Source of the DNA: a virus
Length of the DNA: 38,355 nucleotides
IMG/VR virus record: IMGVR_UViG_3300021478_000013
Span: 1 to 38,355 of that record
Direction: 5' to 3' (one strand)
Part shown: in pieces, positions 1-38,355 of the stretch
How positions within the stretch are numbered: position 1 is the stretch's first letter
How the letters are laid out: every line of letters begins with the position of its first letter
Program-made: the position numbers and the translations under genes
The notes under the pieces: model-generated
What the model saw: only the letters and a program-made list of their open reading frames with translations
The model's database searches: none
Told to the model about the DNA's origin: nothing

Positions 1-127
1 AGGACGCGTTCGTACAATGCGAGCTCTATTAACAACAACAGTCTCAGCAAAGACATGTAATTGCTCATCGTTTTTATTGACAATTTGCCATAACTGCTCG
101 CTATTCTTTCCTTCATAGCCAATTAAT
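1..127. repeat. Terminal overlap, copy 1 (circular contig)
   Basis: Bases 1-127 are identical to 38229-38355, and the minus-strand reading frame continues across the join without interruption. An exact repeat of 127 bases, a common assembler k-mer size, is best read as the overlap left when a circular or circularly permuted genome is assembled, not as a biological terminal repeat. Confidence 0.93.
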
Positions 128-441
128 GGAGTGCCTATAGCACAATCAATAGTCAAAGCCTTTGTACATTTTCCAAGTTTAAACTTCTTCGCCGCAGCTT
201 TAAAGCATCCTGCTAAGCATTTTGCCGGCATATATATACCAATATCCTCTTGATAATATAGACCTCCTTCGAATTCAATGCGGGCCATCGCAAGATAATG
301 TTCATCCTTTTTATCTCGAATTTTCGTAATCTCTTTAAGTTTTTTTGCCAATGGATTCATAGGGTTGCATAATCTATCACTATGCATAATTAATGGAGAT
401 AATGATTTTAAATGGACTTTATATTTCTTTAATGTATTCAT
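1..441 (-). CDS. Phage protein of unknown function, N-terminal 147 residues (gene crosses contig junction)
   Basis: Starts at ATG 441 behind an AGGAGA ribosome-binding site and reads off base 1. Joined through the circle to 38228-38046 it gives one 207-aa protein. The N-terminus has the pattern LKSLSPLIMHSDRLCNPMNP, the middle has FEGGLYYQEDIGIYMP followed by AGCFKAAAKKFKLGK, and the C-terminus has IVRTRPIF and YGRFTLEAL. From memory this resembles a family of uncharacterised phage proteins that often sits near capsid genes in tailed phages; no biochemical function is known to me. The orientation is opposite to the head genes on both sides, so it has its own transcript. The C-terminal part is listed at 38046-38355. 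Confidence 0.85.
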   Translation of the reverse strand, partial: MNTLKKYKVHLKSLSPLIMHSDRLCNPMNPLAKKLKEITKIRDKKDEHYLAMARIEFEGGLYYQEDIGIYMPAKCLAGCFKAAAKKFKLGKCTKALTIDCAIGTPLIGYEGKNSEQLWQIVNKNDEQLHVFAETVVVNRARIVRTRP

Positions 442-510
442 TTTGCTTCTTCTCCTAAGTTGAAAAATAATATTAAAGCGAAATCGAGAAAATAAAGCAA
501 AAGATTTTTC

Positions 511-539
511 ACATATAAGATTTATTCATTTACATATAA
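511..539. promoter_or_regulatory. ACATATAA direct repeats, possible operator
   Basis: ACATATAA occurs at 511-518 and 532-539, 21 bp apart, about two helical turns, in the divergent gap between the minus-strand 207-aa gene and the capsid gene. The spacing suits a protein bound to one face of the DNA. No clear sigma-70 promoter pair was placed here, so this is a weak call. Confidence 0.25.
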
Positions 540-575
540 AAATTTAATTTGCTATTTTGAAATTAGCTGATTCTT

Positions 576-676
576 GAGCTTCGCTAGCTCTCGGCCGATT
601 TCATACCTCGCCAGTATGGGCAGATATTTACTGATTCGCCATCAGGACGTATTCAACCTATTGTTGAGGTATAATC
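576..676 (+). promoter_or_regulatory. Structured 5' leader of the capsid gene, copy 1 of a two-copy element
   Basis: The leader contains a GAGCT/AGCTC hairpin (576-590), the blocks TCGCTAG (581-587) and TCGGC (591-595), ATACCT (603-608), a CTGAT/ATCAG hairpin (631-645) and CAGGACGTATT (643-653), followed by a GAGGT ribosome-binding site. The same blocks occur in the same order before the ATG at 34848. Ordered block conservation with hairpins suggests a cis-acting RNA or a shared regulatory element; its function is unknown. Confidence 0.5.
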
Positions 677-1645
677 ATGTCCTTTCCTACAGGTATTACA
701 AATATCCAAAATATGGCCCCCGAGCTTCCTGTGCAAGCAGCTGAAGACTTATTGTCTACGCCAATGTTTAATCTTATCCACTCTTTTGGTGTGGATTTAC
801 ATCATGCCGAAGCTTATATCGGTAAAACTACACGTATGTCACGATTTGAACGCCTTTCTACTGACGGTGGTCAGCTTGATGGTTCTGGTATTGATCCCGC
901 CTCTGAAGTTCCGGTTCGTACCGATATCGATGCTACAATGGAAGTTTATGCTAAATCCATTGCAGTCAATGAGCAATTAGTATTATGGGAAAACTCAAAA
1001 ACTCTTACAAAGTTCACAGCATTGCTTGGACAGTGGTTAAGAGAAAAAGAAGATCTACTAATGCGCGATCTTTTCAGTTCTAGCGTATCCTATATTAATG
1101 CAACAGGTGGCACTAACGGCGATCAACCAAGTAACATCTCATTGAATGATGTAAACAATATAGAACAAATTTTACTTGGTAATGATTCTCGTACTATGCT
1201 TGTAAGCATAGATGCTCAAAATAAATTCAGTACAGGTCCTACCCGTGATGCTTTTATTGCATTGGCTTCAACTAATTTAACTTCAGATCTACAGAGAGTA
1301 CAAGGAGTACTTTTAAAAGCAAATTATCCTTCACAAGAAGGTTTGAGACCAGAAGAATATTGCTCTATTTCTCGTTTCAGGTTCTTTGTTTCTTCAAAAG
1401 CTGCAAGAACTCCAGGTGTTTCAACAAAGGGAAATACCGTCTATACAATCCCTATGTATGGTTTGGAAGCAGCAGCAAAAATTGAACAAAATAATTATAC
1501 AGCCATCATTGGTTATCGTCCTCCTTGGGTTGTATCATCTGTGGCTCAAAATAGCCAATTGTATGCGAAGTTTGCGATTGCTAGAGCGATTACAAACCAA
1601 AACTGGATTTCTGGTTTAAACGTAACAACATTCCAAGCTTCATAA
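677..1645 (+). CDS. Major capsid protein (N4-gp56-like)
   Basis: This 322-aa protein is the expected shell subunit. The N-terminal third has the pattern of N4-gp56-type capsid proteins: a segment on resistance to rearrangement (VPVRTDIDATMEVYAKSIAV), then a long helix ending LREKEDLLMRDLF. The C-terminus (AKFAIARAITNQNWISGLNV) has the usual final motif in which an alanine-rich helix precedes an Asn-rich strand. The start follows a GAGGT site and a long structured leader. Downstream is a virion protein at 9 bp. The scaffold gene lies about 1.9 kb upstream on the circle, separated from it by two minus-strand genes and a repeat island, which is an unusual split of scaffold and capsid. The assignment rests on pattern and position. 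Confidence 0.82.
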   Translation: MSFPTGITNIQNMAPELPVQAAEDLLSTPMFNLIHSFGVDLHHAEAYIGKTTRMSRFERLSTDGGQLDGSGIDPASEVPVRTDIDATMEVYAKSIAVNEQLVLWENSKTLTKFTALLGQWLREKEDLLMRDLFSSSVSYINATGGTNGDQPSNISLNDVNNIEQILLGNDSRTMLVSIDAQNKFSTGPTRDAFIALASTNLTSDLQRVQGVLLKANYPSQEGLRPEEYCSISRFRFFVSSKAARTPGVSTKGNTVYTIPMYGLEAAAKIEQNNYTAIIGYRPPWVVSSVAQNSQLYAKFAIARAITNQNWISGLNVTTFQAS

Positions 1646-1654
1646 GGAGATATC

Positions 1655-2686
1655 ATGCCTTTTACTATTGTTACTCAAGGTACTTTTACACAGCCTGCAA
1701 CTGCTGTTAATCAAATAATTCCTCTTCCTTCCGGTGCGGATTATTTCAAAACTATTAACTATACACAGATGAATCTACAGGGTTCTGTATGTGTAGGAGG
1801 TGAATGGTTTGGTGGTGGTATTTCTGCTATTAATGACGGGATCAGATGGAGAAAAGCCGGATCTAATGTCATTAATATGGATTTATTTTCCACTTCTACA
1901 GCATCTAATGGCTTTACATATGTTACAAGCTTTCCTGCACCACAGGCAGCTTTAACAGGTACGACTATTACTAATGCCAGCCCCGCTGTAGCTTCAGTAG
2001 TAAATACTTATTCTAATGGCGATACTGTAGTTATTTATAATAGCACTGGCGCTCTTATGTATTCAGGTATGACATTTACTATTTCCAGCGTTTCCGGTTC
2101 TGGTTTTACATTGCTTGGTTTAAACACTCCAGGCTCCGCAGCTACAGCATTCCAAGTCCGAAGAGTTAATCAATTTACTCCTGTTGAACCTTCTTTCTTA
2201 TTTGTGACCGCTATTACTCAAGCTACACAAGCTCAAGTAACAACTTCACAAATTCATAATTTGGTAGTAGGACAAAAAATTGAGTTCACTATTCCAGGAT
2301 CTTTTGGAATGGTTCAGCTTAATAATTTCAATCAAGCACAAAGTAAACCTCCAATTGTTACAGCCGTTATCGATGCTTATAATTTCACAATTAATGTGAA
2401 TACGACAAATTATACAGCATTTGCATTTCCTGCATCTAGTGGATCGCCAACGACTCCATTATTTGCTACTCTTGCACCTGCTGGACAAGCAACAACCTTT
2501 AATCCAATTACAAATGTTACTACTGGGTACAATTTTACAACGGTGCCCTTTCATTCCGGCGTATTCATTCCATATATGTACGTGCCCCAAGGCGCTAATT
2601 CGCCTGGAGGATCTGCTAACGATGTCATCATATGGCAAGCATTCAAGATGGAAACAGGCACCATAAATGCGCCTAATCCATCCTAA
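1655..2686 (+). CDS. Virion protein with beta-modules (head decoration or fibre-like)
   Basis: This 343-aa protein follows the capsid gene by 9 bp with an AAGGAG site. The first 90 residues are Gly/aromatic-rich (GGEWFGGGISAINDG). Two beta-modules of the type annotated as FCCH-like follow, at about residues 95-165 and 175-285, recognisable by V-x-G/S-x-x-V/K-x-x-[IV] then FGMVQLN and V-x-x-x-[YF]-x-F-T-[IL]. The same module recurs in the next virion gene, in the head-tail adaptor and in the large tail protein. Position suggests an abundant head-associated protein. A perfect hairpin lies just after its stop. Confidence 0.6.
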   Translation: MPFTIVTQGTFTQPATAVNQIIPLPSGADYFKTINYTQMNLQGSVCVGGEWFGGGISAINDGIRWRKAGSNVINMDLFSTSTASNGFTYVTSFPAPQAALTGTTITNASPAVASVVNTYSNGDTVVIYNSTGALMYSGMTFTISSVSGSGFTLLGLNTPGSAATAFQVRRVNQFTPVEPSFLFVTAITQATQAQVTTSQIHNLVVGQKIEFTIPGSFGMVQLNNFNQAQSKPPIVTAVIDAYNFTINVNTTNYTAFAFPASSGSPTTPLFATLAPAGQATTFNPITNVTTGYNFTTVPFHSGVFIPYMYVPQGANSPGGSANDVIIWQAFKMETGTINAPNPS

Positions 2687-2696
2687 TAATATTTAA

Positions 2697-2726
2697 AAAC
2701 GGGTTACCGGAATCGGTAACCCGTTT
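2697..2726 (+). terminator. Perfect 13-bp hairpin, terminator-like
   Basis: AAACGGGTTACCG (2697-2709) pairs perfectly with CGGTAACCCGTTT (2714-2726) around a GAAT loop. Only three T residues end the plus-strand arm, so termination is probably partial or factor-dependent. The element lies between two virion genes of the same operon and could set their relative expression or protect an RNA 3' end. Confidence 0.7.
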
Positions 2727-2755
2727 GAATGTAAATCCGCTTTACATTGGGAAAA

Positions 2756-3154
2756 ATGACAGTACCTAATAATGCTAATACTTATCTTCCTCCAGTTATT
2801 CAAATACCAAGCGCATTGGAGATTACAGCTATTTCAAATTCTAATCCTATGATCATCACAACTTCCATGAATAGCGATCAAGTTAATACGTATATACCGG
2901 GACAGAAAGTTAAATTAACAGTTCCTGTGACATTTGGAATGTGGCAAGCAAATAATCAAATTGCACAAATAATCGCTGTTAATGGAAATGAATTAACATT
3001 GAATATTAATTCAATTAACTTTGATCCATTCACAATACCACCTCCGGGCAGTTTAGGCCCTGCATCAATTGCACCTTTTGGGTCCCAGAATTTACAATTT
3101 TCTAATACAACGAATTTGATCGGATTTCAGAGTGCTAATAATATTGGTAATTGA
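2756..3154 (+). CDS. Small virion protein, stand-alone beta-module
   Basis: The 132-aa product begins at ATG 2756 (MTVPNNANTYLPPV); an in-frame TTG at 2747 has no better support, and GGGAA lies just before the ATG. It is nearly all one beta-module, with QVNTYIPGQKVKLTVP, FGMWQANN and LTLNINSINFDPF closely matching the C-terminal module of the preceding 343-aa protein (VVGQKIEFTIP, FGMVQLNN, FTINVNTTNYTAF). It therefore probably arose by duplication of that module. Its role is inferred to be decoration or receptor contact on the virion. It ends just before a homing endonuclease gene with its own hairpin leader. Confidence 0.6.
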   Translation: MTVPNNANTYLPPVIQIPSALEITAISNSNPMIITTSMNSDQVNTYIPGQKVKLTVPVTFGMWQANNQIAQIIAVNGNELTLNINSINFDPFTIPPPGSLGPASIAPFGSQNLQFSNTTNLIGFQSANNIGN

Positions 3155-3185
3155 GGTATTGAAATATAAAAAAAACTGCATTATA

Positions 3186-3202
3186 ATCCCTTAAAAAGGG
3201 GT
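3186..3202 (+). promoter_or_regulatory. Hairpin sequestering the RBS of the endonuclease at 3210
   Basis: ATCCCTT (3186-3192) pairs with AAGGGGT (3196-3202) around an AAA loop, with one T-G wobble. The right arm contains the AAGGGG ribosome-binding site for ATG 3210, so the site is hidden when the stem forms. Confidence 0.6.
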
Positions 3203-3209
3203 GTAAAAT

Positions 3210-3770
3210 ATGAAAATATGCAGTTGCTGTAAAATAGAAAAAGAACAAAAAGAATTTGGTAAAAATAAAAATAAAAAAGATGGACTTTGGGTCTATTGTA
3301 AAAAATGCGTAAGTCAAAAAGGAAAAGATGAAAGAGCTAAAAGACCTGAATATTTCAAGGAAAAAAGCAGAAAGTTTAGAAAAAATAATCCTGAAAAAAT
3401 TAAATTATCTTTTAGAAAACATTATTTAAAATATAGAGACGATAAAATAAGATGGCAACATGAATATTCACAAAAAAATAAAGAAGAAATAAAGAAAAGA
3501 AATTATATAAGACACAGAACAACAGAATTCAGAGAAAAAGCTAAAAAATATAGAGAAAAAGTTAAAGAACGAACTAAAGTTCAACAAGAAGCACATAAAA
3601 TGGTTTTATATGCTCTTAAATTAAATGTTTTAAAAAAATCTGAAACATGCGAAATATGCAAAGATACTTTAAAATTACAAGGCCATCACAAAGATTATAA
3701 CAAACCTTTAGATGTACAATGGCTTTGTAAGAAATGTCACTATAAACAAGATAAATTAAGAGGTAACTAA
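3210..3770 (+). CDS. Zinc-ribbon HNH-type homing endonuclease
   Basis: This 186-aa basic protein has an N-terminal zinc ribbon (C4xxC7 and C30xxC33), a Lys/Arg-rich helical middle and a C-terminal HNH-like core CEIC...GHHKDYNKPLDVQWLCKKCH, in which the His pair and the Cys pairs supply metal binding and catalysis. It is a free-standing selfish gene inserted between virion genes; the next gene starts one base inside its stop (TAATG). Its paralogue lies at 4247, with the same layout and the same WLCxxCH ending. Its codon use is more A-rich than that of the neighbouring structural genes, consistent with transfer. Translation is probably restrained by the hairpin at 3186. Confidence 0.88.
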   Translation: MKICSCCKIEKEQKEFGKNKNKKDGLWVYCKKCVSQKGKDERAKRPEYFKEKSRKFRKNNPEKIKLSFRKHYLKYRDDKIRWQHEYSQKNKEEIKKRNYIRHRTTEFREKAKKYREKVKERTKVQQEAHKMVLYALKLNVLKKSETCEICKDTLKLQGHHKDYNKPLDVQWLCKKCHYKQDKLRGN

Positions 3771-4192
3771 TGTCAATTACACAATATACAGCTTCAGGAG
3801 AAGCTCATGGCCTTATTAATACTCTTACTAATAGCGTTGAATTCAATGATTTCAAGCATATGGCGCCGCATATCAAAGCTAAATTAGAGAAAGAAAAAAA
3901 AGAAGATGCTCGTCTAGTAAAAGTAGAATATATCAATCGTACGGGTCGTCATGAAAGGCTTACAAAGCCCTATTGCCGTTATGCTGGTGATCCTATTTTA
4001 ATTTATAACTTTATTCCTGGGCGGACATATGAAATTCCTTATGGACTTGTTAAAGAAGTTAATGGTGTTCGTATGCCAAAACGTTCCGGCCTTATGGAAG
4101 TGGATGGGGAAAAAGTAACAAAAGATGGTTCCCCTTTAGAGAAAGATCAAGAAGGCGATTGGATACATAGGTTTGTTTCGGCGTCTTTATGA
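3770..4192 (+). CDS. Virion-associated protein of unknown function
   Basis: This 140-aa protein sits between two homing endonuclease genes in the head-to-tail region. The N-terminal half is a charged helix (AKLEKEKKEDARLVKVEYIN) and the C-terminal half is a small beta-rich part (YNFIPGRTYEIPYGLVKEVNG, ending EGDWIHRFVSASL). I do not recognise a named family, but genes of this size and kind are common between capsid and adaptor genes of short-tailed phages, so a minor head or connector role is likely. Its ATG overlaps the endonuclease stop. Confidence 0.6.
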   Translation: MSITQYTASGEAHGLINTLTNSVEFNDFKHMAPHIKAKLEKEKKEDARLVKVEYINRTGRHERLTKPYCRYAGDPILIYNFIPGRTYEIPYGLVKEVNGVRMPKRSGLMEVDGEKVTKDGSPLEKDQEGDWIHRFVSASL

Positions 4193-4220
4193 TGGTATTT
4201 ATGTAGCTTTTCTCATATAA

Positions 4221-4247
4221 TATAGTCCTCAAATTAGGAGGTCTATA
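4221..4247 (+). promoter_or_regulatory. Hairpin sequestering the RBS and start of the endonuclease at 4247
   Basis: TATAG-T-CCTC (4221-4230) pairs with GAGG-T-CTATA (4238-4247), nine base pairs with one T-T mismatch and a 7-base loop. The stem buries the GGAGG ribosome-binding site and the first base of the ATG. A TATAAT-like box (4216-4221) overlaps its start and could serve a private promoter. Confidence 0.6.
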
Positions 4248-4795
4248 TGAAAAAGTGTAGTTGTTGCGGATTAGAAAAAGATGAATCTGAATTCTTCAAG
4301 AAAAGAGAAACTTCCCTTGAAGGATTTTGCAAGAGGTGCAAGAGGCAAAAAGTTTTAGATCGGCAAGCATTAAATCCTGAAATGTATCGGGAAAAAGAAA
4401 GAATACGATCTGAACAAAGAAGAAAAACACAAGAATGGAAAGAATGGCGAAAAGACCATCAAATTAGAAAAAGAAAAGAAATAAACCAAAAAGCACGGGA
4501 ATATTGGAAAAAAGAGGAAAAAGTTAAGGAAAAAGCAAAGGAATGGCGAGCGAATAATAGAGATAAAGTAAATGCCTCAATTAATCGCCATAATAAAAGA
4601 AATCCTTTTAAATCGTCTGCTAGAGCTTTTGTACGTGCAGCAATTAAAGTGGGAATTCTTATTAGACCTAGCAAATGTAGCGAGTGTCTTAAAGAATGTA
4701 AACCAGAGGCGCATCATGAAGATTACATGAAGCCTCTTGATATAATATGGCTATGCCGATCCTGTCATGGGAAAGCGCATAGAAAAAAATGGTAA
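4247..4795 (+). CDS. Zinc-ribbon HNH-type homing endonuclease (paralogue of 3210 gene)
   Basis: This 182-aa protein has an N-terminal CSCCGLEKDESEF...CKRC zinc ribbon, a very basic middle with repeated R/K-E helices, and the C-terminal core CSEC...EAHHEDYMKPLDIIWLCRSCHGKAH. The core matches that of the 3210 gene residue for residue at the His-His-x-Asp-Tyr and Trp-Leu-Cys-x-x-Cys-His positions. Two related endonucleases separated by a single 140-aa gene suggest duplication or serial invasion. The start is fixed by a strong GGAGG site, which is buried in a hairpin. Confidence 0.88.
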   Translation: MKKCSCCGLEKDESEFFKKRETSLEGFCKRCKRQKVLDRQALNPEMYREKERIRSEQRRKTQEWKEWRKDHQIRKRKEINQKAREYWKKEEKVKEKAKEWRANNRDKVNASINRHNKRNPFKSSARAFVRAAIKVGILIRPSKCSECLKECKPEAHHEDYMKPLDIIWLCRSCHGKAHRKKW

Positions 4796-4833
4796 GATGA
4801 CTAAAAGCGTCTTACCGAAAGTAAGGCGATTTT

Positions 4834-6123
4834 ATGACATCAGTTTCACCAGGCGATTCTACAGTTGCTTTTATTAGAAAAAAAGTAAGACGTCTTACGG
4901 CTTCTTCTGGTGAATCTGTTCTTCCAACATCTTTAATCGATGAGTATATAAATAATTTTTATAATTCTGATTTTCCTTATGCCATTAAGATTGATCAGAT
5001 GAGATCGGTCTATACTTTTTTTACTGAACCAAACAGGGATCGTTACCCTTTAGATGTTAACTTCAATCAGGGAATAAGGGGACCTGTTTATATCGAAGGA
5101 ATCTTAGGCGCTTTATTCAAGGATAGACAGCAATTTTTTAACTTATATCCACGATGGCCAAATTTATTTCATGAAGCCGCTAGCACTTCTACTACTTTAA
5201 CAGGGTCAATCACTGGAATTGCCCAACCAACAAATCCGACTCAAATTACAAGTCCTGCACATGGGCTTGTATCTAATGCTGTGATAACTATTACAGGAGT
5301 TATAGGAATGACACAGCTTAACGGAATGACATTTACTATTACTGTGATTGATCCGAATACTTTTAGCTTAAATGGAATTGATAATACAACATTTGGGGCT
5401 TATGTTTCAGGTGGAACATGGTCAAGTACGAGCATTTTCTTTTCATTTACTTTACCTGCTCCTTTCTTAAGTAGAGAAGTTGTTATCGGTGGTGTAGATC
5501 TTTCGGGTAATCCGATTAGTATTAACGATGATGGGAATGGAAATCTTCAATTAAAAGTTCCTAATCCTGTAGTTTCTGTTCCTTTACAAACCACAAATCC
5601 AGCACTTCCAGGGATGTATAATATAAACACTGGTAATCCAGGTTTAATAAATCCTACAAATATAGGAACTGTAAATTATGTAACAGGTGATTTCTTATTC
5701 ACCTTACAGACTCCTTTAGCTTTAGGTACTTTATTGACAATTTGGATTAGTCAATATCAAACTGGTCGACCTTATTCTCTTCTTTTCTGGAATAATGAAT
5801 TCACAATTCGGCCAATTCCTAAACTTATTCATAAAATTGAAGTGGAAACTTTTCTAACTCCTGTTCAATTCATGGAAAGCACAGATAACCCAATTTTAAA
5901 TCAATGGAGCCAATATATTGCGTTTGGATCAGCGGCCGAGATACTAAGAGATCGCCAAGATATGGAAGGTTTAGCGAATGTAATGGAAGGATTTAAACGT
6001 CAAGAAGCTTTAGTGCTAGAACGTCAAGGAATAGAAGAGATAAACACTCCAAACTATCAACTATTCAATTCTACGCAAGGATATAGCGTTTATGGTGGAT
6101 GGGGACAAGGACAAGGATTTTGA
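4834..6123 (+). CDS. Head-tail adaptor with inserted beta-module
   Basis: The N-terminal 80 residues (FIRKKVRRLTASSG, LIDEYINNFYNSDFPYAI, YTFFTEPNRDRYPLD) have the pattern of short-tail phage head-tail adaptors of the P22 gp4 type, which bind below the portal ring. Residues about 130-195 are an FCCH-like beta-module (SPAHGLVSNAVITITG, MTQLNGMTFTITV). The C-terminus (AAEILRDRQDMEGLANVMEGFKRQEALVLERQ) is a helical segment seen in adaptor-like proteins. At 429 aa it is much longer than gp4 (about 166 aa); the extra length is the beta insertion. The TGA stop is followed at once by TAA, then in the same frame by an endonuclease remnant. Confidence 0.65.
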   Translation: MTSVSPGDSTVAFIRKKVRRLTASSGESVLPTSLIDEYINNFYNSDFPYAIKIDQMRSVYTFFTEPNRDRYPLDVNFNQGIRGPVYIEGILGALFKDRQQFFNLYPRWPNLFHEAASTSTTLTGSITGIAQPTNPTQITSPAHGLVSNAVITITGVIGMTQLNGMTFTITVIDPNTFSLNGIDNTTFGAYVSGGTWSSTSIFFSFTLPAPFLSREVVIGGVDLSGNPISINDDGNGNLQLKVPNPVVSVPLQTTNPALPGMYNINTGNPGLINPTNIGTVNYVTGDFLFTLQTPLALGTLLTIWISQYQTGRPYSLLFWNNEFTIRPIPKLIHKIEVETFLTPVQFMESTDNPILNQWSQYIAFGSAAEILRDRQDMEGLANVMEGFKRQEALVLERQGIEEINTPNYQLFNSTQGYSVYGGWGQGQGF

Positions 6124-6126
6124 TAA

Positions 6127-6321
6127 AAATCACTAGCGACTATATGCGTACATAGCTTACACGGTAGTTCTAAATTAAAGGAAATTGAAGTTAAAGAAAT
6201 CAAGAAATTGATTTTGGAAAAGGTAAAAGTAGCAGTGATTGCCAGGAAATTTAAAGTTTCTTGGAGTGTGATTGATTCGATTAAACGGAATAAAACGTGG
6301 AGGCACGTCCTCCATGAATAG
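6127..6321 (+). pseudogene. C-terminal remnant of an HNH homing endonuclease
   Basis: In the frame of the adaptor gene, after its TGA-TAA stops, an open stretch encodes HGSSKLKEIEVKEIKKLI, then VIARKFKVSWSVIDSIKRNK and TWRHV before TAG. This is the DNA-binding tail usual in HNH homing endonucleases (HG-x-SKL...V..I......AKKF.VS...I..IK...TW). No ATG, zinc ribbon or HNH core precedes it, so only the last 60 or so codons survive. It shows that a fourth endonuclease once occupied this junction. The next gene starts 8 bp later. Confidence 0.75.
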
Positions 6322-6329
6322 AGAAAATC

Positions 6330-8630
6330 ATGGGTGCTTATCAACCATTACATGTTAAAGGATACGAAACAGGATTAGTGCAATCCCGCGAGGAATTTAT
6401 TCTTCCTAATGATGCTTATCCTATTTTAGAAAATGCTTTCGTTTGGCGAGAAAGAATTAAAAGAAGACAGGGTTTGGCAACACTTGGAAGATTACGAAGA
6501 GTTTTATCAAATTTAGCTTTAGGAAATACCGATGGTTCTGGAACCTTCTCAGGTAATATTAGATCTATATTTTCTCTTCAAGTAACAGGTGAAATTGAAG
6601 TTGGATCAATTATCGTTACGGATGGTACCAATATTTTTACAGATAATGGTTTAGGTATATTAGTTGGAGTTCCAAGTGGAAATGGAACAATCAATTATGC
6701 AACGATGGATATAACGATAACTGGAGCAACACCCGGAGCAGCTTTAACTATATCTTTTAATTATTTTCCTGGTCTTCCGGTCATGGGTTTAAGGCAAAGA
6801 GAACTGAATAATATAAATATAGAGCAATTGGTAGCATTTGATACGGTGTATGCTTATGTTTTTAATAATGGTTGGTCCGAATTTATTCCAGGAACAACAT
6901 GGAACGGATCTGATTCACAATTTTTCTGGTCTACAAATTATTTTGTGGGTGATGGAAATAGAAAGATATTTTGGGTAACAAATTTCTCTGGACCATCTGG
7001 AGATCCTATAAGATATACAAATGGGACAAATTGGGTAGATTTTTCTCCTCAAATTGATGCAGCAGGAAATCTATTAAATCAATGTTTAGCTCTTGTGCCC
7101 TTTAGAGGACGTTTAGTTGCTTTTAATACTTTAGAAGGTTTAAATTTGCCTGCTTCTACTTCATTTCCAAATAGGATAAGATGGGCAGCAATTGGAACTC
7201 CTTTTACAGTTGTTTCATCAGTTGTAACAACAGTATCTCCAACAGCTTGGAGAGATGATATAAGAGGAAAAGGCGGTTTTCTTGATATACCAACTTCTGA
7301 AAATATTGTTTCTGTCGGTTTTGTGCGCGATAATTTGGTTATTTATTGTGAGCGTAGTACTTGGCAGCTACGTTATACAGGACGTACTATCGCTCCTTTC
7401 CAAATTGAAAAGGTTAATTCTGAGCTAGGGGCGGAAAGCACATTTAGTGCTGTGCAGTTTGATACTTCATTAGTAGGGATTGGAGATAAAGGAGTCGTAG
7501 AATGTGACAGTTTCAAATCTGAAAGAATAGATATAAAAATACCGGATCTGATTTTCCAATTTAACAATGAAAATCAAGGCCCTACTCGGGTACATGGTAT
7601 TAGGGATTTTCAACAACGTTTAGCCTATTGGACATATCCCTATGGCCCTGGATCAGGCCCTTCAAATACCTATCCTAATAGACGTTTAATCTATAATTAT
7701 GAAAATGATTCTTGGGCTATATTTGTAGATTCTTTAACAGCATTAGGAACATTTCAACCCACAAGCTCAGAACAATGGCAAGATTTTAATGTCCCTAATG
7801 AAGACACATGGGAACAAAGTAATTTTCCTTGGATAAACTTCCAAGAAGATTTTCCAGCTATTGTCGGAGGAAATCAACAGGGCTTTATAATGTATCTAAG
7901 TTCAAATTTACAGCCTAAGGTTTCTAATGATGTCACGCTTTCCATAACGAATATTACAATACCCGATGTCAATAATCTAATTATCACTAATCACAATCTT
8001 GTGTCGGGACAAGTGATTGAAATATTAGATATTCCTACAGCAACTCCATACTCGGATTTAAATGGATTGAAATTTGGCGTCATTGTTCTAGATGCCAATA
8101 CAATACAAATTTGGCAATACAATCCTGATAATGAAACTTTTGATATTCCAGTTGCACTTTCAGAAGGGACTTATATTGGAGGAGGAAGAGTTGCTATATT
8201 GGATGGATTTTCCATTACTAGTAAGAAATTTAACTTTTTGGATGAAGGCCAGAATATCCAAATGGGTTTTATTGATATCTTAATGAATTCAACATCAAAC
8301 GGCGCTATCAGCCTAAATGTTTATGTTGATTATAATGACAGCAATCCTGTCAATCAATTAGGACAAAATAATATCCCTGGAAGTATTCCATCTGCTCCAG
8401 ATACTTTTTTCAATACTACAGTTTCAACAACAACACCAAATCCGACATCTTTACCGTCAAGTAAATATTGGCAAAGAGTTATATGCCCTGTTAGAGGAGC
8501 ATTTCTAACAATAGAATGGACTCTTTCTAATGCACAATTAGTAGGCGATGAGCAAGATAACGATGTCCAAATAGATTCACAAATATTATATATAAGAAAA
8601 GCAGGTCGTCAATTACCCGTAGGAGTTTGA
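6330..8630 (+). CDS. Large tail/connector virion protein
   Basis: This 766-aa protein begins MGAYQPLHVKGYETGLVQSREEFILPNDAYPILENAFVW in conceptual order, a start typical of the large tail-tube or stabilisation proteins of short-tailed phages that map and cover each strain-specific tail. It is beta-rich throughout, with Trp/Tyr/Asn-rich blades suggesting a propeller-like core (about residues 150-450), an FCCH-like module at about residues 530-620 (NHNLVSGQVIEI, DLNGLKFGVIVLDANTI), and a C-terminal jelly-roll-like part. The exact counterpart is uncertain; the tail assignment rests on size, composition and position after the adaptor. Confidence 0.65.
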   Translation: MGAYQPLHVKGYETGLVQSREEFILPNDAYPILENAFVWRERIKRRQGLATLGRLRRVLSNLALGNTDGSGTFSGNIRSIFSLQVTGEIEVGSIIVTDGTNIFTDNGLGILVGVPSGNGTINYATMDITITGATPGAALTISFNYFPGLPVMGLRQRELNNINIEQLVAFDTVYAYVFNNGWSEFIPGTTWNGSDSQFFWSTNYFVGDGNRKIFWVTNFSGPSGDPIRYTNGTNWVDFSPQIDAAGNLLNQCLALVPFRGRLVAFNTLEGLNLPASTSFPNRIRWAAIGTPFTVVSSVVTTVSPTAWRDDIRGKGGFLDIPTSENIVSVGFVRDNLVIYCERSTWQLRYTGRTIAPFQIEKVNSELGAESTFSAVQFDTSLVGIGDKGVVECDSFKSERIDIKIPDLIFQFNNENQGPTRVHGIRDFQQRLAYWTYPYGPGSGPSNTYPNRRLIYNYENDSWAIFVDSLTALGTFQPTSSEQWQDFNVPNEDTWEQSNFPWINFQEDFPAIVGGNQQGFIMYLSSNLQPKVSNDVTLSITNITIPDVNNLIITNHNLVSGQVIEILDIPTATPYSDLNGLKFGVIVLDANTIQIWQYNPDNETFDIPVALSEGTYIGGGRVAILDGFSITSKKFNFLDEGQNIQMGFIDILMNSTSNGAISLNVYVDYNDSNPVNQLGQNNIPGSIPSAPDTFFNTTVSTTTPNPTSLPSSKYWQRVICPVRGAFLTIEWTLSNAQLVGDEQDNDVQIDSQILYIRKAGRQLPVGV

Positions 8631-8656
8631 AAAGATCTTTTAGTTGTGGTATATTT

Positions 8657-8685
8657 ATAACAACCATTAAAAATGAGGTTGTTAT
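8657..8685 (+). promoter_or_regulatory. Hairpin sequestering the RBS and ATG of the endonuclease at 8684
   Basis: ATAACAACC (8657-8665) pairs perfectly with GGTTGTTAT (8677-8685) around an 11-base loop. The stem covers the 3' part of the GAGGT ribosome-binding site and the first two bases of the start codon. It is the clearest of the three endonuclease leaders. Confidence 0.7.
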
Positions 8686-9283
8686 GGGAAAATGTATCTC
8701 GTGTAAGAAAGAAGTTGAATCTTTTTATGTCGGTAACAGATGCAAAGAATGTGTACATAAATATAAATTGCAATGGCAAAGAAAAAAAAATGAAAGAAAA
8801 TGCGAATGGTGTCAAAAAGTTTTTTTATATCCTTCATCTAATCCGACTTGTAGCATGAAATGTAGATTATTAAACGGAAAAAAAGAAGTGAATGGGTGTT
8901 GGGAGTGGCAAGGAACCATTTCAAAAAATGGTTATGGTAAAACAACAGATAAATGTAAACACGTTATGACACATAGATTAAGTTATGAAATTTTTAAAGG
9001 GCCTATTGAAGAGGGAAAAAATGTCTGTCACAATTGTGATAACCGAAAGTGCATTAATCCCGAACATTTGTGGTTAGGCACTGATTCAGAAAATATGCAG
9101 GATGCAAAAAATAAGAAACGATTGAAAGAGTGTACACACAAAAAATTTAATGAAATGGAAGTTAATTATATTAGGCATGAACTCAAAAAAGGTTTAAAAA
9201 TGAAAACTTTAGCTGATTTTTTTAAAGTTTCCATTACGCTTATTTGGTTCATAAAACACAATATGCATTATAAAAAGGAATGA
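8684..9283 (+). CDS. HNH homing endonuclease (HNH_3-like)
   Basis: The 199-aa protein starts at ATG 8684 after GAGGTT; a 19-codon upstream extension has no ribosome-binding site. It has two N-terminal Cys pairs (CISC, CKEC), another set (CEWC...CSMKC), then the HNH_3 core: CWEWQG, NGYGKTT, THRLSYEIFKGPI, VCHNCDNRKCINPEHLWLGT. The C-terminus is a helix-turn-helix-like DNA-binding tail (MKTLADFFKVSITLIWFIK) of the same kind as the remnant at 6127. It is unrelated in core sequence to the two zinc-ribbon enzymes upstream, so at least two endonuclease lineages have invaded this module. Confidence 0.9.
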   Translation: MGKCISCKKEVESFYVGNRCKECVHKYKLQWQRKKNERKCEWCQKVFLYPSSNPTCSMKCRLLNGKKEVNGCWEWQGTISKNGYGKTTDKCKHVMTHRLSYEIFKGPIEEGKNVCHNCDNRKCINPEHLWLGTDSENMQDAKNKKRLKECTHKKFNEMEVNYIRHELKKGLKMKTLADFFKVSITLIWFIKHNMHYKKE

Positions 9284-9304
9284 CATAAGTCATTAAGTAT
9301 CAAC

Positions 9305-9910
9305 ATGGTGTTTAATCCGCAGATACCAAAGCCCTCTGATTTACTTTCAAATAGCCAAGGTGACCTTTTATCTAACAATGGTTTCCTTAATGCTTCATTT
9401 TCAAGAAACCATGTGCCATTAAATATTGCTACAAATAATGGCAAACATACATTCATTGAATTACCTGTTCTTTCAGCTATTCCTAATCCAACACCTCCAC
9501 TTTCAGCGGGCCAAGGAACATTATATACAAAAACAGTTACTCAATCTCAAATATTTTTCACACCTGGTACATCTGGAAATGAATATCAATTAACAAGAGT
9601 AATCACAGCGTCATTTGGAAGTTTTTCTACTAATCCCGGATGGTCATTTTTGCCAGGCGGTTTGCTTATTCAATGGGGAACAATGATCTTACTCGCTAAT
9701 AATTCATTAACAACAGTTAGTTTTCCTGTACCTTTTGTGAATGCAGCTAATGTTTTTTCAATTCAATTAACTAAAGTTACAACCGATAATTCTAGTACAG
9801 GACAAGAAGTTAGAGTAAGTTCAGGAAGTGTAACAGGATCTCAATTTCAAATAAGTCAATCTTCTTCATCATCATCAAATCAAGTATATTGGATGGCAAT
9901 TGGCAAATGA
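9305..9910 (+). CDS. Tail fibre tip / receptor-binding-like protein
   Basis: In this 201-aa protein the C-terminal 110 residues have the gp53-like fibre C-terminal domain pattern: PGWSFLPGGLLIQWG, then VSFPVPFVNAANVFSIQL and, near the end, QVYWMAIGK. This domain is a trimeric tip in many tail fibres. The N-terminal 80 residues are a short anchor-like part without a long shaft. The stop overlaps the next start (ATGA). No good ribosome-binding site precedes ATG 9305; the homing endonuclease insertion just upstream may have displaced it. Confidence 0.7.
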   Translation: MVFNPQIPKPSDLLSNSQGDLLSNNGFLNASFSRNHVPLNIATNNGKHTFIELPVLSAIPNPTPPLSAGQGTLYTKTVTQSQIFFTPGTSGNEYQLTRVITASFGSFSTNPGWSFLPGGLLIQWGTMILLANNSLTTVSFPVPFVNAANVFSIQLTKVTTDNSSTGQEVRVSSGSVTGSQFQISQSSSSSSNQVYWMAIGK

Positions 9911-10383
9911 TACCACAAGATAGTCAACAGTTTGAAAGTTATGTTCCTGTCTATGACGATGTACCTGAAAAATGGGAAGAAGCAAGACAGTTCCTTGTAG
10001 AACAATTTAAGAAGATATCCAATGCTATCAATATACGTGAAATTGGATGGTATCTCGATGAAGAATTGTTAAGTGGAAAAGCTTTTATTCCTGGTGTGAC
10101 AATTGCTGGGAGTAATCCAGGACAATTTAGGCAAATATTAAGAATTGTGGTTGTTATTGGACCTATTACCGCTGGAGTTATTACAATACCACATGAAATA
10201 ACTAATGATGCAAATTTTACATTAATTGATTTGTGGGCAACTGCAACGAATTCAACAACTCTAACGTCCACAATTTTTGGAAATTCGGATACCATAAGAA
10301 TTGTGGGACCGAATGTAGTTATAACCTCAGATGGTACTTACGATAGATGCTTCAGCGTGATCGAGTATTGCCAAGAAGCCTAA
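9907..10383 (+). CDS. Tail-associated virion protein
   Basis: This 158-aa protein begins MIPQDSQQFESYVPVYDDVP at ATG 9907, whose ATGA overlaps the previous stop. The N-terminal half (KWEEARQFLVEQFKKISNAI, then NIREIGWYLDEELLSGKAFI) matches a pattern I recall from many environmental podovirus-like genomes, always beside fibre genes, and the C-terminal half is beta-rich (FTLIDLWATATN, IFGNSDTIRIV). Probably a structural component of the tail tip or fibre base; no activity is known. Confidence 0.6.
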   Translation: MIPQDSQQFESYVPVYDDVPEKWEEARQFLVEQFKKISNAINIREIGWYLDEELLSGKAFIPGVTIAGSNPGQFRQILRIVVVIGPITAGVITIPHEITNDANFTLIDLWATATNSTTLTSTIFGNSDTIRIVGPNVVITSDGTYDRCFSVIEYCQEA

Positions 10384-10410
10384 AGAAAAAAATAAAACAG
10401 GAGCAATAAC

Positions 10411-11052
10411 ATGCCAGGGATTTTTGAATCAATAGGTAATTTTTTTACTGGATCACCAGAAAAACACAAAAGAGTTTCAACACTATTAAAAAATCAACAA
10501 CCTGTTCAGAATCAACTTGTAAATGCAGCACAACAGCGAGGTGCAGGAGGCGCATATGGGAATGCAGCAGATTATTATTATAATAATCTAAGTGATAATC
10601 CACAAGATTTTCAAGCATTTGCAGCACCTGAAATGCGTAGATTCAATGAAGAAATCATCCCGGGATTATCCGAACAATTCGCCGGAATGGGATCCGGTGG
10701 TTTATCTAGTTCTGGCTTTAGAAATGCTGCTGTTAATGCTGGTACAGATTTAAGCGAAAGACTAGCACAATTACGAGCGAATCTACGCTCACAAAGTGCG
10801 CAAGGATTAATGAATTTAGGAAATCAAAGTTTGGGTAACTATTCACAAGATGTAATGACAAGGCCAGGATCTGAAGGGTTTTTATCACAGGCAGCACCTT
10901 TAGTTGGTGCAGGCGCTGGATTTTTATTTGGAGGACCTGTAGGCGCTTCAATGGGTTATCAAGCAGGTAATATGTTTAAAAATTCATTTGGTGAAAATAA
11001 AGTAGGACGTAATTCTTTTTATTATGGTAATCAACAACAATCTGGATATTAA
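10411..11052 (+). CDS. Internal virion / DNA ejection protein (candidate)
   Basis: This 213-aa protein has the composition of podovirus ejection proteins: a Gly/Ala/Gln/Asn-rich sequence, an N-terminal helix (SIGNFFTGSPEK), a central helical segment (FNEEIIPGLSEQFAG, then SGFRNAAVNAGTDLSERLAQ), and a Gly/Ala-rich hydrophobic stretch at about 160-190 (LVGAGAGFLFGGPVGASMG) able to insert into membranes. It is the first of three consecutive genes of this type (10411, 11063, 12370), the arrangement of P22 genes 7, 20 and 16. The start has a CAGGAG site. Confidence 0.65.
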   Translation: MPGIFESIGNFFTGSPEKHKRVSTLLKNQQPVQNQLVNAAQQRGAGGAYGNAADYYYNNLSDNPQDFQAFAAPEMRRFNEEIIPGLSEQFAGMGSGGLSSSGFRNAAVNAGTDLSERLAQLRANLRSQSAQGLMNLGNQSLGNYSQDVMTRPGSEGFLSQAAPLVGAGAGFLFGGPVGASMGYQAGNMFKNSFGENKVGRNSFYYGNQQQSGY

Positions 11053-11062
11053 GAGGTGATCA

Positions 11063-12361
11063 ATGTCCTATTCAGTCAGTCCCGGCAATATTTTTGGTCG
11101 TATAGGAACAGGAATAGGTAAAGGATTAGCAGAGACTGCCCCTAAAGAAATTGAAAGAGGACGTCTTACAAGAGGTTTACAAGAATTTGAAAAAGAAAGT
11201 GGTAATTTGACTCCGATGCAATCATTAGCTCGTTTAGCTTCAATTCCTGGGGCATTAGATAGACCAGAATTAGTTAGGCAATTTGGTGAATTAGCACGTC
11301 AACAAGCAAGGAGTAATGCTTTATCAAATACAATAAATGAAGAAAATCAACAAAGAAAATCTCCATTTATACCTAAAGAACAAATATCTCAGCCATCATC
11401 ATCAAATGAAATACCTTCTATTACGACATCACGACCTGTAGAAGAAACTTTAGAGAATTATATTCCTAAGACATACGAACAACTTATTGATCGTGCCGGA
11501 GAACTTTTCAATAAAAATCCTGCTCTATATAATAATGATGCTAATCAAGCAATTGAAGCTGCAAACATAGAAGAACAACAAAGAAAATCAATTAATGAAG
11601 CTTATCAAACAAGAAAAACTAATGAAGAAAAAATACAAGATAATATTGTAAATAGATTACGCAAACATTCTGAAAATTTAAACATTAAAATTCCTGAAAA
11701 TATTTATAGTGAAATAGAAAATAAAGCTATTCTTGCTACTAAACCTATAAAAAATGGTGGAAAGGGATTAACCGAACAACAAGCAATGAAAGAATATGGA
11801 AAAGAACTAGATGCTATTTCAAGAGATTATCAATCAATCAATAATATTGGCAGTTGGGGTGCAAGTTTAAGAAAACCAAGTGAAACATTACGGACATTAT
11901 CAAATTTACAGCAAAAATTTGAAAAAAGAAATGATACTGAAAACTTTGCAGATACTCTAGGATCGACACTTCAATTATCTCCAATGATTCAATATGCCAT
12001 TGCTGAACCTGTTTCTAGAGAAAAAAATATTAATAATGAGATTTCTAAATTACCTGAGTTATCTAAACTCGTAGGATATAGAAAAGGATTATCAGAAATA
12101 CCACAAAGTGAAGTGGATGATAAAACATTAAAAATATCAAAAAATTTATCAGATAAAATGACAAAAAAAACAAGTCCTTTAGCTATTGCCTATGAATTAA
12201 AAAAGAAAGGATATAATCCAGAAATTTTCTTAGATTATTTGTTAAAAAATAGAAAAAAATTAAATTTGAGCGAACAACAGGGAAGACAATTAGATAAGCC
12301 TTTAAATTTAACAGGAACTTGGAATGATTGGTGGCTTTCATCTTTTTCAGGTTTAGAATAG
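11063..12361 (+). CDS. Internal virion / DNA ejection protein (candidate)
   Basis: A 432-aa, largely helical and hydrophilic protein with no recognisable enzyme motif. The N-terminus is Gly-rich (GNIFGRIGTGIGKGLAETAP); the rest alternates charged helices (NPALYNNDANQAIEAANIEE, KINEEKIQ-type segments). Size, composition and position between two other ejection-like genes support a head-internal protein released with the DNA. An AGAGGTG site precedes the ATG. No transglycosylase or peptidase signature was seen. Confidence 0.55.
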   Translation: MSYSVSPGNIFGRIGTGIGKGLAETAPKEIERGRLTRGLQEFEKESGNLTPMQSLARLASIPGALDRPELVRQFGELARQQARSNALSNTINEENQQRKSPFIPKEQISQPSSSNEIPSITTSRPVEETLENYIPKTYEQLIDRAGELFNKNPALYNNDANQAIEAANIEEQQRKSINEAYQTRKTNEEKIQDNIVNRLRKHSENLNIKIPENIYSEIENKAILATKPIKNGGKGLTEQQAMKEYGKELDAISRDYQSINNIGSWGASLRKPSETLRTLSNLQQKFEKRNDTENFADTLGSTLQLSPMIQYAIAEPVSREKNINNEISKLPELSKLVGYRKGLSEIPQSEVDDKTLKISKNLSDKMTKKTSPLAIAYELKKKGYNPEIFLDYLLKNRKKLNLSEQQGRQLDKPLNLTGTWNDWWLSSFSGLE

Positions 12362-12369
12362 GAGAAAAT

Positions 12370-13086
12370 ATGCAGCCTTATCAAAAAGCTGGAGAAGAAT
12401 TTAAAAGACAAAGTGAGTTACCTTTAAAAGCATTGAAAACAGTTGGTTCTATTGCCGGAACTGCCGCAAGTGCTTATGCGGGTGGAAATATAATAGGAAA
12501 AGTATTACCTTTTCTTAATAGATATATACCTGAAGATCTAGCTATAAAAGGTTTGTCTAAAATAGATCCCCGTTTTGGTAAATTTATCAATAAAGCTTTA
12601 TCTGCTGGAAAATCTTTTGATGAAATTAAAGATTTCATAAAAGAAAAAATAGAAACACAAGAACAAGAAGAAGAAAAATTACCTGAAATAAAAGCATTAG
12701 AAAACAAGAATGCTAACATAGAAAATTTATATAACTTAGCACAAAAAGGTAAAACTCAAGGTAATCAATTTCTAAAATTTTCCAATCAACTTATCAAGAG
12801 TCAAGATATTCCGGATTATGAAACTTTTAGTAATTTCTATAAATGGTGGCATGTTAAACCAAACGAACGTAGAGGAACAGCCAGATCGGAATTTGAATTA
12901 TTTAGAAGAGAAATTGGAGATACTTTGAGAAATGATTCAATGAATCAAAAAGAAACACAATCTAATCAATCTTTGCAACAACAAACACAAGGACAGTCTC
13001 AACAAAATCAGCAACAACAGCTAGGACAAGGTCAACAGGCTTTAATGTCTATCATGCAAAAGATCAATCAAAAGCTAGGTGGATAA
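12370..13086 (+). CDS. Internal virion / DNA ejection protein (candidate)
   Basis: The 238-aa protein starts at ATG 12370, directly after AGGAGAAA; the longer upstream reading frame only overlaps the previous gene. An N-terminal amphipathic/hydrophobic stretch at about residues 20-45 (TVGSIAGTAASAYAGGNIIG) could insert into a membrane, and the C-terminus is a Gln-rich tail (residues about 195-230). It completes a set of three ejection-like genes. Function is inferred from composition and position only. Confidence 0.55.
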   Translation: MQPYQKAGEEFKRQSELPLKALKTVGSIAGTAASAYAGGNIIGKVLPFLNRYIPEDLAIKGLSKIDPRFGKFINKALSAGKSFDEIKDFIKEKIETQEQEEEKLPEIKALENKNANIENLYNLAQKGKTQGNQFLKFSNQLIKSQDIPDYETFSNFYKWWHVKPNERRGTARSEFELFRREIGDTLRNDSMNQKETQSNQSLQQQTQGQSQQNQQQQLGQGQQALMSIMQKINQKLGG

Positions 13087-13087
13087 T

Positions 13088-13579
13088 GTGGATGAATTGC
13101 AAGAACTCGAACAACTTCTTCGCGAACTTATGCAAGGCATTCAAGCAGTATTGCAATCTGGAGAAATGCTTTCAGATCAATTTCAAGGGCAATTAGCACA
13201 AACATTGGAATTACTAGTCAATCGAATCGATCAATTACAAGCTGAAAATCCTACTGAAGATTTACAGCCTATTCAAACACAGCCACAACTTAATGAATCA
13301 ATGCCATCTAGTAATATTGAAAGTTTTGGTTATGATAATAAGAATGGAAATTTACTTGTTAGATTCCTCGGCGATTATCCTAATAGAGAAGGTCCTACTT
13401 ATGCTTATTCAGGTATTCCAAGACAAATATTTGATTTATTTCAGAAAGGCGCTATTCCTGCTAGAACTAATGGAAAAAATAAATGGGGAAAATGGTGGAA
13501 AGGAAAAACGCCATCAATTGGAGCCAGTATGTATACTTTAATAAAAGGTGGCGCTTATCCATATCAGAGAATAGGTTAA
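13088..13579 (+). CDS. KTSC-domain virion protein
   Basis: The 163-aa protein probably starts at GTG 13088, two bases after the previous stop and just after AGGTGG; another GTG lies 9 bp upstream. Residues 1-60 form a coiled coil (LEQLLRELMQGIQAVLQSGE). The C-terminal 90 residues have the KTSC pattern: SSNIESFGYDNKNGNLLVRF, then TYAYSGIPRQIFDLFQKG and GASMYTLIKGGAYPYQRIG. KTSC domains are common in phage and bacterial proteins, with no firm function. Here it closes the ejection gene set and ends convergently with the minus-strand cluster, the two stops overlapping by two bases. Confidence 0.65.
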   Translation: MDELQELEQLLRELMQGIQAVLQSGEMLSDQFQGQLAQTLELLVNRIDQLQAENPTEDLQPIQTQPQLNESMPSSNIESFGYDNKNGNLLVRFLGDYPNREGPTYAYSGIPRQIFDLFQKGAIPARTNGKNKWGKWWKGKTPSIGASMYTLIKGGAYPYQRIG

Positions 13580-13737
13580 TATTTCCCATGAATTTTTAGA
13601 TTTATATATTTATCATGATAGAATTCAACATTTTTTCTATAATATTCAGTAAATTTCTTTTCATCATCAATACGCCAATTCTGCCAAATTGCAACTATTA
13701 ATAATAAAACATTTGTAAAAATTAAAAATTTCTTCAT
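13576..13737 (-). CDS. Small single-span membrane protein (53 aa)
   Basis: MKKFLIFTNVLLLIVAIWQN is one hydrophobic helix, followed by a charged helical tail. The ATG is preceded by AAGGAGATTTTTT, the same leader as three other small membrane genes in this cluster. Its stop overlaps the convergent stop of the KTSC gene. It resembles the 62-, 73- and 79-aa neighbours in layout but lacks their HGRL and KNKK endings. A role in lysis (holin or spanin-like) is possible but unproven. Confidence 0.65.
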   Translation of the reverse strand: MKKFLIFTNVLLLIVAIWQNWRIDDEKKFTEYYRKNVEFYHDKYINLKIHGKY

Positions 13738-13748
13738 AAAAAATCTCC

Positions 13749-13937
13749 TTATTTTTTATTTTCTTTTATCAATTCGATAAACATTTCATATAGTTTATCA
13801 GTTCTTGCGTTTTGTTTCTCTAATTTTATATCTAATCTATCGATTTGATTATGTAAAAAAATAAAACAAGCCAAAAATACACCTATAATTGTGGCCATTT
13901 CAACAATCCATGCAACAGCTGATTTATTTTGATTCAC
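13749..13937 (-). CDS. Small single-span membrane protein (62 aa, KNKK family)
   Basis: The GTG at 13937 is chosen because it follows GGAGATTTTTT, the leader shared with its neighbours; the longer upstream frame has no such site. A transmembrane helix (VEMATIIGVFLACFIFLHNQ) precedes a coiled-coil helix (IDRLDIKLEKQNARTDKLYE) and the tail IELIKENKK. The leader and first codons lie inside the 3' end of the sigma-like gene, and the GTG overlaps that frame by 14 bases. Paralogous in layout to the 73- and 79-aa genes. Confidence 0.65.
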   Translation of the reverse strand: MNQNKSAVAWIVEMATIIGVFLACFIFLHNQIDRLDIKLEKQNARTDKLYEMFIELIKENKK

Positions 13938-14487
13938 AAAAAATCTCCTTTGCTCTAGCTCTTTCGCGACTAACTTTAATAATTTTTCCAACACTATCAA
14001 GAGTTTTATTTTTCTCTCCAAGTAATCCATATCTGTGTGTTAATACCATTGCTTCTCTCGTATCGAGAGAATTTAGTAATTTCTTTAAAACATCATCTGG
14101 ATTATCAGTATTCGTTTCTATGTCTAATGGTTTTCTTCTAACCATTTCATAACCATCAATAGTAAAATCAAGATGAACTTTCTTTTTAATTCCTTCGTCT
14201 TTTATTTTATAAAGAGTTGCCTCCATTTCATTAAGTCTCTTAGCCATAAAAGCCAGAGTTCCAATTATGGATTGTTCCTTTACCATTTTGTTTAGCTCTT
14301 CAAATAACTGTCTAAATTCATATATTCTGTTATTTAAAGTTGATAATGTCGGCTCTAATAAAGATTTCTCTAGTTTAATATGAACCCCTTGAATAAAGAT
14401 ATTATGCAAATGCTTATAAGTATCTGCAAAAAACTTTAACTGATGTTCAATTCCATCTAATCTTTTTAAGATATCTTTTTCTTCCAT
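13924..14487 (-). CDS. Sigma-70 region-4-like protein with coiled-coil N-terminus
   Basis: In this 187-aa protein residues about 134-183 match sigma region 4: LLNSLDTREAMVLTHRYGLL, then KTLDSVGKIIKVSRERARAK, compared with the family pattern LxxLxxREAxVLxxRFG...TLEEVGKxxxVTRERIRQ. In sigma-70 this helix-turn-helix contacts the -35 element and the beta flap. The first 130 residues are helical coiled coil without regions 1-3, so it cannot be a complete sigma factor. It may redirect or block host RNA polymerase. The extreme C-terminus (KEIFCESK) is encoded by the leader and start of the overlapping membrane gene, so the final sigma helix is cut short. AAGGA precedes the ATG. Confidence 0.78.
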   Translation of the reverse strand: MEEKDILKRLDGIEHQLKFFADTYKHLHNIFIQGVHIKLEKSLLEPTLSTLNNRIYEFRQLFEELNKMVKEQSIIGTLAFMAKRLNEMEATLYKIKDEGIKKKVHLDFTIDGYEMVRRKPLDIETNTDNPDDVLKKLLNSLDTREAMVLTHRYGLLGEKNKTLDSVGKIIKVSRERARAKEIFCESK

Positions 14488-14515
14488 GTAATTAATCCTT
14501 TTTATCGCATCTAAA

Positions 14516-14755
14516 TTGATTATATGTTATGTACATGATTACCAAATTGTTTGTCATTGGAGTGATTTTGAAGATGATGGGACTTCTTGGTGTACTCATG
14601 CCTTTGATCGTATAAAAGGTTGGAATGATTTTCAAAACGAAGTTCATCATCCTACCCATTGGATGCCTCTTCCTAAGCCACCCACTGACAAACAATTTGG
14701 TAATCATGTACATAACATAAAATGTCCTCGCCATCTTTGGGAGCCGATTCAATAG
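14516..14755 (+). CDS. DUF551-like small protein, start unclear
   Basis: A plus-strand frame of 79 codons encodes CHWSDFEDDGTSWCTHAFDR, then HHPTHWMPLPKPP, the hallmark ending of DUF551-like phage proteins (THWMPLP-x-PP). There is no ATG in frame; TTG 14516 is the first possible start and no ribosome-binding site was seen. It lies alone on the plus strand inside a minus-strand cluster, so it may be a fragment that lost its start. The minus-strand frame over it (14492-14752) shows no recognisable pattern. Confidence 0.55.
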   Translation: MIICYVHDYQIVCHWSDFEDDGTSWCTHAFDRIKGWNDFQNEVHHPTHWMPLPKPPTDKQFGNHVHNIKCPRHLWEPIQ

Positions 14756-14771
14756 TAAACCATTCCATTTT

Positions 14772-15251
14772 CTACCACCCCATTAATTTAAATTCTTCGA
14801 TACAATCTAAATCCCAAATGCATCCACAGGAACAATCCCAGCCATAATACCAACAGCTTTCAAGAGATAATCTGCATGGCCATTGATATGGAGAAATAAT
14901 GATGCCCTGATAAATCTTTTTCACCTCATTCCACTCTAATTGATAGGTGTCCCATTCAACATCCCAGTCCCTTGTTTTAAGTGGGTATTTCTTTGTGAAT
15001 TGAAATATTTCTTCTGAAGTTTTAAGGTGAATAATTTTTGCATATTCTTTTAAAATGATATCGTAAGAATACTGTAGAGATTGTAATTGAAATCTTTCTA
15101 ACTCACACCACTCCTTCCAGTTATAACCAACATTCTCAGCTTCTACGCTGAACCAAATACCATTTGGCTTAGCTTGCCAACTTAATTCAGCTTGCTCATA
15201 TTTTCTTGGCTCAAGAGAAAATTTCTCATTCGTGTAGTGAATCAACCTCAT
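14772..15251 (-). CDS. Putative ADP-ribosyltransferase-fold phage protein
   Basis: This 159-aa protein opens MRLIHYTNEKF, has GIWFS at about residue 31, WKEWCELERFQLQ, then YQGIIISPYQWPCRL and WYYGWDCSCGCIWDLD near the end. The order H-Y-[TS], G-[IL]-W-[FV]-S and a late acidic Tyr/Trp-rich strand recalls the small ART-like proteins found in phages and bacteria that could modify host proteins or nucleic acids with ADP-ribose. I recognise the pattern but know no tested function. It stands between the membrane-protein pair and the sigma-like gene in a cluster suited to host takeover. Confidence 0.5.
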   Translation of the reverse strand: MRLIHYTNEKFSLEPRKYEQAELSWQAKPNGIWFSVEAENVGYNWKEWCELERFQLQSLQYSYDIILKEYAKIIHLKTSEEIFQFTKKYPLKTRDWDVEWDTYQLEWNEVKKIYQGIIISPYQWPCRLSLESCWYYGWDCSCGCIWDLDCIEEFKLMGW

Positions 15252-15263
15252 CTATTGAATACC

Positions 15264-15503
15264 TTATTTCTTATTTTTTTGTTCAATCTCAACAAGACGG
15301 CCATGAAATTCTTTTGATTCTGCTATCAAAGTATTTGTTAAATCAAAAATCATGCGAATATTTTCAGATCTATCAGATTTAAATTGATTAGATAAATCTC
15401 TCCTATCAGCATTTGCCTCAGCTCTTAACCAAAGAAACATAGCAAGCATAAATCCAAAATTTGCACCTATAATTGTTAATGCCTGTATCCAAGAATCTAT
15501 CAT
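15264..15503 (-). CDS. Small single-span membrane protein (79 aa, KNKK family)
   Basis: The start is ATG 15503, directly after AAGGAGATTTTT; the upstream extension is the tail of the 73-aa gene in another frame. A transmembrane helix (ALTIIGANFGFMLAMFLWLR) is followed by a charged helix (ADRRDLSNQFKSDRSENIRM) and the ending FHGRLVEIEQKNKK. The 73-aa neighbour ends HHGRLCIIEKKNKK, so the two are tandem paralogues. The HGRL-x-x-[IV]E ending occurs, to my memory, in many small membrane proteins of phages and intracellular bacteria. Function unknown; membrane topology suggests cytoplasmic coiled coil. Confidence 0.7.
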   Translation of the reverse strand: MIDSWIQALTIIGANFGFMLAMFLWLRAEANADRRDLSNQFKSDRSENIRMIFDLTNTLIAESKEFHGRLVEIEQKNKK

Positions 15504-15513
15504 AAAAATCTCC

Positions 15514-15735
15514 TTATTTTTTATTCTTTTTTTCAATAATGCAGAGCCTTCCATGATGATCTTTTGTGCAGAAATAAAGCTCTGAAACTTCTTTTCTTAT
15601 TTCTGAAATATCTCGATTAACATCATTTCTCATTTGTGTTATTGCATTATCTGTTCTATTCATGAAAAATATACATAATCCCCATGTTCCAGCGAATCCC
15701 CCACCTAATATCCAAAGTAAGACTGTTAATTCCAT
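15514..15735 (-). CDS. Small single-span membrane protein (73 aa, KNKK family)
   Basis: Starts at ATG 15735 after TGAGGAGATTTTT. The N-terminus is one hydrophobic helix (VLLWILGGGFAGTWGLCIFF), followed by a charged helix (ITQMRNDVNRDISEIRKEVS) and the ending HHGRLCIIEKKNKK. It is the tandem paralogue of the 79-aa gene 10 bp downstream; the junction AAA-TAA-GGAGATTTTT-ATG is repeated at the next boundary and again before the 53-aa gene. Possible holin-like or receptor-blocking role, unproven. Confidence 0.7.
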   Translation of the reverse strand: MELTVLLWILGGGFAGTWGLCIFFMNRTDNAITQMRNDVNRDISEIRKEVSELYFCTKDHHGRLCIIEKKNKK

Positions 15736-15745
15736 AAAAATCTCC

Positions 15746-16003
15746 TCATTTTTCATCTTCAAAATAAACTAAATCAGACATGATCTTTAAAAATACTTCT
15801 TCAAAAAGAATTGATAATTGCTTATTAGTTATTTTAAAATCTCTCAATGCATAATTGAAAATAACATCTTTTTTTAAAATTTTGAAAAGTCTATCTAAAT
15901 CATCTATAGTTATATTACTATTCCTGTGGTGCAAAACTGCAGATTCAAAATCTTCGTAATGTTCGAAATATTCGCCGTTATAGAAGAAATTAGTTTTTTT
16001 CAT
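15746..16003 (-). CDS. Hypothetical protein (85 aa)
   Basis: A small acidic helical protein, MKKTNFFYNGEYFEHYEDFE followed by ITIDDLDRLFKILKKDVIF and LFEEVFLKIMSDLVYFEDEK. No family recognised. Its start overlaps the end of the Cys-cluster gene by 14 bases, and its stop (TGA) is followed at once by the GGAGATTTTT leader of the first membrane gene, so the genes are translationally linked. Confidence 0.6.
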   Translation of the reverse strand: MKKTNFFYNGEYFEHYEDFESAVLHHRNSNITIDDLDRLFKILKKDVIFNYALRDFKITNKQLSILFEEVFLKIMSDLVYFEDEK

Positions 16004-16430
16004 TTTGATTTATTTCTTTCCATCGTTTTATGGTTTTTTTAGCTTTTTCAGTTCTCCAGGAATCTTCAATAAATTCTGCAATATCATGCTGATCTTCTTC
16101 AGTTTGATCGTGGATGACTAATTTTCCTTGTGTTGGTTTTAAACCTAAAGAATGTAATTCACATTTTTTTTCTTTCCAAAATGTGCATCCTTCTTTGCTA
16201 AAGGTTTGCCAAGGAGAATTTTTTCCTTCATATCCTTTTACGGCAGGTTTTAACATTTTTTCACCACCAGGTAATCCGTCATATATTAAACGATTTCCAT
16301 AGCCAGTATTCATTAATATTTCCATATCGTCAGGAGTACCACAACATGGTGCGTGACACATTAAAGAACATTTCTCACAATCGCACTCTGTAGGTAGAAC
16401 AGTTAATTTTTTAATTTGTGTAAAATTCAT
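15990..16430 (-). CDS. YkgJ-like cysteine-cluster protein
   Basis: In this 146-aa protein Cys residues are arranged CDCEKCSLMCHAPCCGTPDD near residue 17, then GCTFWKEKKCELHSLGLKPT near residue 85. The pattern of an N-terminal Cys cluster followed by C-[TS]-F/L-x...C-x-[IL]-H-x-x-x-x-[KR]-P is that of YkgJ-type proteins, thought to bind zinc or an iron-sulfur cluster. The first Cys group is denser than in standard YkgJ proteins. A phage role is unknown. The start abuts the XRE gene. Confidence 0.6.
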   Translation of the reverse strand: MNFTQIKKLTVLPTECDCEKCSLMCHAPCCGTPDDMEILMNTGYGNRLIYDGLPGGEKMLKPAVKGYEGKNSPWQTFSKEGCTFWKEKKCELHSLGLKPTQGKLVIHDQTEEDQHDIAEFIEDSWRTEKAKKTIKRWKEINQNEKN

Positions 16431-16687
16431 TAAAAATCCTTTTTTATTGTTATGTTTCCTTTTTCATTTTCACAACGACTAGAACGAATAAAAATATCAC
16501 AATCTAATAATGTAAGAAAAATAAGAAGTTTGCCTAATGTAAATCCTTTTAATTTTCCTGAAAGAATAAGTGAAACTTTTGATTGAGATATATTAAGAAT
16601 TTTACCCGCTTCAACTTGAGTTAAATCCTTCATTTTGATTATTTCTTTTATTATCTCAGCAGTTTGTTTTTTGATATCTTCTCTCAT
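16430..16687 (-). CDS. XRE-family (HigA/HTH_37-like) regulator
   Basis: This 85-aa protein has a helix-turn-helix DLTQVEAGKILNISQSKVSL followed by LSGKLKGFTLGKLLIFLTLLD and DIFIRSS. This L-T-Q-x-E-A...I-S-Q-x-K-V-S...G-K-x-x-x-F-[ST]-L-x-x-L arrangement is the HigA antitoxin-like HTH_37 type. No RelE/HigB toxin frame lies next to it, so it is more likely a solitary repressor of its own divergent promoter region (16688-16814), which also serves the tail fibre gene. It is the first gene of the minus-strand cluster. Confidence 0.78.
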   Translation of the reverse strand: MREDIKKQTAEIIKEIIKMKDLTQVEAGKILNISQSKVSLILSGKLKGFTLGKLLIFLTLLDCDIFIRSSRCENEKGNITIKKDF

Positions 16688-16814
16688 CTTAAAACCTCAT
16701 TGCAATAAATATATCAGATTGGACATATTTTTGAAAGTCCGAAACTTTTCTTTAAAAATGACGTGTAATTTAATTCTTATAATATTAAATTTTAACTTTA
16801 CAAGGAGAAAAATT
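16688..16814. promoter_or_regulatory. Divergent promoter/operator region between XRE repressor and tail fibre
   Basis: The gap holds TATAAT (16778-16783) on the plus strand 31 bp before the fibre ATG, a TATATT box on the minus strand before the repressor, and an interrupted dyad TTGGAC...GTCCGAA (about 16719-16742) that could bind the repressor. No good -35 box was found for either direction, so an activator or the phage-encoded sigma/alpha-like proteins may be needed. Confidence 0.4.
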
Positions 16815-19175
16815 ATGTCATTCCCTTTTGCTTCATTCCCTTTTAATGCCGCTGGCGTTGATCAATTTGCCTTTCCACAGTTTCTATCACCTAATTTAAG
16901 AGCACCAACCATAAATGATATTCAGAATCCCGGTACAAGATGGATGGATAGTTCTGTAAATCCTCCTGTAATATATGAGACAACAGGTGCAGGAAATTGG
17001 AATCAAGCCGGAGGTGCTATAGCAACAACATCAACTTTTGGACAAGTTAAATTAAGTACCTTAGCACAGTTAGAAGGGGGAACAGCACCAGCGGGTGCAG
17101 TTGTTCCATTAGCAAACGATGTATTTACCTATGTTCAATCTGTCGTATTAGCAGGAGCAAATATTGCTCAAACTACAGTGACAGGTATTGTTAATTTAGC
17201 CACAAATGCTCAAGCAGTTGCAGGAACAGCAACAATTCCTGGTGTAACGGCTTTAGCGGTTCAACCTTCAAATTTAGCTGCAGTTTTTGCAGCTCCACCA
17301 GCAACGGGAAGTACAACACCTGCAGCAGGTACATTCACAAATTTAACAGCTGTTGGAACCGTTAGCCTTAATGCAACAGGAATAGGAACAACAACAATTG
17401 GAGGTTCTTCAGGAGCTATTACGATTGCTACAGGAGCGGGAAATTTTTCTTTAACAGGTGGTGGTAATACAGTAGGAATAGCCAATGATGCAGCAGCTAA
17501 TATTGTCACCTTGGGTTCATTGAATGGCGCAGCCTCGTTAGCTTTACAAGCTGGTACAGGTAATTTTACACTTAATGGAGCTGCTGCAACAACATATACT
17601 ATTGGTGCAGCAACAACAACAGGAACTATTACTATTGGCGGTACTGCTCAAACTGGAACAATGACTCTAGGTAGTTCTTCTGGTACTAATATAATCAATA
17701 TTGGTAATGGAACTGGTGCCACCACTTTAAATCTTGTTAATGTTCAAACTGCTGGAGCATTTAATGTAGGCGCTGGAATGACAACAGGAGTTATTACGAT
17801 TGGAGGAACAGCCCAAACAGGAACAATCACATTAGGTTCATCATCTGGAACAAATAGCATTTTAATTGCTAATGGTTCGGGAGCTTCTACAGTAAATATT
17901 GCTAATGTTCAAATAGCAGGTGCTGTGAATATAGGCGCTGGAATGACAACAGGAACTATTACAATAGGTGGCACAGGAGCACAAACAGGAACAATTACCA
18001 TCGCCCCAGGAACAGGAGCTCAAATTGTTAATATTGCAAACGCAAGCACTGGTATAAAAACTATTAATATAGGCGCAGGATTAGTTGCAAATGTTTTGAC
18101 AATTGGTTCACTAACTGGAGCCGCTTCTATGGCCCTGCAAGTTGGAACTGGTAATTTTACGCTTAATGGTGCAGCTACTTCTACTTATACTATTGGTGCA
18201 GCAACAACAACAGGAACCATTACTATTGGCGGTACTGCTCAAACTGGAACAATCACATTAGGTTCTTCATCAGGAACTAATATAGTAGCTATTTCAGCGG
18301 GAACAGGAACAAATACTCTTAATTTAGCTAGTATAGCCTCCATTTCAAATCCGAATGTTGTAAATATTGTTTCAGGTTCTATCCCAGCAGCAAACCAAAC
18401 TGTCAATATAATGACAGGTATAGGAACAGCTGGAACTTATGCATTTAATGTTCTAACAGGGGCGTCAACCGGGGTTACACAAAGTATTTCAATGGCTAAT
18501 GCAGCAACAGCTACTACTATAGCTATTGGTAATGCGACAGGTGCCTCTTCGATGACTTTAAAAGTAGGTACAGGTAATTTCTTATTGGATGGCGCTGCAA
18601 CATCGACAATCACCTTAGGCACATCTTTAACAACAGGAACTATTACTATCGGTGGAACTGCGCAGACGGGTGCTCTTACCCTAGGTTCTTCTTCAGGTAC
18701 CAATAGCGTCCTAATAGCCAATGGAGCAGGGGCAACGACCGTATCTATAGCAAACATTAGTACGAATACCAATGCGGTTAATATTGCAACGGCTTCCGGT
18801 GTGAATACAATCACTATAGGGACGATAAATTCGACTTCTGCCGTAAATATCAGGGCAGGATCAGGCAATACAAATATTACAGGTAATTTAAACTTCGTCA
18901 CTTCTGGAAACAAAATTTTAAGTGCTAATGTCGGAACAACGACAGCGGCAGGTACAAATGCATTTGGTTCTGTTGCTTTAGTAGGAGGAACCGCTACAGT
19001 AGCAACAACAGCAGTAACAGCAAATTCTTTGATCTTTTTAACATGTCAAACTTTAGGAACAGTAGCGGTTGCATCTGGATATGCCGTTACTGCAAAATCA
19101 GCAGGAACAAGCTTTACAATTACTGCAAGTGCGGGAACAGATACCTCGACAATCGCATGGTTTATCATTAACTAA
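16815..19175 (+). CDS. Long repetitive tail fibre
   Basis: The 786-aa product starts at MSFPFASFPF after AAGGAG; the 60-codon upstream extension crosses the promoter and is not real. The N-terminal 100 residues form an attachment part (QNPGTRWMDSSVNPPVIYET). Residues about 210-690 are beta-strand repeats built on TITIGGTAQTG and TLGSSSGTN units, alternating with INIGNGTGATT-like units, forming a long shaft. The last 90 residues (SANVGTTTAAGTNAFGSVAL onward, ending IAWFIIN) are a non-repetitive tip that should contact the receptor. Repeats are nearly identical in DNA (17595-17662 and 18186-18253), so length can change by recombination. Confidence 0.85.
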   Translation: MSFPFASFPFNAAGVDQFAFPQFLSPNLRAPTINDIQNPGTRWMDSSVNPPVIYETTGAGNWNQAGGAIATTSTFGQVKLSTLAQLEGGTAPAGAVVPLANDVFTYVQSVVLAGANIAQTTVTGIVNLATNAQAVAGTATIPGVTALAVQPSNLAAVFAAPPATGSTTPAAGTFTNLTAVGTVSLNATGIGTTTIGGSSGAITIATGAGNFSLTGGGNTVGIANDAAANIVTLGSLNGAASLALQAGTGNFTLNGAAATTYTIGAATTTGTITIGGTAQTGTMTLGSSSGTNIINIGNGTGATTLNLVNVQTAGAFNVGAGMTTGVITIGGTAQTGTITLGSSSGTNSILIANGSGASTVNIANVQIAGAVNIGAGMTTGTITIGGTGAQTGTITIAPGTGAQIVNIANASTGIKTINIGAGLVANVLTIGSLTGAASMALQVGTGNFTLNGAATSTYTIGAATTTGTITIGGTAQTGTITLGSSSGTNIVAISAGTGTNTLNLASIASISNPNVVNIVSGSIPAANQTVNIMTGIGTAGTYAFNVLTGASTGVTQSISMANAATATTIAIGNATGASSMTLKVGTGNFLLDGAATSTITLGTSLTTGTITIGGTAQTGALTLGSSSGTNSVLIANGAGATTVSIANISTNTNAVNIATASGVNTITIGTINSTSAVNIRAGSGNTNITGNLNFVTSGNKILSANVGTTTAAGTNAFGSVALVGGTATVATTAVTANSLIFLTCQTLGTVAVASGYAVTAKSAGTSFTITASAGTDTSTIAWFIIN
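17595..18253 (+). repeat. Long DNA repeat pair in the tail fibre gene
   Basis: Bases 17595-17662 and 18186-18253 are the same over 68 bp except for one T/C difference, 591 bp (197 codons) apart. Related shorter copies lie near 17795, 17960 and 18645. Recombination between the long copies would delete or add 197 residues in frame. Confidence 0.85.
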
Positions 19176-19189
19176 AAAGGAAATTAACA

Positions 19190-19420
19190 ATGCTAAAGAA
19201 TTTATCTCAATTAGAACATATCATCGAAGGTAAAGCATTTCGTTTTATTTGTGAAAATGATGCTCCAATTCACTTTGTAAAAGAAGCTCTTTTTCAATTT
19301 CAAAAGTATATTGGTCAAGTTGAAGACTATGCTAAAGCACAGCAAGCAGCTGCACCAATTGTAGAAGAAAAAAAAGAAGACCAAAAAATAGAACCTATTC
19401 AAGAGGCAGCTCATGTCTAA
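19190..19420 (+). CDS. Tail-fibre-associated small protein
   Basis: A 76-aa protein, MLKNLSQLEHIIEGKAFRF then NDAPIHFVKEALFQFQKYIG, with an acidic/Gln-rich disordered tail. From memory small proteins with this N-terminus lie beside fibre genes in many podovirus-like genomes and may help fibre folding or assembly. AAAGGA precedes the start; the stop overlaps the next ATG by 8 bases. Confidence 0.6.
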   Translation: MLKNLSQLEHIIEGKAFRFICENDAPIHFVKEALFQFQKYIGQVEDYAKAQQAAAPIVEEKKEDQKIEPIQEAAHV

Positions 19421-19760
19421 TCCTGAATTAGATAGTTTCCAAGCTATTTTAGCAGTGAGTTTTGATTTAACAACATTGACAGGAACCTTCCAGCCATTAA
19501 ATGGGCCTGGAGGGTTTTCAGATAATATAAAGATGTTGAAAATATTTAATGGTTCTGGTGTTGGTGTAGATATTAGTTACGATGGAATAAATAAACATGA
19601 TTTTTGGCCATCTGGTGGCACACTTATTTTTGATTTTCAAACAAATCATCAAGATGCGCCTCCTTATGGTTCGGGAACACTCTATGGGCGTGCAGGACAA
19701 ATTATTTGGGGTAGAACATCTACTACAGCAACATTTTTGCAGATTGCGGGTTATCGTTAG
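19413..19760 (+). CDS. Small virion protein
   Basis: This 115-aa protein has a beta-sandwich-like pattern: MLKIFNGSGVGVDISYDGIN, then HDFWPSGGTLIFDFQTNHQ and RAGQIIWGR...IAGYR. The N-G-[ST]-x-x-x-V-x-[IV]-S-x-D-G...H-D-x-x-P motif is common among small structural proteins in fibre operons. Probably a virion or fibre accessory protein; exact position unknown. AGGCAG lies upstream. Confidence 0.6.
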   Translation: MSNPELDSFQAILAVSFDLTTLTGTFQPLNGPGGFSDNIKMLKIFNGSGVGVDISYDGINKHDFWPSGGTLIFDFQTNHQDAPPYGSGTLYGRAGQIIWGRTSTTATFLQIAGYR

Positions 19761-19775
19761 AATAAAAGGATTAAA

Positions 19776-20651
19776 ATGTCACAATTTTTTCTTAATAGTG
19801 TTTCAGGTCCTATTCCGCCATCAGTTCCTACTTCTTTTGTTACAAATTCAGGAACAGCAGTACCAGTAGCTAATGTTTTAAATATATTAGGAACAACAGT
19901 TGCTGCAGGAGCTATTCCTTTTCAATTTATAGGTAGTGGAAATACTGTTACTGGCCAGATTCAATTATCTCAAGCTATTGCTTCCACTAATGCTAATAAT
20001 GTAGGATTATCAGCTTTTAATAGTGCTCAGTTTACTGTAGATGCAAATGGATTTGTGTCTATTATTGGTGGTTCACCAGTAGATTCTATCACAGCAGGGG
20101 CTAATATTAACTTAACAGGAACCGCAGCTAATCCTATCATCAATTTAAATACTCAAATTTTAGAGCCAGATGGAAGTGCAGCAGCCCCTTCTTATAGCTT
20201 TACAAGCAATCATGCTACAGGCGTTTTTAGAGATACTGGCAATGGTAGATTAGCTTTTAGTACTAATGGATCAAACTTCATGGAGGGCGATTCTAGTACT
20301 TTAAGTATTTTTTCTACAACCACTTTTATGACGAATCTTCAAAGAACAGGGTTCTTAGTAACGGGATATACTGTTCCCGGAGCTTATCCTTATACCGCAA
20401 TAGCTACAGACTATTATATTAGCGTCGATTCCTCAGCAGCAAGAACGATTAATCTTCCAAATGCACCTGCTGGCAATGCTAACAGAGTATTTATCATAAA
20501 AGATCGTACAGGAAATGCAGCCACTAATAATATTTCGATTACAACGCCAGGGGGGACAGTAACCTTTGATGGTTTAACTACCTATAAAATCGTTTCAAAT
20601 TTCGGAGCATTACAATTTATCTTCAATGGCACTAACTACGAGGCATTTTAA
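19776..20651 (+). CDS. Tail fibre protein (291 aa)
   Basis: The N-terminus (SQFFLNSVSGPIPPSVPTSF) and central part (SVDSITAGANINLTGTAANP, near residue 105) are typical of modular fibres, with a GxIxLS-type strand pattern. The C-terminal domain (YYISVDSSAARTINLPNAPA, VFIIKDRTGNA, GLTTYKIVSNFGALQFIFNG) is a beta-rich tip seen at the ends of many fibre and spike proteins. The stop shares its last base with the next ATG (TAATG), so it is translationally coupled to the spike-like protein. Confidence 0.75.
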   Translation: MSQFFLNSVSGPIPPSVPTSFVTNSGTAVPVANVLNILGTTVAAGAIPFQFIGSGNTVTGQIQLSQAIASTNANNVGLSAFNSAQFTVDANGFVSIIGGSPVDSITAGANINLTGTAANPIINLNTQILEPDGSAAAPSYSFTSNHATGVFRDTGNGRLAFSTNGSNFMEGDSSTLSIFSTTTFMTNLQRTGFLVTGYTVPGAYPYTAIATDYYISVDSSAARTINLPNAPAGNANRVFIIKDRTGNAATNNISITTPGGTVTFDGLTTYKIVSNFGALQFIFNGTNYEAF

Positions 20652-22000
20652 TGGGATTTAAGAATTATGGGGATAATGTTGGTCGTATCGTAGATCAATC
20701 TGGATTAGCTGATTTTACAACTATCGGATCGGCTCTGAATGCTATGTCAGCAGCTAGTTTAACAGGAACATTATTGATAAGACCAGGAACTTATACGGAA
20801 AATGTAACATTAATTCCTGGCATCAATCTCGCCGCTTGGAATACAGATTCAGCCAATGGAACAGTTATTATTAATGGAACCTGTACATTATCTACAGCTG
20901 GGACAGTTGATATAACAGGGATTGAACTGAAAACAAATTCTGCTCCATTTCTTACCGTATCCGGATCTGCGGCTTCAGCAGTAAATCTTTATGATTGTTT
21001 CCTTAATGCTTCTAATAATACAGGGATTAATTTTACTTCTTCAAGTGCAAGTGCATCTATTGCAATGTTTTCATGTTCTGGTAATGTGGGTACAACAGGA
21101 ATAGGATTTTTTTCTCATTCTTCAGCCGGAACAATGACTATAAATGGTTGTATTCTTAATAATAGTGGGGGTACTACTACAGTTAGTACGCAATCCGCTG
21201 GCGGCCTTACTATTGAAAATAATTATTTATCATTTCCAATCTCTATAAGTTCTACAGCAACATTTAGCGGTTTATATAGTTATTTTGATACATCTAATTT
21301 AAATATTACTCCAATTACTTCTAGCGTTACCATCGGTTTAGTCACTTGTGATCTTAAAGGGGGAACTGCCGTACCTTTAATAATTAATACTAATACGGCC
21401 TATGTCCATAATTGTACATTTGCATCATCCAATATTCATTTATCAGGCGGAACGGGTACATTAGCTTACAGTCCTATTTTCCCAGGTGATTCAAATACAC
21501 TTGGAACCCCAAATACATCTACAAATACGCCTCAGATTATTTCATCTATCTATACGCAAGGGTTAACATTTGACAATGTCTCTACAATGGCTAATTATGT
21601 TTCTGGTGGTAGCTTTTCACCCACAATTACAAATACCGGAACAGCCCCCACAGTAACGTATACAGATAATGTTGGGGTTTATACTCAAATAGGAAATCGT
21701 GTTTTCGTTGATGTTGCTATTGATTTAGCTTCCTATACTGCTGGAACTGGAAATGCGCAAATAACACTTACAGGAGCTCCTACACCAAGCGCCACAGCAA
21801 ACAATTTTGCGGTTGGAACAATGTTGCTCAACAGTGTAACTTTTGATGCTGCAGTATTATATTATGTCGGTAGAATATCCCCAGGAAGTTTAAATTTAGG
21901 AATAATCGGAATGCGAACAGCAGCCGGGGTAACAGCATTAAGCGCAACTGGATTAAGTGCTTCAAGTGCTATTAGAGCTTCAGTTTGTTATCATGTTTAA
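20651..22000 (+). CDS. Beta-helix tail spike-like protein
   Basis: A 449-aa protein. After a short head (GRIVDQSGLADFTTIGSALN) comes LLIRPGTYTENVTLIPGINL, the usual entry into a parallel beta-helix of the pectate-lyase type, then rungs rich in Asn, Ser and Thr (residues about 60-280). The C-terminal part (VGVYTQIGNRVFVDVAIDLA, ALSATGLSASSAIRASVCYHV) is a jelly-roll-like tip. No catalytic acid pair could be assigned by eye, so enzyme activity on surface glycans is possible but not shown. It ends convergently with the minus-strand lipoprotein-like gene. Confidence 0.75.
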   Translation: MGFKNYGDNVGRIVDQSGLADFTTIGSALNAMSAASLTGTLLIRPGTYTENVTLIPGINLAAWNTDSANGTVIINGTCTLSTAGTVDITGIELKTNSAPFLTVSGSAASAVNLYDCFLNASNNTGINFTSSSASASIAMFSCSGNVGTTGIGFFSHSSAGTMTINGCILNNSGGTTTVSTQSAGGLTIENNYLSFPISISSTATFSGLYSYFDTSNLNITPITSSVTIGLVTCDLKGGTAVPLIINTNTAYVHNCTFASSNIHLSGGTGTLAYSPIFPGDSNTLGTPNTSTNTPQIISSIYTQGLTFDNVSTMANYVSGGSFSPTITNTGTAPTVTYTDNVGVYTQIGNRVFVDVAIDLASYTAGTGNAQITLTGAPTPSATANNFAVGTMLLNSVTFDAAVLYYVGRISPGSLNLGIIGMRTAAGVTALSATGLSASSAIRASVCYHV

Positions 22001-22236
22001 TCTGAAAAATCATTTTGAATTAGACCTTCATAACATTTACATCTTAAAATGATTTGCTTTGCTTGCTTCGTATATTCTACACCGCCTAAATAATATAAAT
22101 ACATTCCATGACCTATCGGAAGACCTAAATCATTTACAACTTCAGCCTCTAATATTTCAATGCTATGTAAGCATTTTTCACAGGCATCAATTCTAACACA
22201 AAATACAAATACAATAAACCAAACAAACCATTTCAT
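21997..22236 (-). CDS. Secreted or lipoprotein-like small protein
   Basis: The 79-aa product starts at ATG 22236 (after AGGACAG), nine codons inside a longer frame. MKWFVWFIVFVFCVRIDAC is a signal sequence with an imperfect lipobox (I-D-A-C), followed by a mature part with CEKC and ILRCKCYEG cysteine motifs, suggesting metal binding or disulfides. No family recognised. It could act in the envelope, for example in superinfection exclusion or lysis. It ends convergent to the spike gene, overlapping it by 4 bases. Confidence 0.5.
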   Translation of the reverse strand: MKWFVWFIVFVFCVRIDACEKCLHSIEILEAEVVNDLGLPIGHGMYLYYLGGVEYTKQAKQIILRCKCYEGLIQNDFSD

Positions 22237-22286
22237 AACTGCTGTCCTAAAATTTTGCATAAGATTAAAGAAAATGAAAATTTAAA

Positions 22287-22406
22287 TCAAGGAAAATCAC
22301 TGTCAATATCAAAAGAATCATTTTTAGATGTCTTGATACTGCCTTTGTAAAAATATCTGCATAATAAAAAAAGAAAGATCATAGACAAAAATATTTGAAA
22401 TTCCAT
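22287..22406 (-). CDS. 39-aa membrane protein
   Basis: MEFQIFLSMIFLFLLCRYFY is one hydrophobic helix, followed by a polar tail with an acidic end (DSFDIDSDFP). ATG 22406 has TAGGA 6 bases upstream, better than a GTG at 22481 that would add 25 hydrophobic residues but has no site. Function unknown. Confidence 0.45.
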   Translation of the reverse strand: MEFQIFLSMIFLFLLCRYFYKGSIKTSKNDSFDIDSDFP

Positions 22407-22472
22407 AGAAAATCCTAGCTTGTGAATTAAAATATTATATATAAATGTAATAAATAACAATGGAAATGAAAT

Positions 22473-22670
22473 ATGACTCACAATATATTCAAGACAATTA
22501 TTATATTATTTTTCTTAACTTCCTGCCAGGCTCTTCCGGCACTATTTTCATCAGTTGAAAAAATAGCAGATGATAACGCAATCAAGTTAGAGGTATCTCA
22601 TGAAGCACTTCAACAAAATACAGACTTAGAAATATCTATAAATGTGACTAATAAGGATGAAAAGAAATGA
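22473..22670 (+). CDS. Small lipoprotein (possible outer-membrane spanin-like)
   Basis: A 65-aa protein with signal peptide and good lipobox: TIIILFFLTSC, cleavage before Cys18. The mature part is about 48 residues (QALPALFSSVEKIADDNAIK, then a polar C-terminus). A tiny phage lipoprotein in the late region resembles o-spanins in size and topology, but it lacks the usual Pro-rich stretch and no clear inner-membrane partner overlaps it. The 39-aa membrane gene on the other strand is the nearest candidate partner. Its stop overlaps the next ATG. Confidence 0.6.
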   Translation: MTHNIFKTIIILFFLTSCQALPALFSSVEKIADDNAIKLEVSHEALQQNTDLEISINVTNKDEKK

Positions 22671-22891
22671 AAGAGTCAATAAAAAAAGCTATGAAACATC
22701 CGGATAAACTTGGTGAAGGTGCTAAGAAACGAAAAATGCTTCCGGCTAAAGATAAGAAAAAAGTTGTTATGCAAGAATTTAAACGCGGAACTCTACATTC
22801 TGGAAGCGGTGAAAAAGTCACAAATCCTATGCAAGCTATAGCTATAGGTTATTCAGAAGCTGGCGAATCTCGAAAGAAAAAGAAAAAATGA
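22667..22891 (+). CDS. DUF6496-like basic protein
   Basis: A 74-aa protein with KKVVMQEFKRGTLHSGSGEK followed by VTNPMQAIAIGYSEAGESRK, the pattern I associate with DUF6496 (xxFKxGxLxSGSGxxVTxxxQAIAIxxSEA), ending in a poly-Lys tail. Such proteins are frequent in phages; they may bind nucleic acid, but no function is established. It is followed by two more Lys-rich tiny genes, suggesting a group of DNA- or RNA-binding proteins. Confidence 0.7.
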   Translation: MKESIKKAMKHPDKLGEGAKKRKMLPAKDKKKVVMQEFKRGTLHSGSGEKVTNPMQAIAIGYSEAGESRKKKKK

Positions 22892-22938
22892 CGAATTTAA
22901 TCAGACTTATCAAAAAATCAACAAGAGAGGAACTAATC

Positions 22939-23055
22939 ATGCATAAGAAAAAAGAACATGAAAAAAAAGAGCATCATAAAGAAATGTCTTGCAAGGGCAT
23001 GAAAGAACCAAAGGGCATGAAAGAACATCACAAAGAAAAAAAACATAAGAAGTAG
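22939..23055 (+). CDS. 38-aa Lys/His-rich protein
   Basis: MHKKKEHEKKEHHKEMSCKG then two copies of KGMKE and HHKEKKHKK. The ATG follows GAGAGGAACTAATC, a strong ribosome-binding site. Rich in Lys, His and Glu, with one Cys. Composition suggests binding of nucleic acid or metal. An in-frame ATG at 22888 would add 17 residues but has a weaker site. Confidence 0.5.
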   Translation: MHKKKEHEKKEHHKEMSCKGMKEPKGMKEHHKEKKHKK

Positions 23056-23060
23056 GCTAT

Positions 23061-23198
23061 ATGGACAAAGATTATAAACGCCTGATCAAAAAAGAAAAAG
23101 GCCTAGAAAAAGACACAAAGAAAATCTTAGATAAGGATGAGAAGCGGGATAAATTTGTTAAAGTTGGCAAGAAGGCTATGCGCAAAGGTAAATGTTAG
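23061..23198 (+). CDS. 45-aa Lys-rich protein
   Basis: MDKDYKRLIKKEKGLEKDTK then KILDKDEKRDKFVKVGKKAM, ending RKGKC. A charged helix with a terminal Cys, the last plus-strand gene before the strong terminator at 23240. Starts 5 bp after the previous stop with a weak AGTAGG site. No family recognised. Confidence 0.5.
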   Translation: MDKDYKRLIKKEKGLEKDTKKILDKDEKRDKFVKVGKKAMRKGKC

Positions 23199-23239
23199 AT
23201 GCTTTTTCTACATGCCAATTTTTAAGAAAAATGTTAGTT

Positions 23240-23282
23240 ATACCCATTTATACCTGAAATCGAGTATAAATGGGTATTTTTA
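23240..23282. terminator. Strong bidirectional rho-independent terminator
   Basis: ATACCCATTTATA (23240-23252) and TATAAATGGGTAT (23265-23277) form a perfect 13-bp stem with a 12-base loop, followed by TTTTA. It separates the end of the plus-strand fibre/small-gene operon from the end of the minus-strand early operon. Confidence 0.9.
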
Positions 23283-23543
23283 CTTTTCTTTTCTTTCATC
23301 TAAACTTTTAAAAATAAAATCAATAGTCTTCGCCACTTGTTTTATAAAAATCAAATAATCATCTTTTTCAATATGTTCATATGAATAATTTGCTAACATA
23401 TTTATTAAAATATTAATCGTGTGGTAATTTATATGTTTTTCAGTGCATATTTCAGATTTAATTAAATTTTCTTGAATATAACTTATAATATCTATAATTA
23501 AAATTTTGATATCTTTACAATCATTAAGATCCATCATTTCCAT
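23280..23543 (-). CDS. Small helical protein (87 aa)
   Basis: All-helical and acidic: DIKILIIDIISYIQENLI, then YHTINILINMLANYSYEHIE, KDDYLIFIKQVAKTIDFIFK. No family recognised. Its second half has the same layout as the proteins at 23789, 29009 and 30077 and a 25-aa ORF at 29406: a hydrophobic helix with small/Cys residues, a short D/N-D-[YF] turn, and an amphipathic helix. It is the last gene of the minus-strand early operon. Confidence 0.6.
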   Translation of the reverse strand: MEMMDLNDCKDIKILIIDIISYIQENLIKSEICTEKHINYHTINILINMLANYSYEHIEKDDYLIFIKQVAKTIDFIFKSLDERKEK

Positions 23544-23601
23544 TTAATTTCCTAAATAAATTATTTGTGTCTGATAATAATGCTTATGTTCCAAATAGTA
23601 A

Positions 23602-23802
23602 TTATATATCTAAATAAATTCTAACTATTTTTCCGTTAGAATTTTTATCATAACGACAGGATTGTTTTGATAATATCTCAATATATTCATATGCTTTTTC
23701 TTTAGAAACTTTAAATTTTCTGCAAAGAAAAGAAACTGAACATATCCCAGAAATTTTAAAATAATTATTAATTTCTTCTAATGTTTTATCATTCATTATC
23801 AT
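23602..23802 (-). CDS. Small winged-helix-like protein (66 aa)
   Basis: MNDKTLEEINNYFKISGICS, then VSFLCRKFKVSKEKAYEYIE and a basic C-terminal wing (YDKNSNGKIVRIYLDI). S-x-S-F-L-x-R-K-[FL]-x-[VI]-x-x-x-x-A-x-x-x-[IM]-E is close to the winged-helix pattern of FtsK-gamma-type DNA-binding domains. Probably a DNA-binding early regulator. Starts overlap the end of the 83-aa gene; ATG 23802 and ATG 23796 are both possible. Confidence 0.55.
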   Translation of the reverse strand: MIMNDKTLEEINNYFKISGICSVSFLCRKFKVSKEKAYEYIEILSKQSCRYDKNSNGKIVRIYLDI

Positions 23803-24040
23803 TTTTCATATTTAATATTTCGTTATATTCATTCATATGCGATCTAAGTGTATTTGAAAAATGATCAAAATCATTAATTTTTATCCTATTAAATATACAA
23901 CAAATAAGAATATTTAGATAAATATCACTTTCAGTATATTTATGTAAATTAGATAAAGCAGGTACGTTTTTATCTAGATATTTAATAATATAATCGACTA
24001 CTTCTTGACATTTTTTTGTATATTTTTCTTCATCTATCAT
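23789..24040 (-). CDS. Small helical protein (83 aa)
   Basis: CQEVVDYIIKYLDKNVPALS, then YLNILICCIFNRIKINDFDH and FSNTLRSHMNEYNEILNMKN. Similar in layout to the proteins at 23280, 29009 and 30077 (see finding). No enzymatic motif. It follows the exonuclease gene directly, with one base between stop and start, so it is co-translated with the recombination genes. Confidence 0.55.
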   Translation of the reverse strand: MIDEEKYTKKCQEVVDYIIKYLDKNVPALSNLHKYTESDIYLNILICCIFNRIKINDFDHFSNTLRSHMNEYNEILNMKNDNE

Positions 24041-24610
24041 TTATATCAAATCCTTTAATTTCATCATTTCATTGTGAAATTCTTGCTCAAGCGCGATCAT
24101 ATATTCAATATAGGCATTATCTCTATATTCAATAACAACAACACCATCACAACCATCAAAACTCAAATAATGGCATCTATCATGTCCTGTGACTGCCATC
24201 TGGTGTTGAAGTTGTGGTTTATAATATTCAGGAATTTTTCCTTTTTTTGCTAACTCATGATTTTTTTTATTGGTACACTTTATTTCTAAAAGAATTTTGC
24301 CGTCAAGGCTTATTCCATCAAGACTAGCATACATCCAATTGTAAAGCGGATTTACATGAACTTGAGGAATAAAGAGTGTATGAAATTCATTTTCTGCATA
24401 GCTTCTTGCTATAGGTTCTAAATCTATTCCCCTTTGCATCCTTTCATTAATCGGCTGGGGATCTATCCACCCTAGCTTCTCGTGTAGTAACTCTTCCCTT
24501 GTCCGCCAGGAATTAGCTCCAATTATAATAGCGGCATCACTGGCTCCAATTCCTTTCTTACGAAATTGAATCCATTCTGTGCTTCCTTGCACCAAATTTT
24601 CTACTATCAT
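24041..24610 (-). CDS. YqaJ-type (lambda exonuclease family) recombination nuclease
   Basis: The 189-aa enzyme starts at ATG 24610 after AAGGATG; a longer frame from 24631 has no ribosome-binding site. It has the family landmarks in order: GSTEWIQFRKKGIGASDAA, RGIDLEPIARSYAE, MYASLDGISLDG (first metal-binding Asp), LLEIKC (Glu-x-Lys catalytic pair) and YKPQLQHQMAVTG (Gln-binding helix). Such exonucleases digest one DNA strand from ends and load the annealing protein encoded two genes upstream. The pair gives the phage its own homologous recombination, useful for genome circularisation, repair and mosaic exchange. Confidence 0.92.
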   Translation of the reverse strand: MIVENLVQGSTEWIQFRKKGIGASDAAIIIGANSWRTREELLHEKLGWIDPQPINERMQRGIDLEPIARSYAENEFHTLFIPQVHVNPLYNWMYASLDGISLDGKILLEIKCTNKKNHELAKKGKIPEYYKPQLQHQMAVTGHDRCHYLSFDGCDGVVVIEYRDNAYIEYMIALEQEFHNEMMKLKDLI

Positions 24611-24611
24611 T

Positions 24612-24704
24612 CTACATCCTTGTAGTTGCACATAGCCAAATCACAAAAAAAGCCACCAATATCATTGTAGTGAATACTAAAGCATCAGATGAAGATTCTT
24701 CCAT
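24612..24704 (-). CDS. 30-aa single-span membrane protein between SSAP and exonuclease
   Basis: MEESSSDALVFTTMILVAFF then VIWLCATTRM. A single hydrophobic helix of about 20 residues follows an acidic N-terminus. Its ATG overlaps the SSAP stop (TAATG) and its TAG lies one base before the exonuclease ATG, so the three are translationally coupled. It is too short for most gene callers. A membrane peptide inside a recombination pair is unexpected. Confidence 0.6.
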   Translation of the reverse strand: MEESSSDALVFTTMILVAFFVIWLCATTRM

Positions 24705-25507
24705 TATTCAACCTCTGGCTTTACAACGTTAATTTCTTTTAAATATTCTTGATGTTCATGTGCTTTTTCTTCGATCTGCTTTTTGTAAATTGTAAATTTA
24801 TTTGAAGGAAGATCATCGATAATTGAAATCTTATTAGTTTCAAAAATATATTTTATTGTACTTTCTTTAATCTTCGGATCGCATAGATTGAGTAATTCTG
24901 AAAGTTCAATGGCTTGAGCGGTTGTTATGGGTTGTTGTTTTTCTTGAATGTCAAGCAGTTTTACATTTGACTTATCTTCCAGTATTTCTCCAGTTTCGAA
25001 ATTTACTTTTTGTTTTTTTGCATCAGGAACAGTTTCAACTTCACTCTCGTCTAAAAAACCAAGACCACTAATACTTAAAGTAACACGTCGTTTTGCTTTG
25101 GTTTCAGCTTTCATGATTGCGTTAGCCTTTTGATCGCCTTTTAAACCGGCCAAATTAACAGCTCCTTTAGCAGAATCGACTCTACCACAATTAGTAACTG
25201 CTTTTGCCGTTACAATATAAAGATCATCAATTACTTTATCTTCCATTGAAGTGATAGAAATTCCATTAAGCTTACGCAATTGATCTGTTGCTTCTTTTCT
25301 TGTATAGAATTGAAGCTTTCCGTTTAAAGTTATGTACTCAAAGGGTCGGGTATACGGATTTAATCCAAGGCTTTTACAAACTTCATGATAATAAACAACT
25401 CTTTGTTCAGGCGTAAGCTTACTCAAATCACCCGTTAAAACAACTTGTTCAATCAAGTCAAATCCAGGACGATTATTATTTTCCATTTTAACTAATGATG
25501 TGGTCAT
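24704..25507 (-). CDS. Single-strand annealing protein (RecT/Bet-like)
   Basis: A 267-aa protein with LSKLTPEQRVVYYHEVCKSL, LNPYTRPFEYITLNGKLQFY, RKEATDQLRKLNGISI and MKAETKAKRRVTLSISGLGF LDESE in order. These blocks match the widespread phage annealing proteins related to RecT/Bet, which coat single-stranded DNA and pair it with its complement. The last 70 residues are a charged, less conserved tail. The gene order SSAP then YqaJ exonuclease is the standard two-component recombination module. AGGAGA precedes the ATG, and the 52-aa gene upstream ends within this site. Confidence 0.85.
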   Translation of the reverse strand: MTTSLVKMENNNRPGFDLIEQVVLTGDLSKLTPEQRVVYYHEVCKSLGLNPYTRPFEYITLNGKLQFYTRKEATDQLRKLNGISITSMEDKVIDDLYIVTAKAVTNCGRVDSAKGAVNLAGLKGDQKANAIMKAETKAKRRVTLSISGLGFLDESEVETVPDAKKQKVNFETGEILEDKSNVKLLDIQEKQQPITTAQAIELSELLNLCDPKIKESTIKYIFETNKISIIDDLPSNKFTIYKKQIEEKAHEHQEYLKEINVVKPEVE

Positions 25508-25518
25508 AATTTTTTCTC

Positions 25519-25677
25519 CTAAAGATGGGCAAATTTTTTGTCTAATTCTAATTTTTCTAACTTTAATGCTAAATTCCTAAGCTCAAGTATTTCAAGCCGA
25601 GTATGTTCTAAAATCATCTCCATCATATTGATTTTATCTTGTATCAAAAATATCTTATCATTTATATCTATATACAT
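25519..25677 (-). CDS. 52-aa coiled-coil protein
   Basis: MYIDINDKIFLIQDKINMME then MILEHTRLEILELRNLALKL and a Lys/Leu heptad end. A leucine-rich coiled coil with unbroken codons. Its TAG lies in TAGGAGA, the ribosome-binding site of the SSAP gene, so the two should be coupled. No family recognised; it could be a partner of the annealing protein. Confidence 0.55.
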   Translation of the reverse strand: MYIDINDKIFLIQDKINMMEMILEHTRLEILELRNLALKLEKLELDKKFAHL

Positions 25678-25719
25678 GTAACGTCATCCATATTTAAGCG
25701 TCTTTGTTAAGGTATTTTT

Positions 25720-25745
25720 AGGAGTGGCCCCTACCACTCCTTTTT
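25720..25745 (+). terminator. Hairpin with T-run, oriented against the surrounding operon
   Basis: AGGAGTGG (25720-25727) pairs with CCACTCCT (25734-25741) around CCCCTA, followed by T residues (25741-25745) on the plus strand. All nearby genes run on the minus strand, where the hairpin is not followed by T. It may block plus-strand transcription entering the early operon, or act as a processing site between the 92-aa and 52-aa minus-strand genes. Confidence 0.6.
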
Positions 25746-25748
25746 CAT

Positions 25749-26027
25749 TTAATCTTCACTGTGTTCGCTAACACAACAATCATCTAAATATTCATTGTAA
25801 GCATCTTCGAAATGCGCAAGTGAAAGGAAGGAGGCTTCTTCTAAGTCGGTGAATTGAATATTATTTGTTTCTTCGATGTCATATTGCCTTGCAAAAATAA
25901 TAATTGGAGCGATGCGATAAGCCACTTCTAATGAACAATCGAAGTAACTTGAAATTACCCGCGCAGCGTCATCTTGATATTTCTTCACTAAGTCTTGTAA
26001 ATCTCTTGTTTGTCTTGTCTCAAACAT
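25749..26027 (-). CDS. Hypothetical early protein (92 aa)
   Basis: A small acidic helical protein: LQDLVKKYQDDAARVISSYF, then EVAYRIAPIIIFARQYDIEE and FTDLEEASFLSLAHFEDAYN, ending in a Cys/Asp/Glu tail. No family recognised. It is the first minus-strand gene from the divergent control region and has a good site (GTAGGAGAATATATC-ATG). Its position opposite the Cro-like regulator suggests a regulatory or early takeover role. Confidence 0.6.
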   Translation of the reverse strand: MFETRQTRDLQDLVKKYQDDAARVISSYFDCSLEVAYRIAPIIIFARQYDIEETNNIQFTDLEEASFLSLAHFEDAYNEYLDDCCVSEHSED

Positions 26028-26044
26028 ATGATATATTCTCCTAC

Positions 26045-26073
26045 TTGACAGTTATTTTCTTTTCGATTATAAC
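26045..26073 (+). promoter_or_regulatory. Sigma-70 promoter for the Cro-like/replication operon
   Basis: TTGACA (26045-26050), a 17-bp spacer, then TATAAC (26068-26073). This is near-consensus for the plus strand. On the minus strand a TATAAT (26071-26066) overlaps its -10 box, so opposite promoters face each other. A dyad ATTATAACC (26066-26074) / GGTTATGAT (26131-26139) flanks the gap and may bind the regulator at 26141. Confidence 0.7.
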
Positions 26074-26140
26074 CATAACACATTAAGAGATTTTATCTCA
26101 ACAAAAAAAAGCAATAACAATAAAAAAAAACGGTTATGAT

Positions 26141-26380
26141 ATGAAATTAAAAGAATATATATATAAAAAACATATTCAAGCAAAATTCCTTGCTCAAGAC
26201 TTAAATATGTCTGAAGCTACTATGTACAAGCTTATGAATGGTTTAGCAGACCCTCGTATTTCTACTATTTTAGCCATCGAAGAAATCACCGATGGTTATG
26301 TAACAGTGAAAGATTGGGTTTTAGAGTGTAAGGACAAAAGAAAGAATGCCAATCAAGATAAAAATGAAACTCATAACTAA
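26141..26380 (+). CDS. Cro-like helix-turn-helix regulator
   Basis: A 79-aa protein: IQAKFLAQDLNMSEATMYKL then MNGLADPRISTILAIEEITD and YVTVKDWVLE. This is a Cro/CI-type helix-turn-helix (AKFLAQDLNMSEATMYKLMNG), with the L-A-I-E-x-I-T-x-G-x-V-x-x-x-D-W ending seen in many small repressors. The basic tail may be flexible. It is the first plus-strand gene after the divergent promoter. No ribosome-binding site precedes the ATG; TATGAT sits directly upstream, so a leaderless or very short leader transcript is possible. Confidence 0.8.
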   Translation: MKLKEYIYKKHIQAKFLAQDLNMSEATMYKLMNGLADPRISTILAIEEITDGYVTVKDWVLECKDKRKNANQDKNETHN

Positions 26381-26534
26381 CATAACTTGAGTCAAAACAT
26401 CTGAACATATGGCACGTTTAATCCTACGAAATAATTTCATATCTATACTCCAAGTTAAAATCAAAGGTTGCTTAAAAATATTTTATTTTACAATATATTT
26501 AAAGGCGCTCTCTATCGAATTTATCGGAAAAAAG

Positions 26535-26843
26535 ATGAAATTGAAGAATAAGGTTTTGCTTTGTAAAGAATGTATCGATTCTTTAACACCTTTTGATGAT
26601 CATATGCCTGCTTATGAATGGGCTAAAACGTGTATTTATAACAGCTCAGGAAAATTACGCACCCTTTACAATAGTGAACATGGTAATCCTGTTTTAAGAA
26701 ATCTTGAAAAAGAAGGTTACATCATTACCACAGAGAAAAATGAAAAATATATCTATATAAAAGCCAAAGGTTTCCAATATTCTGACGAAAATGGAGATCT
26801 CTATTGTTTATCACCCCATATCCACGGAGAATATGATGAGTAA
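26535..26843 (+). CDS. Hypothetical protein, winged-helix-like (102 aa)
   Basis: Starts at ATG 26535 after GGAAAAAAG; the upstream extension from 26409 is not supported. Features: LLCKECIDSLTPFDDHMPAY, KLRTLYNSEHGNPVLRNLEK and EGYIITTEKNEKYIYIKAKG. The pattern of a helix followed by NPVLRNLEKEGYI and a beta wing resembles small winged-helix proteins used in early control, often found before replication genes. One CKEC pair near the N-terminus. No named family. Confidence 0.55.
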   Translation: MKLKNKVLLCKECIDSLTPFDDHMPAYEWAKTCIYNSSGKLRTLYNSEHGNPVLRNLEKEGYIITTEKNEKYIYIKAKGFQYSDENGDLYCLSPHIHGEYDE

Positions 26844-27066
26844 ATTTATAAAAACTTATAAAGAAGAATTTATCAACACAGACCATGTTGTGATATTTGA
26901 AGTACAGAAATCTTGTAGTTCCTGTGATAATAAATCATATGAGATTGTAGCAAAAATGCGACACACTTCGCCGTATGATGAAGTTGTTATGTTTAGAGGA
27001 TATATTTCCGAACAAGACGCTAAAACAAGTTTAATGTCAGTAATGATGCAAAAAGGACTTGCGTGA
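26836..27066 (+). CDS. Hypothetical protein (76 aa)
   Basis: MSKFIKTYKEEFINTDHVVI then FEVQKSCSSCDNKSYEIVAK and FRGYISEQDAKTSLMSVMMQ. A small alpha/beta protein with a CSSC pair. ATGATGAG overlaps the previous stop, with GGAGA upstream, so starts at 26833 or 26836 are both possible. No family recognised. It is the last gene before the origin region. Confidence 0.5.
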   Translation: MSKFIKTYKEEFINTDHVVIFEVQKSCSSCDNKSYEIVAKMRHTSPYDEVVMFRGYISEQDAKTSLMSVMMQKGLA

Positions 27067-27073
27067 AATAAAA

Positions 27074-27096
27074 AAGCCCTGCCAAAAACAGGGCTT
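27074..27096 (-). terminator. Hairpin flanked by A-run (terminator-like on minus strand)
   Basis: AAGCCCTG (27074-27081) pairs with CAGGGCTT (27089-27096). On the minus strand it is followed by TTTTTTATTT, a classic terminator; on the plus strand there is no T-run. It lies between the 76-aa gene and the origin region and could stop minus-strand transcripts from the origin or protect the plus-strand RNA end. Confidence 0.65.
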
Positions 27097-27190
27097 AGTA
27101 GACAGGAAAAGACAAAAACCAGTTTAATGTCGAGAAAAAACCAGTATACAAACTATCCTTAACACAAAGACTTCATTTGCAACGAAGCCG

Positions 27191-27341
27191 TTCGATAAGA
27201 CAAAAATTCGATAAAACAAGACAGACACAATTTATAAATTCGATAATTCATAAATTTATTGATAAGACAGACAAACTATAACGTCTGTCATCTTATCGAA
27301 TTTATGAATTAGCAACAACACTAATAAATTTATTGATAAGA
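27191..27341. other. Candidate replication origin: TTCGATAA repeats and large palindrome
   Basis: TTCGATAA occurs at 27191-27198, 27207-27214 and 27239-27246, and inverted at 27293-27300, with variants TTGATAAGA at 27259 and 27333. A 17-bp direct repeat lies at 27251-27267 and 27325-27341. Arms 27245-27272 and 27283-27310 form an inverted repeat with 24 pairs, two offset bulges and a 10-base loop. The last repeat reaches the ribosome-binding site of the replication gene, so its product could bind here and control itself. Everything here is noncoding and A/T-rich. Confidence 0.6.
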
Positions 27342-27348
27342 GGTTTTA

Positions 27349-28257
27349 ATGAAAAATATTCCAAACAATAATGTAAACGAAGAAATAATCTTAGGTCATA
27401 ATCATTCGTTTGATGTTGGAATCGCAAGAAAACTTGGACTTGAAGCTGCAATCGTTTATAATCATATCATTTATTGGATATCGATTAACGCCAATAAGAA
27501 AGATTCTGAATTGATTGAGGGAAAATATTGGATGTATGAAAAACAGGAAGATATAGCAGATTTTCTTGGTTATCTTTCATATGACAGTGTAAAAAGAGCA
27601 ATAAAAATTCTTTTAGAATCAGGTTTATTAATAAAAGGGAATTTTAATAAAAATCCTTTCGACAAGACTTCCTGGTATACTATAAAAAATCAAAAACTTA
27701 TTTTAATTAAAAAATCTCTTGCGAAGGCGCACCCGTGCGCGATCGACAGCGTACCCGTGCGCGATCCACAGCGTACCAGTGCGCCTTCTATATATAAGGA
27801 ACATAATTATAAACAAGAAGAACACCAACATCAACAACACGCGCGCGATGAGCGCGACGCGGATGATGATTTGATTTTTTCTGATAAGGAAAAAGAAGAA
27901 TTAAACAACTTCACTCCTGAAGATATCCAGCAAGCTATAGAAATCACCAAGCGCGAATGCATACAGAAAGCAAATAAGTCCCAGGTGAAGTATTTCTTTA
28001 AAGTTATCGCCAATCTTCCTAAGAAAAAATCATTACCCCAGGCCGATCCGGAGAAAAATAAGAAAATCGCCCGAAAACTTGTCGCAAAAGCAAAGATCCC
28101 AAAAGGCATTATAATCGAAATTCTCTCAAAAACAGTCGAAATTGGTCAAAGTAATGGCTATAAACCCATGATTGAGATAAAATATACAGACAACGGATTC
28201 GAAGATCAGATCATAAATGCTATGCGAAAGAATGGCATAGTCTTTGAGTGGCCCTAA
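27349..28257 (+). CDS. Replisome organizer-like replication initiator
   Basis: A 302-aa protein. The N-terminal 110 residues (LGLEAAIVYNHIIYWISINA, GKYWMYEKQEDIADFLGYLS, VKRAIKILLESGLLIKGNFN, DKTSWYTI) form a winged-helix domain like those of phage replisome organizers and O-type initiators, which bind iterons and recruit host helicase. A Pro/Ala/His/Gln-rich linker (about 125-175) contains GC-rich DNA iterons. The C-terminal half is helical (FTPEDIQQAIEITKRECIQK) and probably binds the helicase or its loader. No polymerase or helicase gene is present, so the phage must use the host replisome. AAGAGG precedes the ATG. Confidence 0.72.
   Translation: MKNIPNNNVNEEIILGHNHSFDVGIARKLGLEAAIVYNHIIYWISINANKKDSELIEGKYWMYEKQEDIADFLGYLSYDSVKRAIKILLESGLLIKGNFNKNPFDKTSWYTIKNQKLILIKKSLAKAHPCAIDSVPVRDPQRTSAPSIYKEHNYKQEEHQHQQHARDERDADDDLIFSDKEKEELNNFTPEDIQQAIEITKRECIQKANKSQVKYFFKVIANLPKKKSLPQADPEKNKKIARKLVAKAKIPKGIIIEILSKTVEIGQSNGYKPMIEIKYTDNGFEDQIINAMRKNGIVFEWP
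27731..27785. repeat. GC-rich 22-bp iterons inside the replication gene
   Basis: Copies at 27731-27752 and 27753-27774 differ at one base, and a partial third copy follows at 27775-27785. Each carries the core CCGTGCGCGATC. GCGCACCCGTGCGC (27727-27740) is also a perfect dyad. The repeat length is not a multiple of three, so each copy is read in another frame; the DNA, not the protein, is what is conserved. This resembles origins embedded in lambda-type O genes. Confidence 0.7.
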
Positions 28258-28281
28258 AATTCATTAAAAAAGGAGTTATAA

Positions 28282-28569
28282 ATGAATAAAGAAGAATTTA
28301 TCAGTGAAATTGAATTTTGCCCCGATTGGGTACACACAAAAAGCGATGCTTTAGACTATTCAAGACATTTAAATTATAGATTAATACAACAAAAATCTAA
28401 TTATAATTTATTGTTTTCTTTAATAAAAGAATATTATCCTGATTTTCTTGATACTATAATAGAAAAAATAGAAGAAAATCAATTTATTTACGATACTATC
28501 TATAATGATACTTATCACCCAGCTATAGCAGAAGCAAGAACAAAACAAAATATAAATGTAGTCAAATAG
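28282..28569 (+). CDS. Hypothetical protein (95 aa)
   Basis: MNKEEFISEIEFCPDWVHTK then DALDYSRHLNYRLIQQKSNY and LLFSLIKEYYPDFLDTIIEK. Helical and acidic, with a strong AAAGGAG site. No family recognised. It lies between the initiator and the RusA-like gene, so a replication-associated role is plausible. Confidence 0.5.
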   Translation: MNKEEFISEIEFCPDWVHTKSDALDYSRHLNYRLIQQKSNYNLLFSLIKEYYPDFLDTIIEKIEENQFIYDTIYNDTYHPAIAEARTKQNINVVK

Positions 28570-28657
28570 ACGCATTTAAAAGCCCCACAACGAAAAAATT
28601 ATAAAAACACAGGGAAATCCTCAACACAAAGAAATTATCGCAACAGAAACGTTCCCT

Positions 28658-28984
28658 GTGCGTTTAATCAGCGAAGCCAATAACTTCGACCATTGGACAA
28701 AAAAATATAAACGAAAAAAGAATATTCAAAAAATGATTTGGTTTTACTTTATCACAGCTCCACCAATCCCTCTCCCATGCGAAGTACACCTAACTCGCTA
28801 TGGAAAAAAACTACTCGATCAAGATAACCTGGTCCATTGCTTTAAATCAGCAATCGATCAGATAGCAAGTCATATCATCCCAGGATTAAAACCCGGACAA
28901 GCTGATAGCTCAATACACATATCCTGGCACTATCACCAAGAAATAGCTAAATTCTATGCTTTTAAAATGGAAATATGTAAATGA
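28658..28984 (+). CDS. RusA-like Holliday junction resolvase, start uncertain
   Basis: The catalytic core is present: RYGKKLLDQDNLVHCFKSAI followed by GQADSSIHISWHYHQE. RusA enzymes use an Asp triad in exactly this D-x-DN...D-[DS]-S arrangement to resolve Holliday junctions before packaging. The GTG at 28658 gives 108 aa, but upstream codons in the same frame (to a stop at 28577) encode HKEIIATETFPVRLISEANN, a better match to the first strand of the family. No ATG, GTG or TTG lies there, so ATT 28598 or a frameshift entry is possible. No ribosome-binding site is evident. Confidence 0.75.
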   Translation: MRLISEANNFDHWTKKYKRKKNIQKMIWFYFITAPPIPLPCEVHLTRYGKKLLDQDNLVHCFKSAIDQIASHIIPGLKPGQADSSIHISWHYHQEIAKFYAFKMEICK

Positions 28985-29008
28985 ATGAATTACTCAACCG
29001 TTCCCTTT

Positions 29009-29203
29009 TTATTCCAAAGTATCAAAATATGTATTTACAAAATCAACTAAAATACTTTTTGGACTATCAAATTCCTTGCAAAGTTTACATGAAATGTATA
29101 AACAAGCTATTATTATACTAAAAGCTTCTTCGATTGTAATTTCTTCAGGTAAAACATTAGCAATAGCTTTTATATATTTATTATTATTTTTAGATTCCAT
29201 CAT
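29009..29203 (-). CDS. Small helical protein (64 aa)
   Basis: YIKAIANVLPEEITIEEAFS then IIIACLYISCKLCKEFDSPK and ILVDFVNTYFDTLE. Shares layout with the small proteins at 23280, 23789 and 30077: a Cys/Ile/Leu-rich helix, an acidic turn, and a short amphipathic helix. Its start overlaps the end of the 66-aa gene, and SD-like AGAGGAA precedes it. It ends convergent to the RusA gene. Confidence 0.5.
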   Translation of the reverse strand: MMESKNNNKYIKAIANVLPEEITIEEAFSIIIACLYISCKLCKEFDSPKSILVDFVNTYFDTLE

Positions 29204-29400
29204 TTCCTCTGTTTAAGTAACATTGTTCGTAATTGCTCAATCTCTTCCTGTTGTTTCAATATAATCTTTAACGCCTCATTAAGCTTTGCAAATTGTGCTT
29301 TATGGTTGCGCCTATTGCTATCCTGAATTAAAGCTAATTCCTTCCGAAATAAGCTCATTTCATCATTAGGCTCAAAAAAATCTAGTTGTACATTAAACAT
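29200..29400 (-). CDS. 66-aa coiled-coil protein
   Basis: MFNVQLDFFEPNDEMSLFRK then RRNHKAQFAKLNEALKIILK and QQEEIEQLRTMLLKQRK. A heptad-rich coiled coil in the last 40 residues. No family recognised. Part of the second minus-strand set with the 195-aa protein. Confidence 0.5.
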   Translation of the reverse strand: MFNVQLDFFEPNDEMSLFRKELALIQDSNRRNHKAQFAKLNEALKIILKQQEEIEQLRTMLLKQRK

Positions 29401-29405
29401 ATTTA

Positions 29406-29483
29406 TTAATTTAAATTATTTAATAAGAAATTGTTTACTAATTGTAGAGCACATGGATAATCATCTTTTTCAAGTGACATCAT
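29406..29483 (-). CDS. 25-aa ORF related to the small helical proteins
   Basis: MMSLEKDDYPCALQLVNNFL followed by LNNLN. The ATG overlaps the stop of the 195-aa gene (TAATG), and TAGG lies upstream. EKDDY followed by V-x-x-x-x-[DN]-F-[IL]-x-x-L matches the C-terminal third of the 87-aa protein at 23280 (EKDDYLIFIKQVAKTIDFIF). It may be a truncated family member. Confidence 0.35.
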   Translation of the reverse strand: MMSLEKDDYPCALQLVNNFLLNNLN

Positions 29484-30070
29484 TAACCTATAAACATTAA
29501 ATCATCTTTTTTAACCATCATATATTCATAATCACTCGGATTGAATGGTTTTGTAATAATATGCCACCCGTTTTTAGTTGGATATTCCATAATAATTAAT
29601 TCTGTATTACTTAATTGAAGTTTCGCATGTTTGTATTCTTCTTGACTATCGCAATCTATCAAAAAATTGCTTTGTATCCTCGCATTTGGATTCATTAAGC
29701 AACTAAAGAATCGGTTCTTTATGTCGCAATAGAATGATTTAAGCTCATGCATGTTTGAATAGTCAGTCTCTAATTGGCGTCTTTTAAACTCATGAATAGC
29801 TTTTGACATATCTCGTTCGTTAATAGATGAATAAATACGATACCCCTGATATGAAGTCTTTTGTAACTCGTGTAATTCACGTACGTGCGCTTTCCATTCT
29901 TGCATATCCCGTGAGATTCTTTTGATAGCTTTCCTTTGAGCATTTTCCTCCTCTCCATCTTTGTTTCTCCTTAACAAAATAATGCCACGCACTCCCTCGG
30001 TAAACATCTCTGGAATAGAATCAATGTCCTCAATTAATTTATTATTAATGAGTTTATTCATTTGTTTCAT
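29483..30070 (-). CDS. Unknown protein, faint AEP primase-polymerase-like motifs (195 aa)
   Basis: The N-terminal half is basic and helical (RIYSSINERDMSKAIHEFKR). The C-terminal half has NFLIDCDSQEEY (hydrophobic-D-x-D), then YPTKNGWHIITKPFNP (G-x-H) and KKDDLMFIG at the very end. In archaeo-eukaryotic primases motif I is hhhDhD, motif II s/G-x-H and motif III a late Asp. The order fits but the domain is much smaller than known primases, and no zinc finger or helicase follows. It could be a minimal primase-like or nucleotide-binding protein. Treat as uncertain. Confidence 0.35.
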   Translation of the reverse strand: MKQMNKLINNKLIEDIDSIPEMFTEGVRGIILLRRNKDGEEENAQRKAIKRISRDMQEWKAHVRELHELQKTSYQGYRIYSSINERDMSKAIHEFKRRQLETDYSNMHELKSFYCDIKNRFFSCLMNPNARIQSNFLIDCDSQEEYKHAKLQLSNTELIIMEYPTKNGWHIITKPFNPSDYEYMMVKKDDLMFIG

Positions 30071-30076
30071 ATCTCC

Positions 30077-30304
30077 TTATGATTCTAGATGTTCAATCAA
30101 TCTGCTTGTTACTTCTTCAATAAAAATATCTAATGCCGTATCATAATCATTTGTACAATAAGATGCCCGAATAAATTCACAAGTACATACAGACAATACA
30201 TTTAAAATTTCTTTAGTAAATTCAGGACCTTTTTTTTCTGTTTTACTATTCATTAATTTTAAAACTTCACCAGCAACTTCACCAATATCCATACCAATCC
30301 CCAT
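30077..30304 (-). CDS. Small helical protein (75 aa)
   Basis: MDIGEVAGEVLKLMNSKTEK then ILNVLSVCTCEFIRASYCTN and DYDTALDIFIEEVTSRLIEH. First gene of the second minus-strand early set. Layout like the proteins at 29009, 23280 and 23789. The start lies 103 bp from the small terminase gene, leaving a divergent promoter gap. No family recognised. Confidence 0.5.
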   Translation of the reverse strand: MGIGMDIGEVAGEVLKLMNSKTEKKGPEFTKEILNVLSVCTCEFIRASYCTNDYDTALDIFIEEVTSRLIEHLES

Positions 30305-30379
30305 AACTTTATAAATTTTATCCTAACATCATATCACACTAGACAAATATTCTACACTATGTTTTAAATAGAATTATAT

Positions 30380-30393
30380 ATTAAATATTTACT
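30380..30393 (+). promoter_or_regulatory. ATTAAATATTTACT motif before the terminase operon
   Basis: The same 14-mer is found upstream of the portal gene at 32401-32414. Here it lies 15 bp before the GTG of the small terminase. Its A/T-richness resembles an UP element or a phage-specific late promoter core; no matching -35 and -10 pair was found. Confidence 0.4.
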
Positions 30394-30407
30394 TATAAGG
30401 TGTCACA

Positions 30408-30935
30408 GTGCCAGCAGGACGTCCCCGAATTATTTCTTTACCACCAAATGAAACCATTAAATTGGGTCAAGAACTTGTCATCTGGGCAACAGAAAAAACA
30501 AGCGAAATTAGAACTTCTTTTTGTTTCTTTTATAATCTAAAAAAAGGAATAACATATAAAGAATGGAAAGAACTTAAACAAAAACAAGAATTTAGACCCT
30601 ATTATGAAAAAGCACGTGCAGCTCTAGCACAAAAACTTCATTCCCAGGCACTTGAAAAAGGTCTTTCACATCGCTATATTAGAATGTACGATCAAGAAAT
30701 GGCCGAAAATGAAAATCAAGATAAACAAGATGATCTTGATAGAGAACTCGAACAAAAGAAAAGATTGATTGATCATCAAGCATCAAAAGAAAATAAAAAT
30801 ATCTCTCCCATACAAGATCAAATAGATCAACGTCATGAAATCATGATGCTTAAATCCGAAATAACCAGGTTAAAAGCTAATGCCAACAAGCCAGAAACAG
30901 GATCAGAGTTTCACGGAAGCAACCCGTCGCTTTAA
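30408..30935 (+). CDS. terS: Terminase small subunit (putative)
   Basis: A 175-aa protein immediately before the large terminase, in the standard order. The N-terminal half has a helix-turn-helix-like part (SFCFFYNLKKGITYKEWKEL, then AALAQKLHSQALEKGLS), consistent with DNA recognition at pac or cos. The C-terminal half is a coiled coil (LDRELEQKKRLIDHQA...IMMLKSEITRLKANA) for oligomerisation. The GTG start is preceded by AAGGTG. It overlaps the large subunit by 56 bases, which suggests translational coupling. Small subunits are poorly conserved; this call relies on location and domain layout. Confidence 0.65.
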   Translation: MPAGRPRIISLPPNETIKLGQELVIWATEKTSEIRTSFCFFYNLKKGITYKEWKELKQKQEFRPYYEKARAALAQKLHSQALEKGLSHRYIRMYDQEMAENENQDKQDDLDRELEQKKRLIDHQASKENKNISPIQDQIDQRHEIMMLKSEITRLKANANKPETGSEFHGSNPSL

Positions 30936-32160
30936 TATATGGGTAGGATCTGTAAGCGCTGGTAAAACATATTCAAGCCTAGAAAGATTTATCTATGATC
31001 TAAAAAATGGTCCGCCAGGCGAAGCCATGATCATAGGTGTTAATAGAACTTCTATTCAAAGAAATATACTCACTCATCTATATACACAATTAGGTTTTCC
31101 TTGTCCTACAGAGAAATCACAAAAGGATGAAATATATGGACGTGTACTTTGGTTTGTCGGTGCTCCAGATGTTAGCAGTGTATCTACTATACAAGGAGCT
31201 ACGCTTGCGCTAGCTTATGTCGATGAAGCTACATGTTTACCAGAACCTTTTTGGAAGATGTTAGAATCACGTATGCGTGTGCCTGGCGCAAAGATATTAG
31301 CCACATGCAATCCTGAAGGTCCAGCCCATTGGCTTAAGAAAGATTATATCGATAATAAAGCATTAGATCTTGTTTGCTTTCAATTTAATCTTGAAGATAA
31401 CCCAACCCTTGATGAAGCCTATAAACAACAACTCAAAGCTTCCTATACTGGAATGTGGTATAAGCGCTATATATTAGGTGAATGGACTCTTGCAACAGGT
31501 GCCATATATGACACATACGATCATCTCAATGAATATGTTTTGGACTATCCTACCCCATCGTATTATATCGTTGGGATCGACTATGGCACTACAAATGCTA
31601 CAGCTGCCGTCCTTGTCGGTGTTACGCCAAATAAATGGCCACAATTGCACGTCGAAAAGGAATATTACTATGATAGTGCCAAAGCCGGACGTGCTAAAAC
31701 AGACGCTGAACTGGTCAAAGACATCAAAGATTTTATCGGTTATAAAAGTATATCGGCGATTTATCTTGATCCATCAGCAGCTTCCCTCAAGATTGCCCTT
31801 CGTCAATCAAATTTGCCGGTTCTTGATGCGATTAATGATGTTGTCCCAGGAATAAAGACAGTCGGTAAATTTATAGCAGGTAAGAATTTAGTTATACACA
31901 AATCATGTAGAACATTGATAGATCATATACAATCTTACGCCTGGTGTCCTAAAGCAGCAGATCGAGGCGAAGATAAACCTATTAAGAAAAACGATCACAT
32001 CACAGATGCCCTTAGATATAGTTGTCACACAGCTTTTCCTCAAGGAGAATTCGACTCACCAGATGAAAACCTTACTATAGATCAGATAAGGCGTAAAGTT
32101 TATGAAGAGAATGAAGGATATGGCTATATGAATCCTGGCATTGGTGGGGGATATTTTTAA
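30880..32160 (+). CDS. terL: Terminase large subunit
   Basis: A 426-aa packaging motor. ATPase: Walker A GSVSAGKT (residues 23-30), Walker B ALAYVDEA with D115 and E116, coupling motif ATCNPEG (141-147). Nuclease: GIDYGTTN (D234), IYLDPSAAS (D297) and KKNDHITDALRYS (D372/D376), the RNase H-like three-Asp set that cuts concatemers. The protein docks on the portal and pumps DNA into the prohead. Layout and motifs are of the PBSX/Terminase_6-like type. It follows the small subunit and precedes the portal, the usual order. Confidence 0.96.
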   Translation: MPTSQKQDQSFTEATRRFNIWVGSVSAGKTYSSLERFIYDLKNGPPGEAMIIGVNRTSIQRNILTHLYTQLGFPCPTEKSQKDEIYGRVLWFVGAPDVSSVSTIQGATLALAYVDEATCLPEPFWKMLESRMRVPGAKILATCNPEGPAHWLKKDYIDNKALDLVCFQFNLEDNPTLDEAYKQQLKASYTGMWYKRYILGEWTLATGAIYDTYDHLNEYVLDYPTPSYYIVGIDYGTTNATAAVLVGVTPNKWPQLHVEKEYYYDSAKAGRAKTDAELVKDIKDFIGYKSISAIYLDPSAASLKIALRQSNLPVLDAINDVVPGIKTVGKFIAGKNLVIHKSCRTLIDHIQSYAWCPKAADRGEDKPIKKNDHITDALRYSCHTAFPQGEFDSPDENLTIDQIRRKVYEENEGYGYMNPGIGGGYF

Positions 32161-32163
32161 AAA

Positions 32164-32388
32164 ATGCATGAAGAATGGACGAAAACAAGTCAATCACTTC
32201 CAGATGTCAAAGCAGGCAAATTTAGAGTAAAAAGACAAGATAATATTGAATTAGATGCTTTTTTCTATGCAGATGCTATGGCTTGGATAGCATATTATGG
32301 ACTAAAAACTTGTCATTGGTGGAATGCCACAGGAAATCATGAAAGACTAGACGATGTAATAGAATGGAAAACAATACCTAAGAATTAA
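32164..32388 (+). CDS. Small unknown protein (74 aa)
   Basis: MHEEWTKTSQSLPDVKAGKF then DAFFYADAMAWIAYYGLKTC and HWWNATGNHERLDDVIEWKT. Trp/His-rich. The start (WTKTSQSLPD) vaguely resembles DUF551-like proteins, but the THWMPLP end is absent. It begins 3 bp after the terminase stop without a clear site and lies between terminase and portal. No function known. Confidence 0.5.
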   Translation: MHEEWTKTSQSLPDVKAGKFRVKRQDNIELDAFFYADAMAWIAYYGLKTCHWWNATGNHERLDDVIEWKTIPKN

Positions 32389-32400
32389 AAATACATATGC

Positions 32401-32414
32401 ATTAAATATTTACT
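32401..32414 (+). promoter_or_regulatory. ATTAAATATTTACT motif before the portal gene
   Basis: Second copy of the 14-mer at 30380-30393. A related perfect palindrome ATTAAATATTTAAT follows at 32424-32437. Two nearby copies before the portal suggest a promoter or protein-binding site. Confidence 0.4.
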
Positions 32415-32452
32415 ATATGATAAATTAAATATTTAATTATGTTTGGTGATTC

Positions 32453-34474
32453 ATGGGATCGTATGATCGTGGTGGATATGTAAGAAATACTAGTGGCTAT
32501 ATTGATCCTATGGATGTTGGCGCAAAACATATGCGTCAACGAAAGGATGACTTCTATCAAGCCAACTATACCGGAAATTCAGCATTATGGGCTCAAGGAT
32601 ATATTGATAAAAGATTTAAAGTAGGTGATCAAAGTCTTTATTCTTGGGCTACAGGAAATAATTTTAATCAAAATGCTTATAGATACTTCTTCAACTTGAT
32701 TCGCAGACATATTAATATGATCTGTGGATATCAACGAAAGAATCGTAAATCTACAATTACATTACCTTTGCATGGGGATGAAGATGCTTTAGCAGATGAT
32801 TATAACATGGTTTTAAGATGGTGTGAAGATAGATCAGGATTTCAAGAATATCTTTCGCAAGTATTTGAGGGCTCATGTGATACTGGAATGACACTTCTAT
32901 ATATGTATCCTGATTATACTTTAGATCCTATTTCAGGCGATCTTTTTGATGATTCAGTTTCATATAATAATTTTCTAATTGATCAATACTATAGAAAGCA
33001 AGACTTAACAGATTGTAACGGGATATGGAGAAGACGTTGGACATCTAAAGAAGGGGCTAAAGCATTAGTACCAGGTTATTCAAAAGAAATAGATAAAATG
33101 AAACCTTCTGGTATGAAAGATGGGCGTTTTCCTGTTCAAGCAGAGCTTCAGAATGTAGCATTAAACAATCTATTTACATATGATGAATTCCTTTATAGAA
33201 CTACACGTGAAGCGACTATCATTATTGATCCTAAATCTGGTGAATCTGTTGAATGGGAAGATGATGAAGAAGATCAAGATGATATGATGGAACAAGTTCT
33301 TGCGCAACAGCCTTGGTTACAAGTTAAGAAAATGCAAGTGCCTACAGTTAGACTTTCAATTGCATTAGGAGATAAAGAAATATATGACGGACCTAACCTC
33401 CTTTCGATTGATTCCTACCCCTGTGTGCCTTCTTTATGTTATTATGAGCCTGATATTAGTAATTTTTCGTGGCGCTGTATGGGCGTCATCAGAAATCTCA
33501 GAGATCCTCAATTCTTATATAACATGCGCAAAGTTATTGAACTCGAAATACTCCAATCTCAAATTAACTCTGGGTGGATTTTTCCAATTGATGCAGTAAC
33601 AGATATAAAAGCGTTTAGGCAGTCGGGACAAGGATTTTTAGTGCCTTTAAAAGCTGGTCACTTACCAAATGAAGTGCAGAGAATAGAACCAGCAGCAATA
33701 CCACAATCATTACTTGAATTAAGCGCAAGTTTAAGCGAAGATATTACAAAAATATCAGGTGTGAATGAAGAATTACTCGGCGCAGCGACTGACGATAAGA
33801 GCGGTATACTCTCCATGCTGCGCCAAGGAGCAGGACTTACGACATTGCAAACTATCTTCGACAAGCTCGATTATACTCAGCGATTGTATGGGAAAATACG
33901 CCTACAAGCAATTCGGAAAAACTTCAGTAAGGGTAAAGTACGTAATATCCTTGGTCATGAAGCAGATTCAAGATTCTGGACAAGTCACAGCCAAAAGTAT
34001 TCCATTGCTGTCGAAGAGGGTAACTATTCAACTAGCCAAAGGCAAATGGAGCTCCAACAATTACTTCACTTTAAAGAATTGGGGATCGGTATCGCCGACA
34101 AATCAATCTTACGAGCAGCTTTTATCACAAACAAGCGAGAAGTTATTGCCGATATGGAAGAACAAAATCAACAACAACAACAAATGCAACAATCACAAGC
34201 ACAACAACAAGCCCAAGTAGATCAAAGTAAGATTATGGCTACAATGGCAAAAGCTCGTCTTGATATGGCTAAAGAACAAGAAAGCTATGCTAAAGTAGAA
34301 GATCTACATGCTGATTCTGATCATAAGCGTGCTCAAACAGAATTAGACCTTGTTAAATCTATGGTAGAACTTGAATCTTTAGATCTAGAAATGATTGGTA
34401 GATCTTATGAAATTGCTATGGCAATAAAAGGTCAAAATACACAAAATACAGAAAAAACAGCCCTGGCAGGCTAA
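32453..34474 (+). CDS. Portal protein (P22-like)
   Basis: A 673-aa protein of the length and composition of P22-type portals (about 700 aa). The N-terminal core has FNLIRRHINMICGYQRKNRK and EDALADDYNMVLRWCEDRSG, typical of this family. The C-terminal 130 residues are Gln-rich then a long charged helix (QQQQQMQQSQ; DMAKEQESYAKVEDLHADSD), like the barrel region of P22 portals that projects into the head. Twelve copies form the ring for DNA entry and exit, binding terminase from below and the adaptor (4834 gene) afterwards. Start follows GTGGTGATTC without a strong site. Confidence 0.87.
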   Translation: MGSYDRGGYVRNTSGYIDPMDVGAKHMRQRKDDFYQANYTGNSALWAQGYIDKRFKVGDQSLYSWATGNNFNQNAYRYFFNLIRRHINMICGYQRKNRKSTITLPLHGDEDALADDYNMVLRWCEDRSGFQEYLSQVFEGSCDTGMTLLYMYPDYTLDPISGDLFDDSVSYNNFLIDQYYRKQDLTDCNGIWRRRWTSKEGAKALVPGYSKEIDKMKPSGMKDGRFPVQAELQNVALNNLFTYDEFLYRTTREATIIIDPKSGESVEWEDDEEDQDDMMEQVLAQQPWLQVKKMQVPTVRLSIALGDKEIYDGPNLLSIDSYPCVPSLCYYEPDISNFSWRCMGVIRNLRDPQFLYNMRKVIELEILQSQINSGWIFPIDAVTDIKAFRQSGQGFLVPLKAGHLPNEVQRIEPAAIPQSLLELSASLSEDITKISGVNEELLGAATDDKSGILSMLRQGAGLTTLQTIFDKLDYTQRLYGKIRLQAIRKNFSKGKVRNILGHEADSRFWTSHSQKYSIAVEEGNYSTSQRQMELQQLLHFKELGIGIADKSILRAAFITNKREVIADMEEQNQQQQQMQQSQAQQQAQVDQSKIMATMAKARLDMAKEQESYAKVEDLHADSDHKRAQTELDLVKSMVELESLDLEMIGRSYEIAMAIKGQNTQNTEKTALAG

Positions 34475-34483
34475 GGAGTATAT

Positions 34484-34684
34484 ATGGCACATAGCAAAGA
34501 GGCTCATGCTAAAAAAAATGCAATGGGTCAATTTAATGAAGGTCATCATGAAAAGAAAATGGAACCATTATCTTATGCAGATGGTAAATATACATCTGGT
34601 GAAATGGAGAATCCAGAGCACCTAAAGAAATCTGTAGATATGTTAGCTGCTTATGCAAGAAAGCATAAAATGAACTATCCTTAA
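34484..34684 (+). CDS. 66-aa protein after portal
   Basis: MAHSKEAHAKKNAMGQFNEG then HHEKKMEPLSYADGKYTSGE and ENPEHLKKSVDMLAAYARKH. A small polar His/Lys-rich protein with a good AAGGAG site. Proteins of this kind often follow the portal in environmental podoviruses; function unknown. The structured leader of the next gene starts about 30 bp downstream. Confidence 0.5.
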   Translation: MAHSKEAHAKKNAMGQFNEGHHEKKMEPLSYADGKYTSGEMENPEHLKKSVDMLAAYARKHKMNYP

Positions 34685-34713
34685 TAATTTAAAAGGAAGC
34701 TAAACCGTAAATA

Positions 34714-34847
34714 TAGCTCGCTAGTCGGCAGCTAGAGGCAGCGTCGTAATAGGGATATCGCTAGCAGAGAATACCTAACGTAAAAGCTAGGGTTGGCCTG
34801 GATTTACCTAGACTAAAATAATCCAGGACGTATTTAAAGGATATATT
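34714..34847 (+). promoter_or_regulatory. Structured 5' leader, copy 2 of a two-copy element
   Basis: A TAGCT/AGCTA hairpin (34714-34734) surrounds TCGCTAG-TCGGC (34718-34729); ATACCT follows at 34771-34776; CCTGGATT (34797-34804) pairs perfectly with AATCCAGG (34820-34827); and CAGGACGTATT lies at 34824-34834, before AAAGGA and the ATG. The same blocks in the same order make up the capsid leader at 576-676. No known riboswitch or ribozyme motif was recognised. Confidence 0.5.
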
Positions 34848-35021
34848 ATGAAAGAATATTCATCGGCATTTTTTTATAAATCAGAAAATTATACTGGTCC
34901 TATTGCTATAAATATGCAAGTTTCAAAAGAATTTGATGCATATCATAAAAATTTAGTCATTCAGATAAATTTAAATAAAGAATTAATGGAGGATTATGAA
35001 AAAAAGACACCATGCACCTGA
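34848..35021 (+). CDS. 57-aa protein
   Basis: MKEYSSAFFYKSENYTGPIA then NMQVSKEFDAYHKNLVIQIN and LNKELMEDYEKKTPCT. A small alpha/beta protein just below the structured leader. AAAGGA precedes the ATG and it overlaps the next start by 26 bases. No family recognised; the leader suggests it is expressed like the capsid gene. Confidence 0.5.
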   Translation: MKEYSSAFFYKSENYTGPIAINMQVSKEFDAYHKNLVIQINLNKELMEDYEKKTPCT

Positions 35022-35214
35022 TTATTTAAAGAATAAAGATGCTGATGTAATTCCTAAAGGATGGGGATCATCCGAATCAAACAAACAATGGGAAATTGAT
35101 GTAGGTTCAAGCGTGTTTCCGAAATATGGTGATAATCCTAAAGATGCTTTTCTTGCAGGTAATGGTAGAGTAAGACCTCAACCACATAAAATGATAAATG
35201 AGACAGATCACTAA
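34996..35214 (+). CDS. 72-aa protein
   Basis: MKKRHHAPDYLKNKDADVIP then KGWGSSESNKQWEIDVGSSV and FPKYGDNPKDAFLAGNGRVR. Polar, with Gly/Pro/Asn turns, AGGAGG site. No family recognised; a minor head protein is possible. Its stop overlaps the next ATG (TAATG). Confidence 0.5.
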   Translation: MKKRHHAPDYLKNKDADVIPKGWGSSESNKQWEIDVGSSVFPKYGDNPKDAFLAGNGRVRPQPHKMINETDH

Positions 35215-35321
35215 TGGATATCACTCAAGAAATGAAAGATCAAGAAAAAATCATTGAATTATTAAAAGAAATTATTCAATTACTTAATTTAATACAAAGA
35301 AATACTTTTCCCGGTCATTAA
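35214..35321 (+). CDS. 35-aa coiled-coil ORF
   Basis: MDITQEMKDQEKIIELLKEI then IQLLNLIQRNTFPGH. One amphipathic Leu/Ile helix. ATG and stop overlap both neighbours (TAATG at each end), which argues for translation by coupling. Too short for most gene callers. Confidence 0.5.
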   Translation: MDITQEMKDQEKIIELLKEIIQLLNLIQRNTFPGH

Positions 35322-36055
35322 TGAAACTTAGAAAAAGAAAAACAGCCGGACAATTAGCCCATAAAGCAGCATCTGACACAACGAAATATAATGCTCTTGA
35401 AGTTGGTTACGCTATGACCGATGATGTCATGGAACAAATTCGTATATGTATAAATAACCATAATTCAATAATCGATGAGAATGAATATTGCATTGTCCGA
35501 GTTATTGCAGGAGATCCACTTATTTCTAATGCTAGACGATTTAAATATTATGCCTGGATGTATTTACCTAGTCCAAGACCTAATCAAGCGGTTTTTTTAT
35601 ATAATAAGACAAAGAATTCTATCCGAAGATTATGGGTATTGCCATCGGATGCGGTGATGGCTGAACTTCATGAGTTATCTCATGTTAATAAAAGATATCA
35701 AACTATGAAGATTTGGACGGATGCCTTCTATAAAACATGGAAGTTCATTCCATATAAGGGAATGGGTCAACATCTGACAAAAGGAGTTATTCAAACAAAA
35801 TATATTAATTTTAAAGGGGAATTGACTGATTCACCGGGTGAATTTGTCAATACTGATCCAACTAAGTTCTGGGAATTCATCAGACATATGCATGATATAG
35901 ACATGCTTTCAGAACATGAATATTTTCTAGCTCATCGCGAGGAACTTATCAAGGCAGGTTGTAAGATCCCTGATTCTAACTTTTCCGATGCCTTTGATTT
36001 TAGTAAAATCTCTGTCAAACAATTCGTAGACTCGCAAGATTCCATTATCGATTAA
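35321..36055 (+). CDS. Unknown protein of the head gene block (244 aa)
   Basis: MKLRKRKTAGQLAHKAASDT opens a basic N-terminus; the middle has IVRVIAGDPLISNARRFKYY, LPSDAVMAELHELSH and AFYKTWKFIPYKGMGQHLTK. No named family recognised, though similar proteins occur between portal and scaffold genes in environmental podoviruses. No protease catalytic set was identified. Its last 43 codons overlap antisense with the alpha-CTD-like gene. Confidence 0.6.
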   Translation: MKLRKRKTAGQLAHKAASDTTKYNALEVGYAMTDDVMEQIRICINNHNSIIDENEYCIVRVIAGDPLISNARRFKYYAWMYLPSPRPNQAVFLYNKTKNSIRRLWVLPSDAVMAELHELSHVNKRYQTMKIWTDAFYKTWKFIPYKGMGQHLTKGVIQTKYINFKGELTDSPGEFVNTDPTKFWEFIRHMHDIDMLSEHEYFLAHREELIKAGCKIPDSNFSDAFDFSKISVKQFVDSQDSIID

Positions 36056-36205
36056 GACTTTTTCAGTCTGTTTCTGAAGGCATAATACGCCAATTGGCAT
36101 ATCGCCAGTCATATAATGAACCATTTTTCTATAATTTTGTAGACTTTCAAGAAGTTTCTTGTTAATTTTTTTTATATCAGATTTTTTTAATTTTAAATCA
36201 CTCAT
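35927..36205 (-). CDS. RNA polymerase alpha-CTD-like protein, antisense to head genes
   Basis: A 92-aa protein. The C-terminal 57 residues (PIGVLCLQKQTEKVLIDNGI, RVYELFDRDFTKIKGIGKVR, IRDLTTCLDKFL) follow the alpha-CTD pattern: L-x-L-x-x-x-[ST]-x-x-x-L-x-x-x-G-I-x-T/R-V-x-E-L ... I-x-G-[IL]-G-x-x-x-x-x-x-[IL]. In host alpha this helix-hairpin-helix fold binds UP elements and activators. The first 30 residues are a Lys-rich linker (DLKLKKSDIKKINKKLLESL). It overlaps the end of the 244-aa gene by 129 bases antisense and begins 13 bp before the scaffold start in the opposite direction. AAAGG precedes the ATG. Confidence 0.65.
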   Translation of the reverse strand: MSDLKLKKSDIKKINKKLLESLQNYRKMVHYMTGDMPIGVLCLQKQTEKVLIDNGILRVYELFDRDFTKIKGIGKVRIRDLTTCLDKFLAMS

Positions 36206-36217
36206 GGAGAGCCTTTA

Positions 36218-37012
36218 ATGAATCCAGTAATACAAGAAAATATCCCAGAAAAAGTTAATGAACAACAAAAACAATCTAATATACCACAAATTCAACCTAA
36301 TGTACAAGAAGCAATCAATATCAATAATAATCAATCCGAAATGGATAGAAAATCTTCACCACCAATTAAGTCAGAAGAAAATCAAGCAAACTGGAAAGCT
36401 TTCAGAGAACAGAAGGAAGTTGAAAGAAAAGCTAGAGAAGCCGCAGAAAAACGGGCAATAGAGAAAGCAGCAGAGGCCGAAGCTCTTAAAGCGGCATTAG
36501 AATCGGCTATTTCAAATAAATCATCAAATAATAGACATCAATATGACGATGATCGCGAAATATCTGAAACAGAAGAAGAACGTATTGATAAACGCGTTAA
36601 AGCTATACTAGCAGAAAGAGAAATTCAATCAGAAAAAGAAAAACAAGAGCGCGAAAGACAATCTCTACCTGATAAAATGACTCAAGTTTATCCAGATTTC
36701 AATAAAGTATGTAAGACAGAAAACTTTGATTATCTTGAATATCATCATCCCGTCATTTATAATGCTTTGAAAAATAGAGGAGATTCTTTTGAATCTTGGT
36801 CACAGATTTACCAAGCCATTAAGCAATATGTTCCTAATTTAGATGCTAAACAAGATTCACACAAAGCAGAAAAGAATCTTATGAAACCGCAATCTATTTC
36901 ATCTCCAGGGAATACACAAGGTGGAAATGCTATGCCATCAGCTAGATTAGATGAGGCACGTAAAGCAGAGAATTGGGCTAGGATGCAACGTACATTGAAA
37001 GGATTAAGCTAA
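36218..37012 (+). CDS. Scaffolding protein (candidate)
   Basis: A 264-aa protein, hydrophilic and coiled-coil: a Gln/Asn-rich N-terminus, then VERKAREAAEKRAIEKAAEA and EEERIDKRVKAILAEREIQS, a moderately ordered part (KMTQVYPDFNKVCKTENFDY), and a basic C-terminus ending in RTLKGLS. Charged N-terminal helix plus short basic tail is the usual layout of short-tail phage scaffolds, which direct capsid assembly through the C-terminus and then leave. GGAGAG precedes the ATG. The capsid gene is unusually far downstream. Confidence 0.7.
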   Translation: MNPVIQENIPEKVNEQQKQSNIPQIQPNVQEAININNNQSEMDRKSSPPIKSEENQANWKAFREQKEVERKAREAAEKRAIEKAAEAEALKAALESAISNKSSNNRHQYDDDREISETEEERIDKRVKAILAEREIQSEKEKQERERQSLPDKMTQVYPDFNKVCKTENFDYLEYHHPVIYNALKNRGDSFESWSQIYQAIKQYVPNLDAKQDSHKAEKNLMKPQSISSPGNTQGGNAMPSARLDEARKAENWARMQRTLKGLS

Positions 37013-37218
37013 TGAAAAACTTTGAATATACTGAAAATGATTATCAAGAACTAGAAGCAGCGTTGATGAGAAGCAATGCTGTATCTTACGGAAGGCCTGA
37101 CCAATATCAATATTATCAAAATGAATTATCAAAACATATAGCTTCGTTTCTTCTTAGACCATATAGGATGAAGAAGATGGAAGAAAAGAAAAATCAAGAT
37201 AATGATGAAAAAACTTGA
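37012..37218 (+). CDS. 68-aa protein downstream of scaffold
   Basis: MKNFEYTENDYQELEAALMR then SNAVSYGRPDQYQYYQNELS and a Lys-rich end. Small, acidic then basic. The ATG overlaps the scaffold stop (TAATG), so it is translationally coupled. No family recognised. After it begins the repeat island. Confidence 0.5.
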   Translation: MKNFEYTENDYQELEAALMRSNAVSYGRPDQYQYYQNELSKHIASFLLRPYRMKKMEEKKNQDNDEKT

Positions 37219-37270
37219 AAGAAATAGGAATATTTTTATTTTTTATATTTCTATTGTTATAATAAAAATA

Positions 37271-37325
37271 AACAAAACAAAACCCAACGTAACACAAAAA
37301 AACCCAAATTAACATAACTTAAATT
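37271..37325. repeat. AACNN pentamer array, left block
   Basis: AAC recurs at 37271, 37276, 37281, 37286, 37291, 37301, 37311 and 37316, all in one 5-base phase; the three skipped units in that phase (37296, 37306, 37321) read AAA. The last two bases of each unit vary. The plus strand is nearly free of G. No coding frame is supported here. Confidence 0.8.
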
Positions 37326-37337
37326 AATATATTTCAT

Positions 37338-37757
37338 TTAATTGATATCACTAAGGATAGAATTCATGGCTTGGGTTAATAATGAAAGTACATGCATGCT
37401 ATGGCCCAAGTCATTTTTTTCTTTTTTGCTTAAACAATCCAAATCCACATTCATAGCACATTGTTTATCTCTATTCAATTGATTAAAGCATTTCTTTTTT
37501 CGTATATCAATTTTGTGCTTTATTTTGTTTGCTGGAAGTATTTTTAATCCATCATCAACAACTGATTGAGTAGATTTATAACCCTGTTTTTCTAAATATT
37601 GTTTTAACTGAATTAAAGGTCCAATAAATACCCATGGTTTATTAGGAATATCTTCGATATCCAAGGCTTTTTCAATAATATTTTTAGGAATAAATTTATC
37701 ATATTCTATCCAACCTTGATTTTTCAAGAAAACGAATGCATCTTTAACTTTTTTCAT
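37338..37757 (-). CDS. Orphan basic protein between pentamer arrays (139 aa)
   Basis: MKKVKDAFVFLKNQGWIEYD then VFIGPLIQLKQYLEKQGYKS, KIKHKIDIRKKKCFNQLNRD and HSMHVLSLLTQAMNSILSDI. A basic protein with three Cys residues and alternating helices; no family recognised. It lies alone on the minus strand with an A/C-rich pentamer array on each side, so it may bind those repeats. No ribosome-binding site stands out. Its isolation and flanking repeats resemble a cargo gene inserted between scaffold and capsid. Confidence 0.55.
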   Translation of the reverse strand: MKKVKDAFVFLKNQGWIEYDKFIPKNIIEKALDIEDIPNKPWVFIGPLIQLKQYLEKQGYKSTQSVVDDGLKILPANKIKHKIDIRKKKCFNQLNRDKQCAMNVDLDCLSKKEKNDLGHSMHVLSLLTQAMNSILSDIN

Positions 37758-37780
37758 ATATAATCCTGATTAAAAAAATA

Positions 37781-38047
37781 AACAAAACATAACTTATCAT
37801 ACCCAAATTCAACCCAACCCAACTAAAAAAAACTTAGGAACTTAAAAATTAATAGACAAAACATAACTCACATCAACCCGACAAAGGAATTAATAAGATT
37901 ATACACAAAACGTAACACAACTTGCATAAACTCAACTTAACGTAACGTAACGTAACTAAACTTAGGAATTTAAAAATTAATAGACAAAACAAAACGTAGA
38001 ATAACTCAACATAACCGGTCACAGCCCAACTAAACTCAACTTAACCT
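37781..38047. repeat. AACNN pentamer arrays, right block
   Basis: Phased runs of AAC every 5 bases are at 37781-37795, 37811-37825, 37860-37879, 37909-37963 and 37988-38047; the longest unbroken run is seven units at 37929-37963, three of them AACGT. Phase changes only between runs. The stretch has no supported coding frame and little G on the plus strand. Confidence 0.8.
37830..37991. repeat. 34-bp direct repeat inside the right pentamer block
   Basis: Bases 37830-37863 and 37958-37991 match at 33 of 34 positions (single C/T difference), 128 bp apart, each containing CTTAGGAA and TTAAAAATTAATAGACAAAA. They suggest past duplication of a 128-bp segment of the array. Confidence 0.85.
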
Positions 38048-38355
38048 AAGTATATTCTTTAAGCGCTTCCAACGTAAAACGGCCATATGTTCCCGTTGCT
38101 TTCTCTGGTCTAAGTTCACAAAGACCAAATTCAAAGCCAGCGGTATCTATAATACGTTTTAATTGCTCAATGGAAAGCAATTCGGTGTTTAAATATAAAT
38201 CAAACTTCACTTCCCACTTATTGAAAATAGGACGCGTTCGTACAATGCGAGCTCTATTAACAACAACAGTCTCAGCAAAGACATGTAATTGCTCATCGTT
38301 TTTATTGACAATTTGCCATAACTGCTCGCTATTCTTTCCTTCATAGCCAATTAAT
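38046..38355 (-). CDS. C-terminal part of the junction-spanning 207-aa phage protein
   Basis: Continues the frame that starts at base 441. Codons after the join encode IFNKWEVKFDLYLNTELLSI, EQLKRIIDTAGFEFGLCELR and PEKATGTYGRFTLEALKEYT before TAG at 38046. Bases 38229-38355 repeat bases 1-127, so the unique part here is 38046-38228. The ending G-[IL]-...RP...YGRF is the most conserved part of this phage family in my memory. The frame's intact passage through the join proves the contig closes correctly. Confidence 0.88.
   Translation of the reverse strand, partial: LIGYEGKNSEQLWQIVNKNDEQLHVFAETVVVNRARIVRTRPIFNKWEVKFDLYLNTELLSIEQLKRIIDTAGFEFGLCELRPEKATGTYGRFTLEALKEYT
38229..38355. repeat. Terminal overlap, copy 2
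   Basis: Identical to bases 1-127. It is redundant sequence from circular assembly; the genome length without it is 38,228 bp. Confidence 0.93.

Follow-up and report, generated by a model that had tools for sequence, protein, structure and literature searches.

A conserved phage gene with a predicted alpha-CTD-type fold, encoded in codon-aligned antisense between the portal and capsid genes of an uncultured phage group

Introduction

The closest described counterparts of the gene considered here are the C-terminal domain of the bacterial RNA polymerase alpha subunit (alpha-CTD; PF03118; T. thermophilus 1DOQ) and a scattering of phage proteins annotated as "RNA polymerase alpha subunit, C-terminal", such as those of Mycobacterium phage Mithril (A0A5Q2WLP1), Rhodococcus phage Finch (A0A2P1JY10) and an uncultured Caudovirales phage (A0A6J5MNY7). 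Its genomic arrangement also has precedents, as codon-aligned (-0) antisense overlaps form a known viral class, -0 tending to be the longer antisense type (PMC8903798). Neither an alpha-CTD-type domain in a phage protein nor a codon-aligned antisense overlap is, then, new in itself.

Here we consider a 38,355-bp virus record, which was analysed at its full length and is called the window below, and in it a 92-aa minus-strand frame (35927..36205) that had been singled out as an alpha-CTD look-alike lying antisense to a head gene. Our preferred reading, to which we assign a probability of roughly 0.5, is that the frame encodes an alpha-CTD-type helix-hairpin-helix (HhH) regulator, made from its own leftward transcript under an embedded promoter, that may time the expression of the head operon.

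Location and conservation of the antisense gene

The gene is defined by the ORF call and by its conserved family. Its coordinates, sequence and length are all as originally predicted, and so is its overlap of exactly 129 bases (35927-36055) with the 3′ end of a plus-strand ORF of 244 aa (35321..36055), itself supported by conservation. The accompanying claim that it lies fully antisense to another gene was mistaken: the overlap takes up 129 of its 279 bp (46%) and contains the HhH half of the domain, and the remaining 150 bp are intergenic.

Lack of conservation in related phages had been named beforehand as a possible refutation. The frame is conserved: a search with the single sequence returned 8 viral relatives and a six-member profile returned 106, on IMG/VR contigs, the proteins of the family measuring about 92-105 aa. 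In all testable relatives the gene keeps the same place and strand, within the order portal, a gene of unknown function, antisense gene, scaffold-like gene, capsid. At the 79 loci checked it lies between the homologue of the 244-aa ORF and the scaffold-like gene, on the opposite strand, with the portal upstream and the capsid gene downstream wherever the contig extends that far. Sampling by the capsid gene, a query that exerts no selection for the antisense gene, found it at 73 of 73 loci with the site on the contig and, with a more distant capsid query, at 57 of 57 loci reaching the site, the two sets sharing contigs. In every case the antisense gene and the capsid gene occupy opposite strands. 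Each set also has 7 loci that lack the antisense gene, all on contigs that do not reach the upstream gene either. The minus-strand frame is a real, conserved gene, and it is a core gene of uncultured phages of about 35-40 kb with P22-type portal proteins. No relatives of the protein were found among 50,697 phage records. Bacterial genomes yielded one family match, a phage contig of the group (L082) within a Bacteroidetes MAG, which may represent contamination or the true host; a further bacterial match, L083, was a false lead, a RadC HhH.

The window also encodes a P22-type portal protein (32453..34474, plus strand; PF16510, E = 3.9e-71), a major head protein (677..1645, plus strand; phrog_1357, E = 7.6e-9) and a large terminase subunit. 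The scaffold-like gene (264 aa; 36218..37012, plus strand) is so called only because it follows the portal region, precedes the capsid gene and has a charged, low-complexity composition.

Several other features of the window deserve mention in their own right. A minus-strand ORF (37338-37757) sits between the scaffold-like and capsid genes; its homologue adjoins the terminase in relative L011, so that the ORF looks mobile. HNH-like Cys/His-rich proteins, possibly free-standing homing endonucleases, are encoded among the structural genes at 3210-3770, 4247-4795 and 8627-9283 (plus strand), and a 166-aa protein (13079-13579, plus strand) has a KTSC domain in its C-terminal half (PF13619, E = 7.7e-8). 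One and the same stretch of protein is encoded at both ends of the window, 1-441 and 38046-38355 (minus strand), as would fit a terminal direct repeat of a circular or complete genome.

Predicted fold and homology to alpha-CTD

Searches of Pfam, PHROGs, NCBIfam and the PDB with the 92-aa protein as a single sequence gave no significant match, and a family profile was therefore required. A 59-member profile reached E = 0.059 against alpha-CTD; with a 78-member profile (alignment A4), the PDB search returned alpha-CTD of T. thermophilus with E = 5.5e-4, alpha subunits accounting for 13 of the 16 matches. PF03118 was matched by more family members than any other Pfam entry (8 of 78, best E = 2.2e-4), the window's own protein not being one of them. 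The alpha-CTD-like HhH pattern originally read from the sequence is thus statistically supported, through the family profile only.

Structure prediction, which had been proposed alongside the profile search, points to the same fold. The AlphaFold (AF2) model computed with 59 relatives (pLDDT 82.5; moderate pTM of 0.58) consists of a long N-terminal helix (residues 8-33; 36107..36184, minus strand) and a compact alpha-CTD-like helical domain (residues 36-88; 35942..36100, minus strand), the latter delimited by both profile and fold match. The nine best PDB matches found by Foldseek were all RNA polymerase alpha chains or alpha-CTDs, at weak E-values of 0.05-0.4, and isolated alpha-CTDs superpose at an rmsd of 1.0-1.4 Å over 55-60 columns (1.0-1.3 Å for 9dvt_A, 7vpd_S and 3gfk_B). 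In silico, the antisense protein shows an alpha-CTD-type fold. The alpha-NTD assembly domain is absent, and the 92-aa chain carries the single N-terminal helix, for which a role in dimerisation is possible.

Does this likeness concern alpha-CTD in particular, or HhH domains at large? Local hhalign comparison with a diverse alpha-CTD set gave 91% across the full domain, the reversed control staying below 1%, whereas generic HhH families (UvrC, ComEA) gave 76-86% over only about 25 columns, at the hairpin. Against alpha-CTDs mostly of one phylum the value was 1.6%, and it reached 48-91% once Thermus, cyanobacterial and Bacillus domains had been added; because the added domains were picked from HMMER search matches, hhalign serves as supporting evidence only. 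Taken together, the sequence comparisons make it likely that the antisense protein is homologous to alpha-CTD, and the hairpin-level likeness to other HhH domains is also real.

The same comparisons bear on the best-surviving alternative, a generic HhH DNA-binding protein that would act in replication, recombination or DNA packaging and not in transcription. Its hairpin, K-x-K-G-x-G-x-x-R, is indeed of the general HhH type, and UvrC and ComEA match at this element only, yet the family that matches over the full domain is alpha-CTD. Lying on the other strand from the packaging and head operon, the gene is moreover unlikely to be expressed together with that operon. We regard such a role as a serious contender, if on balance an improbable one.

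DNA-contact residues

If the protein is an alpha-CTD-type regulator, does it bind DNA in the manner of alpha-CTD? The UP-element-contacting residues of the E. coli domain, which we take to be R265, N268, G296, K298 and S299, were compared with the 78-member alignment. The family has K, V, S, A or T at the R265 position, mostly V or T at that of K298, R (59 of 78) at that of S299 and N in 24 of 78 at that of N268; G296 is kept (72 of 78), and the 265 determinant is not present as a set. The family instead has a conserved set of its own, made up of P37, L51, R58, G72 and F88, to which positions 69, 71 and 77 add residues that are mostly basic. The hairpin, KIKGIGKVRIR (residues 69-79; 35969..36001, minus strand), stands out by column conservation and follows the HhH pattern h-x-G-h-G-x-x-(K/R) with its basic residues (G72 in 78 of 78, G74 in 72, K71 in 65 and R77 in 59), and the stretch ahead of it is 3 residues shorter than in alpha-CTD. 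Judged by sequence, this conserved set looks like that of a DNA-backbone-binding HhH, unlike the UP-element surface of alpha-CTD.

These residues bear most directly on the interpretation first offered for the gene, in which a literal alpha-CTD mimic binds UP-element DNA or activators and recruits, or competes with, the host RNA polymerase. Its premises of fold, gene reality and conservation have held; UP-element binding and competition with host alpha are weakened, R265, K298 and S299 being replaced. Homology and fold match across the whole domain speak for a mimic, and phages are known to target alpha-CTD (PMC7552054), but the lost contact residues, the infrequent N at the N268 position, the shortened pre-hairpin stretch and the missing alpha-NTD make it unlikely.

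Expression signals and proposed mechanism

The antisense and scaffold-like genes begin at a divergent start module of 12 bp (36206..36217), their start codons pointing apart; within it, GGAG on the plus strand (36206-36209) serves the scaffold-like gene and AAAGG on the minus strand (36212-36216) serves the antisense gene. Most relatives have a gap of 9-16 bp, in which each gene usually has its own Shine-Dalgarno-like motif, and a GGAG..CTCC palindrome is present in 26 of 62. With so short a gap holding the Shine-Dalgarno motifs, the promoter of the leftward message must be sought within the scaffold-like gene or past it.

A candidate location is offered by codons 2-35 of the scaffold-like gene (36221..36322, for the minus strand), where third-base identity is in excess. 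The excess amounts to 1.3-1.4 times expectation across the first ~35-48 codons (0.75 vs 0.52 as the mean of 163 pairs, 19 of 20 independent pairs agreeing) in a fast-evolving, low-complexity stretch whose alignment is less certain, and it is absent from the rest of the gene and from the beginnings of three other genes, those of the portal, the capsid and the upstream ORF. It fits an embedded control element, and the stretch, which has no clear sigma-70 consensus, likely contains the minus-strand promoter. A scan for sigma-70-type promoters remained at chance level, and recoding of the stretch gave +0.33 (s.e. 0.15) bits, no better than an unrelated sequence window.

Some further candidates and observations touch on this region. 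The palindrome AAnTTGnnnCAAnTT, found upstream of the antisense gene in some relatives only and absent from the window, was rejected, being probably a peptide repeat that recurs in tandem in the scaffold-like protein. In part of the group (L019, L024, L049, L053, L078 and others), the scaffold-like gene carries, upstream of the antisense gene, a 27-bp tandem repeat, AAATTTGTGTCAACTTT..., which encodes a peptide repeat around VDTNL; its codons are unusually conserved, and it could be a peptide repeat or a set of DNA-level binding sites. A 187-aa protein of the window with a C-terminal sigma-70 region 4 (13924-14487, minus strand; PF04545, E = 3.3e-7) was set aside as a partner: in the records of 20 relatives, which mostly measure 35-40 kb, BLAST found no homologue and the domain had no match above the Pfam cut-off.

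Under the preferred reading of a regulator with its own leftward transcript, the product would be a small HhH DNA-binding protein, perhaps dimeric, that regulates phage and possibly host transcription and binds DNA through its hairpin, not by the R265 mode of alpha-CTD. Within its first ~35 codons the scaffold-like gene would harbour the promoter of a separate leftward transcript, and this mRNA would span the start and ribosome-binding site of the scaffold-like gene as well as the last part of the gene upstream. Because the two genes have their start codons and ribosome-binding sites packed into ~12 bp, on opposite strands, the leftward mRNA would cover the start of the scaffold-like mRNA, and the shared start region and overlap would tend to make leftward and rightward expression of the head operon exclude each other, a mutual exclusion that could act as a timing switch. 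More speculatively, and we propose this with considerable doubt, the alpha-CTD-derived regulator and the middle genes of the head operon, which would have coding DNA, an embedded promoter and their start sites in common, may form a switch written on two strands in which each message physically antagonises the other and thereby sets head-gene timing. Were this true, it would provide a compact means of timing late genes, through a phage regulator that is related to a domain of the host polymerase and has had its UP-element contacts replaced.

Selection on both strands of the overlap

The overlap (35927..36055) is codon-aligned, and its phase, codon opposite codon, is identical in every scored locus; most loci have an overlap of 126-135 bp, and the longest measures 219. 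Outside it, both genes are most variable at third positions, with codon-position diversities of 0.44/0.31/0.62 in the antisense and 0.30/0.21/0.57 in the sense gene. Inside it, the profile is about 0.40/0.12/0.40 in both frames, the shared second position being held at ~0.12-0.14 and the third positions of both frames dropping to ~0.40. Recoding yields the same picture from either side: antisense amino acid diversity is 0.41 as observed and 0.69 when the sense gene is synonymously recoded, and in the reverse test, with the antisense gene recoded, that of the sense protein is 0.45 vs 0.66. The sense Leu/Ser codons that would place a stop in the antisense frame (TTA, CTA and TCA) number 0 of 300 in the overlap and 494 of 1262 elsewhere (Fisher p ~ 4e-57, a value that overstates the independent evidence because the sequences are related). 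Protein-level selection acts on both strands, and the last 42 codons of the antisense gene are co-selected with the tail of the sense gene.

This selection weighs against the idea that antisense RNA, or transcriptional interference on the head genes, is the main function and the protein secondary. In its favour, a leftward message necessarily runs across the start of the scaffold-like gene and the final part of the upstream one, but the strength of protein-level selection within the overlap, and a frame that is conserved outside it too, render it very unlikely. That there is no gene, the frame staying open merely through sense-gene codon usage, is refuted in silico: a sense gene can incidentally preserve an antisense frame that is codon-aligned with it, yet an open frame has a mean probability per sequence of 0.15 under recoding and is observed in 57 of 57, which together with the missing stop-making codons cannot be explained by synonymous usage in the sense gene, and the N-terminal half is conserved outside the overlap.

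The sense partner is conserved as well (56 sequences, alignment A3), with no significant family match, no PDB sequence match and no convincing fold match; to call it a head gene is a guess from its position alone. Its predicted fold has a confident body (pLDDT 84 overall) and an overlapped tail at 44-72 over most of the overlap. A structured, old domain opposite a tail predicted to be poorly ordered suggests that the HhH domain is the older of the two and that the sense tail was extended over a pre-existing antisense gene.

Comparison with known systems

No paper describing the antisense family was found in the searched literature, which was that available without subscription. Two proteins of uncultured Caudovirales phages, A0A6J5LGT9 and A0A6J5LGC0, deposited as uncharacterised, evidently belong to the family (identity 45-48%, Foldseek E < 1e-7). 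The phage proteins annotated as alpha subunit C-terminal resemble the antisense protein in being stand-alone proteins with an alpha-CTD-type domain; they differ in sharing only 15-26% identity with it and in having larger or different flanking parts.

With bacterial alpha-CTD, the antisense protein shares the fold, the whole-domain alignment, the P-I-x-x-L-x-L entry and the G-x-G hairpin. Unlike it, the phage protein stands alone, with an N-terminal helix of its own and no alpha-NTD, and its family lacks conserved R265, K298 and S299 and has a 3-residue deletion before the hairpin. As for the overlap, it belongs to the same phase class as the surveyed -0 overlaps (PMC8903798), from which it is set apart by its 129 bp being conserved across a phage group, by selection on both frames and by one partner having a known fold. 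Long antisense overlaps with demonstrable selection on both frames have seldom been documented, and here one of the partners is a recognisable old fold. What is new, relative to these systems, is the family itself, the absence of the UP-element residues, the unvarying place that the gene takes in antisense to the head operon, and how strongly the two strands are selected.
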